Assembly (NCBI GenBank): GCA_029246685.1
Contig: JAQWMR010000016.1
Location: 898,877-962,876, forward strand
Direction: 5' to 3'
DNA length: 64,000 nucleotides
DNA from: Acidimicrobiales bacterium
Lineage (GTDB): Bacteria; Actinomycetota; Acidimicrobiia; Acidimicrobiales; Aldehydirespiratoraceae
Position numbers and translations under genes: made by a program. Below, in pieces: positions 1 through 64,000 of the stretch; the first letter of the stretch is position 1; every line of letters begins with the position of its first letter. A model generated the notes under the pieces. It searched no databases, had not been told where the DNA came from, and saw only the letters and a program-made list of their open reading frames with translations.

Positions 1-1113
1 CTGTTCGCGGCATACCTCGCCGCATGGTCGAAGATCGGGTTCGACGGCGTGACCGACCACCGCGTCGCCGCGAGTCTCTGGGGCTTCGTGCTCGTGCTCG
101 CGGTCGGGCTGTTCGCCCGTCGCCTCGCCGGCAACGTCGCCGGAGTGATCGCCGCCATCCTCGCGGCAGTGCATCCGCTGATGTGGATCAACGACATCAT
201 GCTGCTCAGCGAGGGCATGTATCAGCCCTTCATCGTCTTGATGTTCTGGGCGGCCTACGAGTGGATCACGGAGCCGAGTCGTCGCAACATCGCGATCCTC
301 GGCGTCGCGATCGCCGCCGCCACCATGATCCGGGCCGAGGCGCTCAGCCTCTACGGATTCATGGTGCTGCCGCTGATCTGGTGGGGCGTGAAAGCGCTCG
401 ACACCAAGGAGAAGGTCCGCCAGACCATTCTGTGCGGGCTCGCCGGACTGATCCTGATGTCGCCCTGGCTCGTCTACAACAACGTGCGCTTCGAGAAGCC
501 GGTGACCGTCAGCGCGGTCTCCGGAACCGTGATGGTCGCCGGTGCCTGCGACGGCGCGTGGACGGGCGAGTCACTCGGCTACTGGGTCAACTGCTTCGAC
601 GACGATCTGATCGCGAAGCTGCGCGAGGAGCTGCCGGGCTCCTGGCCGGACGACGAAGCCGATCGCGTGCACTACGACGAGTCCGTGATCGACGAGTTCA
701 ACCGCGACCACGCCATCGAGTACTACCTCGACAACTGGCGCCGCTACCCAAAGGTCGCGGCCGCCCGCATCGGCCGATCGCTCGAGCTGTACCGGGTGAG
801 TCACACGCTCCGGATGCAGTACGGCGTCGAGGGGCGATGGGAAGAGCCGTCCACGGTCGGCCTCGGCGTGTACTACGCGCTCATCCCGTTCACCGTCATC
901 GGCGCGCTGCTGCTGCGCCGTCGGAAGATCCGCCTGACACCGCTGCTGTCGATGTGGCCCATGATCATGCTCGCTTCCGCGATGACGTTCGGGCTCACCC
1001 GCTATCGAGTGCCGATCGACATCGCCATGATCATCCTGGCCGCGGTCGCACTGAGTTGGATCGTCCACCGTCTCAAGTCCGAGGGAGTGCTGCGCGAGGT
1101 GATGCGACAATGA
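1..1113 (+). CDS. GT39/ArnT-type membrane glycosyltransferase, 5' end outside window
   Basis: Open from base 1 in frame, so the N-terminus lies outside the window; 370 codons are visible. The protein is a chain of hydrophobic segments with the pattern of the dolichyl-phosphate-mannose/ArnT (GT39, PMT_2) family, which moves a sugar from a polyprenyl-phosphate donor at the outer face of the membrane. The best internal evidence is that it is clearly paralogous to the C-terminal half of the fusion protein at 2987-5587: both carry an HP/YP-x-WIND segment followed by a conserved serine/glutamate loop, an RAE motif and an NxVRFE/NLVRFE motif. It overlaps the deacetylase downstream by 4 nt (ATGA), so the two are probably translated together. 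The catalytic N-terminal aspartates cannot be checked here. Confidence 0.8.
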   Translation: MFAAYLAAWSKIGFDGVTDHRVAASLWGFVLVLAVGLFARRLAGNVAGVIAAILAAVHPLMWINDIMLLSEGMYQPFIVLMFWAAYEWITEPSRRNIAILGVAIAAATMIRAEALSLYGFMVLPLIWWGVKALDTKEKVRQTILCGLAGLILMSPWLVYNNVRFEKPVTVSAVSGTVMVAGACDGAWTGESLGYWVNCFDDDLIAKLREELPGSWPDDEADRVHYDESVIDEFNRDHAIEYYLDNWRRYPKVAAARIGRSLELYRVSHTLRMQYGVEGRWEEPSTVGLGVYYALIPFTVIGALLLRRRKIRLTPLLSMWPMIMLASAMTFGLTRYRVPIDIAMIILAAVALSWIVHRLKSEGVLREVMRQ

Positions 1114-1928
1114 ACGCCGTCGTCTTCACCCTGGACCTGGAGGACCACCGTCCCGACGAGTCGGCCGAGCTGCGCTTCCCGGCGGTCACCGACGCGCTTC
1201 TCGACGATCTCGAAGAGTGGGGCGTCGTCGGCACGGTCTTCGTGGTCGGCGACGTCGTCCGCGATCAGCCGGACCTCGTCGCCCGGGTAGCGGCCCGCGG
1301 CCACGAGCTCGGGCTTCACGGCGCCACCCACACGCCGCTGCCCGACGTCGGACCCGACACCTTCCGCACGGTCACCGCCGAGGCGATGGATCGGCTCGCG
1401 CAGACGATCCAGGCGCCGGTCCACGGCTTCCGGGCGCCGATCTTCTCGCTCGTGCCGGACTCCGCATGGGCCCCCGAGATCCTCACCGATCTCGGCTTCA
1501 CCTACAGCTCGTCTGTTCTGCCCGCCCGCAATCCGCTCTACGGCTGGCCTGGCGCGCCAGACGAACCGTTCCGCTGGCCGAGCGGACTGATCGAGATCCC
1601 GTCGCCGATCTTCGGTGCCGGGCTGGCGACCGTCCCACTCCTCGGCGGCGTCTACCTGCGGGTTGCCCCGATGCCACTCATCCGCTGGGCGGCCAGGCGG
1701 GCACCCGAGCACGCCTGGCTCTACTCCCACCCGTACGACTTCGACCCCGGCGAGGAACGCTGGTTGCTTCCCGAGGTGGGCCGCCTCGGCAGCCGCGTGA
1801 TGTGGTGGGGCCGCAAGGGCATGAAGGACCGCGTGGCGTCACTCGTGGCCAATACCGAGCGGCGGATGATCGATGTCGTCAACGAGTTGTGCGACGATCT
1901 TCCGGTGTTCGAACTGGCGGCAGCATGA
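1110..1928 (+). CDS. Polysaccharide deacetylase (NodB/CE4 family)
   Basis: 272 aa. Carbohydrate esterase 4 enzymes remove N- or O-acetyl groups from cell-wall or exported polysaccharides using a metal ion. Seen: an acidic first motif TLDLEDH near the N-terminus, the metal-binding H-x3-H motif in HGATH around residue 70, the FRAP motif (family RxP) and a late SHPYDFDP motif. The length fits a single NodB domain. The ATG overlaps the stop of the upstream glycosyltransferase (ATGA), and its own stop overlaps the next start in the same way, so it sits in the middle of a coupled three-gene unit. No signal peptide is visible, so it may act in the cytoplasm on a lipid-linked glycan, or be a DUF3473-type deacetylase of an exopolysaccharide locus. 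Confidence 0.88.
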   Translation: MNAVVFTLDLEDHRPDESAELRFPAVTDALLDDLEEWGVVGTVFVVGDVVRDQPDLVARVAARGHELGLHGATHTPLPDVGPDTFRTVTAEAMDRLAQTIQAPVHGFRAPIFSLVPDSAWAPEILTDLGFTYSSSVLPARNPLYGWPGAPDEPFRWPSGLIEIPSPIFGAGLATVPLLGGVYLRVAPMPLIRWAARRAPEHAWLYSHPYDFDPGEERWLLPEVGRLGSRVMWWGRKGMKDRVASLVANTERRMIDVVNELCDDLPVFELAAA

Positions 1929-2659
1929 GCACCGAGATCCCGGAGTACGGCCAGGACGAGATGGCGCATCCGCTCCCGAAGACGAAGATCGTGGACCGCA
2001 TCCCATGGCTCGTCGAGCAGTGCCGCGGCAAACGAGTCATCCACGTCGGCTTCGCCGATGCCGGGTTCCGCGACGAGCAGACACGAGCCGGAAGGTGGCT
2101 CCACGGGCACCTCGACGACGTCGCCACCAGCCTCGTCGGCCTCGACTTCGACGGCCCAGGCGTGGCCGCCGCCCAGGATACGGACTACGACGCGCACCTC
2201 GTCGACTGCACCGACGTGGCGGCAGTGGAAGCGCTCGACCTCGAACCGGCGGACATCGTCCTGGCCGGGGAAGTGATCGAACACCTCGGCGCTCCGGGGC
2301 CGTTCCTCGAGGCGATGGCCCGCCTCATCGCTCCCGGCGGCACCCTGATCGTCACCACACCCAACGCCTACGGCCTCGTCAACGTCGTCGCCAACATCAC
2401 CCGTCGCATCGAGGTGAACCATCCCGACCACGTCGTCATGTTCACCTGGCGCACGCTCACCCAGCTAATGGCCCGAGAAGGCTGGGCCCCCGAGGACGTC
2501 GTCACCTACGTCCCCCAGGTGCGCGAGCGTGGCGACCGGTCCCGGCTCGACATCGCGGCCGTGAAGCTGGTCGCCGGCACCGAGCGCCTCCTCGGCAAGC
2601 TCGGCCGCCCCTACTCTGCCGACGGCCTCATCGTCACTGCCAAACGCCCTCCCCGATAG
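1925..2659 (+). CDS. Class I SAM-dependent methyltransferase
   Basis: 244 aa, ATG overlapping the deacetylase stop (ATGA). It has a Methyltransf_11/23-type Rossmann fold: a glycine motif VIHVGFADAG near residue 40, an acidic residue closing beta-2 in VGLDFDG, the motif AGEVIEHL around residue 120, and the post-motif PGGTLIVTTPNAYG that binds the cofactor region. VIEHL followed by TTPN is typical of small-molecule and glycan methyltransferases of surface polysaccharide loci. The substrate cannot be read from sequence. Its neighbours suggest that it methylates a sugar or lipid carrier intermediate made with the adjoining glycosyltransferase and deacetylase. Confidence 0.85.
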   Translation: MSTEIPEYGQDEMAHPLPKTKIVDRIPWLVEQCRGKRVIHVGFADAGFRDEQTRAGRWLHGHLDDVATSLVGLDFDGPGVAAAQDTDYDAHLVDCTDVAAVEALDLEPADIVLAGEVIEHLGAPGPFLEAMARLIAPGGTLIVTTPNAYGLVNVVANITRRIEVNHPDHVVMFTWRTLTQLMAREGWAPEDVVTYVPQVRERGDRSRLDIAAVKLVAGTERLLGKLGRPYSADGLIVTAKRPPR

Positions 2660-2672
2660 CTCCCGGTGAGGG

Positions 2673-3026
2673 CTAGGGGGCCGGCTCGGCGAGGTCGAGT
2701 CGGGCGCGAAGGAGGGCGAACTCCTCGGCGAGGTCCTGGGTGCGAGCCTCGACGCGGGACAGCTCGTAGGTGAGGTGGACGGTCGTCATGAAGAGCAGCG
2801 AGACGGCGGCGAGCAGGATCGTGTTGGACGGCGTCTCGATCCCGAGCAGATCCGACACATTCTCCACGAGGCTCGGCACCGCCGCGACCGGCAGCAACAC
2901 GACCGCGACGAGCGACCACAACAACGCGTACTTGCTCTTCAGAACCCGCTGACGAACGAGCGAGTAGATGAACACGACCGTCAGAATCAGGACGGCGGAG
3001 AAGACGATGTGCGCGGTTGTCGACAT
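2673..3026 (-). CDS. DUF2304 small membrane protein
   Basis: 117 aa. Two or three N-terminal hydrophobic helices, an LLWSLVAVVLL segment, then a charged C-terminal helix (ELSRVEARTQDLAEEF) match the DUF2304 family, whose members sit beside family 2 and family 39 glycosyltransferases. Function is unknown; a role in presenting or recycling the lipid-linked sugar donor is often suggested. Its ATG lies inside the last 40 nt of the acyltransferase-glycosyltransferase gene in another frame, so it is probably translationally coupled to it. It converges with the methyltransferase, leaving only 13 nt between the two stops. Confidence 0.8.
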   Translation of the reverse strand: MSTTAHIVFSAVLILTVVFIYSLVRQRVLKSKYALLWSLVAVVLLPVAAVPSLVENVSDLLGIETPSNTILLAAVSLLFMTTVHLTYELSRVEARTQDLAEEFALLRARLDLAEPAP

Positions 3027-5587
3027 GCACCGAGGCTAGCCAGCCAATGGATGCCGATCGCCGCCATCACCACGATGACTGTCTCTGCCGGCGCCCGGAA
3101 TCGTGGCGTTCCATAGAACAGCGCGCCGAGCAGGGTCACGTGGAAGACCATCACGCCCAGCATCCAGCGGGACCATCCGTCCCGGACCCGCCACCATCCG
3201 ATCGCAGCCAACGGGGCCAACACATACAGCCCGGCGATTGCGAGGTGCGAGGCCCACGTCTCGCGTCCCTCCTGGGTGTTCAGCTGCGCCGTCTCCAATG
3301 GTCGGAAGACGCTCCACAGCCGGCCAACACGCGCGATCATCACCTTGGGCAGCTCGCGGACATGGTCCCCTGCGTAGGTCAGCGCCTCGTCAACGGCAGC
3401 CGCCGAGTCCACCGATGGGTCGGTGTCGTCGAAGCGGCCCACGGCGTCGATGTACTCGAACGGTGCGTTCCAGGACCCGAGGCCGCCGCCGGAGAAGACC
3501 GCGTCGTTGTAGGAGCCGACGAGGACGAGTCCCTCGCCATGCGACATGTACACCGGCTCCTCGAACCGCACGAGGTTGGCGCCGGCCCACGGCGCGATGA
3601 CGAGGATGACCGCGGCCGCGGTCACGACAAGGCTGGTGATCGCCCGTTCGATCTCGTCCCAATGCGTGCTCAGGAACAGGGGCACCACGATGACCAGACA
3701 CAGCAGGAGCGACTCGGCACGGGCAAGCCCCGCGAGGGCGAGCCACACACCCAGCTCAGCGGCGAGGCGCGCTGTCAGCGCTCGGCGATATCGAGCGGTA
3801 GCCCACAAGGCTCCGGTGATCATCAGCACGGTGAGCGACTCGGCCATCACGACGCCGTCGTTGATCCACAGCCCCGGATAGAGCGCAGCGATCACCGCCG
3901 CCGTCACACCAACCGCGCGTCCGGCGACCTCCCGGGCGAGCAACCCGACCATCACGATGACGGCGGCGCCCACGGCGCACATGATGAAGCGTTGTTCGAA
4001 GAGATGATCGCCCCGCCCGCCCGGCAGGAACGACGCGGGAGCGGCAACGATCGCCGTGAGCGGCGGATGGTCGGCGGCATGCGCGGCGGCTGACCCTGGC
4101 TCCGCGAGCCCGACGCGGATCGCGATGTCGTGCCACGGCGTGACGAAACCCTCGCCCTCGGCCAACGCATCGGCGGCGCGCGTGTAGAAGAACTGGTCGC
4201 CGGGGAAGATGTCGAGGCTCTCAAGCGTCTGATCGTGTTTAGCGAAGATGACATAGAGCACTCGACCGACGAATCCGACCGCCGCGATCACGCCGAGCTG
4301 CGCCCGAAACGACGCCGCGACCCAGCGGTCGCGCACGACCTGGACACGCCGCTCACCACCGGACGGATCGAGCGTCGGACGGTGGAGCCACGACTGCATC
4401 CGCTGGAACGTTCTCTCGATTGCGTAGTAGCTGATCACCGAGACGACCAGCGTCGGCACCAGTGCCATCACCATGAACACCCAGAAGTTCGTGCCGTTGT
4501 AGTCCCAGAACAGAGACTCGCGTTGCGCGCCGAGCAGGTCGGCAAGCGGCTCCCATGAGTGCACCACGAAGACCATGTGCCACAGATAGATCGAGTAGGA
4601 GATCAGCCCCAGCCACTCCATCGTCCGGGTTCGAGCGAAGGACCGAACGAGCGATCGCCGGTCGCCGCCAAAGATAAGCGGGAACAGCAAGAAGAGCCCG
4701 ATGAGGCCGTAGAGCAGCTGGCGAGCCATCTCCCGTGGCCAGCTCGCGGTGGCGGTCCCGACCGCGAGACCGAGGTGCTGAGAGACGATGTGGAACGTGA
4801 TCGCGGCGGCGATCCACCACAACCCCGCGGGCCCGGCCAGGCGATCGAGACGCTCGCGGATCGGGCCATTGCGGAACGCGACCCACGCGACCGCGAGCGC
4901 CATGCCGATCGCGAAGTAGTCGAGTGTTCCTGGCAACCAGAGCACCTGGGCCGGCGTCCATCGAGTGTCGAGGGTGAGGACCCAGATCCGGAAGAAGACC
5001 GAGAGCAGGTAGCAGAGCGCGATGAAGACGAAAAGGCCGTTGCGACGTACGTCCCGCTCGCGGCCCTTCAGCCACGGACGGAGAAACCGTGCCATGAGCG
5101 GCAACACCGCGTAGAAACTGACCTCGGTCGCGAGGCTCCATGCCTGCGGGATCGGGCCGATGGCGTGGGTCGGCCAGTGGATCTGGATCAGGAGAGCGTT
5201 GGTGATCGTGCCGACGACGTCTTTGAACTCCTCTGACGTCAACGCGACGATCAGGAACAGCGCGACCCAGAACGCCGGGTAGATCCGCAGGGCCCGCCGC
5301 CACAGGTGAACGAGAGCCGGCCGCAGCGGACGGTCATCGAGTATCGACACCACGATCGGGCGGAAGAGCAGAAACCCCGAGAGGGCGAAGAAGACGGGGA
5401 CCCCGATGTCGAGACGACCGAGGTAGTAGCCCCACGTGCTCGGGCCACCATCACCGCCCGTGATGACTCCCGATCGGAAGCCGACGTGGTGAAAGACGAT
5501 GGCAAACGCCGCGATCGCCCGGAGTCCGTCGAGCCCCCGCACCCGATCCGCGTCGAGTGACGCTGCAGGTGTGATGACGGCGCCCAT
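2987..5587 (-). CDS. Acyltransferase-3 fused to GT39-type glycosyltransferase
   Basis: 866 aa in one frame. Residues about 15-400 form a complete acyltransferase-3 (OafA/YrhL) domain: RGLDGLRAIAAF with an FHH motif at the start, then about ten hydrophobic segments. Residues about 430-850 are a second polytopic module paralogous to the glycosyltransferase at the window start, with FAKHDQTLESLDIFPGD-type loop acidics, a WIND segment, an RAE motif and NLVRFE. Acyltransferase-3 proteins O-acylate surface sugars; GT39 proteins transfer a sugar from a lipid carrier. The fusion suggests that one protein both adds and acylates a residue. The two domains usually occur as separate proteins, so the architecture is worth noting. 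Start is ATG 5587. DUF2304 overlaps its 3' end. Confidence 0.82.
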   Translation of the reverse strand: MGAVITPAASLDADRVRGLDGLRAIAAFAIVFHHVGFRSGVITGGDGGPSTWGYYLGRLDIGVPVFFALSGFLLFRPIVVSILDDRPLRPALVHLWRRALRIYPAFWVALFLIVALTSEEFKDVVGTITNALLIQIHWPTHAIGPIPQAWSLATEVSFYAVLPLMARFLRPWLKGRERDVRRNGLFVFIALCYLLSVFFRIWVLTLDTRWTPAQVLWLPGTLDYFAIGMALAVAWVAFRNGPIRERLDRLAGPAGLWWIAAAITFHIVSQHLGLAVGTATASWPREMARQLLYGLIGLFLLFPLIFGGDRRSLVRSFARTRTMEWLGLISYSIYLWHMVFVVHSWEPLADLLGAQRESLFWDYNGTNFWVFMVMALVPTLVVSVISYYAIERTFQRMQSWLHRPTLDPSGGERRVQVVRDRWVAASFRAQLGVIAAVGFVGRVLYVIFAKHDQTLESLDIFPGDQFFYTRAADALAEGEGFVTPWHDIAIRVGLAEPGSAAAHAADHPPLTAIVAAPASFLPGGRGDHLFEQRFIMCAVGAAVIVMVGLLAREVAGRAVGVTAAVIAALYPGLWINDGVVMAESLTVLMITGALWATARYRRALTARLAAELGVWLALAGLARAESLLLCLVIVVPLFLSTHWDEIERAITSLVVTAAAVILVIAPWAGANLVRFEEPVYMSHGEGLVLVGSYNDAVFSGGGLGSWNAPFEYIDAVGRFDDTDPSVDSAAAVDEALTYAGDHVRELPKVMIARVGRLWSVFRPLETAQLNTQEGRETWASHLAIAGLYVLAPLAAIGWWRVRDGWSRWMLGVMVFHVTLLGALFYGTPRFRAPAETVIVVMAAIGIHWLASLGACRQPRTSSSPPS

Positions 5588-5626
5588 CAGGGAGCCGAGT
5601 CTAGAACTCCCACTCGTTCGGCAACG

Positions 5627-8143
5627 CTATGCGTTGCCCCGGGCAAGGATGCCCTCGTCGTCGAGCGCTGGACCCGACTCGATCTGGCGCCGAATGCGTT
5701 CCGACGGACCGGGGCGCGCGAACAGGAAGCCCTGCGCGATATCGCAGCCGAGTCCGCGCAGCAACGCGAGCGTCGCCGTGTCCTCCACGCCTTCGGCGAC
5801 GACGCGGTGGCCGAGGTTGTAAGCGAGGTCGATGATCGAGCGGGCGATGATGTAGTCGTTCTCGCGATCGAGCATGCCGGAGATGAACGATTGGTCGATC
5901 TTGATCTCGTGCAGCGGCAGCCGGCGCAGATGCGTCAGTGACGAGAAGCCGGTTCCGAAGTCATCGATGGATATCCGCACGCCTTGTTCATGGAGTGCCC
6001 CGAGCACATCCACGATCGCTCGATGGTCCTCCATGATCTCTCGCTCGGTGATCTCGAGGATGAGCCGGTCCGGAGCGATTCCGGCGGCGTTCAGCTTGTC
6101 CATCACCGCGTCAGGGAGGCGACGGTCGTAGAGGTTGCGAACCGGCACGTTGACGGCCACTCGCTGGTCCGGCCAGTCCTTGATCGTGTCGAGCGCCTGA
6201 TCGAGAACGGCGAACGTGAGATCCGCGACGAGGCCGGAGACCTCACAGAGTCCGATGAACTGACCCGGCCCGACGAGGCCGAGGCGCTTGTGTTGCCATC
6301 GGGCGAGCGCCTCCATCTCGTGGACCCGTCCGGTACGCAGGTCCACCTTCGGCTGGAACCAGACCCGGAGGCCCCCATCGAGAAGGTGCCGGAGCTCTCC
6401 CATGAGGGTCAGCCGGTCGAGGGAGTGACGATCGTCGTCGGGGACGTAGAGCCGGTACGGCGTCCCTGATCGCTTGGCGTCATACATCGCGATGTCAGAA
6501 CGCTGGAGCAGCGTGTGGGCGTCGGTGCCGTGCGTCGGAGCGACCGCGCCACCGATCGACGCCGTCACCTCGACCTCGATGCCCTCGAGGCGCACGGGCG
6601 CCTTGACGGCGTCGGCGACTCGGCCGGAGATCTCCTGCAGGTCGGCTTCGGACGCACCGTTCAACACGATCGCGAACTCGTCACCACCCAGCCGGGCGAC
6701 CGTGTCGACTTCACGCATCATGTCGCTCAGCCGGACGCCCACGGTGGTCAGCAGCTCATCGCCGTAGCCATGACCGCGCGTGTCGTTGATCTCTTTGAAC
6801 TGGTTCAGGTCGAGGGGCAACAAGCCGACCGTGGTGCCGTCACGCCGAAGACCGGCGAGCGCTTGAGTGAGGCGATCGAACAACAGCGACCGGTTGGGCA
6901 GCGACGTGAGCGGGTCGTGGAACGCCTGATGCCGGATGAGTTCCGTCGCATGCTTGCGGTCCGTGACATCCGCGAACTGCACGCCGACTGCACCGTCAGG
7001 AAGCACCACGAGTTCGTAGTCGAAGGTCCGAACGCCGGTGGGGGTGGCGATCTCCACATCGTCGCGATCCGCCACGCGACCGCTGTCGAGAACGTCATCG
7101 AGGTCGGCGCGGACTGATGCGGGCAACCAGGGAGCCACGTCGGCGAGCAGACGCCCGCCACCTTCCGCCGCGTCGATTCCAGCCAAGGCCGCGAATGCGG
7201 GATTCATCTGGAGAACGCGAGGTTCGATGGCGGCCGCTTCGCGACCGGCCACGACGAGCAGGGGCTCGGACTGGTTCGCCACCACCGCAGCGAGCCGATC
7301 GACCTCCTCGCGGACCGCAGCTTCCTCGGCGATGTCGAGGATGACGCCGCGGAAATAGCGTCGATCGCCGACGGCCATCTGGCGCACCACTTCGCGGACA
7401 CGAAGATTGGAGCCGTCGGCACAGCGCAGCCGCACCTCACGCACGTCGGCCTCTCCCACCGACGCGGCGTCGAGTCGGTAAGCCGCCAGGTCGTCCGGGT
7501 GGACACGGCGAGAAACAGGAAGGTCTCGCCATTCCGTGGGCGTGTAGCCGAGGAGCGATTCGACCCAGCCGACGACTCGGGTCAGTTCGAGCACGGCTTC
7601 GAGCTGGGGAGCGACAAGGTTGTCGATCGCCGCGGCGGCGCCGAGCGGAGGCTCCGTGGTCATGAACGACACCATGGACTCGGCGAGTTCCTGGACCCTG
7701 CGTCGTAGCTCCTCGTGATACGTCTCGAGCGAGTCGCGCTCATCCTCGAGTGCGCCTCGCACCTCGGCCAGCGCCTCGATCTCTCCGGCGACCTTCTCCC
7801 GCTCGATCTGAACGAGGTTCTCCGCGTCGCTTGCCGCGGCCGCCTTGATCTCCTCGGCTTCTGCATTCGCTTCGTCGATCGTTTCCTGGGCCCGATCCGT
7901 GTCGGCGAGCAGCTGCTCGGCCATGGCCTCGGCCTGCGCGCTGACCTCTTCGACGATCTCGTCGGCCTCGCGACGTGCATCTTCGACGGCCTGATCAACC
8001 GTCGCAGCCGCCATCGCAAGGAACCGCGAGGTCGCCGCTGTCGCGTCCTCACCCTGAAGCGTTTCGAGCTCGGCCGTGAGCCGGGCGACCTCGATTTCGA
8101 GCTCCCGCTCACGTGCGGTACTCGTCTGGTGGTGCTCCGTCAT
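5627..8143 (-). CDS. Coiled-coil/PAS GGDEF-EAL cyclic-di-GMP protein
   Basis: 838 aa from ATG 8143; an upstream in-frame GTG/ATG extension would overlap the divergent gene's promoter and start, so it was rejected. Order: residues 1-165 form an Ala/Glu-rich coiled coil, 180-280 a PAS-type sensor (GWVESLLGYTPTEW ... HPDD), 290-400 a second PAS-like segment, about 415-570 GGDEF, 590-830 EAL. The GGDEF motif is intact (ARLGGDEF) and is preceded five residues earlier by an RxxD inhibitory site (REVD). EAL is intact (EMEALARW), with EITE, DDFGTGFSS and KIDQSF loops and EGVE. Both synthesis and breakdown of c-di-GMP are therefore possible. No membrane segment is visible, so it is probably cytosolic. 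Confidence 0.92.
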   Translation of the reverse strand: MTEHHQTSTARERELEIEVARLTAELETLQGEDATAATSRFLAMAAATVDQAVEDARREADEIVEEVSAQAEAMAEQLLADTDRAQETIDEANAEAEEIKAAAASDAENLVQIEREKVAGEIEALAEVRGALEDERDSLETYHEELRRRVQELAESMVSFMTTEPPLGAAAAIDNLVAPQLEAVLELTRVVGWVESLLGYTPTEWRDLPVSRRVHPDDLAAYRLDAASVGEADVREVRLRCADGSNLRVREVVRQMAVGDRRYFRGVILDIAEEAAVREEVDRLAAVVANQSEPLLVVAGREAAAIEPRVLQMNPAFAALAGIDAAEGGGRLLADVAPWLPASVRADLDDVLDSGRVADRDDVEIATPTGVRTFDYELVVLPDGAVGVQFADVTDRKHATELIRHQAFHDPLTSLPNRSLLFDRLTQALAGLRRDGTTVGLLPLDLNQFKEINDTRGHGYGDELLTTVGVRLSDMMREVDTVARLGGDEFAIVLNGASEADLQEISGRVADAVKAPVRLEGIEVEVTASIGGAVAPTHGTDAHTLLQRSDIAMYDAKRSGTPYRLYVPDDDRHSLDRLTLMGELRHLLDGGLRVWFQPKVDLRTGRVHEMEALARWQHKRLGLVGPGQFIGLCEVSGLVADLTFAVLDQALDTIKDWPDQRVAVNVPVRNLYDRRLPDAVMDKLNAAGIAPDRLILEITEREIMEDHRAIVDVLGALHEQGVRISIDDFGTGFSSLTHLRRLPLHEIKIDQSFISGMLDRENDYIIARSIIDLAYNLGHRVVAEGVEDTATLALLRGLGCDIAQGFLFARPGPSERIRRQIESGPALDDEGILARGNA

Positions 8144-8234
8144 GAACTCGTCCTCATGGGGGTGGTGGCTAAGCCTGACAATCGGCGTGAATCCGTGGGT
8201 CTTGAGCCCCAGGCCCCACCAGTACTGTCGTTGT

Positions 8235-8873
8235 GTGCCACGTGATGTCACGCCGCTGACCGACAACGACCCGATCTGGTACGCCTCGTACGGATCGAAC
8301 TGCCTGGCCGCTCGCTTCATCGTCTATCTGACCGGCGGTCGCGCACCCGGCGCGGCACGCGACGAACGCGGGGCTCGCGACCGCACGGAGCCGGCAGCGT
8401 CCGCCGCGCATTGGTTTTCCACGCCGTCCCGATTCGTCGGCGACAGCGCCAAGTGGGGTGGCGGCGGGGTTGCGTTCCTCGATCACAACGGGAACGGATC
8501 GACTCCCGGCCGGCGCTACCTGATCACCAAGGGCCAGTTCGACGATGTCGCGGCACAGGAGAGTCGCCGACCGACCACGTCGCTGCCGATCCACGAACTG
8601 CCGATCGGCACCGTGCATCCGATCGGCTCTGGCTTCTACGACGGCCTGCTGCGCCTCCCCGCAGTCGACGGCGTCCCAGTCGTCACGTTCACCTCTCCGC
8701 ACGCCGAGATCACGCTGCCCCCGAATCCACCGTCGGCGGCATACCTCGGGGCGATCATCCGTGGCCTCGCCGAGGTTCATCCACTCGCAATCGAGGACCT
8801 TGCCGGCGCGGTCTTCGACAGTCCCGGCATCTCGCTCGGATGGACGGTCGAGGAGATCGCCGCACTCGTCTGA
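8235..8873 (+). CDS. Gamma-glutamylcyclotransferase-like protein
   Basis: 212 aa from GTG 8235, which is the first start giving a sensible N-terminus and follows a short AT-richer stretch with no Shine-Dalgarno sequence, so it may be leaderless. WYASYGSNC near residue 14 is the YGSN substrate loop of GGCT/AIG2-type cyclotransferases. A RFIVYLTGG segment follows, as in an actinobacterial subfamily often labelled histone deacetylase without good reason. The expected catalytic glutamate cannot be assigned with certainty. It is divergent from the GGDEF-EAL gene. Substrate unknown. Confidence 0.6.
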   Translation: MPRDVTPLTDNDPIWYASYGSNCLAARFIVYLTGGRAPGAARDERGARDRTEPAASAAHWFSTPSRFVGDSAKWGGGGVAFLDHNGNGSTPGRRYLITKGQFDDVAAQESRRPTTSLPIHELPIGTVHPIGSGFYDGLLRLPAVDGVPVVTFTSPHAEITLPPNPPSAAYLGAIIRGLAEVHPLAIEDLAGAVFDSPGISLGWTVEEIAALV

Positions 8874-8883
8874 TTTGGGTCAT

Positions 8884-8906
8884 TCGACTCATACCCGATG
8901 AGTCGA
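8884..8906. promoter_or_regulatory. Perfect 9-bp inverted repeat
   Basis: TCGACTCAT and ATGAGTCGA, separated by five bases (ACCCG), lie 10 nt after the GGCT-like stop and about 75 nt before the next start. There is no T-run after it, so it looks more like an operator for the zinc-ribbon gene than a terminator. Confidence 0.4.
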
Positions 8907-8979
8907 TTGATACCTACGTTGGGAGATGTGGGAGTGGCCCTCCTGCGTTGAACCTTGGTGGAGGAGAGTGGTGGCTGCG

Positions 8980-9603
8980 ATGAACTCGTCGAAGGAACCG
9001 TTGGCTTGGCGGTTGCAAACCGCAGCGATCGAACGGACGCGTGGAGAGAGCGAGCGCGTCGACGATGTCATGCTCGACGCCGACGGCGTCATCGATCTCC
9101 GGGCGCTCGACGTCGAACGAGAGCGCGGCGGCGCCTCCGTTGCCGACCCGGCCCCGATCCTTTCGAGCATGCGCAGCCAGTTCGGCGACGCCGGGAACGT
9201 CGGCGATCTCTACGACGAGACCGACGAGCCGGCGCCGAAGTGGCGGCTCGGACTCCGGGCCCGTCATGCCTACGGCGGCCAGGTGCCCAGCGCCGAGCCG
9301 CCTGAACCGGCCGCTGAGCCACTCTCACCGATTGCGGGCCCGCTGCGCCCGCTGTCACGGATCTCCGTCGTGCCGCTCTCGTCGGAGATGGACGAAGCCG
9401 AGGACACCGGCGTGTACAGCTCAGGGTCTCTCGCCGATGCCATCGATCCCGAGATCGATCTACGCGACGGGGGCCGTCCCCTGTCGGACTGTCCGAAATG
9501 CGCCGGCATCGGCTGCCGCGACCTGTTCGACCGGTTCAGTCGGATCGAGTTCTACAGCTGCGACAACTGCCTCCACATGTGGCAGCAGGATCTGAGCGAC
9601 TGA
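8980..9603 (+). CDS. Uncharacterised protein with C-terminal zinc ribbon
   Basis: 207 aa from ATG 8980; GTG codons at 8968 and 8971 are alternative starts, since a GAGGAG-type ribosome site lies at 8961-8966. The first 150 residues are acidic, Pro/Ala-rich and low in predicted structure. The last 45 residues hold two CxxC pairs (DCPKCAGIGC and YSCDNCLHMW), which would make a zinc-ribbon finger. No known family was recognised. It converges with the MBL hydrolase, leaving one base between the stops. Confidence 0.6.
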   Translation: MNSSKEPLAWRLQTAAIERTRGESERVDDVMLDADGVIDLRALDVERERGGASVADPAPILSSMRSQFGDAGNVGDLYDETDEPAPKWRLGLRARHAYGGQVPSAEPPEPAAEPLSPIAGPLRPLSRISVVPLSSEMDEAEDTGVYSSGSLADAIDPEIDLRDGGRPLSDCPKCAGIGCRDLFDRFSRIEFYSCDNCLHMWQQDLSD

Positions 9604-9604
9604 C

Positions 9605-10318
9605 TCAGCTGCCGAAGACCGCGAGCCACTGCTCACGGCTCTGTGGCCGGAACACGACGTTGCGCTCGCGGGTGATTCCCATCGTTGCCGAGCTCTCGAC
9701 CGAGTACTGGTGGCCGGGATAGAGCACTGCATCGTCCGGCACCTTCGCGAGCCGACCGGTGAGGCTCTCGTACATCTCCTCCGGACTCGATCCGGGGAAG
9801 TCGGTGCGCCCGCACCCATCGAGGAACAGCGTGTCGCCGGCGACGAGGCGGCCGTCGACAAGGAAGCACTGGCTTCCCGGGGTGTGGCCCGGCGTGTGAA
9901 TGAGCTCGATCTCGACTGCGCCGACCGACACGGTGTCGCCTGACTGGTGCTGCACGAGTGAGGCGCCGGTGAGACCGGTCACCTTCTCGACGAACTCCGC
10001 CTCTGCGGCCTGGACGTGGACGGGGACTTCGACGCGCTCCATCAGCTCGGCCACCCCCTCGAGCTTCATCCCCATCATGGGGCCGCCCACATGATCCGGG
10101 TGGTAGTGCGTGGCCAGCACGCCGGAGCAGCGCATGCCGTCGGCTTCGAGCACGTCGACGAGTCCGTTGACGTCGTAAGCGGGATCGACGAGCACCGCGT
10201 CGCCCGTTTCCCGGTCCCCGATCGCGTAGACGAAGTTGACCATCTGGGCGGCCATCGGGTCCGAGGTCGCGAAGTCGCGGCCTGACAGGAGCTGGCGGAA
10301 GTAGAAGCGGTCGCTCAT
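9605..10318 (-). CDS. MBL-fold hydrolase, glyoxalase II/persulfide dioxygenase type
   Basis: 237 aa. It has the full metallo-beta-lactamase metal set: THYHPDH near residue 70, the histidine in HTPGHTPGS, the aspartate in VAGDTLF and a late YPGHQ histidine. Spacing is as in hydroxyacylglutathione hydrolase-like and sulfur-dioxygenase-like proteins. The physiological thiol ester is unknown; in a mycothiol-using organism it could act on mycothiol conjugates. Its ATG overlaps the paaX-like stop by 4 nt, making it the last gene of the desaturase-regulator-hydrolase operon. Confidence 0.85.
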   Translation of the reverse strand: MSDRFYFRQLLSGRDFATSDPMAAQMVNFVYAIGDRETGDAVLVDPAYDVNGLVDVLEADGMRCSGVLATHYHPDHVGGPMMGMKLEGVAELMERVEVPVHVQAAEAEFVEKVTGLTGASLVQHQSGDTVSVGAVEIELIHTPGHTPGSQCFLVDGRLVAGDTLFLDGCGRTDFPGSSPEEMYESLTGRLAKVPDDAVLYPGHQYSVESSATMGITRERNVVFRPQSREQWLAVFGS

Positions 10319-11091
10319 CCGGCCACCCTAGAGCGGGACCGAAAGAAGGCCGACAATCGCGCCCGGTAGGCCCGGTTGTAGCGCTCGTAGGTGTTGCGCA
10401 GAGCGCTGGCCGGCCAATCCGGCGGGTGAATCTCGGCGGGGAGCAACGGATCGGCGACGAGATGTCGCAAGCCGAGAGCGGCAAGCTCGAAGCCTTCCGC
10501 GAGCGACGCCTGGCCGTCGCCTTCCAGGACGACGCAAGACTCGGCCATGGCTGCGGCAACTCGTCGTGCCTCGACGCCCCATCCGGTGAGATCGAACAGC
10601 GAGGCGGCGAGCTCGCTGGGATCCCCGTCCGGTGTGGCGACGAATCGGTCGGCCTGCTGGTCGAGCACGTCACGGGCACCCGGCAGCCGACCGGGATCGA
10701 GATTGGCCGGCCGCATCCAGACGCCGTCGCGAAGCTCACCGAGCCCGAGATGCGTTGCTGCCGCGCGCAGTGCCGCCCGGTCCCCTGCCTCGCGACCGCC
10801 GGCCTGGACGACGTGCATCTCCCAGTCACCCGTCCAGGGCGTGAGCACAGGGGCGAGTCCAGCCTCCTGACGACCCTGGCGATCAAGCAACGGTCCGGCG
10901 AGCGCGTAGACGTGGTCGTTATCACGGGTGAGTTCGCCTCGATCCAACATCCGGCTGAGCGCAACGCGCGTCGTGCCGGCATTGATGCCGAATTCCTCGG
11001 CGAACGCGACGAGCAGCCGGCTCGGAAGGCGCGGGGGAAGGGTGCCGAGCAGCGTGGAGGCGACCACGCTGCGGGCGGACAGCGAGGTCAC
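10315..11091 (-). CDS. PaaX-family transcriptional regulator
   Basis: 258 aa. The N-terminus has the winged-helix signature of PaaX proteins (LLGTLPPRLPSR, then FGINAGTTRVALSRM), followed by the PaaX central domain (WEMHVV) and the C-terminal domain with a LRNTYERYNRAYRARL helix. PaaX represses phenylacetate catabolism by sensing phenylacetyl-CoA; actinobacterial relatives control other acyl-CoA pathways. It starts inside the last four bases of the desaturase gene, so it is co-transcribed with it and probably regulates this operon by sensing a CoA ester. Confidence 0.85.
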   Translation of the reverse strand: MTSLSARSVVASTLLGTLPPRLPSRLLVAFAEEFGINAGTTRVALSRMLDRGELTRDNDHVYALAGPLLDRQGRQEAGLAPVLTPWTGDWEMHVVQAGGREAGDRAALRAAATHLGLGELRDGVWMRPANLDPGRLPGARDVLDQQADRFVATPDGDPSELAASLFDLTGWGVEARRVAAAMAESCVVLEGDGQASLAEGFELAALGLRHLVADPLLPAEIHPPDWPASALRNTYERYNRAYRARLSAFFRSRSRVAG

Positions 11092-12092
11092 GCCGACGGT
11101 TCAGCCGAGCGGGCGAGTGTCCGCCAGAACGACCAGTACCCGTCGTGAGTGATCGCGTCCGTTACGTAGCCGTCCTCTTCGAGGGCGCGCTGCAACGTGG
11201 GCAGGTTCGCCATCGGGACGCCGGAGTCGACGTGGTGCGCGAGGTGAAAGCCGATCGATTGCGAGAGGAACACGTGCTTGGAGAGGAAGCCCTGTCGGAT
11301 GTGGTGGGTGGTGAGACGACGGTCCGGCGAGCGGGTCATGCCCGCGTGCTCCGCAAGCGCCCGGAGCCGATTGGCCACCCGCCAGTACGTCATCCACGGC
11401 GCCATGTAGAGCAGGAGATAGAGCCACGGGTGACCGAAGGCGAGGAAGATCGAGAAGACGAGAGCCTGCCCGACCCAGAACCGCAGCGCCTTCGTGCGTC
11501 GGCCTGGCTTCGTGAATCCGACGAGCGTCGGCTTCAGGTTCTTCCAGCCCGAGATGCCCACGGCGTCGCGCACGAGCTTGCGGCGCAACGAGTCGCGGGC
11601 GATCGGGTAGTTGGCGTAGAGGAGGAAGTCCGGCTCCTTCTCCCCGAACTCGTCGCGGTGATGCTGAGAGTGCGACGTGCGATAGACGTCCTCGCCCGTC
11701 CCGAACGTCAGCCAGCCGATGAATTTCTCACCCACCCAGTCGTTCGCGGTTCGATTGCTGAAGAGGAGTCGGTGAGCAGCCTCGTGGAACAGCGTGGCGG
11801 CACGCTGGAACCAGGCCCCCATGAGAAAGAAGGCGACGATCCACCCGGCGACATGGCTGAGTCGAACCGCGGCACCGATCACGACGAACGGGTACACGAC
11901 CACGATCACTGACAAGGCCGCGTTCTGCAGGTTGGGAATCCGGCGGAGCTCGGCCCGGAACTCGGGCTTGGGGCGACCGTCCGGGCGCAGCCGATCGGAC
12001 CCGGCGAAGGGTGCGGCAGCCGCCGGCGCAAGGCCACCGGTGTAGGCCGCGACAGCCTCGTCATGAGTCATCGTCTGCGTCATGGGATCCAT
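11088..12092 (-). CDS. Fatty acid desaturase family protein
   Basis: 334 aa from ATG 12092; a GTG nine codons upstream is possible, and a second ATG lies at 12083. The three histidine boxes of the membrane di-iron desaturase/hydroxylase family are present: HEAAH near residue 110, HSQHH near 140 and HLAHH near 280, separated by paired hydrophobic helices. The enzyme would introduce a double bond or hydroxyl group into an acyl chain, or into a carotenoid or sterol-like substrate, at the membrane. No Shine-Dalgarno sequence is seen before 12092. It heads the coupled operon with the PaaX regulator and the MBL hydrolase. Confidence 0.85.
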   Translation of the reverse strand: MDPMTQTMTHDEAVAAYTGGLAPAAAAPFAGSDRLRPDGRPKPEFRAELRRIPNLQNAALSVIVVVYPFVVIGAAVRLSHVAGWIVAFFLMGAWFQRAATLFHEAAHRLLFSNRTANDWVGEKFIGWLTFGTGEDVYRTSHSQHHRDEFGEKEPDFLLYANYPIARDSLRRKLVRDAVGISGWKNLKPTLVGFTKPGRRTKALRFWVGQALVFSIFLAFGHPWLYLLLYMAPWMTYWRVANRLRALAEHAGMTRSPDRRLTTHHIRQGFLSKHVFLSQSIGFHLAHHVDSGVPMANLPTLQRALEEDGYVTDAITHDGYWSFWRTLARSAEPSA

Positions 12093-12137
12093 ATTACAGA
12101 TTCGTAGACAGTTGTCCACACATAGGTAACGGACGAG

Positions 12138-13387
12138 CTACCGCGTCGACACGACCTCTCTGGGGTGCGCAGCCACGTGGGTGTCGCGTGGAAGTCCTTG
12201 TGCCGCACACGTCCCGGCCCGGGCGCGGCTGTCGACGATGACGTCGGCTTCGTCGCCGCGCTTGCGCACCGCCCAAACCAAGGGCCACGCGAGGATCGTC
12301 GTCAGACCACCGACCACGTAGCCGCGACCGAGGCCGACGGTCAGATCGTCGGCCGCGCCGCTCAGGCGGCCGAGCCCGGGCTGGCCGCCGACACCACCCA
12401 TCGAGCCGAGCATCGCGTCGAAGCTGATCACGGTCGCTCGATGCTCACTCGGCGCCACGTGATGGACGTATGCCTGACGTACCGGCGTGATCACGCCGAG
12501 CGAACCCGTCACGAGCAGGAACGACGGCACCGCGATCCAGAACGAGTCGGTCACCCCCATCGAGATCGACCCGAGCGACGTGACGACCAAGCCGCCGAGA
12601 ATGATGGTGCTCCGCTTCCCGCAGCGACGGGTCAGCCACTCGACGAGCTGGTTGCCCGCGATCGTGGAGAGCGACATGAACGCGGTGATCACGCCGACCA
12701 CCCAGATCTGGTCGTCCTCGAGAAGGCCGAGCAGGTACGGCTGCGCCGAGTAGAACGCCCAGCCGAGGAAGGCGCCACGGACCACGCCCGCGTCTGTTCA
12801 CGCAGCTCCGCGCCGATGTTGCTGATCTCGAGCGGTCGGGGCGTGAAGCCGAGGTCGTGCATGACTCGGTACGAGAAGAAGAACAGAGCGACCAGCAAGA
12901 CGGCGCGAACGCCGAAGGGAACACCGAGGTCGATCTGGCCGAGGAACCCCCCTCCCGTCGTGCCGACGAGCATCGCCACGCCGGTGATCTACTGGGAGCG
13001 GGCGAAAACGCGATCGAGGTCGCCCTCCATGCCCACCGAGTGCAGGGCATCGACCAGCCACGGCTCCAACGCGCCCGAGTAAAACGTGAATCCGAGGCCC
13101 ATCACGAGCGAGACCGCGGCGAACGCGCCGACGCCCGCTTCGGCCTGCGCCGCGATGAGATAGAGCACTGTCGTGCCTGCGAGCACGACGATGGAGAGCA
13201 GGTAGGACGCTCGCCCACCGACCCTGTCCGCAACAACCCCTGTCGGAATCTCGAACAGCGCCATTCCGGCCGAGAACACCGCGTTGGCGACAAAGACCTC
13301 GCCGATGGACAGGCCGGCATCGAGCAGGAAGAGCGTGTTGACGCCCCAGATCAGCGACGCCGCCAGCGTGTAGAGGCCGGCGAGCAT
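12138..13387 (-). pseudogene. MFS transporter, broken by TAG and a frameshift
   Basis: Three consecutive pieces together make one 12-helix major facilitator protein. Piece 1 (from ATG 13387) runs through LWGVNTLFLL-like helices to DRVFARSQ and stops at TAG (12989-12991). The same frame continues as ITGVAMLVGTTGGG until about 12790, where the continuation (RGAFLGWAFYSAQPYL) is one frame off. Restoring one G in the short G-run there would rejoin the two pieces. With two separate lesions the gene should be inactive. It lies 45 nt upstream of the desaturase on the same strand and diverges from pheA. A sequencing error at each site is the alternative. Confidence 0.8.
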
Positions 13388-13470
13388 CTGATAGTTGCGG
13401 ATGATCCGGGCGGACGTCTTAGAGCGAATCCGAACACGAGGACTGGTGGAGGGCCCTATCCTCGCGGTTC

Positions 13471-14409
13471 GTGACCGACTCTGCGCCCACCCTCCCGACC
13501 CTCGCCTACCTGGGCCCGGTCGGGACGTTCACCGAACAGGCCGTGCTCACCCAGCCGGACCTCGCGGCAATGGAGCTGGTCCGCTTTCCGAGCATCGTCG
13601 AGGTGCTGCGGGCTGTGGAGAACAAGGCGGTCGACCTCGGGTTCGCCGCGATCGAGAACATGATCGAAGGCGCGGTCAACGCCACGATCGACACATTGGC
13701 GTTCGACGCGCAGCTGCTGATCCAGCGCGAGGTCGTCATGAACGTCAACCTCAATCTGCTGGTGCACGCCGGCGTCACCCTCGATGACATCGAGCACGTG
13801 CGGTCGATCCCCGTGGCGTACGCACAGTGCCGCACCTACCTGGCCGACAATCTTCCGAAGGCCACGATCGAAGCGACCAACTCCACGGCCGACGCCGCTC
13901 GGGAGCTCGCCGAGTCCGGTCGCACCGACACGGCCGCCATCGCGCCGCAGCGGTCCGCAGAGGTCTACGGACTCGAGATCCTCCAGGCGGACGTCGAGGA
14001 TCACCCCGAGAATCAGACACGGTTCGTCCTCGTCGGACGCGATGGCATCACCCCTCCGTCCGGACACGACAAGACGTCCATCGTGATCTACCAGCGCGAG
14101 GACGAGCCCGGGTCACTCGTCGCGATCCTGCAAGAGTTCGCGGCCCGCAACATCAACCTGACCAAGCTGGAGAGCCGCCCCACCCGCACCGGGCTCGGCG
14201 ACTACTGCTTCCTGATCGACGCCGAAGGCCACATCGCCGACGAAGTTCTCGGCGACGCGCTGCGCAACATCCAGATGAAGCACGGCAGGGTGAAGTTCCT
14301 GGGCTCGTACCCGTCTGCGTACGGCACCGCCGAGGAACAGGAATCGAATCGAGCCGGCGTGACCGACGCCGACACCTGGCTTGCCGACCTCCGAGACCAG
14401 ATCCGTTGA
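13471..14409 (+). CDS. pheA: Prephenate dehydratase
   Basis: 312 aa from GTG 13471. It converts prephenate to phenylpyruvate in phenylalanine biosynthesis. The catalytic domain (residues 10-190) shows the family opening YLGPVGTFTEQA, an AAIENMIEGAVN motif, NSTADAA and the conserved NQTRF near residue 190. It is followed by a C-terminal ACT domain with the phenylalanine-binding ESRPTRTGLGDY stretch, so feedback inhibition by phenylalanine is expected. There is no chorismate mutase domain; this is the monofunctional form normal in actinobacteria. The stop overlaps the TTG start of the next gene (TTGA). Confidence 0.95.
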   Translation: MTDSAPTLPTLAYLGPVGTFTEQAVLTQPDLAAMELVRFPSIVEVLRAVENKAVDLGFAAIENMIEGAVNATIDTLAFDAQLLIQREVVMNVNLNLLVHAGVTLDDIEHVRSIPVAYAQCRTYLADNLPKATIEATNSTADAARELAESGRTDTAAIAPQRSAEVYGLEILQADVEDHPENQTRFVLVGRDGITPPSGHDKTSIVIYQREDEPGSLVAILQEFAARNINLTKLESRPTRTGLGDYCFLIDAEGHIADEVLGDALRNIQMKHGRVKFLGSYPSAYGTAEEQESNRAGVTDADTWLADLRDQIR

Positions 14410-15044
14410 CATCGGACGGCGCCATCAGCGGTGACGAGGGCTTCTACCACCAGGCGTACGACATCACGGAGGAACGGACCAAGCAGTTCTACGCGGACTG
14501 GGCGGCCACCTACGACAAGGAACTCGTCGACGGCCGCGACTACGCGCAGCCCGCCCGATGCGCAGACGCATTCGAGCGCCACCTCGCCCCGGGCGGCGAG
14601 CCGATCGCCGATCTCGGATGTGGAACCGGCCTCCTCGGCCGCACGCTCTCCGAGCGGGGCTACACCACCCTCGACGGCGTCGACTACTCGCCAGAGATGC
14701 TCGCCCTTGCCCGCGCGACCGGGCTCTACCGGCGCCTCTGGTCTGCGGACCTGAACGAGGCGCTCGACATCCCCAACGGCACGTACGCGGGCGTCGCCGC
14801 CATGGGCGTCTTCAGCTTCGGCCACGTCTACGCCGACGCCCTCGACGAGATGATGCGGATCCTGCGGCCCGGCGGGGTGCTCATCATCGGTGTGAACGAG
14901 GTCTTCGTGAACGAAGGCACCCTCACCCCGAAGATCGATGGTCTGGCTGCCGCCGGCACAGCCGAGGTGGCCGAGTCCGGCTACGGCGATCACATGCCCG
15001 AGTCCGGTGTGAACGGCTGGGTCTACGTGCTGCGCCGCACCTGA
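14406..15044 (+). CDS. Class I SAM-dependent methyltransferase, TTG start
   Basis: 212 aa if started at TTG 14406, which overlaps the pheA stop as TTGA; no ATG or GTG fits the frame before the conserved region. FYADWAATYDKE is the usual lead-in of the Methyltransf_11/25 family, followed by the SAM loop IADLGCGTGLLG, the acidic DGVDYSPEML segment and LRPGGVLIIGVN. Substrate unknown; relatives are annotated as Williams-Beuren-region-like methyltransferases. Coupling to pheA suggests co-expression rather than a shared pathway. Confidence 0.82.
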   Translation: MTSDGAISGDEGFYHQAYDITEERTKQFYADWAATYDKELVDGRDYAQPARCADAFERHLAPGGEPIADLGCGTGLLGRTLSERGYTTLDGVDYSPEMLALARATGLYRRLWSADLNEALDIPNGTYAGVAAMGVFSFGHVYADALDEMMRILRPGGVLIIGVNEVFVNEGTLTPKIDGLAAAGTAEVAESGYGDHMPESGVNGWVYVLRRT

Positions 15045-15050
15045 GGCGGG

Positions 15051-15782
15051 TCAGGCCCGATCCTCGAACCGGTCTCCCACGAGAACCGGTACGAGATCCG
15101 ACACGTGGGCCTGGGCCGCGATCTCGACGTCCTCACCCCAGCCCCGTTCGATGAGTTCCCGACCGGACCGACAGGCGCGGAGCCGTTCGACGATCTCGGG
15201 CTCAGCGTCGTGCCACGCTGCGGCCGCGGCGCGGGCGTCGGGGCTCATGTCGAGTCGATCGAACATCGAGAGCACCGCACCGGCGCCCAGGAGATCCTCG
15301 ACCGCGACACGCATCGGCCCGGTGTCCCCCCGCCACCGCTCGCCCGCGGCAACAACGCCGATGCGTAGGTCCTCGTCGGCGTAGGCGCTGCCGACCGCAG
15401 CACCGTTGCGCACACACGCGGCGACCACCTCCGTCGCTCCGGCGTCTGCAGCGCCGAACGCAAGGGCAGAGCCGTTGGGCGACGGCAGGACGAGACTCGT
15501 TCCCGCCGGTACCTCAGCGAGCGACGACGGGGCGAGGGAGTAGGACTGGTCACCATCGCGCGGGCCGGCGGGCTCGGCCCCGACCGACTCGGCGAACGCG
15601 ATCTCCGAGCCGTCGTGCCACTTGTAGGGGAACACCGTCGCCTCTCGACCGAGCGCCACATCGACGCACGTGGTGAAGGAGAGAACGTCGACGATCACGA
15701 CGACGTCGACCAGCGGAGCGAGCGTGCGCAGGCCCATCGGTCCCCATTCGAGCTGGACCCGGAACTCGTCCGAGTCCACCAC
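15051..15782 (-). CDS. comB: 2-phosphosulfolactate phosphatase family
   Basis: 243 aa from GTG 15782, two bases after the epsilon-subunit stop. This start gives an N-terminus ending in VQLEWGP shortly before the first beta strand, as in family members. ATG 15824 is an alternative that would overlap the upstream gene by 40 nt. Recognised by VVIVDVLSFTT, LVLPSPNGSALA, ACVRNGAAV and a late region with conserved Asp and Arg residues. ComB removes phosphate from 2-phospho-3-sulfolactate in coenzyme M synthesis in archaea. Actinobacteria lack that pathway, so here it more likely serves sulfolactate metabolism or a related phosphatase role. Confidence 0.85.
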   Translation of the reverse strand: MVDSDEFRVQLEWGPMGLRTLAPLVDVVVIVDVLSFTTCVDVALGREATVFPYKWHDGSEIAFAESVGAEPAGPRDGDQSYSLAPSSLAEVPAGTSLVLPSPNGSALAFGAADAGATEVVAACVRNGAAVGSAYADEDLRIGVVAAGERWRGDTGPMRVAVEDLLGAGAVLSMFDRLDMSPDARAAAAAWHDAEPEIVERLRACRSGRELIERGWGEDVEIAAQAHVSDLVPVLVGDRFEDRA

Positions 15783-15784
15783 GG

Positions 15785-15964
15785 TCAGGTCCAGCCGCCG
15801 TAGCGCGGGCGAGCCGACCACCATCGACCGGCGAAGCGCCAGCGGGGAAGACCATCCGGGTCCGTTGCGTCAGATGGACGGGGCCACAGCACTTCGTAAG
15901 CGGCGAGAATCGCCGCCATCTCGGCATCCGTCGGGGCGGGAGTGATCTCCACGCCGTCGCTCAC
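15785..15964 (-). CDS. Acyl-CoA carboxylase epsilon-like subunit
   Basis: A 59-aa gene starting at GTG 15964, which overlaps the beta-subunit stop by 4 nt (GTGA), and ending at TGA 15785-15787. The sequence begins with a [20 protein letters not shown]-type helix and ends in [16 protein letters not shown]. This is the pattern of the small actinobacterial acyl-CoA carboxylase epsilon subunit (AccE/PccE), which stabilises the alpha-beta holoenzyme. Position directly after the beta subunit is the usual context. It is short enough to be missed by routine length cut-offs. Confidence 0.85.
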
Positions 15965-17502
15965 AGCGGCACGTTCCCGTGCTTCCGCTGCGGCATCTCC
16001 TCGCGCTTGGACTCGAGGAGGCGCAGACCGGCGACAACCTTGCGGCGGGTCTCGCTCGGCTCGATGACGTCGTCGACGTAGCCCCGCTCGGCCGCGATGT
16101 AGGGATTCGCGAGCCGGTCGGTGTAGTCCTCGATGAGCTCGGCTCGCCGCGCCTCGGGATCGGCAGCATCGGCGAGCTCGCGGCGGTGGATGATCTCAAC
16201 CGCGCCCTGCGAACCCATCACTGCCAGCTCGGCCGTGGGCCACGCGAAGGCTAGGTCCGAGCCGACCGACTTGGAGTCCATGACCACGTAGGCGCCGCCG
16301 TATGCCTTGCGGGTGATGATCTGGATCCGCGGCACCGTGGCCTCGCAGTAGGCGTAGAGCAGCTTCGCGCCGTGGCGGATGATGCCGCCGTACTCCTGAT
16401 CAACGCCCGGGAGGAACCCGGGGACGTCGACGAACGTGAGCAGCGGGATGTTGAACGCATCGCAGGTGCGCACGAACCGAGCAGCCTTCTCCGCCGACTC
16501 GATGTCGAGCACGCCGGCCAGCATCATCGGCTGATTGCCGACGACGCCAACGGCACGGCCTTCGACTCGAGCGAAGCCGCAGGTGATGCTCTTGCCCCAC
16601 GCCGAGTGGTACTCCATGAAGTCGCCGTCGTCGACGACCGACGCGATGACCTGCTTCATGTCGTAGGGCACGTTCGGGCTCTCGGGCAGGATCTCGTCGA
16701 GCTCCGGGCACAGGCGGTCGGGGTCGTCCGTGGACGGCTGCGCCGGCGTCTGCTCGAGATTGTTCGACGGCAGGAAGCCGAGCAGGTACTTAACCTCGTC
16801 GAGGACGTCCTCTTCGGAGTCCGCGACGAACGTGGCGACACCGGACTTCGAGCTGTGGGAGCCGGCTCCACCGAGCTCTTCGAGTGTGACCTCTTCGCCG
16901 GTCACCGTCTTCACGACGTCGGGACCCGTGATGAACATATGGGACTTCTCGCGCACCATGAAGATGAAGTCCGTCATCGCCGGGCTGTAGACCGCACCAC
17001 CGGCGCACGGGCCGAGAATCACCGAGATCTGTGGGATGACACCGGACGCCTGGACGTTGCGGTAGAAGATCCCGCCATAGCCGTCGAGGCTGACCACGCC
17101 TTCCTGGATGCGGGCGCCGGCGCCGTCGTTCAGGCCGATCATCGGCGCACCGGTGGCGAGCGCGAGATCCATGACCTTGTGAAGCTTCTCGGCGAATACC
17201 TCGCCGAGTGCGCCGCCCATGACTGTGAAGTCCTGGCTGAAGACGAAGACCTTGCGACCGTCGACCGTGCCCCAACCGGTGATCACACCATCGGTGTAGG
17301 GACGCTCGTCGAGGACACCCTCGGCGGCCCGGTGGCGGGCGAGCATGTCGAGCTCGTTGAAGGAGCCCTCGTCGAGCAGGTACTCGATCCGCTCGCGGGC
17401 GAGCATCTTGCCCTTGTCGTGCTGGCGTTGGACCGAGCGGTCCGACCCCGCATGCAGCGCCTGTTCCTTGCGTTCCCGCAGATCTTCGAGCTTGGCCTTC
17501 AT
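15961..17502 (-). CDS. Acyl-CoA (propionyl-CoA) carboxylase beta subunit
   Basis: 513 aa from ATG 17502; the frame stays open 5' of this but codes for nothing recognisable. It is the carboxyltransferase of a biotin-dependent acyl-CoA carboxylase. Seen: [10 protein letters not shown] start, [31 protein letters not shown], the oxyanion-hole glycines [13 protein letters not shown] and [12 protein letters not shown], and the second crotonase half with DVPGFLPG and [10 protein letters not shown]. It matches the actinobacterial AccD/PccB type. The partner biotin-carboxylase alpha subunit is not in the window. The methylmalonyl-CoA epimerase at 33 kb fits a propionyl-CoA pathway. Confidence 0.93.
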
Positions 17503-17566
17503 TGACTGATCAACCACGGGGAGCAATCTACAGGTCCGGCCCCATTCGCCCCGAAACGGGCGTCGG

Positions 17567-18358
17567 TCAGTCCGGTGGACCGTGAACCACGGCTGCGAAC
17601 ACCTTCTTGTGCTCGGCCACCGGGCGGAAGGCGCGCAGGAGCCACGTTGCCCCCTGATCTGCGAATGTCGGGGCGACGCCGTCGTAATCCGTGCGCAGGG
17701 CGACGTCGAAGCCGTCGAGCGAACCTCGCTCCCCGACGACGGTCTCCAGCATCTGATGGAACGACGCCTCGTCCACGTCAATCGGGAACATGCCTTCGTA
17801 GCGGGCGGCCCGCCGGACCGGTTTCTACGCGGTGCGGCGCGCGGCGCACCAGATCGGCGGACGCGGCTGCTGGGCCGGTCGAGGTTCGAGCGAAACGCCG
17901 TCCACCCGGAAATGCTCACCGACGTGCGCGAGCGTTTCGCCCTCCAGGAGCCGGGCGATCACGTCGAGGCCCTCCTCGAGTCGGGCGCCACGGGCTCGGC
18001 CGTCGACGATCTCGTCGAAACGGGAGAGTTCCCCGCCGGAATCGGTGCCGGAACCAACGCCCACCGTCATGCGGCCGTCGCTCATCAGGTCCACTGTGAG
18101 GATCTCCCGGGCGAGCTTGATCGGCCGCAGGCGCGGCACCGGCGTGACCATGGGTCCGAGCCGGACTTTCGTGGTTGCGGCAGCCATCACGCCCAGCGCG
18201 ACCCACGTGTCGAGGATCTCGTTGCTCTCGGGCCGCAGCACGTGGTCCCACAGAAACACCCCGTCCCAGCCCGACTCCTCCGCAGTGGCAGCCAGATCCA
18301 CGAGCTTGTGGGGATCGGACAGCTGCCCGAAGGGAGCAACGAAGACGCCGTACTTCAC
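17567..18358 (-). pseudogene. LLM-class F420-type oxidoreductase with in-frame TAG
   Basis: From GTG 18358 the frame gives KYGVFVAPFGQLSDP, GVFLWDHVLRPE, TTKVRLGPMVTPVPRLRP and a GxGSGTDSGGE loop, all typical of luciferase-like F420-dependent oxidoreductases. It stops at TAG 17825-17827 after [11 protein letters not shown]. The very same frame resumes with [18 protein letters not shown], the usual C-terminal family sequence, and ends at 17567. The stop sits where relatives have an arginine-like position in the xRWPNRxPxRRAAR stretch. One base change would restore a 263-aa protein. The downstream ATG 17791 could at most yield an inactive 74-aa tail. Confidence 0.8.
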
Positions 18359-18419
18359 GAGCCGATCGTAGGTCGGTACGGGCCGCGTCCGCTCGGCGGT
18401 CGACCCTAGGATCCCGACG

Positions 18420-19436
18420 GTGAGTGACTCCTTCGACGCCGATGCCCGCGAACGCGAGCTACGCGACGAGGCGGAAAGCTGGGACACCGGCGCGCCGGTG
18501 CCCGCCGAGCCGGGCGACATTCCGGTCATCGACGTGCGCTCGTTTCTGGCCGCACCCGAGGGGCCGGGACGCGCCACCACCACCGCCGCCGCCGTCCGAT
18601 CGGCCTGTGAGGAGGTCGGCTTCTTCCAACTGATCGGCCACGGCGTCGACAAACAGCTCGTGAACGACGCGTTCGCTGCGGCGCGTTCGTTCCACGACCT
18701 CAACGACGCATCCAAGGAAGCCATAGCGATGGACCGCCCTGGCGCGACGTTGCCCGGGGTCGGGTATCTGCGGATCGGAGAACGACTGCTCCCCCGACGG
18801 TCGGTCGGCAACCTGAACGAGGCGTTCCTTATCAAGGGCGAGGCAGGAGTCGGGTTCGAGGACAACGCCTGGCCCGACCCCGCGGCGGTACCGGGTTTCC
18901 GCCAGGCGATCGAGGCCTACGCCATTGCGATCAGCGGGCTCGCTCAGCGCCTTGTTCCGCTCTACGCCCTTGCCCTGGAGCTTCCATCCACGTTCTTCGA
19001 CGGTGCGTTCGTCGACCCCTTCTGGCGCCTGCGACTGACTCGATACCCCGGCGTCCGAACCACGCGACCCGCCGGCGCGTTCGGCATCGCGCCACACGTT
19101 GACACCACATTCTTCACCTTGTTGCGCCAGGACGGCCCGGGGCTCACGATCTACAGCACCGCTCGGGATGCGTGGATGACCGCCCCGGTGATCGAAGAGG
19201 CGTTCGTCGTCAACACCGGCGAACTGCTGAGGCAGTGGTCGAACGACCGGTTCCTCAGCGTGCGCCACTTCGCCGACAACCCGTCGACCGAGCCGCGCCA
19301 TTCGTTGCCGTTCTTCTTCAACGCCAACGCCGACCACGTGATGCATCCGGTCCCGACCTGCGTCAGTGCGGCCAACCCCGCTCGCTACGCGCCGGTGAGT
19401 TACCGCCAGAGCCAGGCCTCGGCGCAGGGCGAGTAG
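18420..19436 (+). CDS. Isopenicillin-N-synthase-like 2OG/Fe(II) oxygenase
   Basis: 338 aa from GTG 18420. The N-terminal DIOX_N region is present (IPVIDVRSFL, EVGFFQLIGHGVD). The double-stranded beta-helix carries the iron triad: H and D in APHVDTTFFTLL, H in SVRHFADN, and the RxS 2-oxoglutarate motif RHSLPFFFN. The substrate is unknown. Actinobacterial relatives hydroxylate small molecules or alkaloid-like compounds. It lies 6 nt upstream of a flavin amine oxidase in the same direction, so the pair may oxidise one substrate successively. Confidence 0.85.
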   Translation: MSDSFDADARERELRDEAESWDTGAPVPAEPGDIPVIDVRSFLAAPEGPGRATTTAAAVRSACEEVGFFQLIGHGVDKQLVNDAFAAARSFHDLNDASKEAIAMDRPGATLPGVGYLRIGERLLPRRSVGNLNEAFLIKGEAGVGFEDNAWPDPAAVPGFRQAIEAYAIAISGLAQRLVPLYALALELPSTFFDGAFVDPFWRLRLTRYPGVRTTRPAGAFGIAPHVDTTFFTLLRQDGPGLTIYSTARDAWMTAPVIEEAFVVNTGELLRQWSNDRFLSVRHFADNPSTEPRHSLPFFFNANADHVMHPVPTCVSAANPARYAPVSYRQSQASAQGE

Positions 19437-19442
19437 GAAGCG

Positions 19443-20609
19443 ATGGACGCGGACCTCATCGTCGTCGGCCTCGGGGCCATGGGTGCGGCGACGGCGTACC
19501 AGGCGGCGCGGCGGGGACTCTCCGTCATCGGTTTCGACCGCTACGCGCCGCCTCACGACCAGGGATCGAGTCACGCCGAGTCGCGCATCACTCGTCTGTC
19601 GGTCGGCGAAGGCCCCGAGTACGTGGCGCCGGTCGCCCGCAGCCACGAGATCTGGCGGGATCTGGAGGCCGCGACCGGCGTCGAACTTCTCCACCAGTGC
19701 GGCAGCCTGATCGTGTCGCCGTCGAGCGGGAGCGGAACGGACGGACGCTGGACCGACTTCGTGACCGCGACCGAGGCCGTCGCCGGGCCGGCCGGGGTGC
19801 CGTTCCACCGCCTTTCGACCGCCGAGATCCAATCCCGGTTTCCCGTTCTGCTGCCGCGAGAAGGAGAGGTCTTCGGGCTCGAACCGAGCGGGGGCGTGGT
19901 GATGGTCGAGCGCGCCGTCTCCGTGCAGCTCGAACTTGCCCGGGAGCTCGGCGCAGTCACGCACACGTTCGAGCCCGTGATCGATGTCGAGCCGGACGAC
20001 ACCGGCGTGACGGTGCGAACCGCAACGCGTTCGGTACGAGCTCCCCGCGTGGTGGTCACGATGGGCCCCTGGCTCGACTTCGCTCCGCTTGAGGATGAGC
20101 GGGTGCTCTCGGTCACGCGTCAGGTGGTGTTCTGGTTCGAGCTCGACGATCTCGAACCCTTCACCACGGATAATCTTCCGACCGCAATCTGGGCCGGGGA
20201 CCGTATCGAGGACTACCTCGGTGTCTTCCCGATCGCGCCGGGCACCAGACCCGCTCTCAAGGTCCTGGGGGAGCAGTTCTCGGAGACGACCGCTGCCGAC
20301 ACCGTCGACCGCTCTGTATCCCCAGAGGAGATCGCCGACTTCCACGAGCGGCTCGTCGCACCGCGGCTTCGCGGCGTGACCGACCGCTGCCATCACGCGA
20401 CGGTGTGCCTCTACACAACGACCCCCACCGAGGACTTTCTGATCGATACCGATCCACGATCCGACCGGATCGCGATCGTCAGCCCGTGCAGCGGGCACGG
20501 GTTCAAGCACAGCGCCGCGATCGGCGAAGCGCTCGCCCAGGGGGCCGCGGGCGAAGAGCCGACCGTCGACCTGTCGCCGTTTCGGCGCGACCGATTCTCG
20601 ACGGCGTGA
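19443..20609 (+). CDS. Monomeric sarcosine oxidase/N-methyltryptophan oxidase-like
   Basis: 388 aa, ATG six bases after the oxygenase stop. It is an FAD-dependent amine oxidase of the DAO family: dinucleotide-binding VVGLGAMGAATAYQAARRG at the start, then FDRY and the SSHAESRITR motif of monomeric sarcosine oxidases, and a C-terminal SPCSGHGFKHSAAIGE that includes the cysteine used for covalent flavin attachment in MSOX/SolA. It would demethylate or oxidise a secondary amine, releasing aldehyde and hydrogen peroxide. The exact amine is not predictable. Confidence 0.88.
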   Translation: MDADLIVVGLGAMGAATAYQAARRGLSVIGFDRYAPPHDQGSSHAESRITRLSVGEGPEYVAPVARSHEIWRDLEAATGVELLHQCGSLIVSPSSGSGTDGRWTDFVTATEAVAGPAGVPFHRLSTAEIQSRFPVLLPREGEVFGLEPSGGVVMVERAVSVQLELARELGAVTHTFEPVIDVEPDDTGVTVRTATRSVRAPRVVVTMGPWLDFAPLEDERVLSVTRQVVFWFELDDLEPFTTDNLPTAIWAGDRIEDYLGVFPIAPGTRPALKVLGEQFSETTAADTVDRSVSPEEIADFHERLVAPRLRGVTDRCHHATVCLYTTTPTEDFLIDTDPRSDRIAIVSPCSGHGFKHSAAIGEALAQGAAGEEPTVDLSPFRRDRFSTA

Positions 20610-20636
20610 CGAACTCGGCGTCCTAGAGTCACTCGG

Positions 20637-21224
20637 ATGTCCTTCGCCCGAGTGTGCGTCTTCTGCGCATCGTCACCCGGATCAGATCCGGCCATCACCG
20701 ACGCCACCGTCGAGCTCGGGCGCGAGCTTGTCTCCCGCGACATCGAGCTCGTCTACGGCGGTGGCGCGGTCGGGCTGATGGGGCTGATCGCCGACACCGT
20801 TCTCGACCGCGGCGGATCGGTGACGGGAGTGATCCCGAAGAATCTCTTCACACGCGAGGTCGGTCACCGGGCGTTGACGCGTCTCGAAGAGGTCGACTCG
20901 ATGCACGTGCGCAAAGCACGCATGTACGAACTGGCCGATGCTTTCATCGCGCTGCCAGGCGGCTACGGCACGCTCGAGGAACTGGCCGAGACCCTCACGT
21001 GGAACCAGATCGGGCTGCTCACCAAGCCGGTCGGCGTCCTCGACGTCGGCGGGTTCTGGCAACCGCTTCTGGCCCTCTTCGATTCGATGGTGGACAAGAC
21101 CATCCTCAAGCCGGCGAACCGCGAGGTCCTCCTCGCGGATAAGTCGCCTGCCGGTCTCCTTGACGCACTCCAGGCGCAGGACCTCACCTACGTCCCCAAA
21201 TGGATCGGCGAAGACTCCGTCTGA
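20637..21224 (+). CDS. LOG family protein (TIGR00730)
   Basis: 195 aa. It shows the VCVFCASSPG opening, VYGGGAVGLMG, the catalytic arginine region LTRLEEVDSMHVRKARM, and the signature PGGYGTLEEL. These proteins are phosphoribohydrolases that cut nucleoside 5'-monophosphates, including cytokinin nucleotides; older labels call them lysine decarboxylases in error. The stop codon lies directly before a 41-bp palindrome that could end transcription. Confidence 0.9.
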   Translation: MSFARVCVFCASSPGSDPAITDATVELGRELVSRDIELVYGGGAVGLMGLIADTVLDRGGSVTGVIPKNLFTREVGHRALTRLEEVDSMHVRKARMYELADAFIALPGGYGTLEELAETLTWNQIGLLTKPVGVLDVGGFWQPLLALFDSMVDKTILKPANREVLLADKSPAGLLDALQAQDLTYVPKWIGEDSV

Positions 21225-21265
21225 CCCCCGCTACAACTGGTGTCTGACACCAGTTGTAGCGGGGG
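21225..21265. repeat. 41-bp perfect palindrome with GTCTGAC core
   Basis: Two 20-nt arms pair perfectly around a single central T (21245). The centre reads GTGTCTGACAC and the outer ends are CCCCC/GGGGG. It begins right after the LOG stop codon, 74 nt before the carotenoid oxygenase. No T-run follows. It shares its GTCTGAC core with two other palindromes at 27.0 and 28.1 kb. Confidence 0.9.
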
Positions 21266-21338
21266 TGAATCTTGCTGGGGATGGGAATCGTCCTTGCGGG
21301 GGATGTCGGGGAGTGCGCCGAAGGGCCAGACTGGCGCC

Positions 21339-22670
21339 ATGACGACGGTTGACTTCTTCCAGGACAACTACGCACCGGTGCGCGAGGAGCTCACGTCGCT
21401 CGATCTCGACGTCACCGGAACCATCCCCACGGAGTTGGACGGGCGACTGCTCCGGATCGGCCCGAACCCGGTCGTCGACCCCGAACCCACCGATCACTGG
21501 TTCACCGACAGCGGCATGGCCCACGGCCTCCGGCTTCGTGACGGCACGGCAGAGTGGTACCGGAACCGCTACATCAACGGCGACCGTGTGGCCGACGCGC
21601 TCGGACGGCCTCGCATGCCGGGCGATCGCCACATGGATGGCGACGGCGGCGCCAACACGAACATCATCGGCCATGCCGGGAAGACCTACGCCCTGGTCGA
21701 GGGTTTCAACTGGCCCGTGGAGTTGACCGACGAGCTCGAGTCGATCGCGCCCTCCACCTTCGACGGCACGCTCAACGGCTCGTTCACTGCCCACCCCAAG
21801 CGCCACCCCGGCACGGGTGAGCTCCACGCCGTGAACTACTTCTTCGGCTGGGAGGACCACGTCCGCTATATCGTCGTCGGAGCCGACGGCCGGATCCGGC
21901 GCGAGGTCGACGTCCCCACTGATCACAGCCCGATGATCCACGACTGCTCGATCACCGAGTCGGCCGTTCTGATCCTCGACTTCCCCGTCCACTTCGACCT
22001 GGACGCCGCGATGGAAGGCTCGAGCCTGCCGTACCGATGGCAGCCCGATGAGGTGTGCCGGATCGGCGTGCTGCCGTTCGATGCCCCCGGCGACGCTGTC
22101 CAGTGGTGCGAACTCGACCCGTGTTTCGCGTTCCACCCGCTGAACTCGTTCGACATGGCCGACGGCCGCATCCAGCTGGACATCGCCCGCCACGGCAGCA
22201 TGTTCAACACGGTCACCAATGGCCCCGCCGAGGGCCCGCCGCAGCTGTATCGCTGGATCCTCGACCCGGCGAAGGGCACGGTCACCGAGGAGCAGCTCGA
22301 CGACCGAAACCAGGAGTTCCCCCGAATCGACGAGCGGATGATCGGCAAGGAAGCCCGCTACGGCTACACCGTCGGTTTCGTGGGCGAAGAGGGCCCCGCC
22401 TTCAAGCGCGATCTCGAAACGAACGACGTCGAGTTGCACGATTTCGGCCCGGGTCGCTCCAGCCAGGAGATGGTGTTCGTGCCGCGCTCGCCCGATGCGG
22501 CGGAGGACGACGGCTGGTGCCTGAGCTACGTCCACGACGCCAACACCGACACCGCCGACGTGGTGATCCTCAACGCGCAGGACTTCAGCGGTGAGCCGCA
22601 GGCGACCGTCCACCTGCCCCAGCGAGTGCCCTACGGCTTCCACGGAAACTGGGTCGCTACCGAGAGCTAG
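21339..22670 (+). CDS. Carotenoid oxygenase family protein
   Basis: 443 aa from ATG 21339. It has the seven-bladed-propeller carotenoid/apocarotenoid/stilbene oxygenase pattern: LDGRLLRIGPNPV near the start, HWFTDSGMAHGLRL, and four histidines that would bind the iron, in TAHPKRHP, MIHDCSITE, FAFHPLNSF and YGFHGNW. A long GPAEGPPQLYRWILD segment gives the usual late region. It cleaves double bonds in carotenoids or aryl alkenes such as lignin-derived stilbenes. A second member lies at 49.4 kb; the two are clearly different in sequence. Confidence 0.9.
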   Translation: MTTVDFFQDNYAPVREELTSLDLDVTGTIPTELDGRLLRIGPNPVVDPEPTDHWFTDSGMAHGLRLRDGTAEWYRNRYINGDRVADALGRPRMPGDRHMDGDGGANTNIIGHAGKTYALVEGFNWPVELTDELESIAPSTFDGTLNGSFTAHPKRHPGTGELHAVNYFFGWEDHVRYIVVGADGRIRREVDVPTDHSPMIHDCSITESAVLILDFPVHFDLDAAMEGSSLPYRWQPDEVCRIGVLPFDAPGDAVQWCELDPCFAFHPLNSFDMADGRIQLDIARHGSMFNTVTNGPAEGPPQLYRWILDPAKGTVTEEQLDDRNQEFPRIDERMIGKEARYGYTVGFVGEEGPAFKRDLETNDVELHDFGPGRSSQEMVFVPRSPDAAEDDGWCLSYVHDANTDTADVVILNAQDFSGEPQATVHLPQRVPYGFHGNWVATES

Positions 22671-22685
22671 GTCTACGGTTACGCC

Positions 22686-23708
22686 ATGCGTGACCAGCCA
22701 TATCGCGTCATCCAGTGGTTCACCGGCGACATCGCCTGCCACCAGATCCGCCTCATCGCCGACCACCCGAACCTCGAACTCGTCGGCGCGTTCGTCTGGC
22801 ACGACGAGAAGGTGGGGCGCGACGCGGGCGAGATCGCCGGCATCGACCCGCTCGGCGTGATCGCCACCAACGACATCGACGAGATCCTCGCGGTCGATGC
22901 CGACGTCGTCCTCTACAACCCGCCCCGCGAGCGCTACGACGAGGTCGTCAAGATCCTCGCCAGCGGGAAGTCGGTCATCTCGATCATGGGCGCCTGGAAC
23001 CCGAAGCGCTACGAGGTGTGGCCCGAGCTGAAGGCGGCGATGGAAGCGGGCGGATCCTCGCTGCACGGCACCGGCCTCAACCCGGGGCTGTCCTACGAAC
23101 TCGCGATCCTCGGCTCGTCGGTCTGCCACGAGGTGGAATCGATCGAGGTGAAGACGTGCGAGCGCCAGTCCACGATGAGTCCGGTCTTCATCGAGAAGTT
23201 CGGCTTCGGCCGAACGGAGGAGGACCTCCGAGCGGGTGAGGACGGCGCCGCCGAGATCTTCGAGAACCTGCTCCAGATCACGAATCTCATCTGCGAGGAG
23301 GTCGGCCTGCCCCACGACGATGCCAAGATCTCCTTCGAGTACGAGCCGGCAACGAAGCGGTACGACGAGAAGTTCCTCATCGAGGAAGGGACGATGGCCG
23401 GCCTGGTGATCAAGGCGCAGAGCCTCTACCAGGGCGTTCCGAAGGCGACGGTGGAAGTGCGGTTCCTGATCGGAACCGGCTGGGTCAGTGAGGAGTTCCT
23501 CGCCGCCGCGCCGTCCACCGGCTGGATCGAAGTGAAGATCAACGGCACCCCGCAGCATCGGTTCTTTCACGAGATGCTCGAGGCCGAGAAGATCGTGCGG
23601 ACGCGCTCCACCGGCACGAAAGCCATCAACGCAATACCGCTGGTTGTCGAGGCCGACCCTGGCCTCGTCCTGCCGACGATGACCCGCATGCCGAGCCTCT
23701 TCGCCTGA
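22686..23708 (+). CDS. DapB-like NAD(P)-binding dehydrogenase
   Basis: 340 aa, ATG 15 nt after the carotenoid oxygenase. The N-terminus (YRVIQWFTGDIACHQIRLIADHPNLELVG) and VVLYNPP belong to the dihydrodipicolinate-reductase-like family that includes 2,4-diaminopentanoate dehydrogenase. The GTGLNPGLSYELA loop matches the substrate-side motif. In actinobacteria such genes sit beside carotenoid oxygenases and lipid-degradation genes, but the substrate is unproven. The glycine-rich loop is non-standard (WFTGDIA), so cofactor preference is unclear. Confidence 0.78.
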   Translation: MRDQPYRVIQWFTGDIACHQIRLIADHPNLELVGAFVWHDEKVGRDAGEIAGIDPLGVIATNDIDEILAVDADVVLYNPPRERYDEVVKILASGKSVISIMGAWNPKRYEVWPELKAAMEAGGSSLHGTGLNPGLSYELAILGSSVCHEVESIEVKTCERQSTMSPVFIEKFGFGRTEEDLRAGEDGAAEIFENLLQITNLICEEVGLPHDDAKISFEYEPATKRYDEKFLIEEGTMAGLVIKAQSLYQGVPKATVEVRFLIGTGWVSEEFLAAAPSTGWIEVKINGTPQHRFFHEMLEAEKIVRTRSTGTKAINAIPLVVEADPGLVLPTMTRMPSLFA

Positions 23709-23724
23709 CAACGGGACCTTCGCC

Positions 23725-23958
23725 GTTCCCGTCACGACCGAGTCCACCGCTTCCAGCGCCCCGTCGTCTCGAACCACGGTCCACGGTGGCGCGAACCGGG
23801 CGATCTACGAGGCCGATCCCGTCAGCGAGATTCTCGACGCCGGCATGATCGCCCACGTCGGGGTGCAGACCCCCGACGGCCCGCTCGTGCTGCCGATGGC
23901 CTACGGGCGAGATGACGACACCTTGTACCTCCACGGTGCGGCGGCGAACCACCTGCTC
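23725..23958 (+). pseudogene. PPOX-family flavoprotein, 5' fragment
   Basis: Open frame without an ATG, GTG or TTG start, giving GANRAIYEADPVSEILDAG, then HVGVQTPDGPLVLPMAYGRD and LYLHGAAANHLL. This is the N-terminal half of the pyridoxamine-5'-phosphate-oxidase-like FMN proteins. It ends abruptly at NHLL, where relatives continue with LRxxxxG and the second half. That second half is found 1.4 kb further on at 25344-25811, so the gene has been split by an insertion. Its own start has also been lost or is non-canonical. Confidence 0.8.
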
Positions 23959-23965
23959 GGCAATC

Positions 23966-24190
23966 GTGTGGGGGGTGTTGTCGCTCGGGGATGAGTCCAC
24001 GAAACAGACCGACCTGATGAGAGACCAGACCGAGCTGGTCGAGCAGCAGAACACGATCCTTGCTTGCTACTCTGAGCAAGAAGTTGACTTCGAAGTCCTA
24101 ACGAATGCCTTATTCGGTTTCGCGCTCGACCTCAGCGTGCCCGAACTGAACAACCTTCGCAAGAGATTCCGGGAGTGCAGGGGTGAGTGA
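23966..24190 (+). pseudogene. Truncated first copy of coiled-coil membrane gene
   Basis: In frame from the insert's left edge it reads VWGVLSLGDESTKQTDLMRDQ, followed by TELVEQQNTI and a 45-residue C-terminal domain ending in NNLRKRFREC. The first part is a paralogue of the next gene (GVLIMADESAQQTDLLEEQ), with identity visible at the DNA level around GAGTCC and CAGACCGACCT. Its own N-terminal cytoplasmic part and start are missing, apparently removed at the insertion junction. Its stop overlaps the next start by 8 nt. Confidence 0.5.
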
Positions 24191-24458
24191 CGACGTGGGT
24201 GAATCAACCGAGTACCGACCAGGTCGGGGGCATCAGTGGGCACGCACTGTGTCTGCCGTGGTCGCCGCATTCGCCTTGGCGCTGGGTGTGCTCATCATGG
24301 CCGACGAGTCCGCCCAGCAGACCGACCTACTGGAAGAGCAGATCCATATTGACCAACTGAATTCGATTCAGATTGATCGACAGTCTTTCGAACTGGAAAG
24401 TCAGACCGAGCAAATGCGACAGCAGACCAACCTGATGGAGCAGCAGCAGATGGGGTGA
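24183..24458 (+). CDS. Small membrane protein with coiled-coil tail
   Basis: 91 aa from GTG 24183. Residues 1-20 are polar; about 21-40 form one transmembrane helix (TVSAVVAAFALALGVLIM). The rest is a Gln/Glu-rich coiled coil with repeated QTDLLEEQ, ESQTEQMRQQTNLMEQQ units. No family recognised. It is the intact member of a tandem pair and lies within the lower-GC insert. A single helix plus a heptad tail suggests a membrane-anchored oligomer or tether, but this is an inference. Confidence 0.5.
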   Translation: MSDDVGESTEYRPGRGHQWARTVSAVVAAFALALGVLIMADESAQQTDLLEEQIHIDQLNSIQIDRQSFELESQTEQMRQQTNLMEQQQMG

Positions 24459-24462
24459 GCTT

Positions 24463-24552
24463 GAAATCTTCGTGATGAACGCCGATGGCACCGGGATCTC
24501 CGCAACCGGCCAGGAAGGCACTCCGTCCGACTGGGGCGGACCCGCCAACTGA
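24463..24552 (+). pseudogene. TolB-like beta-propeller C-terminal scrap
   Basis: The 29-codon frame reads EIFVMNADGTGISATGQEG followed by TPSDWGG and a stop. IFVMNADGTG ... DWG is the strand signature of TolB/PD40 propeller repeats. Only one blade remains and no start is present. It shows that the insert has itself been assembled from remnants. The next 180 nt, to 24730, hold no frame that can be supported. Confidence 0.5.
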
Positions 24553-24730
24553 CCGTGTCGGTGCGCTCACGACATGTTCGCTCGAGGTCGTCGAGGAGCA
24601 TGTCGTCGCTGGTGACCTGCGGGCCGCTCTAGGCGTGCTGCGGCTCCCACCCCGGGAGGCGCTGCTCAGGGTCGCCACTAGGTGCACCGACTGACGTGGG
24701 GGCCACGCGAAGTGTGGGAGCGTCCCGGGT

Positions 24731-25075
24731 ATGGGTGAAATTTTCCATTTCGCGTGCGGCGAGTGCGCCGTTGGCTTTGAGGTCTTTGATGGGATCGGGA
24801 TGTTGGGTCCGGGCGTAACGCTGTGCTCGTGCATGGTTTGCAGAAAGCTCGTGACGCCTGAACATCGGCGAAACGAACGTCTTCTTGCCTGTACAGAGTG
24901 CGGAGCGAGCGTTACACCGACGATCAGGGAAGAAGTCGAAGTGATCGTTATCCCTGACGTTCCTGGACTTGCTGCTCACGAAGACCGAAGGGAGAGCGTT
25001 TCCTCTTCGCTCGCGGGCGAGTGTCCGGGTTGTGGTGGGCCTCTAAAAATTGAGTTTGTTGGCCACTGGGATTGA
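24731..25075 (+). CDS. Cysteine-cluster (zinc-ribbon) protein
   Basis: 114 aa, ATG 24731. Four paired cysteine motifs are visible: CGEC near residue 9, CSCMVC near 34, CTEC near 59, and CPGCGG near 100. Together they could bind two zinc ions, as in rubredoxin-like or nucleic-acid-binding ribbons. No hydrophobic segment. No named family recognised. Codon use is markedly AT-richer than the neighbouring chromosome, in line with transfer. It precedes the SHOCT gene by 27 nt. Confidence 0.55.
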   Translation: MGEIFHFACGECAVGFEVFDGIGMLGPGVTLCSCMVCRKLVTPEHRRNERLLACTECGASVTPTIREEVEVIVIPDVPGLAAHEDRRESVSSSLAGECPGCGGPLKIEFVGHWD

Positions 25076-25102
25076 CGCCTTTGGGCGCGTGAAGGAGCAC
25101 GA

Positions 25103-25306
25103 ATGGGTTTGTTTGACGCTGATCTTGAGCGGCTCGCCAAGTTGGGAGAACCCCGGGCTTCGGGCGTGCTCACGGAACAAGAGTTCGCTCAGCTCAAGGC
25201 TGAGGTTCTTGAAAAGCCTGCCCCAGCAGTTTCGCTAGACACGACATTGACTGCCATGGGCGTTCAGGAAAGAAGAAGACAGCCACGCAGACAGCCACAG
25301 ACCTGA
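25103..25306 (+). CDS. SHOCT-domain small protein
   Basis: 67 aa from ATG 25103, with GAAGGAG placed seven bases upstream as a good ribosome site. LERLAKLGEPRASGVLTEQE continuing EFAQLKAEVL is a SHOCT domain, the short oligomerisation module usually found at the end of longer proteins. Here it is almost the whole protein, followed by a basic tail rich in Arg and Gln. Partner unknown; probably the last gene carried on the insert. Confidence 0.55.
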   Translation: MGLFDADLERLAKLGEPRASGVLTEQEFAQLKAEVLEKPAPAVSLDTTLTAMGVQERRRQPRRQPQT

Positions 25307-25343
25307 CACACCCAGGAACATCCAGACACCTTCATGGCGAATC

Positions 25344-25811
25344 GTGCTGCGTAGTTTCAACAAATCGATCGACCGGAGACCGAGATGGGCCATCTACGCG
25401 ACCGTCACTCATGTGGACGGGCTCGTGATGGCCCGCACCCCCTTCCACAACTCGATGAACTACCGATCCGTCGTCGTGCGGGGTCTCGCCACGAAGATCG
25501 AGGAGAAGGACGCCAAGCTCGCCGCGCTCAGGATCATCACGAACCACGTCGTGGAGAACTGGGACCTCGGTCGTCCGGTGAGCGACGTCGACGAGAAGAA
25601 GACGCTCGTGCTCGAGATGCCGCTTGCCGAGGCATCGGCCAAGGTGCGCGCCGGCGACCCGATCGACGAAGAGGACGACATGGCCGGCCCCTGGTGGGCC
25701 GGCGTGATCCCGGTCGAGACGCGAATCGACCGGCCCTACGCCGCCGCTGACCTCACCGGCACCAACCCAGTCCCCGACGCCTACACCGCCCTCGACGGCA
25801 CGGTTCTCTGA
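25344..25811 (+). pseudogene. PPOX-family flavoprotein, 3' fragment
   Basis: GTG 25344 opens a 155-aa frame whose residues from ATVTHVDGLVMARTPFHNSM onward are the C-terminal half of the PPOX-like flavoproteins (NYRSVVVRG, then ASAKVRAGDPIDEEDD and PWWAGVIP). The beginning LRSF continues the NHLL that ends the 5' fragment at 23958. Once joined, the two pieces would give a protein of about 230 residues. Whether a C-terminal half protein is made from the GTG is uncertain; it lacks the FMN-binding first strands. Confidence 0.75.
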
Positions 25812-25812
25812 G

Positions 25813-26946
25813 CTACAAGACGGCGAAGCAGGCGCGCATCTCCTGCACGAAAGTGGCGGGCTGTTCCCAGGCGGCGAAGTGGCCGCCCTTGTCGAGCTCG
25901 TTCCAGTACTGGATGTTCTCGTAGCGCTGGTCGGCCCACCGGCGCGAGCAGCGAATGATCTCCTTGGGGAAGATCGAGCAGCCGGTCGGCACCACGACTG
26001 CACCGCCGCCGAAGTCGGCGAAGCTCTCCCAGTAGAGACGGGCAGACGACGCCCCGGTTGCCGTGAACCAGTAGATCGAGATGTTGTCGAGCATCTGGTC
26101 CTTGGACAGCGCCGACTCGGGGTGACCGTCGTTGTCGGTCCAGGCCCACATCTTCTCGGCGATCCAGGCGCACTGACCGGACGCCGAATCCACCAAGCCG
26201 TAGCCGAGCGATTGGGGACGGGTGGACTGCTGCTTCGAGTAGCCCGAATCCCATTTGTCGTAGTGGCCGAGAGCGGCGAGCGCGTCGGCCTCTTGCGGCG
26301 TCGGGTCAGCGAGTGACTCCGGCGTGGGTCCAGCGACAGGCATGTTCGTGTGGATGGCCCGGACGTTCAGGTTCTGCATCCCGATGTAGGTGGTGACGGC
26401 TCCGCCCCAGTCACCGCCCTGGGCGACATAGGGGTCGTAGCCGAGGCGGACCATCAGTGTGTTCCACGCCGTCGCGATCCAGGCCACACCGCAGCCCGAC
26501 GAACTGGGCTTGCCGCTCCAGCCGTAGCCCGGCAGCGAGGGGATGACGAGGTGGAACGCATCGTCGGCCGAGCCGCCGTGCGCGGTCGGGTTCGTGAGGG
26601 GCTCGATGACCCCCATGAACTCGGCGACCGAGCCGGGCCAACCGTGGGTGAGCACCATCGGTGTCGCGTCCTCGTGGGGCGAGCGGATGTGGATGAAGTG
26701 GATGTCGACGCCGTCGATCTCCGTGATGAAGTTGTCGTACGCGTTGATCGCCGACTCGAACCGGCGCCAGTCGTAGTCCGTGGCCCAGTAGTCGCAGAGC
26801 TCCTGGGTGTAGGCGAGCGGGATGCCCTGGCTCCAGTCGTCCACGGCCTCCTTCTCCGGCCAACGAGCCCGGGCGAGCCGGTCACGGAGGTCGTCGATGG
26901 CGGCGTCGGGGACGTCGATGATGAAGGGGCGGATCTCGTCGCTCAT
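25813..26946 (-). CDS. Epoxide hydrolase, alpha/beta-hydrolase fold
   Basis: 377 aa from ATG 26946. The N-terminal EHN segment (IDDLRDRLARARWPE) and the core show the soluble/microsomal epoxide hydrolase arrangement: oxyanion HGWPGS near residue 98, nucleophile elbow GGDWGG near 175, and the late histidine in GGHFAAWE. The capping tyrosines and charge-relay acid fall in the expected region but cannot be assigned with certainty. It opens epoxides to diols. The gene converges with the PPOX fragment and diverges from the DNA ligase, with a GTCTGAC palindrome between the two starts. Confidence 0.88.
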   Translation of the reverse strand: MSDEIRPFIIDVPDAAIDDLRDRLARARWPEKEAVDDWSQGIPLAYTQELCDYWATDYDWRRFESAINAYDNFITEIDGVDIHFIHIRSPHEDATPMVLTHGWPGSVAEFMGVIEPLTNPTAHGGSADDAFHLVIPSLPGYGWSGKPSSSGCGVAWIATAWNTLMVRLGYDPYVAQGGDWGGAVTTYIGMQNLNVRAIHTNMPVAGPTPESLADPTPQEADALAALGHYDKWDSGYSKQQSTRPQSLGYGLVDSASGQCAWIAEKMWAWTDNDGHPESALSKDQMLDNISIYWFTATGASSARLYWESFADFGGGAVVVPTGCSIFPKEIIRCSRRWADQRYENIQYWNELDKGGHFAAWEQPATFVQEMRACFAVL

Positions 26947-26991
26947 CCCCGCAGCCTCGCCGCACCAGGCGGACCGGGGCAAGTGCGGCGA

Positions 26992-27024
26992 AAGTGCAGC
27001 GGGGGTCTGACCCCAAGTGCAGCG
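26992..27024. repeat. GTCTGAC palindrome flanked by direct repeats
   Basis: GGGGTCTGACCCC (27002-27014) is a perfect 13-bp palindrome. On each side stands the same 10-mer AAGTGCAGCG (26992-27001 and 27015-27024), and a third near-copy (AAGTGCGGCG) lies at about 26980. It sits 15 nt before the DNA ligase start, in the divergent gap with the epoxide hydrolase. Confidence 0.8.
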
Positions 27025-27038
27025 TTTAGGATCCGGGC

Positions 27039-28115
27039 ATGGATCTGCCGGTCACTCGGCCCGTGAAGCCGATGTTGGCGAAGGCAGTCGACGGCATCCC
27101 CGAGATCGGTGATCTGGCGTTCGAGCCGAAGTGGGACGGCTTCCGCTGCATCGTGTTTCGCGACGGCGACGAGGTCCACCTCGGCTCCCGCAACGAGAAG
27201 CCCCTGACCCGCTACTTCCCTGAGCTGATCGAGCCGCTCCTCGCGTCTCTCCCAGACCGGTGCGTGGTGGACGGCGAGATCATCGTGACCGTCGACGACC
27301 ATCTGGGCTTCGACTCGCTGCAGCAGCGCATCCACCCGGCCGAGTCGAGCGTCACCAAGCTTTCCGTGGAGACCCCCGCCGAGTTCGTCGCCCTCGATGT
27401 CCTCGCGGTCAACGACACGGACCTCACCGATGAGCCGTTCCGCGACCGCCGTCAGATTCACGAGGCCATCGGCGCCACGTTCGAAGCCCCGATCCACCTC
27501 GTGCCGTCCACGCTCGATCGCGAGATCGCCCACGACTGGTACGTCCGATTCGAGGGTGCCGGCCTGGACGGCTTGATCGCCAAGCCCCGCGACGGCACCT
27601 ACCTGCCGAACAAGCGCGTCCAGTACAAGGTGAAGCACACCCGCACCGCCGATGTGGTCATCGCCGGCTACCGACTCCACAAGGACGGCGAGGGCGTCGG
27701 TTCGATGCTCGTTGGTCTCCACGACGAAGACGGTCGACTCCAGCACATGGGCGTCGCCTCCTCGTTCAAGACGAGCCTGCGCCAGGAACTGATCGAGACG
27801 CTCGCACCGTTCATCGTCGAGGGCCCGGCCGACCATCCGTGGTCCGAGTGGATGAACCCCGAAGCCCACACCGAGGGGCTCATGCCCGGCGGCCCGAACC
27901 GGTGGAGCCAGGGTCGCGACACCGCTATGTGGGTGCCACTCACCAGCCAACTCGTGGCCGAGGTGAAGCACGAGGCAGTCCTCAAAGGCCGGTTCCGCGG
28001 CACAACGCGGTTCGTCCGATGGCGCCCGGATCGCGACGCCGACTCCTGCGCCTACGCGCAGCTGGAGGTCGCCGCCCCGGTAGGGATCAGCGAGGTCCTC
28101 GGCGTCGAGGGATGA
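27039..28115 (+). CDS. ligC: ATP-dependent DNA ligase, LigC type
   Basis: 358 aa. Motif I with the lysine that is adenylated is EPKWDGFR near residue 32. Motif III-like FVALDVLAV, motif IV DGLIAKP and motif V VQYKVKHTR follow, then an OB-fold domain. The length and absence of nuclease or primase domains fit mycobacterial LigC, a ligase used in back-up repair and base-excision repair. Start ATG 27039. A GTCTGAC palindrome lies immediately upstream and another immediately downstream. Confidence 0.9.
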   Translation: MDLPVTRPVKPMLAKAVDGIPEIGDLAFEPKWDGFRCIVFRDGDEVHLGSRNEKPLTRYFPELIEPLLASLPDRCVVDGEIIVTVDDHLGFDSLQQRIHPAESSVTKLSVETPAEFVALDVLAVNDTDLTDEPFRDRRQIHEAIGATFEAPIHLVPSTLDREIAHDWYVRFEGAGLDGLIAKPRDGTYLPNKRVQYKVKHTRTADVVIAGYRLHKDGEGVGSMLVGLHDEDGRLQHMGVASSFKTSLRQELIETLAPFIVEGPADHPWSEWMNPEAHTEGLMPGGPNRWSQGRDTAMWVPLTSQLVAEVKHEAVLKGRFRGTTRFVRWRPDRDADSCAYAQLEVAAPVGISEVLGVEG

Positions 28116-28407
28116 GCGGACCGAGACGGCTTCTGTATCGGGGGGTCTGACCCCTCGATACAGAAGCGGAGGGGGTGCGGCCGCAGTAGGCGAGGAAGCG
28201 GTCGACGATCGAGGCATCGTCGGCGACGGACACTTCGGCGCCCATCAGGCCGGGCGACCGGAGGGCATCGCCCGCTGCCTGGAGGCCCGGCAGGATAGCC
28301 GCGGTAACGCCGGGATCGAGATGCGGGTCCACGCCGAGCGCGGCGCCGATATCCCACGAATGCGTATAGAGATCGGCCGCGGACAGGCGCAGGCGATCAT
28401 CGAGCAA
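28087..28407 (-). pseudogene. TIGR03086-type (maleylpyruvate isomerase fold) 3' fragment
   Basis: From TTG 28407 the frame gives AADLYTHSWDIGAALG, then a stretch to IVDRFLAYCGRTP, the C-terminal part of TIGR03086 proteins (mycothiol-dependent maleylpyruvate isomerase-like). The DinB-like N-terminal domain is absent. After CGRTP the frame runs through the palindrome at 28.1 kb and into the antisense of the ligase gene, so the natural stop has also been lost. Upstream it abuts the start of an unrelated lipoprotein in a different frame. Confidence 0.65.
28129..28167. repeat. 39-bp near-perfect palindrome with GTCTGAC core
   Basis: Arms of 19 nt (28129-28147 and 28149-28167) pair around a central T with one G-T mismatch; the centre is GGGGGTCTGACCCC. 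It begins 13 nt after the DNA ligase stop. It has the same design as the 41-bp palindrome at 21.2 kb but different outer arms. Confidence 0.88.
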
Positions 28408-28409
28408 TC

Positions 28410-28577
28410 CTCGTCTGGCTCAGAGGTCGTCGTCGCGGGGGCCGACGTCGTCGTGGTCGCAGTCGTGGTCGTGTTGGTCTCCGGCGGATCAGCCGCGTCG
28501 GTGCTGTCGTCGTCGGCACACCCGGCTGCCAGCGGCACAAGGGCGACGAACACCACGGTCCACACCCGACACCTCAT
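28410..28577 (-). pseudogene. Lipoprotein 5' fragment
   Basis: ATG 28577 opens with MRCRVWTVVFVALVPLAAGC, a lipoprotein signal peptide with lipobox LAAGC, followed by an acidic, Thr-rich linker. At about 28410 the sequence changes into the TIGR03086 fragment in another frame, so the exported domain is missing. The frame continues without homology to 28245. Regarded as a remnant whose 3' part was deleted. Confidence 0.6.
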
Positions 28578-28635
28578 CGCCCGACATGGTCGCACAGTGG
28601 GCGAGGGAGCAACCCCGCCTGGCAGACTCCCGGGC

Positions 28636-29127
28636 ATGGCTGCATCCGATCTCCCCGCCACCGCCGATCTGTGCGATGACCACGACGACGAGGTCGCCAT
28701 TCTCGACAACGTCTTCCGGTCTCTCGGCGGGCGCGACCAGATGGCGGGGACCGCCGTGACGCTGAAGCTCTTCGAAGACAACTCCCTCGTCCGTGAGGCC
28801 GTCGCGGAGGACGGAGTGGGCAAGGTGCTCGTGGTGGATGCCGGCGGGTCCCGGCGTCGGGCGGTCGTAGGCGATCAGCTCGCGGCGACGGCGAGCGACA
28901 ACGGCTGGTCAGGCATCCTCGTCTACGGCGCCGTGCGAGACAGCGCGATCCTCGCGAAGACCGATCTCGCCATCCACGCGCTCGGCACCAACCCCCGCAA
29001 GACCAAGAAGCGCAATCTCGGCGACCGCGACGTCGACGTGACCTTCTGCGGCGCGACGATCCGGCCGGGCGATTGGATCTGTGCCGATCTCGACGGGGTC
29101 CTCGTGGCGGACCGCCCGCTCGGCTGA
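28636..29127 (+). CDS. rraA: RraA-family protein
   Basis: 163 aa from ATG 28636. It carries AGTAVTLKLFEDNSLVRE, VVDAGGSRRRAVVGDQLA and the signature NGWSGILVYGAVRD, which form the phosphate and metal loops. The family comprises the RNase E inhibitor RraA and 4-hydroxy-4-methyl-2-oxoglutarate/oxaloacetate aldolases. The GDQLA...RD motif with Arg and Asp in place is compatible with aldolase activity. Which role applies here cannot be decided from sequence. Confidence 0.88.
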   Translation: MAASDLPATADLCDDHDDEVAILDNVFRSLGGRDQMAGTAVTLKLFEDNSLVREAVAEDGVGKVLVVDAGGSRRRAVVGDQLAATASDNGWSGILVYGAVRDSAILAKTDLAIHALGTNPRKTKKRNLGDRDVDVTFCGATIRPGDWICADLDGVLVADRPLG

Positions 29128-29139
29128 TCCGGCGACTGG

Positions 29140-29766
29140 TCAGCCGTCGACGATCGTGCCCTCGACGACCGCCCTATCGATCAACTGCTCGACGATCCCC
29201 CAGACGCCGTCGAGGCCGTCAGCCATCTTGGAGTTGACCGCCTTCACCTCCGCCGCGTTCACGCCGCGGCGAGTCCACGACTTGCCGCCGATGGCAAGGT
29301 TCATGAGGAACGGCTGGAGCCGGTCGCAGCTGTAGGCGAAGCGCGCCTCTGGCGTCTCTCGCGCTTCGTACTCGTCCCAGAGTGCTCGCAGCTCGGAGGC
29401 CTCGGGCTCGGGAAGCAGCGCGAAGATCCGATCAGCAGCCGCAATCTCCTCCGCCTCCTTGCTCTTGCGAGCCTCGTAGTCGTAGATGTCGACGTCACCG
29501 GCGTCGATCTCGACGATGTCGTGGATGAGAAGAATGCGTATCGCCCGTTCGAGGTCGATGGGTTCCTTGGCGTGGGGAGCCATGACCATCGCGATCATCG
29601 CGAGGTGCCACGAGTGTTCGGCGGAGTTCTCGCGCCGGCTCTCGTCGACGAGGAGCGTCTGTCGGAGTTCTGTCTTGAGCTTGTCGAGTTCGTAGATGAA
29701 CGAGAGACGATCGGCGAGCCCCTGGTCGAATGTCGCAGCGAGCGCGACGGCTTCCGCCTGGTCCAT
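29140..29766 (-). CDS. HD-domain hydrolase (YfbR/HDDC2-like 5'-nucleotidase)
   Basis: 208 aa from ATG 29766, which shares its first base with the exonuclease stop (TGATG). The HD metal motifs are present: NSAEHSWHLAMIAMV near residue 48 (first His), ILLIHDIVEIDAGD near 80 (HD), and a distal aspartate in YSCDRLQP. The length and order match the 5'-deoxynucleotidases that dephosphorylate dNMPs. Coupled translation with the 5'-3' exonuclease suggests turnover of nucleotides it releases. Confidence 0.85.
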   Translation of the reverse strand: MDQAEAVALAATFDQGLADRLSFIYELDKLKTELRQTLLVDESRRENSAEHSWHLAMIAMVMAPHAKEPIDLERAIRILLIHDIVEIDAGDVDIYDYEARKSKEAEEIAAADRIFALLPEPEASELRALWDEYEARETPEARFAYSCDRLQPFLMNLAIGGKSWTRRGVNAAEVKAVNSKMADGLDGVWGIVEQLIDRAVVEGTIVDG

Positions 29767-30638
29767 CAGCCGTAGTTCCAGAACAGCTCGTGGGCGCGCT
29801 TGGCGACGCGGTCGGCGCCGATCTCGGCGCAGCGCTCGTCGAACCCGGCGCCGGGCCCCTGCCAGACCATCTCGTCCACCGTCGCACTGACGGGGGCATC
29901 GAGGTCGACGGTCGCGATACGTCGGAAGAGCAATGCGTCCTCGAAGTTCTCTCGAAGGGTCAAGGCGAGCTTGGCTGCGCCACGGACGTCGAGGCCCTCC
30001 CACTCGGCGACGTCGAGTGGGACTTGGTCGATGTGGCCGAACTTGGACAGGACCTTGGCCGCGGACTTCGCGCCCCAGCCCTGCAGCCCCGGAAAGCCGT
30101 CGGCCGTATCGCCCACCACGCCGAGGTAGTCGGGGATCGAGTCCGGCGGCACGCCGAACTTCTCGATGACACCGGCCCAGTCGTAGATGATCTCTCGTCG
30201 TCGATCGAGCTGGACGACGCGATCATCAGGCGTGACACATTGGGCGAGGTCCTTGTCCGGCGTGCAGATGATGACCTGCTCCACTCGATCGTCGGCGGCG
30301 GCCATTGCTGCAGCCGCAGCCATTCCGTCGTCGGCCTCGTGGGTGATCTGCGGCCACACCGTGAACCCGGCGAGCTCGAGCAGCTCCTCGACCTCGGGGA
30401 ACTGGGCGAACAGGTCGGGCTCGATGTCGCTCCCGTCCTTGTACCCGTCGTACATGTCGTTACGGAATGACTCGATCACATGGTCGGTGGCGATCCCGAT
30501 GTGGGTGGCCCCACCGTCGACGAGGTCCAACACCGTGTTGAGCACGCCTCGCTGCGCCCCGAGCCGGGTGTCCTTGTTGGACGGACCGTAGTGAAACCGG
30601 AAGAGCTCGTAGGTGCCGTCGACCAGGTGCACATTCAT
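29766..30638 (-). CDS. 5'-3' exonuclease (PolI N-terminal/FEN type)
   Basis: 290 aa from ATG 30638. It is a stand-alone version of the polymerase I 5' nuclease: VHLVDGTYELFRFHY at the start, acidic EADDGMAAAA near residue 100, TPDKDLAQCV near 125, the helix-hairpin-helix region GVVGDTADGFPGLQGWGAKSA-type near 175. These hold the metal-binding aspartates. It would remove flaps or RNA primers. Divergent from the helicase gene by 56 nt. Confidence 0.88.
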   Translation of the reverse strand: MNVHLVDGTYELFRFHYGPSNKDTRLGAQRGVLNTVLDLVDGGATHIGIATDHVIESFRNDMYDGYKDGSDIEPDLFAQFPEVEELLELAGFTVWPQITHEADDGMAAAAAMAAADDRVEQVIICTPDKDLAQCVTPDDRVVQLDRRREIIYDWAGVIEKFGVPPDSIPDYLGVVGDTADGFPGLQGWGAKSAAKVLSKFGHIDQVPLDVAEWEGLDVRGAAKLALTLRENFEDALLFRRIATVDLDAPVSATVDEMVWQGPGAGFDERCAEIGADRVAKRAHELFWNYG

Positions 30639-30694
30639 GAGGCGGCGTCCTTCATCATCGGAGCCTCGCACACCTTCCGTCAGGACGCGGCAAG

Positions 30695-33067
30695 ATGGCG
30701 GCGATGCCGCTTCCGCCCACCGACCTGCCCGTGGAAGAGGTGATTGCCGACGTTCGCGAGGCGCTGCAGGCCAGTGGTCACGCAGTCCTGCAGGCGGAGC
30801 CGGGGGCCGGAAAGAGCACCGTGATCCCACTGCGGCTGCTCGACGAATCGTGGCTCGGCCAGGACCGCGTCGTCGTTCTCGAACCTCGGCGCGTCGCCGC
30901 CCGCGCCGCGGCGCGACGGATGGCGAGTCTGCTCGGTGAGGAGCCCGGGCAGACCGTGGGGTGGGTGACACGCGACGACCGACGGGTCGGGCCAGAGACT
31001 CGAATCGAGGTCGTGACCGAGGGCGTGCTGACCGCCCGGCTGGTGAACGACCCGGCGCTGACCGGCGTCGGCTTGGTGATCTTCGACGAGTTCCACGAAC
31101 GCTCGCTGCCCGGCGACACCGGCCTCGCGCTCGCGCTCCATAGCCGAGAGCACCACGGACTCGCCGCCCGGCTGCTCGTCATGTCCGCCACGCTCGACAG
31201 CGACGCGGTCGCCGCACTCCTCGGTGGCGATGACGGACCCGCCCCCGTCGTGACGTCCACCGGCCGCACATTCCCCGTTGAGATCCAGTGGCGGCCTCGC
31301 AAGCGTCGCGACCCGCTCGTTCCAGCAGTGGTCCGCACCGTGCAAGAAGCGCTGCGGGGCCCCGACGACGTACTGGTCTTTCTCCCGGGCGTCGGCGAGA
31401 TTCGCGGCGCGGAACGCGAGCTGTCCGGGGTTCTCGGCCCCGACGGCCCGGTCGTCCTCCCGCTGCACGGATCCCTGCCGGCAGCCGAACAAGACGCCGC
31501 CTTGATCCCGCGAGCAAGCCGGCGTGTCGTCCTTGCCACCGACCTCGCGGAGACGAGCCTCACCGTCGAAGGCATCGGGTCGATCGTGGACAGCGGGCTG
31601 GCCCGACGCCCGCGACACGACAGCCGGACCGGGATGACCGCGCTCCACACGGTCACGACATCGCGCGCCTCAGCCGAACAGCGGGCAGGGCGAGCGGGGC
31701 GAACGGGTCCTGGGATCGCCTACCGACTCTGGTCGAAGGTCGAGAACGGCGGCCGGTTGCCGTTCCTACCCCCGGCGATCACCGAGGTCGAGCTGTCGGA
31801 CCTCGTCCTGGACCTCGCCCAACGAGGCATCACGGATCCGGCGACGGTTCCGTTCTTGGACTCGCCGCCGGCGGAGGCCTGGGCAGACGGCGTCGCGCTT
31901 CTGCAACGGCTGGGTGCGCTGGACGACGCCGGTATCCCGACCGAGCGCGGCCTCTGGATGGCTCGCGTGCCCGCCCACCCACGGTTGGCGCGCATGGTGG
32001 TCGAGTCGCGGGACCCGTGGCTTGCCTGCCTGCTCGCCGCGCTCCTCGAGGACCGCGACGTACTCCGAGGTCGGCCGACGGAGCTCCCGTCCGATCTGCA
32101 TGAGCGGCTGGCCCTCGTGCTCGACCCCGACCGGCACCATCCGGCAGCCGACGGTCGGGCGTTACGTCAGGTTCGCGACCGCGCCGCAGATCTCGCCCGC
32201 CGACAGGGCGTCGCCACACGCGACATCGAGCCCGATTCGCTCGATCCCAACGCGATGGGAGCTGTCCTCGCCGCGGGATTCCCTGACCGGGTGGCCCGAC
32301 CGAAGGCTGGCGTGCGGGGCCGCCTTCATCTGATCGACGGACGGTCCGCCAAGATCGACCGATCGGATCCTCTCGCCGATGCACGAGGCATTGTCGCTGT
32401 CGACCTCGGCGGCCGACCGAAGGAGCCCGTCGTCAACCGCGCGGCGCGTTTGGAGGCCACGATCGACCATCTCGTCTTCGCGACGCCGGACCTCGATGCC
32501 ACGGTACGGGAGATTCGCGAGTCGTGGGGGGTGGATCCCACCGATGGTGGCAGCCACGACGGGCGCGGCTCCCGCAACGTCCTGCTCGCACTCGGCGGCG
32601 CGACCTACCTCGAGGTCATCGGGCCGGATCCCGCGCAGCCGGATCCGTCCGGCCCCCGCCCGTTCGGTCTCGACGATCTGACTGAACCGACGCTCGTGAC
32701 GTGGGCAGCGGGAGTGCCGGCGATCGATGTCTGGATCGAGTGGGCACGCGGACGCGGGCTCGACCCGGGAGACGCGTTCTCCATGAGCCGCACAACTCCG
32801 CAGGGCGCCACCCTCGAGTGGCGGCTCACGACTCCGTCGGCGGACGGCGCGGGTGTCCTGCCCTTCCTCATCGAATGGCCGGGAGCCACACCTGCGGCAA
32901 CCTCGGCCACAGGCTGCTCACTGATGTCGCTCGAGCTGCGCCATCCGGACCCCGCGATCGGCTCGCGGCTGCGCGAGTACGCAGTCCCCGTAGAGATTCA
33001 GCGTGGAGATGCCGGGCTCACGGCGTCGCTCATCACGCCTGCCGGCATGGTGACCTTGGCCGGCTGA
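30695..33067 (+). CDS. HrpB-type helicase fused to a glyoxalase-like domain
   Basis: 790 aa. Residues 1 to about 585 are a DEAH-family HrpB-like RNA helicase: EPGAGKSTVIPL (motif I), EPRRVAARAAARRMA (Ia), FDEFHERSL (II, DEFH), MSATLDS (III), ATDLAETSLTVEG (V), QRAGRAGRTGPG (VI). The HrpB-specific C-terminal domain, about 230 residues, is missing. Instead, from residue about 590, TIDHLVFATPDLDATV starts an apparently whole glyoxalase-3/VOC domain ending at 790. Relatives of both parts exist as separate proteins, so the gene looks like an in-frame fusion created by deletion. ATG 30704 is an alternative start. Confidence 0.85.
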   Translation: MAAMPLPPTDLPVEEVIADVREALQASGHAVLQAEPGAGKSTVIPLRLLDESWLGQDRVVVLEPRRVAARAAARRMASLLGEEPGQTVGWVTRDDRRVGPETRIEVVTEGVLTARLVNDPALTGVGLVIFDEFHERSLPGDTGLALALHSREHHGLAARLLVMSATLDSDAVAALLGGDDGPAPVVTSTGRTFPVEIQWRPRKRRDPLVPAVVRTVQEALRGPDDVLVFLPGVGEIRGAERELSGVLGPDGPVVLPLHGSLPAAEQDAALIPRASRRVVLATDLAETSLTVEGIGSIVDSGLARRPRHDSRTGMTALHTVTTSRASAEQRAGRAGRTGPGIAYRLWSKVENGGRLPFLPPAITEVELSDLVLDLAQRGITDPATVPFLDSPPAEAWADGVALLQRLGALDDAGIPTERGLWMARVPAHPRLARMVVESRDPWLACLLAALLEDRDVLRGRPTELPSDLHERLALVLDPDRHHPAADGRALRQVRDRAADLARRQGVATRDIEPDSLDPNAMGAVLAAGFPDRVARPKAGVRGRLHLIDGRSAKIDRSDPLADARGIVAVDLGGRPKEPVVNRAARLEATIDHLVFATPDLDATVREIRESWGVDPTDGGSHDGRGSRNVLLALGGATYLEVIGPDPAQPDPSGPRPFGLDDLTEPTLVTWAAGVPAIDVWIEWARGRGLDPGDAFSMSRTTPQGATLEWRLTTPSADGAGVLPFLIEWPGATPAATSATGCSLMSLELRHPDPAIGSRLREYAVPVEIQRGDAGLTASLITPAGMVTLAG

Positions 33068-33084
33068 AGCACCGGCGCCGAGGG

Positions 33085-33486
33085 CTACTCCTGGACGAGT
33101 TCGATCAGCGTGCCGAAGCTGCCCTTCGGATGCACGAACGCGACGGTCGTCCCGCGCGAACCCGACCGGGGCGCCTGATCGATCGGCGTGGCGCCGGCCT
33201 CGACCATCTGGGCGAGCGCCGCCGCACAGTCGTCGACCCGGTAGCCGACGTGATGAAGCCCCTCACCGCGCTTCTCGAGGTACTTCGCGATCGGCGACTC
33301 CTCAGTCGTCGCCGCGGTGAGCTGGATGAAGCTGTCGGCGACTTTGATGAGTGCTTCCTCCACACCGTCGGAGTCGACGATCTCCCGATGGTGAACCTCT
33401 GCACCGAATGCCTCGCCGTAGTACGCGATGGCGGCCTCCAGGTCATGAACGGCGATGGCGATGTGGTCGATCTCGGTGAGCTGCAC
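33085..33486 (-). CDS. mce: Methylmalonyl-CoA epimerase
   Basis: 133 aa VOC-fold protein. It opens with IDHIAIAVHDLEAAIAYY, and has the metal ligands His in DHIAIAV, a glutamate-rich middle, GLHHVGYRVDD with the second histidine, and a terminal FGTLIELVQ glutamate. It interconverts the R and S forms of methylmalonyl-CoA between propionyl-CoA carboxylase (beta subunit at 16 kb) and the mutase. It converges with the helicase-glyoxalase gene. Confidence 0.92.
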   Translation of the reverse strand: MQLTEIDHIAIAVHDLEAAIAYYGEAFGAEVHHREIVDSDGVEEALIKVADSFIQLTAATTEESPIAKYLEKRGEGLHHVGYRVDDCAAALAQMVEAGATPIDQAPRSGSRGTTVAFVHPKGSFGTLIELVQE

Positions 33487-33589
33487 AGCCCGTATCGTAT
33501 GACGGCTCGGACCCGCGACGACAACCGGCCGAGCACGCGCCGTGAGGTCGTGCCAGCACCCGGCGCAGTCGTGGTGAAATACTCGAAGT

Positions 33590-34208
33590 GTGGAATTTTC
33601 CCCTGAAGATCTCGAAAGCGCCGAGTTCGGCAGCGCCGACGAGGGTTACGACCACGACGCCGCACGCGAGCTGCTGCGCAAGACCGCGGAGCGCATCCGC
33701 GAGCTCGAACGGGAGGGCGTCAAGAGCGTCTCCGATTCCGTCAGCGCGGTGCTCGAGCAGGCGGTGAAGCCCGGCGAGGACCTCGTGTCATCCGCCACCA
33801 AAGACGCCCGACGCAGTTCGCGCGGCGGCAGATTCCGATGCCGAACGCATCGCGGCAAACGCCGCCGGCGTCGCAGCGAAGTCCGTCGCCCAGGGCGAGA
33901 AGACGGCCGCCGGGCTCGTCGAGGATGCCCAGGGCAAGGTCGACGCGATCATGACGGCCGCCGAGAAGGACGCCCGCGAGCGCTCGACCAAAGTGATCCA
34001 CGAAGCCCAGCAGCGACTCGACCGTCTGCTTGCCGCCAAGCGCGACGTCCACGACCGCCCTCAGGCGGCGATGGCCGACATCCACGCATCGGTGTCGCAG
34101 GTCGGCGTCAGCCAGACCGACGAACTGGCACTCACGGTCGAAGACCCCGACGGCGAGGTTGCGTGGGCGGAAGATCTCGACGAGGTCACCGCGCGCAAGT
34201 CCGCCTGA
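33590..34208 (+). pseudogene. Coiled-coil protein with one-base frameshift
   Basis: Starts at GTG 33590 (EFSPEDLESAEFGSADEGYD) and gives a long Ala/Glu/Lys helix (KTAERIRELEREGV) up to SSATKDA. The helix then continues one frame over (VRAAADSDAERIAANAAG ... AAEKDARERSTKVIHEAQ) to 34208. Dropping one C from the CCC run at 33807-33809 restores a single frame of about 205 aa. It is DivIVA or ATP-synthase-b-like in texture, but no family was recognised. The lesion may be real or a sequencing error in a short homopolymer. Confidence 0.6.
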
Positions 34209-34482
34209 GCGGAGCGCCCGAGAAGGAGACGACGTGCGCCGATGCACGATCGTTGGTACGCGCCAGACCAGTCTCGCTGATGTCGAAAAGAAACCTACAA
34301 GAAGCACTTGTCATTCGGCTGTCATTATCGTAACGTAACCGCAACACAGCGGCCGGATTGGTGCGGATTACTCAACCCAATCCCATCCTCCCCCCCGACT
34401 GCCGTGGAATATCGAGGCGTCGTCTCGGATCTGCCGGTCAATCCATACCGCCCGCGCCCGGCAGGCACGAGACGGCGCCTCG
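34209..34482. other. 274-nt intergenic stretch
   Basis: Lies between the coiled-coil frame and the recR stop. It contains a locally AT-richer patch with repeated GTCATT and CGTAAC elements around 34310-34345 and a C-run at about 34390. No gene, RNA or convincing promoter is seen. Confidence 0.4.
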
Positions 34483-35100
34483 CTAGTTTTGCTCGCCGTC
34501 GTCGAGGACTTGGCGGCCTTCGAGGGCGCGGCTGAGTGTCAGCTCGTCGGCGTATTCGAGATCACCGCCGACCGGGAGACCACTCGCGATGCGGGTGACC
34601 CGCACGCCCATCGGCTTCAGGTACTTCACGAGCAACGCCGCAGTCGCCTCACCTTCGAGGTTCGGGTTCGTGGCGACGATGATCTCCTCGATGTCCTCGT
34701 CGGCAACGCGAGACATCAACTCCTTCACGCGGAGCTGCTCCACGCCGACCCCATCGATCGGACTGAACGCGCCCTGGAGTACGTGGTAGCGACCTCGGAA
34801 CTCCTGCGTCCGCTCGACGGCGACGATGTCCTGGCTGTCCTCGACCACGCAGACCATGCGCTCCTCGCGTCGCGGGTCGCGACAGATCGCACACTCATCG
34901 CCGCCCTCGGACAGGTTGAAGCAGCGGGCGCAGAACGACACACGTTCCTTCGCCTCGACGATCGCCCGCGAGAGGCGCATCGCCTCCTCCGGAGGAGCCT
35001 TCAACAGATAGAACGCGACCCGCTGGGCCGACTTGGGGCCGATGCCGGGGAGCCGGCCGAGCTGGTCGATCAGTTCCTGAACGGTGGCCGAGTAGCTCAC
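34483..35100 (-). CDS. recR: Recombination mediator RecR
   Basis: 205 aa. Helix-hairpin-helix [20 protein letters not shown] at the start; the four-cysteine zinc finger CARC...CAIC near residues 57-72; the Toprim domain with [12 protein letters not shown] and [15 protein letters not shown]. It works with RecF/RecO to load RecA at gaps. ATG overlaps the ybaB-type stop by 4 nt; with dnaX it forms the conserved operon dnaX-ybaB-recR. Confidence 0.97.
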
Positions 35101-35486
35101 TGATCCCCGCCGCCGAGCAACCCGCCCAGCCCACCGAGGTCGCCGCCGCCAAGACTGCCCAGATCCATACCGCCGAGTGCGCCCTGCTGGCCCGCCTGCA
35201 GTTGGGCGGATGCGTCGCGCAGCGCCGCGAGGATCAGGTCCTCGAGGAGCTGTGGGTCATCAGGATCGATCGCCGACCGATCGATGGAGACCGAGTGGAA
35301 ATCGAAATGCCCGTCGACCTCGACCTTGATCAGTCCACCACCGGCCGCACCCTCGACCACCTCGGCGGCCGCGGCCTGCGCGTTCGCCATCATCTGTTGG
35401 GCGGACTCGAGAAGCCCACCCAGATCGGGCATGCCGCCACCGCCGAACGGGTTGTCGGCGTCGGGGGTGTCAGGGGTGTCACTCAT
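35097..35486 (-). CDS. YbaB/EbfC nucleoid-associated protein
   Basis: 129 aa from ATG 35486, overlapping the dnaX stop by 8 nt. The core holds the family pattern [39 protein letters not shown] and [15 protein letters not shown]. It is flanked by an unusual N-terminal extension and a C-terminal tail made almost only of Gly, Leu and Asp. The protein binds DNA as a dimer and shapes the nucleoid. Position between dnaX and recR is the standard one. Confidence 0.92.
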
Positions 35487-37419
35487 GGATCGGCTCCTCG
35501 GGGGCTTGGAGTTCGGCACCGGGGAACGCCTCGGTGACCTTCTCAATGATCTGTTCTGCGTGAGCCGGCGCGTCGACGAGGTCGTTGAGGTCGATCTCGT
35601 CCTCCGGCTCGTCCGGGACCGCGACCAGCGGCGCTGACTCGGGCGGATCCGGGACCGCAGCGAGCGGAGGCGGCGGCGCATCAGTGGTGCCGGACGCCTC
35701 GAACTCGCCGACGAGTGCATGCCACAACCCGGCCAGCTCGCCGGCGGAACGCGGGCCGTCCGCCGGACCGAGTAGCTCGTTGGCACGAGCGATGACGACG
35801 TCCTTGCCGATGCCCAGATGCTCACCCGCGAGCTGCACCACCTCGCGGGGCGACTCCGGCCGGTGAGCGAGCAGGTCATCCGCGGGTGCGGCGGGCGGCG
35901 CGGGTGCTGCCGGCGGGGCAGCGGGCGGCGCTGGTGCTGCCGGCGGGGCAGCGGGCTGCTCGGCGGCAGGAGCCGGTGGTGGCGCAGGTTCGTCGGGCTC
36001 CGTGACGGACTCGATCTCCGGAGCAGGCCGACCGATCTTCTCCGCCAGCGCGGCGCGTGCGGCCGCGGCCGGACCGTTCGCCTTCGATGCAGTGGGCTCC
36101 GCACTCTCCACCGGGGCGACGGTGGGCGGCGGGGGAAGTGTGTCGACCGAGGGCGGTGGGCCTGGCTCGGGCGGCGGCTCGTCGATCGGAGGTGGCGCGG
36201 GCGGCGGATCGTCCGCCGCGACCTCTACCGCGGTGAGGGGCGGAGGAGGCGCTGGCTCCGGAGCAGGCGGTGGGGCCGGCGCGGCGGCCTGGATGGCGGG
36301 CGCCGCTGGCGCTCCCCCAGCAAGGCGCGACTCCAGCTGGTCGACCCGCTCGATCAGGGAGTCGAGCGATCGGTCGGCATCGGCCCGGCACAGCCGGACG
36401 AGTGCGACCTCCAGGTCCACTCGCGGGTCCGGTGCTGCGCGCATGTCGACCAGTGCGGTCCCGATCACCTCGAGAGCGCGGGTCATCGCGGCCGGCGACA
36501 TTCGGCTTGAGATCTCCTCGGCTCGGAGCGTCTCGCTCGGGGTGAGACGTCCGGGCGGTGATCCCATCGACATGAGGAACGCATCACGGAGCCCGGCGAG
36601 CACCGCCTCACCGATCGTGCGGGGATCCTTACCCCGCCCCATCGCATCGCCGACCGACGCAAGGGCGATCGTGGCGTCACGATCCGCGAGCGACGAGAGC
36701 AACAGGTCCGTCGACTCATCGATAGCGACCACGCCACCCGCAGCGACCACACGATCGAGAGCGCTCAGCGTGTCGCGAGCGGACCCACCGCCCACCGACA
36801 CCACATGATCGACCGCGGCCTCGTCGACATCGAGCCCTGCGTCGTCGATCACGTACCGGACGTGGTCCGCCATCTCCTCGGCGCCGAGCAGACCGAGCTC
36901 GAATACCTGACACCGGCTTCGGATCGTCTGCACCACCTTGTGGGGCTCGGTGGTGGCGAGCACCCAGATGACGTGGTCGGGCGGCTCCTCGAGCGTCTTC
37001 AGCAGCGCGTTCTCCGCGCCCCTCGTGAGCATGTGGACCTCATCGAGGATGTAGACCTTCACGTTGCCCGGCGTGCCCAGGTTCACCTTGGCCAGCAGGT
37101 CCCGCATGTCCTCGACGCCGTTGTTGGACGCGGCGTCGAGCTCGTGCAGATCGAACGAGCGACCCTCCTCAATCGCAACACAGCTCTCGCATGTGCCGCA
37201 CGGCTCGACGTCGTCGCCACGCTCGGTGCAGTTCAGCGCCTTCGCGAGAACGCGAGCCGACGTGGTCTTGCCCGTACCGCGGGGCCCGTGGAAGAGATAC
37301 GCGTGGCCGACCTCACCCTTCGCCAGAGCGTTCCGCAGGGCGCTGACGATGTGGTGCTGACCGCGGATCTCTGAGAACCGCTGCGGTCGGTACCGCCGGT
37401 AGAGCGACTGATAGGCCAT
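35479..37419 (-). CDS. dnaX: DNA polymerase III subunit gamma/tau
   Basis: 646 aa. Clamp-loader ATPase: ATP loop FHGPRGTGKTTSARV near residue 45, zinc finger with C...CGTCESC near 70-85, DEVHMLTRGAENALLK (Walker B), the sensor SRC motif in TIRSRCQVF. Residues about 370-540 are a Pro/Ala linker with tandem PPAAPAPPAA-type units, followed by a C-terminal tau-like acidic part. First gene of dnaX-ybaB-recR. A rightward surface-protein gene is now divergent from it, where ffs would be expected. Confidence 0.95.
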   Translation of the reverse strand: MAYQSLYRRYRPQRFSEIRGQHHIVSALRNALAKGEVGHAYLFHGPRGTGKTTSARVLAKALNCTERGDDVEPCGTCESCVAIEEGRSFDLHELDAASNNGVEDMRDLLAKVNLGTPGNVKVYILDEVHMLTRGAENALLKTLEEPPDHVIWVLATTEPHKVVQTIRSRCQVFELGLLGAEEMADHVRYVIDDAGLDVDEAAVDHVVSVGGGSARDTLSALDRVVAAGGVVAIDESTDLLLSSLADRDATIALASVGDAMGRGKDPRTIGEAVLAGLRDAFLMSMGSPPGRLTPSETLRAEEISSRMSPAAMTRALEVIGTALVDMRAAPDPRVDLEVALVRLCRADADRSLDSLIERVDQLESRLAGGAPAAPAIQAAAPAPPPAPEPAPPPPLTAVEVAADDPPPAPPPIDEPPPEPGPPPSVDTLPPPPTVAPVESAEPTASKANGPAAAARAALAEKIGRPAPEIESVTEPDEPAPPPAPAAEQPAAPPAAPAPPAAPPAAPAPPAAPADDLLAHRPESPREVVQLAGEHLGIGKDVVIARANELLGPADGPRSAGELAGLWHALVGEFEASGTTDAPPPPLAAVPDPPESAPLVAVPDEPEDEIDLNDLVDAPAHAEQIIEKVTEAFPGAELQAPEEPIHE

Positions 37420-37537
37420 GCGTCTCCGACTCTAGCGAGGAGGACCCATCCTCGATGACGAACGGTCGACCGAACGCTAGAGTGACCAGATGGGCCGGAA
37501 GCGACCAGCGGGGTCGGCGGACAGACGGGAGAAATAC

Positions 37538-40078
37538 ATGTGGACGAAGCATGGACTCGTAGCAACGATCGTGGTGACGCTCACAGCGTTGGCGCTGGTC
37601 GCGCCGGTGATGGCAGCGGCGCCGGACAACGACGACATTGCCGATGCGTTAGCGCTCGTGGAAGGTGTCGAGCGGTGGGCCGACCTGACGGACGCCACCA
37701 CCGAGGTCGGTGAGGATCTCTGCGAAGACGGACCCACCGCATGGTGGAGCTTCACCGCACCGGCCGCCGGCGACTACGTGTCGTATGCAACGGGCGCCAA
37801 CTTCGACACTGCGGTGGGCTGGTCGGCGGACCTGACGACGACGTCCGGTGTCTGCCCCGACGACGCCTCCGACAGCTACGACGCCATCGAAGCCGCTCTC
37901 TCCCTTGCCAACGGCGAGCAGGAGTACGTCCAGCTCGGACCCTACGCCGGCGAGTCGCGGGGCAGCGGTGGCGTGGGTGTCGCCCGTCTCCACGCCGCCG
38001 ACGACGCGTTCGCGGACCGCTCGGCGCTCACCTTCCGCGCCGGCGCACCCAGCGCAGTCCGCGGCGTCGACCTCACCGGAACCGAGACCGTCGAGGCAGG
38101 CGAGCCCGTCGCCTGCGGCACCGAAGCCTTCAACGGATCCGCCTGGATGTCGTTCACCCCGCCGACCACCGGCGCGTGGATGATCGAGGTGAAGTCCCGC
38201 ACCGAAGTCGACCTCGCCATCTACACCGGCACGTCACTCGCGAGCCTCGACCTCCTTGCCTGCACGGTCGGGTATCGCAACGCGCTCGGCATCGAGCTCG
38301 AAGCCGGCACCAGCTACGCGATCCAGCTCCACGCCGATAACAACAAGCCCGCCGTCGTGCGGGCCGAGTACGCCGGCCGCATGCGCGGCATGGCCCAGCT
38401 GGTCAGCGACGACGGCGTCGTCGGCGTGACGTCGTCGGTCGCCCTTGTCGACGGACATCCCGCCATCGCCTTCTACGACAGCGATGACGACGAGTTGCGC
38501 TACGCGGAGCGCAGCGCCGATGGCGTCTGGAGCGACGTCCTCGTCGACGCAGACGGCGGCGGCACCAGCACCAACGTCGGCAGGGAGATAGATATGGTCG
38601 TGCTGGCAGACGGCCGCCCCGCGATCGCCTTCTACGACAGCGATGACGACGAGTTGCGCTACGCGGAGCGCAGCGCCGATGGCGTCTGGAGCGACGTCCT
38701 CGTCGACGCAGACGGCGACGGCACCAGCACCAACGTCGGCTACGACCTCGCGATGATCGTGCTCGCCAACGGCGAACCCGCGATCGCCTATCAGGACAGG
38801 ACCGAGAGATCGCTGCGCTACGCCGAGCGAAGCGGCGGCGTGTGGAGCGACGTCCTCGTCGACGATGACGGCGACGGCACCAGCACCAACGTCGGCGACG
38901 ACCTCGCCATGGCGCTCTACGATGGCGAACCGGCGATCGCCTACTCCGACTCGACGAACAGTGAGAAGCGCCTGGCGACCCGCTCAGCTGGGACTTGGAG
39001 CGAGAGCCTGATCCTCGGCCCCGAGACCCTTCCCGAAGGCGATGTAACCAATGGCGCGGACTCCCAACCGGACCTCGTCGTGCGGCCGGACGGCAAGCTC
39101 GCCATCGTCATCCAGGACAATGAAATCGGGCACACGCACTACGGCGTCATGACCGGCGCCACCTGGGACATGCAGCACATCCTGTCGAACCGGCTGCTCG
39201 CGGAGATCGGCTGGGAGGGGACCGTCAAGCTCGACTACGACGGCGCCGGCGACCCGGTCGTCCACTGGCAGGACGACAACTCCAGCTACCAAGTCGGCGT
39301 GTCCACGTGGCGCGACGGGGAGTGGGTCGAGGAGATCGGTGTACCTCACCTCTCCGACCCGAAGGACCACGACGGGGTCATCGATCACAGCGCGGCCGAT
39401 TTCGACACGCTGCTCATGCCCGACGGCCGCATCGGCCGGACCGCCTATGATGCCGAAACGGATTCGCTCTGGTGGGTCGAGGATCGATTCCGGGTCTGTC
39501 CCGACGATGCGACGCCGTTCACCGATGTCGACCCGGGTTCTTTCGCCAAGGACGACATCCCGTGTATCTACGGCCTCGCGGTCACAACGGGTACGTCACC
39601 CGCCGAGTACTCGCCGGACGACTTCGTCACCCGCGAACAGATGGCCGCCTTCATGGCCCGCCTCTACCGCAAGCTGACGGGCGAGGAATGTTCGGGCGGT
39701 GCCCACCCGTTCACCGACATCGACGCGGGCTCGTTCGCCAAGGACGACATCCCGTGCATCTTCGGGCTCGGCATGACCACAGGCACCTCGCCCACGCTCT
39801 ACTCACCCGACGACTTCGTCACCCGCGAACAGATGGCCGCCTTCGTCGCCCGCCTGTACCGCCTCGTGACGGATGCCGGTTGTTCCGGCGGCGCCCACCC
39901 GTTCACCGACATCGACGCGGGCTCGTTCGCCAAGGACGACATCCCGTGCATCTTCGGGGTCGGCATCACCACAGGCACCTCGCCCACGCTCTACTCACCC
40001 GACGACTTCGTCACCCGCGAACAGATGGCCGCCTTCATGGCCCGCTTCTGGCGGACCGAAGCAGGGACCCCGAGCTGA
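37538..40078 (+). CDS. Secreted SLH-domain surface protein with repeats
   Basis: 846 aa from ATG 37538, with GGGAG placed nine bases upstream. Signal peptide: KHGLVATIVVTLTALALVAP then VMAAAP. The middle holds propeller-like repeats (PAIAFYDSDDDELRYAERS, GVWSDVLVDADG); two units of 116 bp at 38465 and 38624 differ by one base. The C-terminus has three SLH modules of about 64 residues (FTDIDAGSFAKDDIPCIFG, YSPDDFVTREQMAAFMAR), the last two nearly identical in DNA. SLH modules tie proteins to the cell wall polymer. Each module has a Cys in DIPC and a second near its end, so a disulfide is likely. Confidence 0.88.
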   Translation: MWTKHGLVATIVVTLTALALVAPVMAAAPDNDDIADALALVEGVERWADLTDATTEVGEDLCEDGPTAWWSFTAPAAGDYVSYATGANFDTAVGWSADLTTTSGVCPDDASDSYDAIEAALSLANGEQEYVQLGPYAGESRGSGGVGVARLHAADDAFADRSALTFRAGAPSAVRGVDLTGTETVEAGEPVACGTEAFNGSAWMSFTPPTTGAWMIEVKSRTEVDLAIYTGTSLASLDLLACTVGYRNALGIELEAGTSYAIQLHADNNKPAVVRAEYAGRMRGMAQLVSDDGVVGVTSSVALVDGHPAIAFYDSDDDELRYAERSADGVWSDVLVDADGGGTSTNVGREIDMVVLADGRPAIAFYDSDDDELRYAERSADGVWSDVLVDADGDGTSTNVGYDLAMIVLANGEPAIAYQDRTERSLRYAERSGGVWSDVLVDDDGDGTSTNVGDDLAMALYDGEPAIAYSDSTNSEKRLATRSAGTWSESLILGPETLPEGDVTNGADSQPDLVVRPDGKLAIVIQDNEIGHTHYGVMTGATWDMQHILSNRLLAEIGWEGTVKLDYDGAGDPVVHWQDDNSSYQVGVSTWRDGEWVEEIGVPHLSDPKDHDGVIDHSAADFDTLLMPDGRIGRTAYDAETDSLWWVEDRFRVCPDDATPFTDVDPGSFAKDDIPCIYGLAVTTGTSPAEYSPDDFVTREQMAAFMARLYRKLTGEECSGGAHPFTDIDAGSFAKDDIPCIFGLGMTTGTSPTLYSPDDFVTREQMAAFVARLYRLVTDAGCSGGAHPFTDIDAGSFAKDDIPCIFGVGITTGTSPTLYSPDDFVTREQMAAFMARFWRTEAGTPS

Positions 40079-40101
40079 CGGGCATCGCCCGCTTCCAGGA
40101 C

Positions 40102-40125
40102 GGGCATCGTCACGCGACGACGCCC
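40102..40125. terminator. Hairpin between surface-protein gene and SRP RNA
   Basis: GGGCATCGTC and GACGACGCCC pair with one mismatch around a 4-nt loop, 23 nt after the surface-protein stop and touching the 3' end of the SRP RNA. Probably ends transcription from one or both sides; there is no T-run. Confidence 0.5.
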
Positions 40126-40258
40126 GTTCCCGGGAGTGGCGGCCAGGCGATCTGCGGCACACAAGCGGCTCCGCTGAGAGCTGCTGCCTTCCGGCCCTGA
40201 CTCGGTTCACAGGCGCCCGTTGCACAGGACCCGACCGCCACACCCCGGAACGGGCGTT
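40121..40258 (-). ncRNA. ffs: Signal recognition particle RNA
   Basis: Read on the minus strand, the apical loop has the near-universal SRP sequence GTCAGGGCCGGAAGGCAGCAG at about 40180-40200, in the context GAACCGAGTCAGG. The two ends pair: CGCCCGTTCCGGGGTGTGGCGG-like 5' arm (40256 downward) against CCGCCACTCCCGGGAACGGG near 40121-40142. Length about 138 nt, a bacterial short form without an Alu domain. It scaffolds Ffh for membrane targeting. It belongs to the tRNA-Ser/ffs/dnaX block. Ends are estimated from the stem. Confidence 0.88.
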
Positions 40259-40331
40259 GCAAGAATCACGCTACCCTTCCGCCCTGGAACCCGCACCGCG
40301 GGCTCCGCACATACCCGCTCACGCGGGGCCG

Positions 40332-40419
40332 GGAGGGTTGCCAGAGCGGCCGAATGGGCACGCTTGGAAAGCGTGTGAGGCGCAAGTCTCCGTGGGTTCA
40401 AATCCCACACCCTCCGCCA
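40332..40419 (+). tRNA. tRNA-Ser (GGA)
   Basis: Acceptor GGAGGGT pairs with ACCCTCC; discriminator G and an encoded CCA follow. The anticodon loop TTGGAAA gives GGA (40366-40368), reading UCC/UCU. A long variable arm, typical of serine tRNAs, and the T-loop GGTTCAAATCC are seen. Confidence 0.97.
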
Positions 40420-40423
40420 CACA

Positions 40424-40487
40424 CCCCTCGTTCTGGCGGTACATACGAGTCACGTTGATTGGTATGTACTGCCAGAACGAAGAGGGG
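40424..40487. repeat. 64-bp imperfect long inverted repeat after tRNA-Ser
   Basis: Arms at 40424-40446 and 40462-40487 pair over more than 22 bp with a 2-nt bulge and one G-T pair (core GTTCTGGCGGTACATAC against GTATGTACTGCCAGAAC), loop about 15 nt. It starts 5 nt after the tRNA. It can serve as a terminator despite lacking a T-run, or be the remnant of a small inverted-repeat element. Confidence 0.75.
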
Positions 40488-40499
40488 GGCGAGACGCGG

Positions 40500-40721
40500 T
40501 CAGCGGCGGCGGGCGATCAGCAGACCAACGCCGACGGCAGCGATGGCGACGACAGCGCCGCTGATCCATGGCCAGGGAGAGGACGACCCGTCCTCGTCAA
40601 CCGGCTCTGCGGGCGGCACCGTCGTGGTCGGCGCGAGCGTCGTTGTCGGAGCGACCGGCTCGCTCACCGGCGTGTCGGCTTCATCGGCAATCGTCCGGAT
40701 GGCATCGGCTCGGTCCCCGTC
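40500..40721 (-). pseudogene. C-terminal membrane-anchor fragment
   Basis: The minus-strand frame reads DRADAIRTIADEADTP, a Thr/Pro/Val linker (APTTTLAPTTTVPPAEP), then WPWISGAVVAIAAVGVGLLI and the stop-transfer ARRR. This is the usual tail of a secreted protein held by one C-terminal helix. Upstream of about 40721 the frame runs antisense to the MarR fragment and has no homology, so the extracellular part is gone. Confidence 0.55.
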
Positions 40722-40731
40722 GATCCATTCC

Positions 40732-41106
40732 GAGCTCGACCAGACCACTGCCGACCTCCTCCTCCGGCTCCAGTTGGAGAACGACAACCGCATGCGGGCG
40801 GTCGAGCTGTGCGAGCAGCTCATGAAGAGCCCGTCCCACATCTCTCGGATGATCGACCGCGCGGAGGTAGCTGGGCCCGTCCTCCGCGAGCCGGATCCCG
40901 ACAATCGACGCGCCCAGCAGGTGGTGCTCCAGCCAGCCGGCGAGAAGGCCGTCGACGCGTTCTTGCCGGCCCTGGATGCGGTGATCCAGCGGAGCATCCT
41001 CGATCAACTCTCCGAGGCCGAGGTCGACACGCTCGTCGAGCTGCTCGGGCGCATCGAGCAGGGCGCTCGCACCTGCGCTCTGCGCAACGAGACCGACCAC
41101 GGCTGA
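40732..41106 (+). pseudogene. MarR-family regulator lacking its N-terminus
   Basis: ELDQTTADLLLRLQLENDNR, then AVELCEQLMKSPSHISRMID with REPDPDNRRAQQVVL form helices 2-5 and the wing of a MarR repressor, followed by the C-terminal dimer helices. The N-terminal dimerisation helix and start codon are absent. The plus-strand frame opens instead inside the antisense of the anchor fragment. The joint lies near 40725. Probably not functional. Confidence 0.6.
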
Positions 41107-41134
41107 GCCAGGTTCGCCCGGTACCGTGGCCGCC

Positions 41135-41653
41135 ATGACCGGAGGACGACGGCTCACGTACGCCGCGTTGATCGTCGTCGGCGGCCTCGGCCTCGACCAG
41201 CTGACGAAGGAGTGGGCGCTCAATCGTCTGAGCGAGAACCGCACCATTGACGTGCTTCCCACGCTCGAGTTCGACCTCGCCTACAACAGTGGGTTCTCCT
41301 TTTCGACCGGCAGTGGTCAGGGCAACCTCGTCGGACTCATCGTGATCGCCCTGTGCGTTTTCCTCTTCGTGCAGATCATCAGAGAGGCGCGGTGGCGCAG
41401 GTGTGCGCTCTACGCGGTGATCCTCGGCGGCGCGCTCGGTAACCTCCTCGACCGGATCTTCCGGGCCGACGATGGGTTCCTGTCGGGTGAAGTGATCGAC
41501 TTCATCGACGTCAGTTGGTACGCCGTATTCAACGTCGCCGACATCTTCGTCGTCTGCGGCTGCATCGCCTTCGTGCTCGACGAGGTCCTTGTGCACCGTT
41601 CCACAAGGGATCTCGCTGAGGCACAAACTGCGGGCGCCGATCCCGCGACCTGA
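41135..41653 (+). CDS. lspA: Lipoprotein signal peptidase II
   Basis: 172 aa from ATG 41135; GTG 41126 is an alternative. Four transmembrane helices, the GLDQLTKEWA opening, the AYNSGFSFS loop, and the two catalytic aspartates in GGALGNLLDRI and FNVADIFVV. It cuts prolipoproteins before the lipid-bearing cysteine. Matches the presence of lipobox proteins nearby (28.5, 43.8 and 44.3 kb). Confidence 0.95.
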   Translation: MTGGRRLTYAALIVVGGLGLDQLTKEWALNRLSENRTIDVLPTLEFDLAYNSGFSFSTGSGQGNLVGLIVIALCVFLFVQIIREARWRRCALYAVILGGALGNLLDRIFRADDGFLSGEVIDFIDVSWYAVFNVADIFVVCGCIAFVLDEVLVHRSTRDLAEAQTAGADPAT

Positions 41654-41656
41654 CGA

Positions 41657-42205
41657 TCAGTCGATCGGCTCCGCTGGGTAGGGGCGCCCGTCGAGCAACT
41701 CGCGATCACCAATCGGAGCGTCGAGTTCGACGGTCATCGGAAACTCGAGTGGCGGGGTCGGGGCGAGGTTGCAGTCGAGCGCCTGCGGCCCGAATGGGCG
41801 GCGCAGCGCGGTGATCGCGATTGTCTCAATGGACTCCTCTAAGGCCACAGCTACATCCGCTGTCGTCGTATCGGGACAGGCTGAAGCGAGCACCACGACG
41901 TCGATCGTCGCGGCGGCGGAGTCCACACTGCCATCGAGCTGCCAGGACAGCATCACCATCCCGAACGGGTCGGCGCGGCTGAGTTGGCACCCGCTGCTAT
42001 CTACCCAGTTCCACTGGTCGCCCGTGCCGACGGTGGGGAGCGCAGCTCCCGTTTCACTGACGTAGAGCACGCGGCCGCCGGACCCGTACGCACGCCACCA
42101 CCCGGTCGAGTCGTCAGGCGATAGAACGCCCGGGAACTCCGTCTGGTCGAACAGCACGTTCGATGGGTGGCCGTCGGTGTGGTCGTCAGCCGGCTCGTCG
42201 AACAC
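41657..42205 (-). pseudogene. Uncharacterised protein, probably 5'-truncated
   Basis: 182 codons from GTG 42205, reading FDEPADDHTDGH, a Trp/Gly-rich stretch (TGWWRAYGSGGRVLYVSE), a single Cys pair and a conserved-looking end (RPFGPQALDCNLAPTPP). No family recognised. There is no signal peptide, although the disulfide-like cysteines suggest export. The frame upstream overlaps a membrane-protein remnant on the other strand, so the 5' end is probably lost. Confidence 0.4.
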
Positions 42206-42232
42206 CGCCGGATCGCCCGGGCGAGCGAGCCT

Positions 42233-42445
42233 CGCCTTCTCAGCGAGGCGCTGCTTGTTTCACTGGGCGACGCCGCATGGGTGCTTGGCACCGTCGTGGT
42301 CGTCGCCTCCGGCGTGCTCTCGACGACCGGCAACGTCGTCGCGATCGTCGTCGGTCTGGCGGTCGCGGACTTCGGCACGGCGCAGTTCGTGTTCCGGCCG
42401 AAAGCCCTTCGGGCGGACCGCAGCCCACAGCCCGTCGCCGCCTGA
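42233..42445 (+). pseudogene. Membrane protein remnant
   Basis: The plus frame reads LLSEALLVSLGDAAWVLGTV then VVASGVLSTTGNVVAIVVGL and AVADFGTAQFVF, two hydrophobic helices with a GDAAW turn that look like the end of a small integral membrane protein. The section before 42233 is antisense to the preceding gene and shows no such pattern. No start belongs to it. Family not identified. Confidence 0.4.
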
Positions 42446-42475
42446 GTGGACCGCACGTCCCGCTACGGTGGCGGA

Positions 42476-42946
42476 GTGGCAGAGCAGCAGTACCCGTCCG
42501 ACGACGCACTCATGGGCATCGCGATCGAGGAAGCCCGCCTCGCGGAGGCGCACGGCGACGTGCCGGTCGGCGCCCTGGTGGTCGTCGACGGACGGATCGT
42601 GGCTCGCCGTCACAACGAGCGCGAGGCGTCGAACGACCCGACGGCGCATGCTGAGCTGCTCGCCGTCCGTGACGCAGCGGCGGCCGCCGAATCGTGGCGG
42701 CTCGAAGACGCAACCGTCGTGGTGACGCTCGAGCCGTGCCCGATGTGCGCCGGCGCGCTGCAGCAGGCACGAGTGGCCCGCGTTGTCTACGGAGCGGCCG
42801 ACATGAAGGCGGGCGCGTGTGGATCGCTCTACTCGCTCGGCAGTGACCCTCGACTGAACCACGAGTTCGAGACGACCCACTGCGTGCGCGAAGAGGAGTG
42901 CGCGGCACTTCTCACCGACTTCTTCGCCGCCCGCCGAGGAAACTGA
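42476..42946 (+). CDS. tadA: tRNA-specific adenosine deaminase
   Basis: 156 aa from GTG 42476. Zinc deaminase motifs TAHAELLAV (HAE) and LEPCPMCAGAL (PCxxC), plus the TadA-type PVGALVV and the GACGSLYSL region. It converts A34 to inosine in tRNA-Arg(ACG). The 3' end overlaps the tail of the convergent DUF3179 frame by 35 nt. Confidence 0.95.
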   Translation: MAEQQYPSDDALMGIAIEEARLAEAHGDVPVGALVVVDGRIVARRHNEREASNDPTAHAELLAVRDAAAAAESWRLEDATVVVTLEPCPMCAGALQQARVARVVYGAADMKAGACGSLYSLGSDPRLNHEFETTHCVREEECAALLTDFFAARRGN

Positions 42947-43874
42947 CCCGCGCCGCCCTGCTGTCAGCGATCGCCACCGGCCCGTCGTAGGCAACGCTGG
43001 CCAGCACGTAGGCCCGAAAGCCGGGCCCGACGTTGACCCCGAGGACGAGCTCGCCCACGCCGAGCCGATCGTCCTCGTGGATGAGCATCGATTCGAAGAA
43101 GTCACTGAGCCCACCGCCGCCGGGCGACACGTCTCGGTAGCGATTCTCGTAGCCGGTCTCCGAAATCGGCACGAGCGTGTCCGGGTGAGCCTCACGCCAG
43201 TCGCCCCATGGCATGTGAACGATCGGTTGCAGCTCGAGTTCGATCTCGCCGCCGGCGAGCGGACCCTGCAGGACCGTGCCATCGAAGTGCGTCCAGAGGG
43301 CGCCGGTCTGATCATCGGTCATGACGAACAGGCCGTTGTAGAGACCGGACGCGTAGAACGTGTGTCTGGTGCCTTCGATGAGGGGATCGAACCCGACCCC
43401 TGAGGAACACACCACTCAATAGGTGACGAGGTAGGGCTCCCCCGCCAGCGTCGTGTTGGCGACGTGGTGGTAGGTCATCTGTGAGATCGGGAACGCTTGC
43501 GCCTCGCCGGAGTCGAGGAGGATGCCCATCACGATGTCGTCGTGCTCGAGCCAAGTGACCTCGTCGGCCGTCACCATGACGGGATCGTTCAGCGGCTCGA
43601 AGCGCCGTATGCCGTCCGGGTCGGGTGCCAGGCCCGCCTCGTCGAACGTTTAGGCCGCGTCGGTGCCGCCATCGTCGGCCGCGCACTCGTTGGCCACACC
43701 GGTCTGGTCGCCCGGCGCGACCACGTCATCCGGGTCGACGGCACTCTCGGGAATCTCGTCGGCAGCCGACGTCGAGGAGTCGCCCGGCGCCACGACCGAG
43801 CCGTCGTCGCCGCATGCCGCCGCGAACAACGCGACGGCAGCGAGCAGCAGGACGATCCGGCGGCGATGGGCCAT
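42912..43874 (-). pseudogene. DUF3179 lipoprotein with two in-frame stops
   Basis: ATG 43874 opens a lipoprotein signal (VLLLAAVALFAAACG). The frame hits TAA at 43650-43652, then goes on in the same frame with FDEAGLAPDPDGIRRF and FPISQMTYHHV to PYLVTY, where TGA (43416-43418) stands just before VVCSSGVGFD. After it come TFYASGLYNGLFVMTDDQTG and HPDTLVP, all typical of DUF3179. Relatives have YCPLCxSG here, so the TGA replaces the first cysteine of a CxxC. Two stops indicate a pseudogene; recoding is considered separately. Confidence 0.75.
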
Positions 43875-43988
43875 GCCCCCAGGGTAGGACCCGGGCAGTA
43901 AGCGATCAGTGAGACGACGGGTGCGGCCGAGGAGTGAGCGGCTTCGAATAGGTGGGCCGTGCGGATGCCCGCCGCTAACCTCGTCGAC

Positions 43989-44075
43989 GGAAGGTTGCCA
44001 GAGCGGACGAATGGGGCGGCCTCGAAAGCCGTTGTGGCCTCCGGGTCACCATGGGTTCGAATCCCATACCTTCCG
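43989..44075 (+). tRNA. tRNA-Ser (CGA)
   Basis: Acceptor GGAAGGT pairs with ACCTTCC, discriminator G, no encoded CCA. The anticodon loop CTCGAAA gives CGA, reading UCG. Long variable arm and T-loop GGTTCGAATCC are present. Followed within 7 nt by a strong terminator. Confidence 0.96.
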
Positions 44076-44081
44076 CTGCGG

Positions 44082-44122
44082 CCGCCGTCTGCCGGGATAA
44101 CCCCTGGTAGACGGCGGTTTTT
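44082..44122 (+). terminator. Rho-independent terminator of tRNA-Ser (CGA)
   Basis: CCGCCGTCTGCC and GGTAGACGGCGG pair (one G-T) around a 12-nt loop and are followed by five T (44118-44122). Confidence 0.9.
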
Positions 44123-44243
44123 GCGTGTCTTCGGAGAGACGGAGAGATCGGCGCTCGTTCGAACTCCCGTGGCCATCTCAAGTCTGAAGTGAGATATCGC
44201 ACTTTTCGTGGAATCGGACGGGATCCTCGTGCGTCATACCGAC

Positions 44244-44663
44244 ATGATTCAAAAACTCAAGATGCTCCGCGTCCGTAACTCTTGGCCCGCAGCAATGCTC
44301 ATTGGCCTGGCCGTCGTCCTCTTCGCTGCCGCGTGCGGCGACGGAGATTCAGAATTGAACGAGGAGCCGTCCGAGATTTGCGTCGCGGTCACCCCCGAGT
44401 GCGACGACACACCGGAGAAGCCCGCCGAGGACTCAGGTGCTGAAGCTCCCGCGTCGATCTGTGCCGAGGGCACGCCCGACTGCAACGACGCGCTCGACCC
44501 CGACGCTGACACTGACACTGAAGGCCCACTCTCAATTTGCGAAGAGGGCACGCCAGACTGCAACGACGTACTCGATGCCGACGCTGAAGGCCCAGCCTCG
44601 ATCTGCGCCGAAGGCACCCCAGACTGCAACGACGCATTCGAAGCCGAGAGCAGCGGCGAGTAG
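44244..44663 (+). CDS. Small lipoprotein with tandem Cys repeats
   Basis: 139 aa from ATG 44244 (GTG 44208 is an alternative). Signal peptide MLIGLAVVLFAAACG with lipobox. The mature part is acidic and consists of four spaced units: one divergent (EICVAVTPECDD) and three of the form SICxEGTPDCND separated by Asp/Ala/Glu spacers of 10-15 residues. Cysteines lie eight residues apart in each unit, so one disulfide per unit is likely. No known family. The DNA units are repeated too. Exposed on the outer membrane face; function unknown. Confidence 0.65.
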   Translation: MIQKLKMLRVRNSWPAAMLIGLAVVLFAAACGDGDSELNEEPSEICVAVTPECDDTPEKPAEDSGAEAPASICAEGTPDCNDALDPDADTDTEGPLSICEEGTPDCNDVLDADAEGPASICAEGTPDCNDAFEAESSGE

Positions 44664-45029
44664 AGCGACGCCGGTTTCAACCTTGGGCACAAATGGTCTG
44701 GGCTGAAGTAGCACTCTGTGTGCTGCGATGCCCGGCGGATTGGGCCGCCACGAGGTACAGACTCCTCCTCTCTCACCTGGTCAGCGAGCTGCATTGGGGT
44801 TCGAAAGACATCCCATCGCTTCCGCAGCGAACCGCCGCCTGCCGGATCCCGGCAGGCGGCGGTTTTCGCGTGGTCTAAGACCTACACCGCCTCCGCCGAC
44901 GCGCCTGAATCACAGAAACCCGTACCCGCAAACCGGGTCAACTCCAAAGTACTGGCCTGCTCTAGCTGCAACGTCATCATCCGCGTCGCGGGAGTCATCG
45001 TTCAGCCAGGTCAGGAACGACGCGCGGTG
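44664..45029. other. 366-nt stretch with tRNA-end-like repeat and terminator
   Basis: No gene is supported. Bases 44797-44875 resemble the end of tRNA-Ser (CGA) and its terminator: GGGTTCGAA, then CTTCCGC, GCG, CCGCCG and CTGCCGG, then CGGCGGTTTT and GCGTG. The rest (44664-44796 and 44876-45029) shows nothing recognisable apart from the tail end of the SRPBCC fragment. Confidence 0.5.
44831..44866 (+). terminator. Strong hairpin terminator
   Basis: A 15-bp perfect stem (ACCGCCGCCTGCCGG against CCGGCAGGCGGCGGT) with a 3-nt loop and four T. Its outer arms and following GCGTG match the tRNA-Ser (CGA) terminator at 44082. It may end the lipoprotein transcript. Confidence 0.85.
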
Positions 45030-45434
45030 TCAGGCGAGCTCGGGCACTGAGTCGTGGACCACCTGCCCGGTTTGGAGATGGTAGGAGAGGCCGTCGAGCG
45101 CCATACCGAATGCTTTCGTGAGCACGCGCTTGATCATCAATGCCCCGATGAGGGCTCCGAGAGGGCCGTACATCATCTTGTAGTCGACGGAGAACGTGAC
45201 TTCGGTGGTATCAGCAGTCCGTTCGTTCATGCTGATAGTGATGACTGCCTCCTTCATCATCTGGGCTTCGGTCATCTCCATGGTGACGGATTCGCGGTCC
45301 TCCTGGGCGGTGACAGTTTCAACGGCCCCGTTGCCGTCGTGGAATTCGACTCGGCGTGAGGCGCCGACACCGCTGTCGTGCTCGGACCGCACGGTCACCT
45401 TGGCAACATTCGGATGCCAGTCCTGCACTGACTT
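45030..45434 (-). pseudogene. SRPBCC protein lacking its N-terminus
   Basis: VQDWHPNVAKVTVRSEHD, then GVGASRRVEF and VTFSVDYKMMYGPLGALIG with ALDGLSYHLQTGQ form the second to last parts of a polyketide-cyclase/dehydrase-like SRPBCC protein. The first strand and helix (normally some 25 residues with an xxVWxxLxD motif) are absent. The frame continues upstream to a start at 45602 with a basic, non-homologous sequence. The joint is near 45434. Likely inactive. Confidence 0.6.
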
Positions 45435-45615
45435 CAGAGGACCCTGTCCCGGCTCGCGAGCCCGAAAGGGTGCTCGCGACGGTCGGCTGAGACAGCCCGC
45501 CTCACGTACCAACGCGATCACCGCCGTCTCCCGCCCGTCGCGGAGGCGGCGGTGCCGCGTTTGCTCTGACGGGCGGTGCCTGTCGTAGCAGAGCTGCAAC
45601 ATCTACCGTGCTGAT

Positions 45616-46740
45616 GTGCACGGCACCTTGACCTTCACGACGCCCGCTGATGTCGTCCCCGACGAGGAACGCCCGGGCCTGCGTCGGGCGCAGCCGAACT
45701 GGGAGGACGGCGCGGAGGGCGACGAGCACGTCTGCGAGCTGAACGACCTCACTGATCCTGAGACGACCGAGCCCGGGCTGGAGGCCGCTGGGTTTGAGAC
45801 CGTCGACCTTTCCGACAACGCTGCGCTGCAGCAGGTGCTCGCCGTCGTCCGCGACGAGGACCAGATCTCGGAGGCTTCGGCCGCGGCGCTACGCGACAGT
45901 CTCACGGGCGTCGAATTCGGTTTGGCGAACGGCAAGACGCTGCGTATCGACGTCGTCGTGGACGACGGCCTGTTTCACCGTCGGTCCGGCCCGAACTGGC
46001 TCGATGTGAACCCGGGCGGCATCACCGGGACCAACGGACACAGCGGCGCGCAACATGTCCACGGCGATCAGGACGTCTTCGGCACCCCGCTTCGCCAACT
46101 CCTTGGCGGGGCCGCGCCCGACATGTTCCGCCATGCCACGCCGGACGGGCGCAACGACCATGCCGACACCTTTCTGCTCAACATCTGGATTCCTCTCCAC
46201 GCGCCGGTCCAGCCTCTGGCGCTCATGGATCGCCGCAGCCTCGACGTCGAGCGTCATCAGCTTCGATACGGCCTCGTGGTCGACGGGTTCCTCGAACGCG
46301 ACGAGGACGCGACCGTCAACGACATCTGGTCGTTCCTCCACGACGAGGGCCAGCAGTGGTACATCCGAACCGACATGGGGCCGGATCAGGCCTACGTGTT
46401 CGACACCCTGGGGACACCGCACGGCGCCGCGGTTCTCCCCGGAGAGAACGCTGTCGAGGCGCTGTACCTGGCGCTGGGCCGCGCCTGCGACGCGATGGAA
46501 AACGGCGACGCCGATGCACTCCGGGCAGTCGTCGCGCAAACGCCGGCGCCACCGGTCGACGCCTCCGCAAGCGTGCGACGCTCAGGAGAGCGGATGGCCG
46601 ATCTCCTCGCGGAGGCAACAATCATGCTGACGGAGTCGTCCGACAGCGCAGCGACCTGGGCCGCCAAAGCGCGCGACGCGATGGACGACGTCATCCGCCG
46701 GTCAGTCGAGATGCGCTTGGTGGCCACGCTCGTCGACTGA
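45616..46740 (+). CDS. CmcJ/NvfI-type putative oxygenase
   Basis: 374 aa from GTG 45616. The middle reads HVHGDQDVFGTPLRQLLGG, then LLNIWIPLHAPVQPLALMDR, SLDVERHQLRYGL and AYVFDTLGTPHGAAVLPGE. LNIWxPL with a following PLALxD and a late histidine (TPHGA) are characteristic of the CmcJ/AsaB/NvfI proteins, a distant 2OG/Fe(II) oxygenase group. The candidate ligands are the H-x-D in HGDQD and the late H. Substrate unknown. Confidence 0.6.
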   Translation: MHGTLTFTTPADVVPDEERPGLRRAQPNWEDGAEGDEHVCELNDLTDPETTEPGLEAAGFETVDLSDNAALQQVLAVVRDEDQISEASAAALRDSLTGVEFGLANGKTLRIDVVVDDGLFHRRSGPNWLDVNPGGITGTNGHSGAQHVHGDQDVFGTPLRQLLGGAAPDMFRHATPDGRNDHADTFLLNIWIPLHAPVQPLALMDRRSLDVERHQLRYGLVVDGFLERDEDATVNDIWSFLHDEGQQWYIRTDMGPDQAYVFDTLGTPHGAAVLPGENAVEALYLALGRACDAMENGDADALRAVVAQTPAPPVDASASVRRSGERMADLLAEATIMLTESSDSAATWAAKARDAMDDVIRRSVEMRLVATLVD

Positions 46741-46760
46741 CCGGGTCAGGGCGCAGAGGA

Positions 46761-47951
46761 TCAGGTGACGACGGCGCTCTCGCGCAGCGCGGCGATCTCG
46801 TCACCCATTCCCAACTCCGTGAGGATCTCGTCGGTGTGTTCGCCGAGGGCCGGCGACCCGCCTGTCAGCGCGGCGGGGGTCTGGGTGAAGTTCGCCGGGT
46901 GGCGAGGCATGCGGGTTCGGCCCACCAGATGATGGTCGACCTCCTCGAACATGCCGATCGCGACGGCGTGCTCGTCGCGGGTCAGTTGGTCGGGCGTGAG
47001 AATCATCGAGAACGGCACCCGCTCGCGTTCGAAGCGCTCGGTCGCCTGCTCCATCGTGACGTTCGCCGCCATCGCGTAGACCATGTCCATGATCGGCGAC
47101 AGCACCTCCCGGTTCTTGATCCGTTCGCCAACTGTGGCGACGCGGGGATCGTCCCAACCCTCGACATCGAGCGCCTTGCACATGCCAGCGAAGTCGTGGT
47201 CCGAGGTCGGGGTGACGATGCCCCAGCCGTCCAGGAACCGCATCGGCTGGAATCCGGCCACGAAGCTCGAGGCCTGGGACCCATCGGAGTCGAGCATGAC
47301 TTCGTTGCCCGCGGCATCGGCCCAGAGGAACGACACGATGGCGTCTGCCATCGACATCTTCACGTGCTGTCCGCCGCGCCCCTGGGCCCGAGCGAACAAC
47401 GCTGCGGTGACGGCCTGCGACGCGTAGAGAGCAGTCACCTTGTCAGCCACGGTCTGGCGAAGGAACGTGGGCACGCCATCGTCCGGGTCGGCCTGGTTCG
47501 CGGCGACGCCGCCGTACGCCTGCATCACCGTGTCGTAGGCACTGCGATCGCGGTACGGACCCTCATCGCCGAATCCAGAGAGCGACGCGTAGATCACGTC
47601 CGCGTTGTCGGCCTTCACGTCCTCGTAGCCGAGACCGAGCCGCTCCATCACCCCGGGCCTGAAATTCTCGATGACCACGTCGGCATCAGCGGCCAGACGA
47701 CGGACGATCGCGAGCCCCTCCTCCGTCTGGATGTCCACGGCGATCGAACGCTTGCCGCGATTGCACACGAGGTAGAGCGCGCTCATGCCGTTGACCATCA
47801 CGCCCACATAGCGGGCGATGTCGCCGATGCCCGGTCGCTCGACCTTCACGACCTCGGCACCCTGATCGGCGAGGAGCGCCGCCGCATATGGGCCGGTCAG
47901 CGCAATCGAGATGTCCAGGACCTTGATCCCATGCATCGGTCCGTCGGACAC
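46761..47951 (-). CDS. CaiB/BaiF-type CoA transferase
   Basis: 396 aa from GTG 47951, 10 nt after the enoyl-CoA hydratase stop. Class III CoA transferase/alpha-methylacyl-CoA racemase fold: KVLDISIALTGPYAAALLADQGAEVVKVE at the start in family form, IENFRPGVMERLGLGYED, then the central ASLSGFGDEGPY. The catalytic aspartate of the family falls in the YDTVMQAYGG stretch. Works on fatty, bile-acid-like or aromatic acids. Coupled with the hydratase upstream, so the pair probably serves one acyl-CoA degradation route. Confidence 0.88.
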   Translation of the reverse strand: MSDGPMHGIKVLDISIALTGPYAAALLADQGAEVVKVERPGIGDIARYVGVMVNGMSALYLVCNRGKRSIAVDIQTEEGLAIVRRLAADADVVIENFRPGVMERLGLGYEDVKADNADVIYASLSGFGDEGPYRDRSAYDTVMQAYGGVAANQADPDDGVPTFLRQTVADKVTALYASQAVTAALFARAQGRGGQHVKMSMADAIVSFLWADAAGNEVMLDSDGSQASSFVAGFQPMRFLDGWGIVTPTSDHDFAGMCKALDVEGWDDPRVATVGERIKNREVLSPIMDMVYAMAANVTMEQATERFERERVPFSMILTPDQLTRDEHAVAIGMFEEVDHHLVGRTRMPRHPANFTQTPAALTGGSPALGEHTDEILTELGMGDEIAALRESAVVT

Positions 47952-47961
47952 GCTGCCCTCC

Positions 47962-48783
47962 TCAGTCCTCGAAGACCGGCGGGCGGCCTTCTTTGCGGGC
48001 ACGCACGCCCTCTTCGAAGTTCTTGGTGGTCATGCGCACGAAGAGCTGGGTGTGGGTCTCCATCTCGATGGCGGCCCGGAGGCTGCCCATCTCGAGACCG
48101 GCCCACATGGTGCGCTTGGTGAGCGCCGTGCCCTGCGTGCTCCAACCGTTGATCTGGCCGGCGAGATCGAGCGCCTCGGTGAGCAGCTGATCGTCGGGGA
48201 CGACCCGTGAGACGAGGCCGATGGCGGCCGCCTCGTGAGCGTCGACGTCGCGGCCGGACAGCATGATCTCCATCGCCCGCGAGGAGCCGATGGCCCGAGG
48301 CAGCAGGAAGCTGAGGCCGAGCTCGGTGGCTGTCAGGCCGTTGTTGATACCGGCAGCGCGGAAGTACGCCGACTCGCCCGCCAAGCGAATGTCGGCACCG
48401 AGCGTGAGGCACATGCCGCCACCGATGGCTGCTCCGTTGATCGCGCAGATCACCGGCTGGGGCATCCGCTGCATCGCCGGGACGAGATCGGCGAGAACGG
48501 ACATCGCCTTCGTCGCGATCCGCGTGAGCGTCATCCCCTCGATGTTGGGAGGCGGCCCGCCCTCACTACTGGTGTCCGCTCCGGAGCAGAACCCCCGACC
48601 GGTGCCGGTCAGGACGACGGTGTGGGTGTCGTTGTCGGCACCGACCTCCTCGAACGCCTCGTGCAGCGGGACCATCAACTCGAAGGCCATCGAGTTCATC
48701 CGCTCCGGCCGATTCATCGTGATCACCGCCGTGTGCGGACGGGGTTTGTCGATGAGAATGAGGTCGTCTCGTTCGCTGGACAT
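47962..48783 (-). CDS. Enoyl-CoA hydratase/isomerase
   Basis: 273 aa from ATG 48783. Crotonase fold: NRPERMNSMAFEL, the first oxyanion loop GRGFCSGADTS, the second INGAAIGGGMCLTLGADIRLA, then the ATELGLSFLLPRAIG segment with the glutamate that acts in hydration. Long C-terminal helix region with ERMRxRK-like sequence. First gene of a two-gene unit with the CoA transferase. Confidence 0.9.
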   Translation of the reverse strand: MSSERDDLILIDKPRPHTAVITMNRPERMNSMAFELMVPLHEAFEEVGADNDTHTVVLTGTGRGFCSGADTSSEGGPPPNIEGMTLTRIATKAMSVLADLVPAMQRMPQPVICAINGAAIGGGMCLTLGADIRLAGESAYFRAAGINNGLTATELGLSFLLPRAIGSSRAMEIMLSGRDVDAHEAAAIGLVSRVVPDDQLLTEALDLAGQINGWSTQGTALTKRTMWAGLEMGSLRAAIEMETHTQLFVRMTTKNFEEGVRARKEGRPPVFED

Positions 48784-48806
48784 GATGGAGGGCACCCTAG
48801 GACGCA

Positions 48807-48938
48807 ATGTCCATCGATTCCGATTCGTCAACCCTCGCCGAGATCGACCTCACGGATGCGTCCGTGTGGGAGCAGGCGGCCCCCCACGACTGGCTCGACC
48901 GGCTCCGATCCGAGTCGCCCGTCCACTGGCACGACGCT
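48807..48938 (+). pseudogene. Cytochrome P450 N-terminal fragment
   Basis: ATG 48807 gives SSTLAEIDLTDASVWEQAAP followed by HDWLDRLRSESPVHWHDA, the usual first 45 residues of steroid/fatty-acid-type bacterial P450s. It ends at about 48936, where the DNA continues as a glycosidase tail in another frame. No heme-binding region exists. The P450 frame runs on to 49481 without homology. Confidence 0.65.
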
Positions 48939-49398
48939 CGACGACCCGTCCCCGTCCTTCGTGGGATGCCGCCAGCAGCACCACCTCACCCGGGCGGACA
49001 CGTTGACGGAGCTGACGAGCGGCCGCGCCGGGCTGGCCGTCGTCATGGACGATCACACTCACTACCGCGTGGAGGTCGACGCGGAGCAGATCTCCGCGAT
49101 CGTTCGGATCGGGCCGGTCGAGCAGGTCCTCGGCCGCGCGCCGCGCCCGCCGAGCCCGACGGAACTCGTGATCGAGACGACGGCCGGCGCCCTGGGCCCG
49201 GACCAGGTGCGCCTCGGCTTCACGAACGAGGCCGGCGACCTCGTAGAGCTGGCACGCCCGGACGGGCGCTATCTGTCGACCGAGGTGACCACGGGGTTTA
49301 TCGGCCGCGTCATCGGCGTATACGCGAGCGGTGGCACCGCGGTGTTCGATCGGTTCCGACTCACTCCGGCCGACACGGGCGATCGCAACGCCGGATAG
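48937..49398 (+). pseudogene. GH43 glycosidase C-terminal fragment
   Basis: The frame reads LDDPSPSFVGCRQQHHLTRA, then ELTSGRAGLAVVMDDHTHYR and DGRYLSTEVTTGFIGRVIGV with FDRFRLTPAD. This is the concanavalin-A-like C-terminal domain of GH43 beta-xylosidases/arabinofuranosidases (PSPSFxGxRQQH is characteristic). The five-bladed catalytic domain is absent and no start belongs to it. Joined to the P450 start by a junction of a few bases. Confidence 0.65.
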
Positions 49399-49401
49399 GA
49401 C

Positions 49402-50796
49402 TCAGTCGGCGAACCAGTTGGCGTGGAAGCCGAGCGGCACCCGAGCCTTCATCTGCACGCGGGCGACCGGTTCGGCGCTGAGATCACGGGCGTCGAGGAT
49501 CACGAGCTCTGACTGCTCGGTCACCTTGTCGGTGACGAACGACATCAGCCACCCGTCGTCCTCGGCCGAGCCGTCGGGGTCCGGGGCGAACGCATGCTCA
49601 CCGCTCGTGGAGGTGTCGCTGTAGTAGTGCGTCTCGACGTTGCCCGTCTCGTGGTCGTTCTTGACCACGCCGTGGAAGTCGAACTCGAACTCCCAGCTCC
49701 GCTGCGGGCAGTAGTAGCTGTAGCGGGTCTTGCGGGTGGCGAGTGTGTCGTTGATCCGCGGGAACTCGCCCGCCCGGTCGTCGAACTGCTCGTGGTTGAC
49801 GACGCCAGTGTCGAGATCGATCGTCCACTTCCAGGGGTAGGGCTCGCGAGCCGCGCCCGGATCGACGAACTCGAACCCGCCGGGCATGTCGGGCATGCGG
49901 GGAGCGTGGATCTCGATCGTGTTGCCGTGGTCCCACGCGTTGGCGATGTGAACGACATAGCAGTTGTCCGTCTCGTACCAGCGCAGATCCTCGGCGCTTC
50001 CACCCCGGGGCAGGACACCGATGCGGGTGCTGTGCTCGGGCTTCCACCCGAGCGGGCTCCCGCCGCTCAGCAGCGCGTCGAGGTCAAAGACCGCCGGCGA
50101 GTCGAAGAAGAGCGCGTAGTGCTCGGTCACCGCGAAGTCGTGCATCATGATCGGGCGCGGAATGTCGATCTCGACGGAGTTGACCAGCGCGCCGGACGCG
50201 TCGACCTCGTGGTAGCGGAGGAACGGCGCCTGGGCGCTGTAGCCGAAGAACGCCATCTCGCCGGAGACAGGATCCACCTTGGGGTGTGCGGTCATCGGGC
50301 CTTGGAGCGCACCGCCGAAGTCCCACGTGCCGAGCGTTTCGAGCTCTCGGCTGAACTCGGTGGGAGGACCTGCCTCGAGCAGGCTGAAGTACTTTCCGGC
50401 ATGGCGCACGGTGGCGGTGTTGGCGGTGTTCTTCATCATCCCCGCCTGCTCGAGCACGTCCGGCTCGGGGATCACAAAGTTGCTCATGCCGCCGTAACAC
50501 GCGCGGCCGCGCTCGCGTTCGGCGAGCAGACCGGCCGACTCGATCCAGCGGTTTCGGTAGCTCGCCTTGCCGTCAGCGAGCGAGACGCCGTGGAGCATGC
50601 CGTCGCCGTCGAACGGGTGGTAGTCGCCAAGCGGGGCGAACTGCGGATTGGGACCGGTGCGAACGAACAGGCCGCGAAGCCCGGCCGGGATCTCGCCGAT
50701 CACCTCGAGGTCGGGGTCGTGGCGCTCGTCACGCGTCGGCGCCATGAGCCCTTGCAGGTGTGGCGTGTCCCAGGTGTTGACTTCGAGGTCGGTCAT
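49402..50796 (-). CDS. Carotenoid oxygenase family protein (second copy)
   Basis: 464 aa from ATG 50796; ATG 50805 is possible. Family marks: GLRGLFVRTGPNPQF, DGDGMLHGVSL, and iron histidines in TAHPKVD, MMHDFAVTE, YVVHIANAW and LGFHANWF. AFAPDPDGSAEDDGWLMSFV and DARDLSAEPVARVQM match the lignostilbene/apocarotenoid group. It is more like plant-type CCDs than the copy at 21.3 kb. Convergent with the GH43 fragment. Confidence 0.9.
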   Translation of the reverse strand: MTDLEVNTWDTPHLQGLMAPTRDERHDPDLEVIGEIPAGLRGLFVRTGPNPQFAPLGDYHPFDGDGMLHGVSLADGKASYRNRWIESAGLLAERERGRACYGGMSNFVIPEPDVLEQAGMMKNTANTATVRHAGKYFSLLEAGPPTEFSRELETLGTWDFGGALQGPMTAHPKVDPVSGEMAFFGYSAQAPFLRYHEVDASGALVNSVEIDIPRPIMMHDFAVTEHYALFFDSPAVFDLDALLSGGSPLGWKPEHSTRIGVLPRGGSAEDLRWYETDNCYVVHIANAWDHGNTIEIHAPRMPDMPGGFEFVDPGAAREPYPWKWTIDLDTGVVNHEQFDDRAGEFPRINDTLATRKTRYSYYCPQRSWEFEFDFHGVVKNDHETGNVETHYYSDTSTSGEHAFAPDPDGSAEDDGWLMSFVTDKVTEQSELVILDARDLSAEPVARVQMKARVPLGFHANWFAD

Positions 50797-50900
50797 GGCG
50801 CCCATCGTGGCACGTCGCCTGACGACTGTCCCATGTACGCCGTTCAGTGGAATCGGGCTCAAATCAGTAAGATCTGCGGTCTCCGGCCGACTGGATCAGG

Positions 50901-51410
50901 GTGAACACCGAGAAGATGACGCAGAAGTGCGCAGCGATGCTCGACACCAGCGAGACGATCGTGGCAGCGGCCAAGGTCATGCCTCGCGGCGCAACACAGG
51001 AGATGATCCTCAGCGCAGCAGGAGCGGTGGCAGGCGGAACGGTCGCACCCGCGGCCGCAGGAGTCGGTGCCGTGCTCGGCAGCGCTGCCGGTCAAGGCGT
51101 CGGTGACGCCGGGCGCGATGAACGAACCGAAGCCGGCATGGATGTCGGCGGTGCCCAGCAGGTTCTTCTGGCTGTCACCGACCGCCGCGTCGTCCTCTTC
51201 GCTGTCTCCGCGTTCGGCAAGCCGAAGGAACTCACCACCGCTGTCGACCGAACCAGGATCAGGTCGGTCGCCCTCGGAGAAGCGAAACTCTTCGGCCAGA
51301 CGATGGCGGAGGTCGTCATCACGCTCGATACAGGAGCCGAGGTCGGCTTCGGCGCCGCCAAAGTGCACCGGCGCGACGCAGAAGCCGTCGTCGTCGCCCT
51401 TCACGCCTGA
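50901..51410 (+). CDS. Small protein with glycine-rich region and PH-like domain
   Basis: 169 aa from GTG 50901. Residues 35-65 are a Gly/Ala helical segment (AAGAVAGGTVAPAAAGVGAV) that could insert into or lie on a membrane. The second half (QVLLAVTDRRVVLFAVS, then VALGEAKLFGQTMAEVVITL) reads like a bacterial PH/YokE-type beta barrel. Family assignment is tentative. No operon partner. Confidence 0.5.
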   Translation: MNTEKMTQKCAAMLDTSETIVAAAKVMPRGATQEMILSAAGAVAGGTVAPAAAGVGAVLGSAAGQGVGDAGRDERTEAGMDVGGAQQVLLAVTDRRVVLFAVSAFGKPKELTTAVDRTRIRSVALGEAKLFGQTMAEVVITLDTGAEVGFGAAKVHRRDAEAVVVALHA

Positions 51411-51471
51411 CCAGCTCCTGTGTCGATCCAGTCGCGCTATGCGCGACTCAAGCTTCAGAAAAGCAGGGGGA

Positions 51472-51948
51472 TCAGGGGTGGGCGGCTTGGATGTCGTGGA
51501 GGCGACGTCGCATTCGCTCGGCACGGGCGGGTTCGTCGGCATAGCGGTTGTTTCGCTGGGCGAGATCGTGCGTCAGCTCGAACAGCTCGCTCTCGGAGTC
51601 GTGCGACTCGTAGCCTCGTTCGGCGCGGAACCACTCGGGTTCCGGCCGCATGCCGCCGCTGGCCCGGTCGATCAGCACCCACTCGTGCTCGCGCAGCGCA
51701 AAAACATCGCCGCGTTCCAAGACGACGGTGCGCTCCTCGCCGGCCCCGTCGCGAAGAACGATGTCGAAGCGGCCGTCGAGAACGAGGAAGAACTCGTCGG
51801 TGTCGTCGTGGGCATGCCACACGTAGTCGCCGAGCGTGTGGGCGATGCGGACGTCGTAGTCGTTCATCGTCGTGACGATACGTGGGCTGTAGAGCTCGTC
51901 GAACGAGGCGAGGGCCTCAGTCAGATTCACGGGTTGGTCTATGTCCAC
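51472..51948 (-). CDS. Cupin-sulfatase-tail chimera
   Basis: 158 aa from GTG 51948. Residues 1-85 are a cupin start: EALASFDELYSPRIVTTMND, then VWHAHDDTDEFFLVLDGRFD (His metal ligands) and LERGDVFAL. Relatives then continue VPRGVEHRP. Here the frame passes instead into REHEWVLIDRASGG and SELFELTHDLAQRNNRYADE, the typical last 70 residues of an arylsulfatase. The second cupin motif is missing. It looks like a deletion that fused two genes in frame. Divergent from trmL. Confidence 0.65.
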   Translation of the reverse strand: MDIDQPVNLTEALASFDELYSPRIVTTMNDYDVRIAHTLGDYVWHAHDDTDEFFLVLDGRFDIVLRDGAGEERTVVLERGDVFALREHEWVLIDRASGGMRPEPEWFRAERGYESHDSESELFELTHDLAQRNNRYADEPARAERMRRRLHDIQAAHP

Positions 51949-51969
51949 CTGTCTACACATCTGCTTACG

Positions 51970-52491
51970 ATGACGTCCGTGCACGTCGTCCTCGTCCAGC
52001 CGGAGATTGCTCCCAACACCGGCGCGATCATCCGCCTCTGCGCTAACACCGGCGCAACGCTGCACCTCGTCGAACCGCTCGGCTTCGAACTCGGTGACCG
52101 TCTCCTCCGCCGCGGCGGGCTGGACTATCACGAGTACGCCGACATGCACGTCCACGCCGACCTCGACGCGGTCGCGGCCACCCTGACGGGACGATGGTTC
52201 GGCTTCTCCGCCCGCTCGACACGGCGCTACACGGACATCGCCTACGAGGACGACGACGTCCTCGTCTTCGGGACGGAGCGCGCTGGCCTCACGCCCGAAC
52301 AGAAGGAACGCTTTCCGGCAGAGCAGTTGCTGACGATCCCGATGCTGGCCGGCAACCGCAGCATGAATCTGGCCAACGCCGTCTCCGTCGTGGTCTACGA
52401 GGCCTGGCGCCAGGCCGACTTCGCCGGCGCCGGCGCGGACCAGCCCGGGCTCACCTCGGAAACCACCGCCACCGCGCCATTCGATTCCTAG
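51970..52491 (+). CDS. trmL: tRNA (cytidine-34-2'-O)-methyltransferase
   Basis: 173 aa from ATG 51970. SPOUT-class enzyme that methylates the wobble base of tRNA-Leu. Motifs: LVQPEIAPNTGAIIRLCANT, HLVEPLGFEL, LVFGTERAGL and the knotted C-terminal IPMLAGNRSMNLANAVSVVVYE with the conserved serine/asparagine. Followed after the stop by the convergent DUF2809 gene, whose 3' end it overlaps by 4 nt. Confidence 0.94.
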   Translation: MTSVHVVLVQPEIAPNTGAIIRLCANTGATLHLVEPLGFELGDRLLRRGGLDYHEYADMHVHADLDAVAATLTGRWFGFSARSTRRYTDIAYEDDDVLVFGTERAGLTPEQKERFPAEQLLTIPMLAGNRSMNLANAVSVVVYEAWRQADFAGAGADQPGLTSETTATAPFDS

Positions 52492-53006
52492 ATCGCTCGC
52501 TCCTCGACGAGACGGCGCATTCCCTCACGCCACCCCGTGGGCGGGCGACCGACGGGCTCTACGCGTTCGCCGCTGGAGCGATCGGCCGACGGCCTCGGCG
52601 CGACGACCGCGCCGTCGGGATCGTCGGGATCGTCGGCGTAGCGAAGCCTGTCGAGTAACAACCAGCCGAACGCGGCGCCGACGGCGTAGCGGACGAGATC
52701 GCCCCAGAGCCATCCCCGGCCGAGCACGAGTGCGGCCAGGTCGTTCTCCCGTAGATCCTCGAGCCACTCCGGCGTCCAGAGCTGAGACAGCTCGACCGCG
52801 ATCGCGATCGCAAGACCAGCGGCCGCGAGAACCCGGCTGGGCCGATCCGGCCAGACGAACGCCAAACCGAGCACGACCGCCGTCGCCCACAACGTGTCGC
52901 CCGCGTGATCGGCGACGACGTCTGGAAGCGAGTCGATCCGTCGCGAGGCGAGACCCGCAACGAGGACAGCCGCGAGGACCGCCGCGATTCGGACCTTGGC
53001 CGGCAC
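52488..53006 (-). CDS. DUF2809 membrane protein
   Basis: 172 aa from GTG 53006, four nt after the sulfatase stop. Three or four helices, with DTLWATAVVLGLAFVWP, VELSQLWTPEWLEDLRENDL and GDLVRYAVGAAFGWLLL. This is the DUF2809 pattern (related to VanZ-like proteins). Function unknown. Charged C-terminal tail with Asp-rich segment DDPDDPDG. Position suggests co-transcription with the sulfatase. Confidence 0.8.
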   Translation of the reverse strand: MPAKVRIAAVLAAVLVAGLASRRIDSLPDVVADHAGDTLWATAVVLGLAFVWPDRPSRVLAAAGLAIAIAVELSQLWTPEWLEDLRENDLAALVLGRGWLWGDLVRYAVGAAFGWLLLDRLRYADDPDDPDGAVVAPRPSADRSSGERVEPVGRPPTGWREGMRRLVEERAI

Positions 53007-53010
53007 CGCT

Positions 53011-55311
53011 TCAGACCTTCTTCCACTCCCGCCGAGGAGTCCACACCTGCGAGTCCGGGTCGGTCTCGAGCTCCACGCAGCGAAGGCTGCCGGTAAAGGG
53101 GAACGCCCCCTCATAGTCCTCGTAGGCGACCGGCGGGCCCCAGCTCTCGCCGACACAGAACCCTTCCTGTACCATCGAGAAGCCCATCGGGGCGATCCGC
53201 ATCCGCTCGTTGCGTCCGACCTCTTCGCCGTCCACGAGGAGGCGGGCGGTCCCCCACCCTTGCTCGATCGGCTCGTACTCGACGCGGACCGCAACCTCAC
53301 GGCCGACCGGTAGCGGCTCGGCACCGGCGACTTCCGTGAACTCCATGCGCAGCACGTTGTTTACGTAGCGGGGCCGACCGTTCTGGAGGAACAGCACCCA
53401 CCCTCCGAGCTCCGCTCCCTGCGACGCCAGCACACCCTCGTCGTCCGCCGACTGGAGCGTCACATGGGCGGTGATCGCATGCCGGGCGTTGAGGATCCGC
53501 GGCAGCGACGGGTTCGGAATCGGTTTCGTGCCCGGGTAGTACCGGTAGACGTCGCGGTCCTCGCTGGCCGCCGGCCGCTTCGGGTCGATGAAGCGGTCGC
53601 GGCCACGATCGTCGAGCGGCAACACGTTGTGGCTGCGGGCCTCGTCCCACCACAGATCGATGAGCTCGGCGAGCTTCTCCGGGTGCTCGTCGGCGACATC
53701 GTGGGCCTGCGAGTAGTCGACGTCCTGGTGGTAGAGCTCCCACTGATCATCGTCCCAGTCCGTGCCCGCTCGGTGCCAGGTGACCGCGGTCCAGCCGTCG
53801 TGCCAGATCGCACGACTCCCGAGCATCTCGTAGTACTGCGTGTCGCGAACCTCGCCAGCGTCCGGCTGCCGAATCGTGGACGCGAAGCTGTGACCCTCGA
53901 GCGGCATCTGGTCCACGCCGTTGACCCTCTCCGGCACCGGCAGCCCGGCGATCTCCAGCAGGGTCGGATAGACGTCGGTGACGTGGTGGTACTGGCTGCG
54001 GATCGCGCCGGCGTCGTCGATGCCCTTGGGCCAGTGGACGATCATCGGGTCGGTGTTGGCGCCCCGATGGGTGTCGCGCTTCCAGCGCTTGAACGGCGTG
54101 TTGCCTGCCTGGGACCAGCCCATCGCGTAATGCGGGTCGGTACCGGGGCCGCCGAGTTCATCGATGTCGCCGAGCATCTCCTCGATCGACTGGTTCATCG
54201 TGTTGCGGAACCGTTCGGTGTTCGTCGCGCCTCGCGGGCCGCCTTCAGAACTCGCGCCGTTGTCGGACAAGAAGACGACGAGGGTGTCGTCGAACACCTC
54301 GAGATCGCGCATCGCGTCCACCAGCCGGCCGATCTGGGCATCGGTGTGATCGACGAATCCGGCGTAGACCTCCATCTGGCGTCGGAAGAGCCGCTGCGAA
54401 TCCTCATCGAGGTCATCCCATGCCTGGACCATCTCGTTGCGGGGCGGGAGATCGCAATCGTCGGGGATGATCCCCATCGCCTTCTGCCGATCGAAGATGA
54501 TCTGGCGTTCTTCGTCCCAGCCGTGATCGAACTTCCCGCGGTAGTGCTCGATGAATTCCGGTGGCGCGTGGAACGGGCAGTGCGGCGCGCCGAACGGGAG
54601 ATAGAGGAAGAACGGTCGCCCCGACGCCACCTGCTGTTGGTCGCGCAGCATGGTGATCGCCTTGTCCACGATGTCCTCACTCACGTGATACGGCGTACCC
54701 CGCTGGGTGACCTCCGGGGTGGGGATCCGGTGGTTGTCCTCGGTGAGCATCGGGTGCCACTGGTCGACCTCGCCCGGGAGGAAGCCGTAGAACCGCTCGA
54801 ACCCCTGACCGAGCGGCCATCGCTCGAATGGGCCGGCCGACGTCGCCTCGGAGGTGGGAGTGAGATGCCACTTGCCAGCGACATAAGTGGAGTACCCGGA
54901 CTGCTTCAGCACCTCGGCGATCGAAGCAGCCGACTTCGGGAGAAAGGCGTTGGACCCCGGGAAGCCGGTGGCCATCTCCGCGATCACCGCGAACCCGACA
55001 GAGTGATGGTTCCGGCCCGTCAGCAGCGCGGCGCGAGTGGGCGAGCACAGCGCCGTCGTGTGGAAGTTGTTGTATCGCAGCCCGTTCGCGGCGAGTGCGG
55101 CGGTGTGCGGCGCGTCGATCGACCCGCCGTAGCAGGACAGCTGCCCGAAACCGAGGTCGTCCAGCATGATGACGACGATGTTCGGTGCGCCCTCGGGAGG
55201 ACGAGCCGGCTGAGGCCAATTGGACGTGGACTCGGCCAGCGTGGCACCGATGACGCCCCCGAACTCGTGCGCAGGCGGCGGGAGGACGGTGCTCGGCGGT
55301 GGTTGGTCCAT
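53011..55311 (-). CDS. Arylsulfatase with C-terminal beta-sandwich
   Basis: 766 aa from ATG 55311. Type I sulfatase: NIVVIMLDDLGFGQLSCYGG (metal Asps), then the formylglycine signature LCSPTRAALLTGRNHHSVG (Cys modified by FGE), GKWHLTP, and the late FLSDNGASSEGG. Residues 1-45 show no clear signal peptide. From about residue 610 there is a ConA-like domain (ITAHVTLQSADDEG ... VGREVAVRVEYEP). This resembles the large actinobacterial/pseudomonad AtsA-like enzymes. It is second in the set MBL-sulfatase-DUF2809, starting two bases after the MBL stop. Confidence 0.9.
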   Translation of the reverse strand: MDQPPPSTVLPPPAHEFGGVIGATLAESTSNWPQPARPPEGAPNIVVIMLDDLGFGQLSCYGGSIDAPHTAALAANGLRYNNFHTTALCSPTRAALLTGRNHHSVGFAVIAEMATGFPGSNAFLPKSAASIAEVLKQSGYSTYVAGKWHLTPTSEATSAGPFERWPLGQGFERFYGFLPGEVDQWHPMLTEDNHRIPTPEVTQRGTPYHVSEDIVDKAITMLRDQQQVASGRPFFLYLPFGAPHCPFHAPPEFIEHYRGKFDHGWDEERQIIFDRQKAMGIIPDDCDLPPRNEMVQAWDDLDEDSQRLFRRQMEVYAGFVDHTDAQIGRLVDAMRDLEVFDDTLVVFLSDNGASSEGGPRGATNTERFRNTMNQSIEEMLGDIDELGGPGTDPHYAMGWSQAGNTPFKRWKRDTHRGANTDPMIVHWPKGIDDAGAIRSQYHHVTDVYPTLLEIAGLPVPERVNGVDQMPLEGHSFASTIRQPDAGEVRDTQYYEMLGSRAIWHDGWTAVTWHRAGTDWDDDQWELYHQDVDYSQAHDVADEHPEKLAELIDLWWDEARSHNVLPLDDRGRDRFIDPKRPAASEDRDVYRYYPGTKPIPNPSLPRILNARHAITAHVTLQSADDEGVLASQGAELGGWVLFLQNGRPRYVNNVLRMEFTEVAGAEPLPVGREVAVRVEYEPIEQGWGTARLLVDGEEVGRNERMRIAPMGFSMVQEGFCVGESWGPPVAYEDYEGAFPFTGSLRCVELETDPDSQVWTPRREWKKV

Positions 55312-55312
55312 G

Positions 55313-57019
55313 TCAGCCTCCGAAGCTGGGGTGGTCGAAGCAGGCCAGGACGGCGTCAATACGGGATCGGTCGCCCGTCGTGGTCACCTGTTCGTCGTCG
55401 ATTGCGCTCGCCATCGTCGTGCGGTCCGAACAGATCGTGGCCCACGTGTCGAGATCGAGGCTCAGCTCGAGCTCGGCCCCAGTTCCATCCGTGGGAACGG
55501 CGACGTGGTGGCGAACGTGCAACCCCGCCGTGGCTCCGTCGACGAACCGCCAGCGCAGGTGGTCGTCCACACCGGCGGCGGCGGCCGGGTCGACCAGCAC
55601 CCGCAGCGCGTGCACCGTGATGGACGGCTGCGCCGCGAGGACGGCACCGCGGCCGAAGACGTGCGTGCGCATACGGTCGAGCGGCACGGTGCCTTCGAGA
55701 TCCAGCGCTCGGGTGAGGCACCAGTTGCGGATGTTCGCCGCGGTGCTCCGTTGGCCGACCGTCCGCAACGCCTCGGCGAGAAGCGCCCGGTCAGCCTCGT
55801 CCGTATCGGTCCGGCGTGCCAACCAGCCGCCGAGCTCCAAGGCCCAGCGCAGATCGTCGCCGTCGATCGCTGCGCGAACCTTCGAGCGAACGGCATCGGC
55901 ACCGCCGAACCCGTCGATCAACCGGTCAGACCGCTCGGCGGGAGGGAGTGGGAAGAGCTGGGTCTCGTCGCCGTCGAACCAACCGACGACGCCGTGGTGG
56001 ATCTGGCGCACGTGATGCTCCGCCAAGCCATAGCGCTGCCGGGTGAGCGCACCGCCTTCGTAGAGCGCCGGCAGCTGCGCGAACTCCCCGAGCTCGGCAC
56101 TGGTCAGGTCCTTGTTCACCCCACGCACCGTCTGATCCCAGAGGAACTGGATCGAGTCTCGATCGAGCGTCACCTCACGTTCGATCTCGTCGCGCCCACT
56201 GAGCGGCACACCGTGAGCGCCGACGAGGTGCTCGGCCTGGAGGCCTATCAGGTGATCCAGACCGTCCAGCAGGATGCGGGGATCTCGGTACTCCTCGCCC
56301 CGAATGGCGAAGACGTTGAACAGCGCCGGCCACGCGATGTTGTGCACGCACGTGGCGAGCTCGGGGAACCAGATCGTGATCGAGTCGTCCGCATCCGAGG
56401 GTGCCAACGTCATCTCCACCTGGAGTCCGGCGATCGTCGTGCTGACCGAACCCTGCACCACCTCGGTGGGCGGAAGGAATCCGACGGTGTGGGGCGCATG
56501 ATCAGCGCGCCGGAAGCTCTGGCCGAGACCGACGTTGATGAGGCCGTCCTCACCGTCCTCGCCGAGCAACAGGCCGAACTGGTGAATGGCGCCCCGCGAC
56601 GCTGATGCCGACAGCTCCACGCCCGTACGCTCGCGGTTCACGACGATGCGTTCGTGCCCCCAGACCGGCACGGTGTCGCCCGCGCCGGGAATCGCCGTCG
56701 TGCCGCCGACGTAGTGGGAGTGCGTGTAGATGACTGCCACCACCCGGGCATTCGTCTCCTCACGCAAGGCGTCGAGCGACCACTGCATCTCCTGGGTCGA
56801 CTCGCCGGTGTCGATCGCGATCAGCCCCTCGGGACCTTCGACGAAGTTCTGGTTGGACAGGCCGTTGCCGACCACGGACCACACGCCGTCACGCACCCTG
56901 TGGACCGCTCGTTCGAACTGTCCGGTGTGATCGATGTGTGCGCGGTGGCCGCGCTGCCCGCCGGGCGCCGTGGACACCACTCCCGGGTCGGTCGAAAAGC
57001 TCGCAGGGATGTGGTTCAC
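55313..57019 (-). CDS. Alkylsulfatase-like MBL-fold protein
   Basis: 568 aa from GTG 57019, chosen because GGAG lies six bases before it and the sequence before is not homologous. It resembles class III alkylsulfatases (SdsA1/BDS1): GLSNQNFVEGPEGLIAIDTG, THSH, NVFAIRGEEYRDP, a dimerisation region and a C-terminal SCP2-like domain (THVFGRGAVLAAQPSITVHA). The first metal motif reads THSHYVGGT instead of THxHxDHxGG, so the aspartate-histidine pair is missing. Catalysis may be altered. Directly upstream of the arylsulfatase. Confidence 0.78.
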   Translation of the reverse strand: MNHIPASFSTDPGVVSTAPGGQRGHRAHIDHTGQFERAVHRVRDGVWSVVGNGLSNQNFVEGPEGLIAIDTGESTQEMQWSLDALREETNARVVAVIYTHSHYVGGTTAIPGAGDTVPVWGHERIVVNRERTGVELSASASRGAIHQFGLLLGEDGEDGLINVGLGQSFRRADHAPHTVGFLPPTEVVQGSVSTTIAGLQVEMTLAPSDADDSITIWFPELATCVHNIAWPALFNVFAIRGEEYRDPRILLDGLDHLIGLQAEHLVGAHGVPLSGRDEIEREVTLDRDSIQFLWDQTVRGVNKDLTSAELGEFAQLPALYEGGALTRQRYGLAEHHVRQIHHGVVGWFDGDETQLFPLPPAERSDRLIDGFGGADAVRSKVRAAIDGDDLRWALELGGWLARRTDTDEADRALLAEALRTVGQRSTAANIRNWCLTRALDLEGTVPLDRMRTHVFGRGAVLAAQPSITVHALRVLVDPAAAAGVDDHLRWRFVDGATAGLHVRHHVAVPTDGTGAELELSLDLDTWATICSDRTTMASAIDDEQVTTTGDRSRIDAVLACFDHPSFGG

Positions 57020-57105
57020 GGTGATCTCCAGCTCGCGGGTCAGGGCCGCGCCACCGTAGTCACCAACGCCCAGCGGCGAGGAGGGCGACCCCTCCCTGCC
57101 TCGGG

Positions 57106-58026
57106 TCAGGCAGAGTGCGCGAGCGCCAAACCTGGGCGAGGCCAGGGGATCTCGACGAGCTGCCCAGTCCCGGACATGGTGCAGATCGCGCGTGGTTCGG
57201 TACCCACGAAGCAGATGTTCGTGACGAGCAGATCTTCGAGCGGTGTGTGCTCCACCACGCTGCCATCCGGTGAGATGGACGTGATGCCACCGTCGCCAAG
57301 GGTGCCCACGCACACCCACCCGTCACCGTCGACGGCGAGAGAGTCGAACAGCACGGCGCCGGACGCGCCGTGCAGGAGCTCGCCGCCCCCCGGGTTGATC
57401 GGGTTGGCGGCGTTCACTTCGCCGGGGCCGGTCACGGCCCAGGACCAGACCCGCCCGGTGTGGGTCTCTGCGGCGTAGAGCGCGGTTCCGTCGGGCGAGA
57501 GCCCGATGCCGTTGGGCGCATCGAGCGGGAAGACCGCTTCGGTGCACGAGGACCCGTCCGCCTTCGCGTAGTGCAGCCCAGTGCGATCGCTGGTGCGCTC
57601 GAGTCGGACGCCGTGATCGGTGAACCAGAAGCCGCCGTGGTGGTCGAACACGAGGTCGTTCGGCGCTCGCAACGGTCGCCCGGAGCTCTCGGTATAGAGC
57701 ACCTCGGACTCGCCGGTGGCCAGATCGACCCGCTGTATCGAGCCGCCGGTCCAGGTGTCCGGAACTGGGCCAGGGAGGTTGATGCCCATCGAGTTGTCGA
57801 ACGCGAAACAGCCGCCGTTGTTGGCGATGTAGCACTTCCCGTCCGGACCGATCGCGGCGCCGTTCGGCCCGCCGCCCAGATCAGCGATCACCTCGACCGC
57901 ACCGTCGGCGGTGACTCGGGTGAGCGTGCCTCGCTCGATCTCGACGAGAACGACACTTCCGTCGGCCATGGCGATGGGGCCTTCCGGGAACAAGAGGCCT
58001 GTGGCGAGGGTACGGATGTCCGTCAT
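57106..58026 (-). CDS. SMP-30/gluconolactonase-like hydrolase
   Basis: 306 aa. Six-bladed propeller with FPEGPIAMADGSVVLVEI (first metal Glu), GGPNGAAIGPDGKCYIANNG, APNDLVFDHHGGFWFTDHG (Asn ligand) and LDAPNGIGLSPDGTALYAAE (Asp/Asn). These match the calcium- or zinc-binding lactonases that open sugar lactones. It ends 87 nt upstream of the alkylsulfatase start. Whether sugar-derived or xenobiotic lactones are used is not visible. Confidence 0.9.
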   Translation of the reverse strand: MTDIRTLATGLLFPEGPIAMADGSVVLVEIERGTLTRVTADGAVEVIADLGGGPNGAAIGPDGKCYIANNGGCFAFDNSMGINLPGPVPDTWTGGSIQRVDLATGESEVLYTESSGRPLRAPNDLVFDHHGGFWFTDHGVRLERTSDRTGLHYAKADGSSCTEAVFPLDAPNGIGLSPDGTALYAAETHTGRVWSWAVTGPGEVNAANPINPGGGELLHGASGAVLFDSLAVDGDGWVCVGTLGDGGITSISPDGSVVEHTPLEDLLVTNICFVGTEPRAICTMSGTGQLVEIPWPRPGLALAHSA

Positions 58027-58065
58027 GGCCGCATCCTAGGAGACCCATGCCCGTAGCGTGGAGGG

Positions 58066-58344
58066 GTGATTCTCGACGAACTCGAAGCTCTGTTGCGCGA
58101 GCGACGGAGCGCCGATCCCGCGCAGTCCTACACCGCCGCACTCCTCGCCGACCCCGATCTGGTCCAGCGCAAGATCATGGAGGAGGCATTCGAGGTGTGC
58201 CAGGAACTCGGCCGGGCGGACAACGACGCCGCACTCACCGCCGAGGAGGCGGCCGACGTGATCTACCACCTGCTCGTCGGGCTGGTGTCGGTCGACGTGC
58301 CTCTCGCCGATGTCCTCGCTGTGCTGGAAAGTCGGCGATCGTGA
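58066..58344 (+). CDS. hisE: Phosphoribosyl-ATP diphosphatase
   Basis: 92 aa from GTG 58066. All-alpha MazG-like enzyme for histidine step 2: LLADPDLVQRKIMEEAFEVC with metal-binding EExxE-type acidics, then AEEAADVIYHLLVGL. Overlaps hisG by GTGA. The neighbouring hisE-hisG order is the usual one in actinobacteria. Confidence 0.95.
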   Translation: MILDELEALLRERRSADPAQSYTAALLADPDLVQRKIMEEAFEVCQELGRADNDAALTAEEAADVIYHLLVGLVSVDVPLADVLAVLESRRS

Positions 58345-59186
58345 GCGCTCGGATCGCCGTCCCGTCCAAGGGTCGACTGCGCGACCGCGTCTTCGACCTC
58401 CTCCGCCACGCCGGCTACAACCTTCGTCAGCTCGGCACGGAGAACGCAGCGCTCCTCATCGAAGACATCGAGTTCATCGAGATGCGGCCTCGTGACGCGG
58501 CGGCATGGCTCCGCGCCGGTCGCCTCGACGCTGCCTTCATCTCCACCGACACCGCGCTCGAGCAGGGCATCGAAGAGTGGCCGGCCATCGACCTCGGCTT
58601 CTCCCGCTCGGACCTCGTTCTCGCGTGTCGCACCGATGCGCCCTACGCCTCGGCCGCGGATCTCGCCGGCAAGACCGTGGCGACCCATCTCCCGAACTGG
58701 ACGCATCGCTGGTTCGAGGAGAAGGGCATCGACGTCAACGTCGTGTCCATGGGCGGCTCGCTCGAGGGCATCTGCGCCCGCGGCCTGGCCGAGGCGATCG
58801 TGGATATGCGCGAAACGGGCAACAGTCTCCGACGCAACGCGCTTCACGTCATCGAGGAGGGCCCGGCCTGCCAGGCGATCTTCGCCTACCGTCCCGACGG
58901 CGAGACCGACGAAGTCGCCGGGCTGCTCCTGCGCATGGACGCGGCCCAGGCAGCCCGCTCTCGCCAGTACCTGATGATGCACATCCCGCCTGACCGGGTC
59001 GATGATCTCGAGAGCATCTTCCCCGGCCTTGCCGCACCGACCCTGCTGCCCCTCGCCGGCCGCAACGACCTGGTGGCTGTCCATCTCGTCGTGAAACGAG
59101 AACGCCTCTGGGCGAACCTGAGCGATCTACGCGAATTGGGTGCGACCGGCATCGTCGCCCTGCCCACCGACGCCATCCTCGAGTAG
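58341..59186 (+). CDS. hisG: ATP phosphoribosyltransferase
   Basis: 281 aa from GTG 58341 (GTGA overlap). First step of histidine synthesis. IAVPSKGRLRDRVFDLL at the start, GIEEWPAIDLGFSRSDLVLA, then VVSMGGSLEGICARGLAEAIVDM holding the PRPP loop. The C-terminal ACT-like HisG_C domain (SRQYLMMHIPPDRVDDL ... VVALPTDAILE-like ending) marks the long form, inhibited by histidine. No other his genes lie in the window. Confidence 0.96.
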   Translation: MSARIAVPSKGRLRDRVFDLLRHAGYNLRQLGTENAALLIEDIEFIEMRPRDAAAWLRAGRLDAAFISTDTALEQGIEEWPAIDLGFSRSDLVLACRTDAPYASAADLAGKTVATHLPNWTHRWFEEKGIDVNVVSMGGSLEGICARGLAEAIVDMRETGNSLRRNALHVIEEGPACQAIFAYRPDGETDEVAGLLLRMDAAQAARSRQYLMMHIPPDRVDDLESIFPGLAAPTLLPLAGRNDLVAVHLVVKRERLWANLSDLRELGATGIVALPTDAILE

Positions 59187-59189
59187 CGG

Positions 59190-59834
59190 GTGCATCGCCC
59201 ACTGCTGTTCGAAGGGCTCCCGGGATCGGGCAAGACGACGTGTTCGCGCGACGTCGCGCACTACCTCGAATCGCACGGCCGGCCGTCTCGTTGGGCTCTG
59301 GAGGAAGCGAGGGACCATCCGTGGTTCGGCGCCGCGTCCCGGGCATCGCATCGCGAGCCCGGCTTCGTCGAACGTGCGGTCGACGCATGGCATGACGTCG
59401 TTGCCGACCTCGACACCGCCTCGTGGGCACTCGACGGGGTCGCCTGGCAGTCGACGGTGCGATTCCTCTTCGAGCAGGACGCACCGACCGCCGAGATCAA
59501 GCGGTATTGGCGGTTGTTCGAGGCGGTCGTGACGCCGTATCGACCGGTCCTCGTTCACCTTCGGCATCCGGACGCACGCTCGTTCATCCGCGATCACACC
59601 ATCGAGGTGCGCTCGGACGTCTGGGACAAGATCGCCACCCATGTCCGCTCGACGCCCGTCGGACAACACCTCGTCGAGGAGGCCGACGAGCCTCACGTCG
59701 AGTTCTGGGTCCGATACCACGCGCTCTGTGATCACCTCGCCGCGTTGACCACGATTCCAGTCGTCGGAATCGATCTCGCGGCAGGCTGGCCCGACGGGCC
59801 CGGCCACATCGTGGACCTCATCGACCGCGTGTGA
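59190..59834 (+). CDS. P-loop kinase-like protein
   Basis: 214 aa from GTG 59190, three nt after hisG. Walker A GLPGSGKTTCSRDVAHYL near residue 9, a DxxSW-type segment and LVHLRHPDARSFIRDHT that could be the lid and nucleobase region. It resembles small nucleotide/AAA kinases, but no precise family is recognised. No Walker B motif is certain. It is the third gene after hisE and hisG, without evident pathway link. Confidence 0.6.
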   Translation: MHRPLLFEGLPGSGKTTCSRDVAHYLESHGRPSRWALEEARDHPWFGAASRASHREPGFVERAVDAWHDVVADLDTASWALDGVAWQSTVRFLFEQDAPTAEIKRYWRLFEAVVTPYRPVLVHLRHPDARSFIRDHTIEVRSDVWDKIATHVRSTPVGQHLVEEADEPHVEFWVRYHALCDHLAALTTIPVVGIDLAAGWPDGPGHIVDLIDRV

Positions 59835-59863
59835 GTGCCCGACCCAGCTGGCAGGATCTCGCC

Positions 59864-60364
59864 ATGCCGAAGTACTCCGACCTTCCCACCGTGTCTGTCA
59901 GCGTCGAGGTGGCCGCGTCACCCGCCGCCCTGTGGCCGATCATCAGCGATCCCGCGACGCCGGTTGCGTTCTCGGAAGAACTTGCCGCGGCGGAGTGGAT
60001 GCCGCCGCACACCGGCCCGGTCGAGGGCGCGGTGTTCGAGGGAACCAACCAGCACCCGGCGATCGGCGAGTGGAAGGTGCCGAACTACGTCGCCGTCTGC
60101 GAGCCGGAGAAGGAGTTCGGGTGGGACCCAGGCGGACCTGACGCGGCGTGGACCCGTTGGCGACTCCGCACCGAGGCGAACGGCGACACCACAACGCTCA
60201 CCTTCTGGGCCCAGATGGGCTTCGGCCCGAGCGGCCTGACCCCCGCCATCGAGGCGATGCCGGACCGCGAAGAAGAGATCGTCGCCCGTCGGCTCGGCGA
60301 GTGGGAGGCCAGCATGGTGGCCACCATCAAGGGCATCAAAGCCATCGCCGAAGCCGCCGCCTGA
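59864..60364 (+). CDS. SRPBCC family protein
   Basis: 166 aa from ATG 59864; GTG 59831 is an alternative. VSVEVAASPAALWPIISDPATPV is the first strand and helix of the START/polyketide-cyclase-like fold, followed by FEGTNQHPAIGEWKVPNYV and a terminal amphipathic helix. Hydrophobic-ligand binding protein of unknown role. Convergent with the broken VOC gene at a 7-nt gap. Confidence 0.8.
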   Translation: MPKYSDLPTVSVSVEVAASPAALWPIISDPATPVAFSEELAAAEWMPPHTGPVEGAVFEGTNQHPAIGEWKVPNYVAVCEPEKEFGWDPGGPDAAWTRWRLRTEANGDTTTLTFWAQMGFGPSGLTPAIEAMPDREEEIVARRLGEWEASMVATIKGIKAIAEAAA

Positions 60365-60371
60365 CCCCTTT

Positions 60372-60817
60372 TCAGGGCATTGGTGGGGCGGTGCGGAAGG
60401 CGTCGTCGGGCGTGCTCTTCACGCCGATCGCGTTGCCGTCCGGGTCCTGGATGATCGCGTAGCGCGATCCCCAGAAGGCATCGGTCGGCTCGAGTTGCAG
60501 AGGATGGCCGGCCGCCGCCATGCGGGCGGCAACCTCGTCCACCTCCTCGCGGGTGTCAACCCGAAATCCGAGGACTCCCATCGGGCCTCCCGCTCCCCCC
60601 GGCCAACCCGGTTCCACATCGATGCGAAGTGCTCGCTGTCGAGATCGAAGTCGAAGCCGTCCTCGACCACGACGGTGCGATGGTGATCCATGAACTCGGG
60701 CATCGTGTCCTGCACGTCGAGTCCGAGCAGCTCGAAGAAGGCGACCGACGCCGCCATGTCGGACACGACCAGATCGATACCGTCAATCTTCACGATGTTC
60801 CCTGCTCCGGCAGTCAT
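60372..60817 (-). pseudogene. VOC-family protein with one-base frameshift
   Basis: ATG 60817 starts with TAGAGNIVKIDGIDLVVSDM and continues as a glyoxalase/bleomycin-resistance fold up to HFASMWN. It continues one frame over with PGWPGGAGGPMGVLGFRVDT and RYAIIQDPDGNAIGV, to TGA 60372. On the plus strand a GGG run is shortened to GG at 60610-60611; one base would restore a 149-aa protein. The N-terminal frame otherwise runs on to 60419. Confidence 0.75.
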
Positions 60818-60854
60818 GCGGCCCAGCATCGCATGACCGCGTACGCTCGACCCC

Positions 60855-61646
60855 ATGTCGGACTACGAGTTCATCGGCGTCGATCGGGCTGACGAGGTCG
60901 TCACCATCACGCTCGCCAACGCGGCGAAGCGCAACGTGCTGGCCCTCCCCACGATGCAGGAGCTCACCGCGGCACTCGACGAGGCCGGGGAGAGCGATGC
61001 CCTGGCAGTCGTCATCGCGGCCGAGGGGCCGGTCTTCTCTGCCGGTCACAACTTCGGCGACATACTCGGCTCCTCCGAAGCGGAGGCCCGCGAGCTGTTC
61101 GATGTGTGCACCAACATGATGACGCTCGTCCAACGGTTGCCGCAGGTCGTGGTCGCCAAGGTGCATGCGCTGGCAACCGCCGCGGGCTGTCAACTCGTTG
61201 CGTCGTGCGACCTGGCCGTGGCCACCGAGTCATCGTCGTTCGCGGCGCCCGGCGGCAAGGGCGGGCTGTTCTGTCACACCCCGATGGTCGCGATCGGGCG
61301 CGCCGTCGGCCGCAAGAAGGGCCTCGAGATGGCTCTCACCGGTGATCCTATCTCCGCCCAGACTGCCTGCGAGTGGGGTCTCGTCAACCGCGTCGTGCCC
61401 GACGACGAACTCGACGCCGCAGTCGACGATCTCGTGTTCCGGGCCACCCGCGGAAGCGCGGCGAGCAAGGCCGCAGGCAAGCAGTCGTACTACGCCCAGA
61501 TGGACCTGGCGCAGGACGGGGCCTACGAACTCGCCACCCGCTTCATGTCAGAAGGCGTCGCCGCCCCCGACGGCCAAGAGGGCATCGCGTCGTTCGTCGA
61601 GAAGCGCACGCCCGACTTCGCGCCGCCGAGCCGCACCCGCGACTGA
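60855..61646 (+). CDS. Enoyl-CoA hydratase/isomerase (second)
   Basis: 263 aa from ATG 60855. Crotonase fold: VVTITLANAAKRNVLALPTM, GPVFSAGHNFGDILG (first oxyanion loop), VHALATAAGCQLVASCDLAVA (second), then GKGGLFCHTPMVAIGRAVG. In place of the usual catalytic glutamate around residue 140, the sequence has GLFCHTP, as in ECHDC3-type members that lack classical hydratase acids. True activity is uncertain. Divergent from the broken VOC gene. Confidence 0.88.
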   Translation: MSDYEFIGVDRADEVVTITLANAAKRNVLALPTMQELTAALDEAGESDALAVVIAAEGPVFSAGHNFGDILGSSEAEARELFDVCTNMMTLVQRLPQVVVAKVHALATAAGCQLVASCDLAVATESSSFAAPGGKGGLFCHTPMVAIGRAVGRKKGLEMALTGDPISAQTACEWGLVNRVVPDDELDAAVDDLVFRATRGSAASKAAGKQSYYAQMDLAQDGAYELATRFMSEGVAAPDGQEGIASFVEKRTPDFAPPSRTRD

Positions 61647-61649
61647 CGG

Positions 61650-62105
61650 CTACTCCAGCGCGGCAGCCAGGTTGGCGAGCGTGGCCGTCATTGTCTGACG
61701 GTTGCGCGCGTCCCGATCCTCAACACCCGAGATGCCGGAGCTGGCGGATCGCATCTCCTCGGGGATCAGGTTCTGGCTCACCTCGGTGACCGAACAACCT
61801 CCGTCGGTCGCCGTGATGACGTAGCCCCACTTCGAGAACACGAAGTCGTTCATGTCGCAGTCGAAGAAAAAGCGCTCGTTGTCGACGAGTTCCGTGATGG
61901 TGGCTCGAGTGCTCCACTCGGCGTCGCCGGCCTTGTTGTGACCGGTGAACTGCGCACCGACAGCGGCGTTGCCGAACCCCTCGTTCCACTCGGCACTGAT
62001 CGTCTCGGTGGACCACTGACCCATCCGGGTGATGTCGGTGATTGCGGCGAAGACGGCCTCGGGCGACGCGGCGATCTCTCGTGAGACTTCGACGTCTGGT
62101 TCCAT
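61650..62105 (-). CDS. SRPBCC family protein (polyketide cyclase-like)
   Basis: 151 aa from ATG 62105. EVSREIAASPEAVFAAITDI then MGQWSTETISAEW is the classic opening of the START/Bet v1-like group in mycobacteria and relatives. ATITELVDNERFFFDCDMND and a terminal helix follow. It binds lipids or aromatic compounds in a deep pocket; no catalytic residue is evident. Lies downstream of the sulfatase with a 46-nt gap. Confidence 0.82.
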   Translation of the reverse strand: MEPDVEVSREIAASPEAVFAAITDITRMGQWSTETISAEWNEGFGNAAVGAQFTGHNKAGDAEWSTRATITELVDNERFFFDCDMNDFVFSKWGYVITATDGGCSVTEVSQNLIPEEMRSASSGISGVEDRDARNRQTMTATLANLAAALE

Positions 62106-62151
62106 GGCGGGCACGCTAGGTCGAGCGTCGGTCAGCGACCGAACCGAGTCA

Positions 62152-63555
62152 CTACAGCAGCGACCAGTCCGGTTCCGACTCAGGATGGGGAAGGTCACCG
62201 AACGCGTTGCGGACGACTCTGCGCTGGGGATCGAGCCAGTCCTTCCACGTGGTCGAGGCGACGAGCTCGTCGCCCCGCTGCGCCTGCAGCTCACGCAGCA
62301 GCGCGACATGGTCAGCCTCGATCCCGGCGGCCGACGCGTCGCCGGCAAGGTTGCGCATCTGCAGCGGATCCTCGCGGAGGTCGTACAGCTCGCGGGTGCC
62401 GTCGAGCCACTCCGAATACGTCGACGACGCGGTGCGCACACCGCGCCACTCCTGCCCGTCACCGAGCCAGTCGTAGTACTTCGAGAAGTTCATCAGGAGC
62501 AGGCCGTCCTGCTCGGAGACCGGCTCGCCCCGCCACGCAGCCGACTGGTCGCGACCCTCGACCGTCTGCGGCACCGGAACGCCAGCGAGCCCGCACAGCG
62601 ACGGGAACCAGTCGGGCATCCCGAACAACGCGTCCGTGTCCGTCCCCGGCTCGATCGCGCCGGGGTAGCGGACGACCCCAGGGATGTGGATCGACTCCTC
62701 GTACGGGTGCTTCTTCAGCCACGGGTGCACGCCATGGGCGCCGCCCTGCGTGCCGTGGTCGGAGGCGAACACGACGATCGTGTCGTCGGTCAGCCCTCGC
62801 TCGTCCAGCTCGTCGAGCATCCGGCCGACCATCACGTCCACCGCCCGGATCATCGCGAGGTAGTGGCGGTACATCTCCGGGGTGTCGGCGCCCCACGTGT
62901 CGTCCACATTGGCCGCGAACTCGAACTCGTCCGGAATGCCCTCGTAGTACTCGTCGGGCGCGAACTTCTCCGGCGTGTAGTGCGGGGGATGCGGCGACAG
63001 GAAGAGAAGGAACGGATCGTCGCCAGCTTCGTCCATGAACTCGACCGCATAGTCGACCAAGCCCTCGGTCTCGTAGCCGTCCCAGCGCTCGTAGTTCCAG
63101 TCCCCTTTGTGGACGAACCCGTCGAAGAAGACCATGTGCTGGTTGTAGGCCCGCCAGTAGTCGAACCCGAGGCGGTCACGCCCTTCAGGTACCCAGTCGG
63201 GCTGCATCGGCATGCGATCCAGGGCCGGCCATGCCCCCGTGTGGAGGTGCCACTTTCCGATCCAGCCGGTGCGATACCCCTGGTTGGCAAAGGCGTCGGC
63301 GATGGAGATCTCGTCATGACGCGTCTTCGTCGTGTTGATCAGATGCCCGGTGGTCTGCGGGTGGCGGCCGGTCACCAGCATCGCTCGAGCCGGCGTGCAG
63401 ACCGGCGCGTTCGAGATCGCGTTGGCGAGGGTGACACCGCCTGCCGCCAGGCGATCGATATGCGGCGTCTCGATGTGCTGCTCGCCGTAGAGGGGAAGGG
63501 ACGCGGCGCGGAGCTGATCCGGGAAGAGCACGACGACGTTGGGCCGTCGACTCAC
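62152..63555 (-). CDS. Sulfatase (choline-sulfatase-like)
   Basis: 467 aa from GTG 63555, overlapping the PhyH stop (GTGA). Metal-binding NVVVLFPDQLRAASLPLYG at the start; formylglycine signature VCTPARAMLVTGRHPQTTG (CxPxR); GKWHLHTG; FASDHGTQGGAHG as the third metal site. It is shorter than the enzyme at 53 kb and has no added domain. No signal peptide, so it probably acts inside the cell. Coupled to a PhyH dioxygenase, hinting at a shared sulfated or alkyl substrate. Confidence 0.9.
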   Translation of the reverse strand: MSRRPNVVVLFPDQLRAASLPLYGEQHIETPHIDRLAAGGVTLANAISNAPVCTPARAMLVTGRHPQTTGHLINTTKTRHDEISIADAFANQGYRTGWIGKWHLHTGAWPALDRMPMQPDWVPEGRDRLGFDYWRAYNQHMVFFDGFVHKGDWNYERWDGYETEGLVDYAVEFMDEAGDDPFLLFLSPHPPHYTPEKFAPDEYYEGIPDEFEFAANVDDTWGADTPEMYRHYLAMIRAVDVMVGRMLDELDERGLTDDTIVVFASDHGTQGGAHGVHPWLKKHPYEESIHIPGVVRYPGAIEPGTDTDALFGMPDWFPSLCGLAGVPVPQTVEGRDQSAAWRGEPVSEQDGLLLMNFSKYYDWLGDGQEWRGVRTASSTYSEWLDGTRELYDLREDPLQMRNLAGDASAAGIEADHVALLRELQAQRGDELVASTTWKDWLDPQRRVVRNAFGDLPHPESEPDWSLL

Positions 63556-64000
63556 TGAGGCACCTCGAACTGAGGGCCTGTCTGCTCGCCGGTCACCTCG
63601 GGCACGGGCGGAATGTCGCCCGGCTCGCGGGGCCAGACGATCGGCATGCCGGGGCCCTCCATCGGCTCGCCCGCCTCGACGCCATCGCGGTCGAGCGGGA
63701 ACACCGGCCAGGCAGCGTCGCGGGGGTAGCCATCGGCGATGTAGACGATGGTGAACACCCGGCGCGGCGCATCGGTGGTGTTGGCCATCGCCTGGTGAAC
63801 GGTCAGGCCGTGATGCCAGATCACGGACCCCGTCGGGGCTTCCACGTAGGTGGTGGTCGATCCGCCGAGCGCCGGATCCGAGAGGATGTCGTAGGGCTCG
63901 GTGGTGTACGTCAGGTCCACCGGGTGGAGTCGTCCGGCCTTGTGCGATCCGGGGACGTAGCCCATCGCGCCGCTCGCGAACGTCGACCCGGCCAGCGGAA
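63552..64000 (-). CDS. Phytanoyl-CoA dioxygenase family, N-terminus outside window
   Basis: Open to the window edge; the frame continues upstream of ATG 63965 as GSTFASGA before MGYVPGSHKAG, so that ATG is internal. GCxxxxPGSH-like MGYVPGSH, the HH...H stretch VIWHHGLTVHQAMANTT and RRVFTIVYIADG with the arginine for 2-oxoglutarate are typical of the PhyH family. The first iron-binding H-x-D lies outside the window. The last base pairs overlap the sulfatase start. Confidence 0.85.
   Translation of the reverse strand, partial: PLAGSTFASGAMGYVPGSHKAGRLHPVDLTYTTEPYDILSDPALGGSTTTYVEAPTGSVIWHHGLTVHQAMANTTDAPRRVFTIVYIADGYPRDAAWPVFPLDRDGVEAGEPMEGPGMPIVWPREPGDIPPVPEVTGEQTGPQFEVPQ

Follow-up and report, generated by a model that had tools for sequence, protein, structure and literature searches.

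Attachment sites of tyrosine integrases usually follow one plan, with a crossover core in the anticodon loop of a tRNA gene and arm-type sites on either side. The rule by which the tRNA is restored and its 3' fragment is displaced, together with crossovers in the anticodon loop, was described for tRNA islands (PMC4383910). Secondary attachment sites have been reviewed (lambda Int), and mismatched att sites can trap elements (PMC8371274). For the family of elements at tRNA-Arg(ACG) considered here, no description was found in the literature. An insert in a PPOX-type gene is read below, with a probability of roughly 0.8, as the right-hand relic of a small Acidimicrobiales integrative element with a tyrosine integrase targeting the anticodon loop of tRNA-Arg(ACG), which would have been inserted into a secondary site in the PPOX gene and then reduced by deletion.

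The window (the whole stretch of 64,000 nucleotides that was analysed) carries two parts of one gene on the plus strand, both matched by Pyridox_ox_2 (PF12900, Pfam) in the same orientation. The 5' part lies at 23757..23962 (E 9.9e-9; 70-82% DNA identity to relatives up to 23962) and the 3' part at 25392..25811 (E 9.9e-18; 82-86% protein identity to five same-genus genomes). The gene was uninterrupted in 16/16 relatives with the junction region read; relatives with an unbroken copy include the five same-genus genomes. DNA homology of the host to these relatives ended at 23962 (CTGCTCGGCA) and restarted at 25392 (ATCTACGCGACC), and the insert was accordingly delimited as 23963..25391 (plus strand), with 1429 bp of foreign DNA standing where the ancestral gene had a further 17 bp (CCGGCGACGGCCACGAG or a close variant; protein TGDGHE). 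The GC content of the insert was 58.6% versus a window mean of 67.1% (sd 1.8), the lowest of all 1429-bp stretches in the window. The second-lowest stretch (43901-45529, ~61.7%, in 1429-bp steps) begins at a tRNA-Ser(CGA) (43989-44076) and is possibly another island. In the frame of the left PPOX part there is no ATG, GTG or TTG before 23845, which may mean that its decay began some while ago; the gene is inactive, broken by the insertion. Its right neighbour is an epoxide hydrolase gene, which is conserved beside PPOX in the relatives.

The earlier note had recognized the two PPOX halves in the same orientation with about 1.4 kb of lower-GC DNA between them and had seen no transposase, and both statements hold. 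It had also proposed a check, namely whether relatives carry the same intervening genes, and no relative has them; an origin as ancient neighbouring genes was rejected, PPOX being uninterrupted in relatives. Its ends had to be moved to the homology breaks given above. The LRSF taken as the start of the right half belongs, through RRPRW (LRSFNKSIDRRPRW), to the insert, and the AATCGTG taken as a possible target duplication is none: the left copy (23962-23968) spans the left junction and includes a single host base, and the right copy (25340-25346) is insert DNA about 46 bp short of the right junction. Counted over both strands, the window has 8 occurrences of this heptamer.

Searches against Pfam and PHROG found neither a transposase nor an integrase in the insert, and no inverted repeat was found at its ends. 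An IS element or DDE transposon was rejected on the absence of terminal inverted repeats and of a target duplication and on the loss of 17 bp. The reading as a Group I or II intron was rejected as well, since no Rfam match was obtained at E up to 1. The insert DNA is present in a single copy in its own genome, a draft of 20 contigs in which it lies on a 996-kb contig; no second copy was found there. No match was obtained in the plasmid search with the insert or in the phage search with the coiled-coil protein, and viral contigs gave neither an exact match to the attachment arm described below nor a relative of the integrase.

The four small frames seen by the earlier note are to be redrawn as two related membrane/coiled-coil frames, a TolB tail with a terminase-like fragment, a Zn-ribbon-like frame and a SHOCT frame, all on the plus strand. 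The first membrane/coiled-coil frame (23963..24190) is cut by the left junction within its membrane helix and runs on from host DNA at 23912; it had no Pfam or PHROG match. For the second (24183..24458, 91 aa), 50 further genomes of the family gave no relative, and the two are related by a DNA repeat and by protein similarity (E 3e-6). They are followed by the 3' tail of a TolB-like (PD40) gene (24463..24552, EIFVMNADGTG...PAN*), with 81% DNA identity to positions 4187-3988 of locus L055 in genome G072, where the homologous gene matches PD40, and by a 126-bp 3' fragment of a terminase-small-subunit-like gene (24546..24671), with 85% DNA identity to positions 12995-13119 of locus L050 in genome G008. 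The TolB tail and the terminase-like tail form a 200-bp pair, which is joined likewise in G072 and is 81% identical. In G008, the terminase-like protein matches the PHROG terminase small subunit (2.5e-7) and its gene adjoins the integrase gene. The remaining two frames are cargo: a Zn-ribbon-like protein of 114 aa (24731..25075; weak Zn_ribbon_8 match, E 0.0011, below cut-off), relatives of which are absent in 50 other genomes of the family, and a 67-aa SHOCT frame (25103..25306; PF09851, E 1.1e-5, slightly under the curated cut-off), which extends into the attachment arm.

The insert's final 115 bp were found again in four genomes of the Acidimicrobiales and, in part, in the genome of the window itself; they correspond to the right attachment arm of the element (25279..25393, plus strand; 92.5% identity over 120 bp to G001 and 90% to G074). 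In G001 and G074, the homologous arm abuts the 3' half of tRNA-Arg(ACG), cut at the anticodon loop with CTACGGA first. The arm begins with a direct repeat pair, ACAGCCAC-n4-ACAGCCAC (25279..25298, plus strand), whose members are putative arm-type sites of the integrase; they lie at -115/-103 from the crossover, and these distances are identical in the window copy and in the attR of G001 and G074. On the opposite side (attL), the same repeat pair is found at +106/+118 from the crossover of the intact tRNA-Arg in G000 (the genome of the window; contig C5) and in G008. G073 has retained one of the two arm repeats. As a stand-alone marker the repeat pair was rejected, being too frequent by chance (a reversed control pattern matched about equally often), and it was counted only at a fixed distance from a core. 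Three chance pairs were inspected and showed no core or tRNA-Arg at the right distance, and the arm repeats were present in 0/5 genomes whose tRNA-Arg shows no element (empty sites).

At the crossover, the core CTACG (25394..25398, plus strand), i.e. the first five bases of the anticodon loop CTACGGA, is joined to the PPOX gene. The right junction by host homology (25392) and the crossover by the tRNA-joined relatives (25394) are 2 bp apart. The join reads ...GGGCCAT|CTACG|CGACC in the window and ...CTGA|CTACG|GATCAG in the tRNA, and the PPOX genes of relatives mostly read ...GAGAT|CTGCG|CGACC at this site. Against the 7-bp overlap CTACGGA, the relatives' PPOX (CTGCGCG) agrees in 4/7 bases and the product (CTACGCG) in 5/7, and ATCTACG of the arm shares 6/7 bases with ATCTGCG of the relatives' PPOX. 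All relatives have Cys at the position of the Tyr (TAC) in the window, so the A was possibly brought by the element arm.

The layout of the family was assembled from the drafts of G008, G072, G074 and G001, a complete element lying on no single contig. Beside tRNA-Arg, G008 has in order a left arm, an excisionase-like gene (phrog_66), an integrase gene (phrog_1, PF00589), the terminase-like gene and an FG-GAP protein gene, and G072 has the terminase-like gene, an FG-GAP-type protein gene and a right arm. A family element would consist of tRNA-Arg, a left arm with two ACAGCCAC, excisionase, integrase, terminase-like gene, cargo and a right arm with two ACAGCCAC, with the crossover at CTACGGA. 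Between the terminase-like gene and the right arm, the cargo is FG-GAP in some sisters and Zn-ribbon plus SHOCT in the insert. In G175, from another family, the same repeats lie behind tRNA-Arg(ACG) and are followed by the start of an excisionase-like gene. Within the order, close relatives of the integrase at E 1e-60 were found in G008 only.

Besides tRNA-Arg and the PPOX gene, a third partner is joined at the same crossover: in G072 and G073 the arm adjoins not the tRNA but the tail of a TolB-like gene (AT|CTTCG). This region is shared by the two genomes at 92%, from which the join probably goes back to one event. Three partners may mean a tolerant integrase, for which three cases are too few to say.

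Several other sites were observed in the course of these comparisons. The own tRNA-Arg(ACG) of the window's genome (C5:152000-170000, L052, ~12380-12610) is intact and has a left arm of its own with repeats at +106/+118; behind this arm, a 68-bp segment that matches the right arm at 78% immediately precedes a lipoprotein-like gene with a Septum_form domain. The site is another element remnant of this genome, separate from the insert. In G039 (C57:70500-79500, L089, 815-7895), tRNA-Arg(ACG) is separated by about 7.1 kb from a copy of its 3' half that has been displaced; this stretch probably represents a different element, present as a complete island at this tRNA, and was set aside, as it shares no arm. 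In G072 (C58, L055, 3760-8165), TolB-like, FG-GAP-type and lipoprotein-like genes form an array in which the terminase-like gene, or its tail, occurs twice and a right arm once, as if elements had accreted there repeatedly. In G001 (C108, L049, 614-3502, minus strand), a 962-aa frame starting at the ATG in the arm runs across the 3' half of tRNA-Arg (MNHLRIRRSGVRISPGA...) and on into a methyltransferase-like gene; translation of its first part is improbable, and traps of this sort are known from genome annotation.

For the relic, a right arm whose repeats keep precisely the family spacing, the terminase-like fragment, the foreign cargo and a junction on the crossover point were seen directly. 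Its arm has the family repeats at the fixed distance from the crossover core with 90-93% DNA identity, and the terminase-like gene is represented by the 126-bp 3' fragment alone (85% identical). The integrase and excisionase genes, both present in G008, are absent from the window copy, which is therefore called a relic and not a functional member; the insert sits in the PPOX gene and not in a tRNA gene with a displaced 3' fragment. Counting against the reading, one att junction is left, with the left arm, the integrase and the second core absent from the copy, the left coiled-coil frames have no known link to the family, PPOX matches the 7-bp overlap poorly, and the family has yielded no contig with a complete element. 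As the arm is joined to PPOX at CTACG, we infer, as the best and simplest reading, that an integrase inserted the element into a secondary site resembling the tRNA. The integrase would have recombined the right end of the element with the secondary PPOX site (CTGCG in relatives, CTACG in the product), and a later deletion would have taken the left arm, the excisionase, the integrase and 17 bp of the PPOX gene and frozen the relic in place. The loss of the left end by deletion is suggested by the left junction, which cuts through a gene.

The 17 missing bp, a left end within a gene and the lack of a duplication would also be expected if a fragment of a tRNA-Arg island had been pasted into PPOX during break repair with microhomology, without any integrase; such illegitimate recombination would have left the missing bases and the cut-off left end as its scars. 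The 6/7 bases shared by arm and PPOX are enough for such microhomology, and the ragged left end is explained equally well. However, break repair gives no account of why the right end coincides, to 2 bp, with the crossover point of the element itself and not with some other place in it, and it is considered improbable. A further reading, along the lines of the earlier note, is an element in its own right that lacks mobility genes altogether and has its ends at the AATCGTG copies. An insertion that inactivates a gene, with no mobility gene in this copy, still stands, and an insert devoid of integrase and transposase agrees with that proposal. Yet AATCGTG is not at both junctions and those ends have been refuted, the arm that forms the right end belongs to a family encoding an integrase (integrase and excisionase in the relative G008) and the left end is a truncated gene, i.e. 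the copy is a deletion relic, and such an element is very improbable. An assembly chimera, for which the draft state of the genome (20 contigs) might speak, is barely credible, since on the 996-kb contig the insert has a half of the same gene on either side, relatives likewise have the epoxide hydrolase next to PPOX, and the genome contains the insert DNA only once.

With insertion by the family integrase as the preferred reading, a disruption seemingly caused by an element without a mobility gene is traceable to a known mechanism from the attachment arm alone, and the surviving end of the element is recognisable to the base pair. The att architecture (anticodon-loop core of tRNA-Arg(ACG), -115/-103 and +106/+118) provides a search handle for such elements and relics in Acidimicrobiales. 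It is an unlikely, tentative extension that the family consists of very small cargo elements (~4-5 kb) with swapped cargo and an integrase tolerating mismatched cores at CAT|CT(A/T)CG, which would bring about a cassette-like gene turnover in Acidimicrobiales.

Compared by description and in general plan only, the tycheposons of Prochlorococcus and Methylophilaceae (PMC10872708) are likewise tRNA-bordered, with a tyrosine recombinase and variable cargo, whereas the elements here seem smaller and have a terminase-like gene. AICEs (PMC3218068) share the actinobacterial host, the tRNA target and the tyrosine integrase with excisionase, and remnants of them are known; the insert and the sister regions, as far as these were recovered, showed none of the replication or FtsK-like transfer genes of AICEs. 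The family resembles tRNA islands with an anticodon-loop crossover (Islander class A, PMC4383910; PMC8371274) in the integrase beside the restored tRNA, the displaced 3' fragment at the far end, the anticodon-loop crossover and the arm repeats on both sides, but the window copy lies outside a tRNA gene and has kept one end. The mechanism, i.e. tRNA-targeting integration with secondary sites, is already known and the disruption event is of an ordinary kind, the element having probably been captured at such a secondary site. Although a single junction survives in the window copy and the event itself is reconstructed, the locus agrees with secondary-site integration (PMC8371274) in the partial look-alike of the core within a protein gene and in the element being trapped there and decayed.
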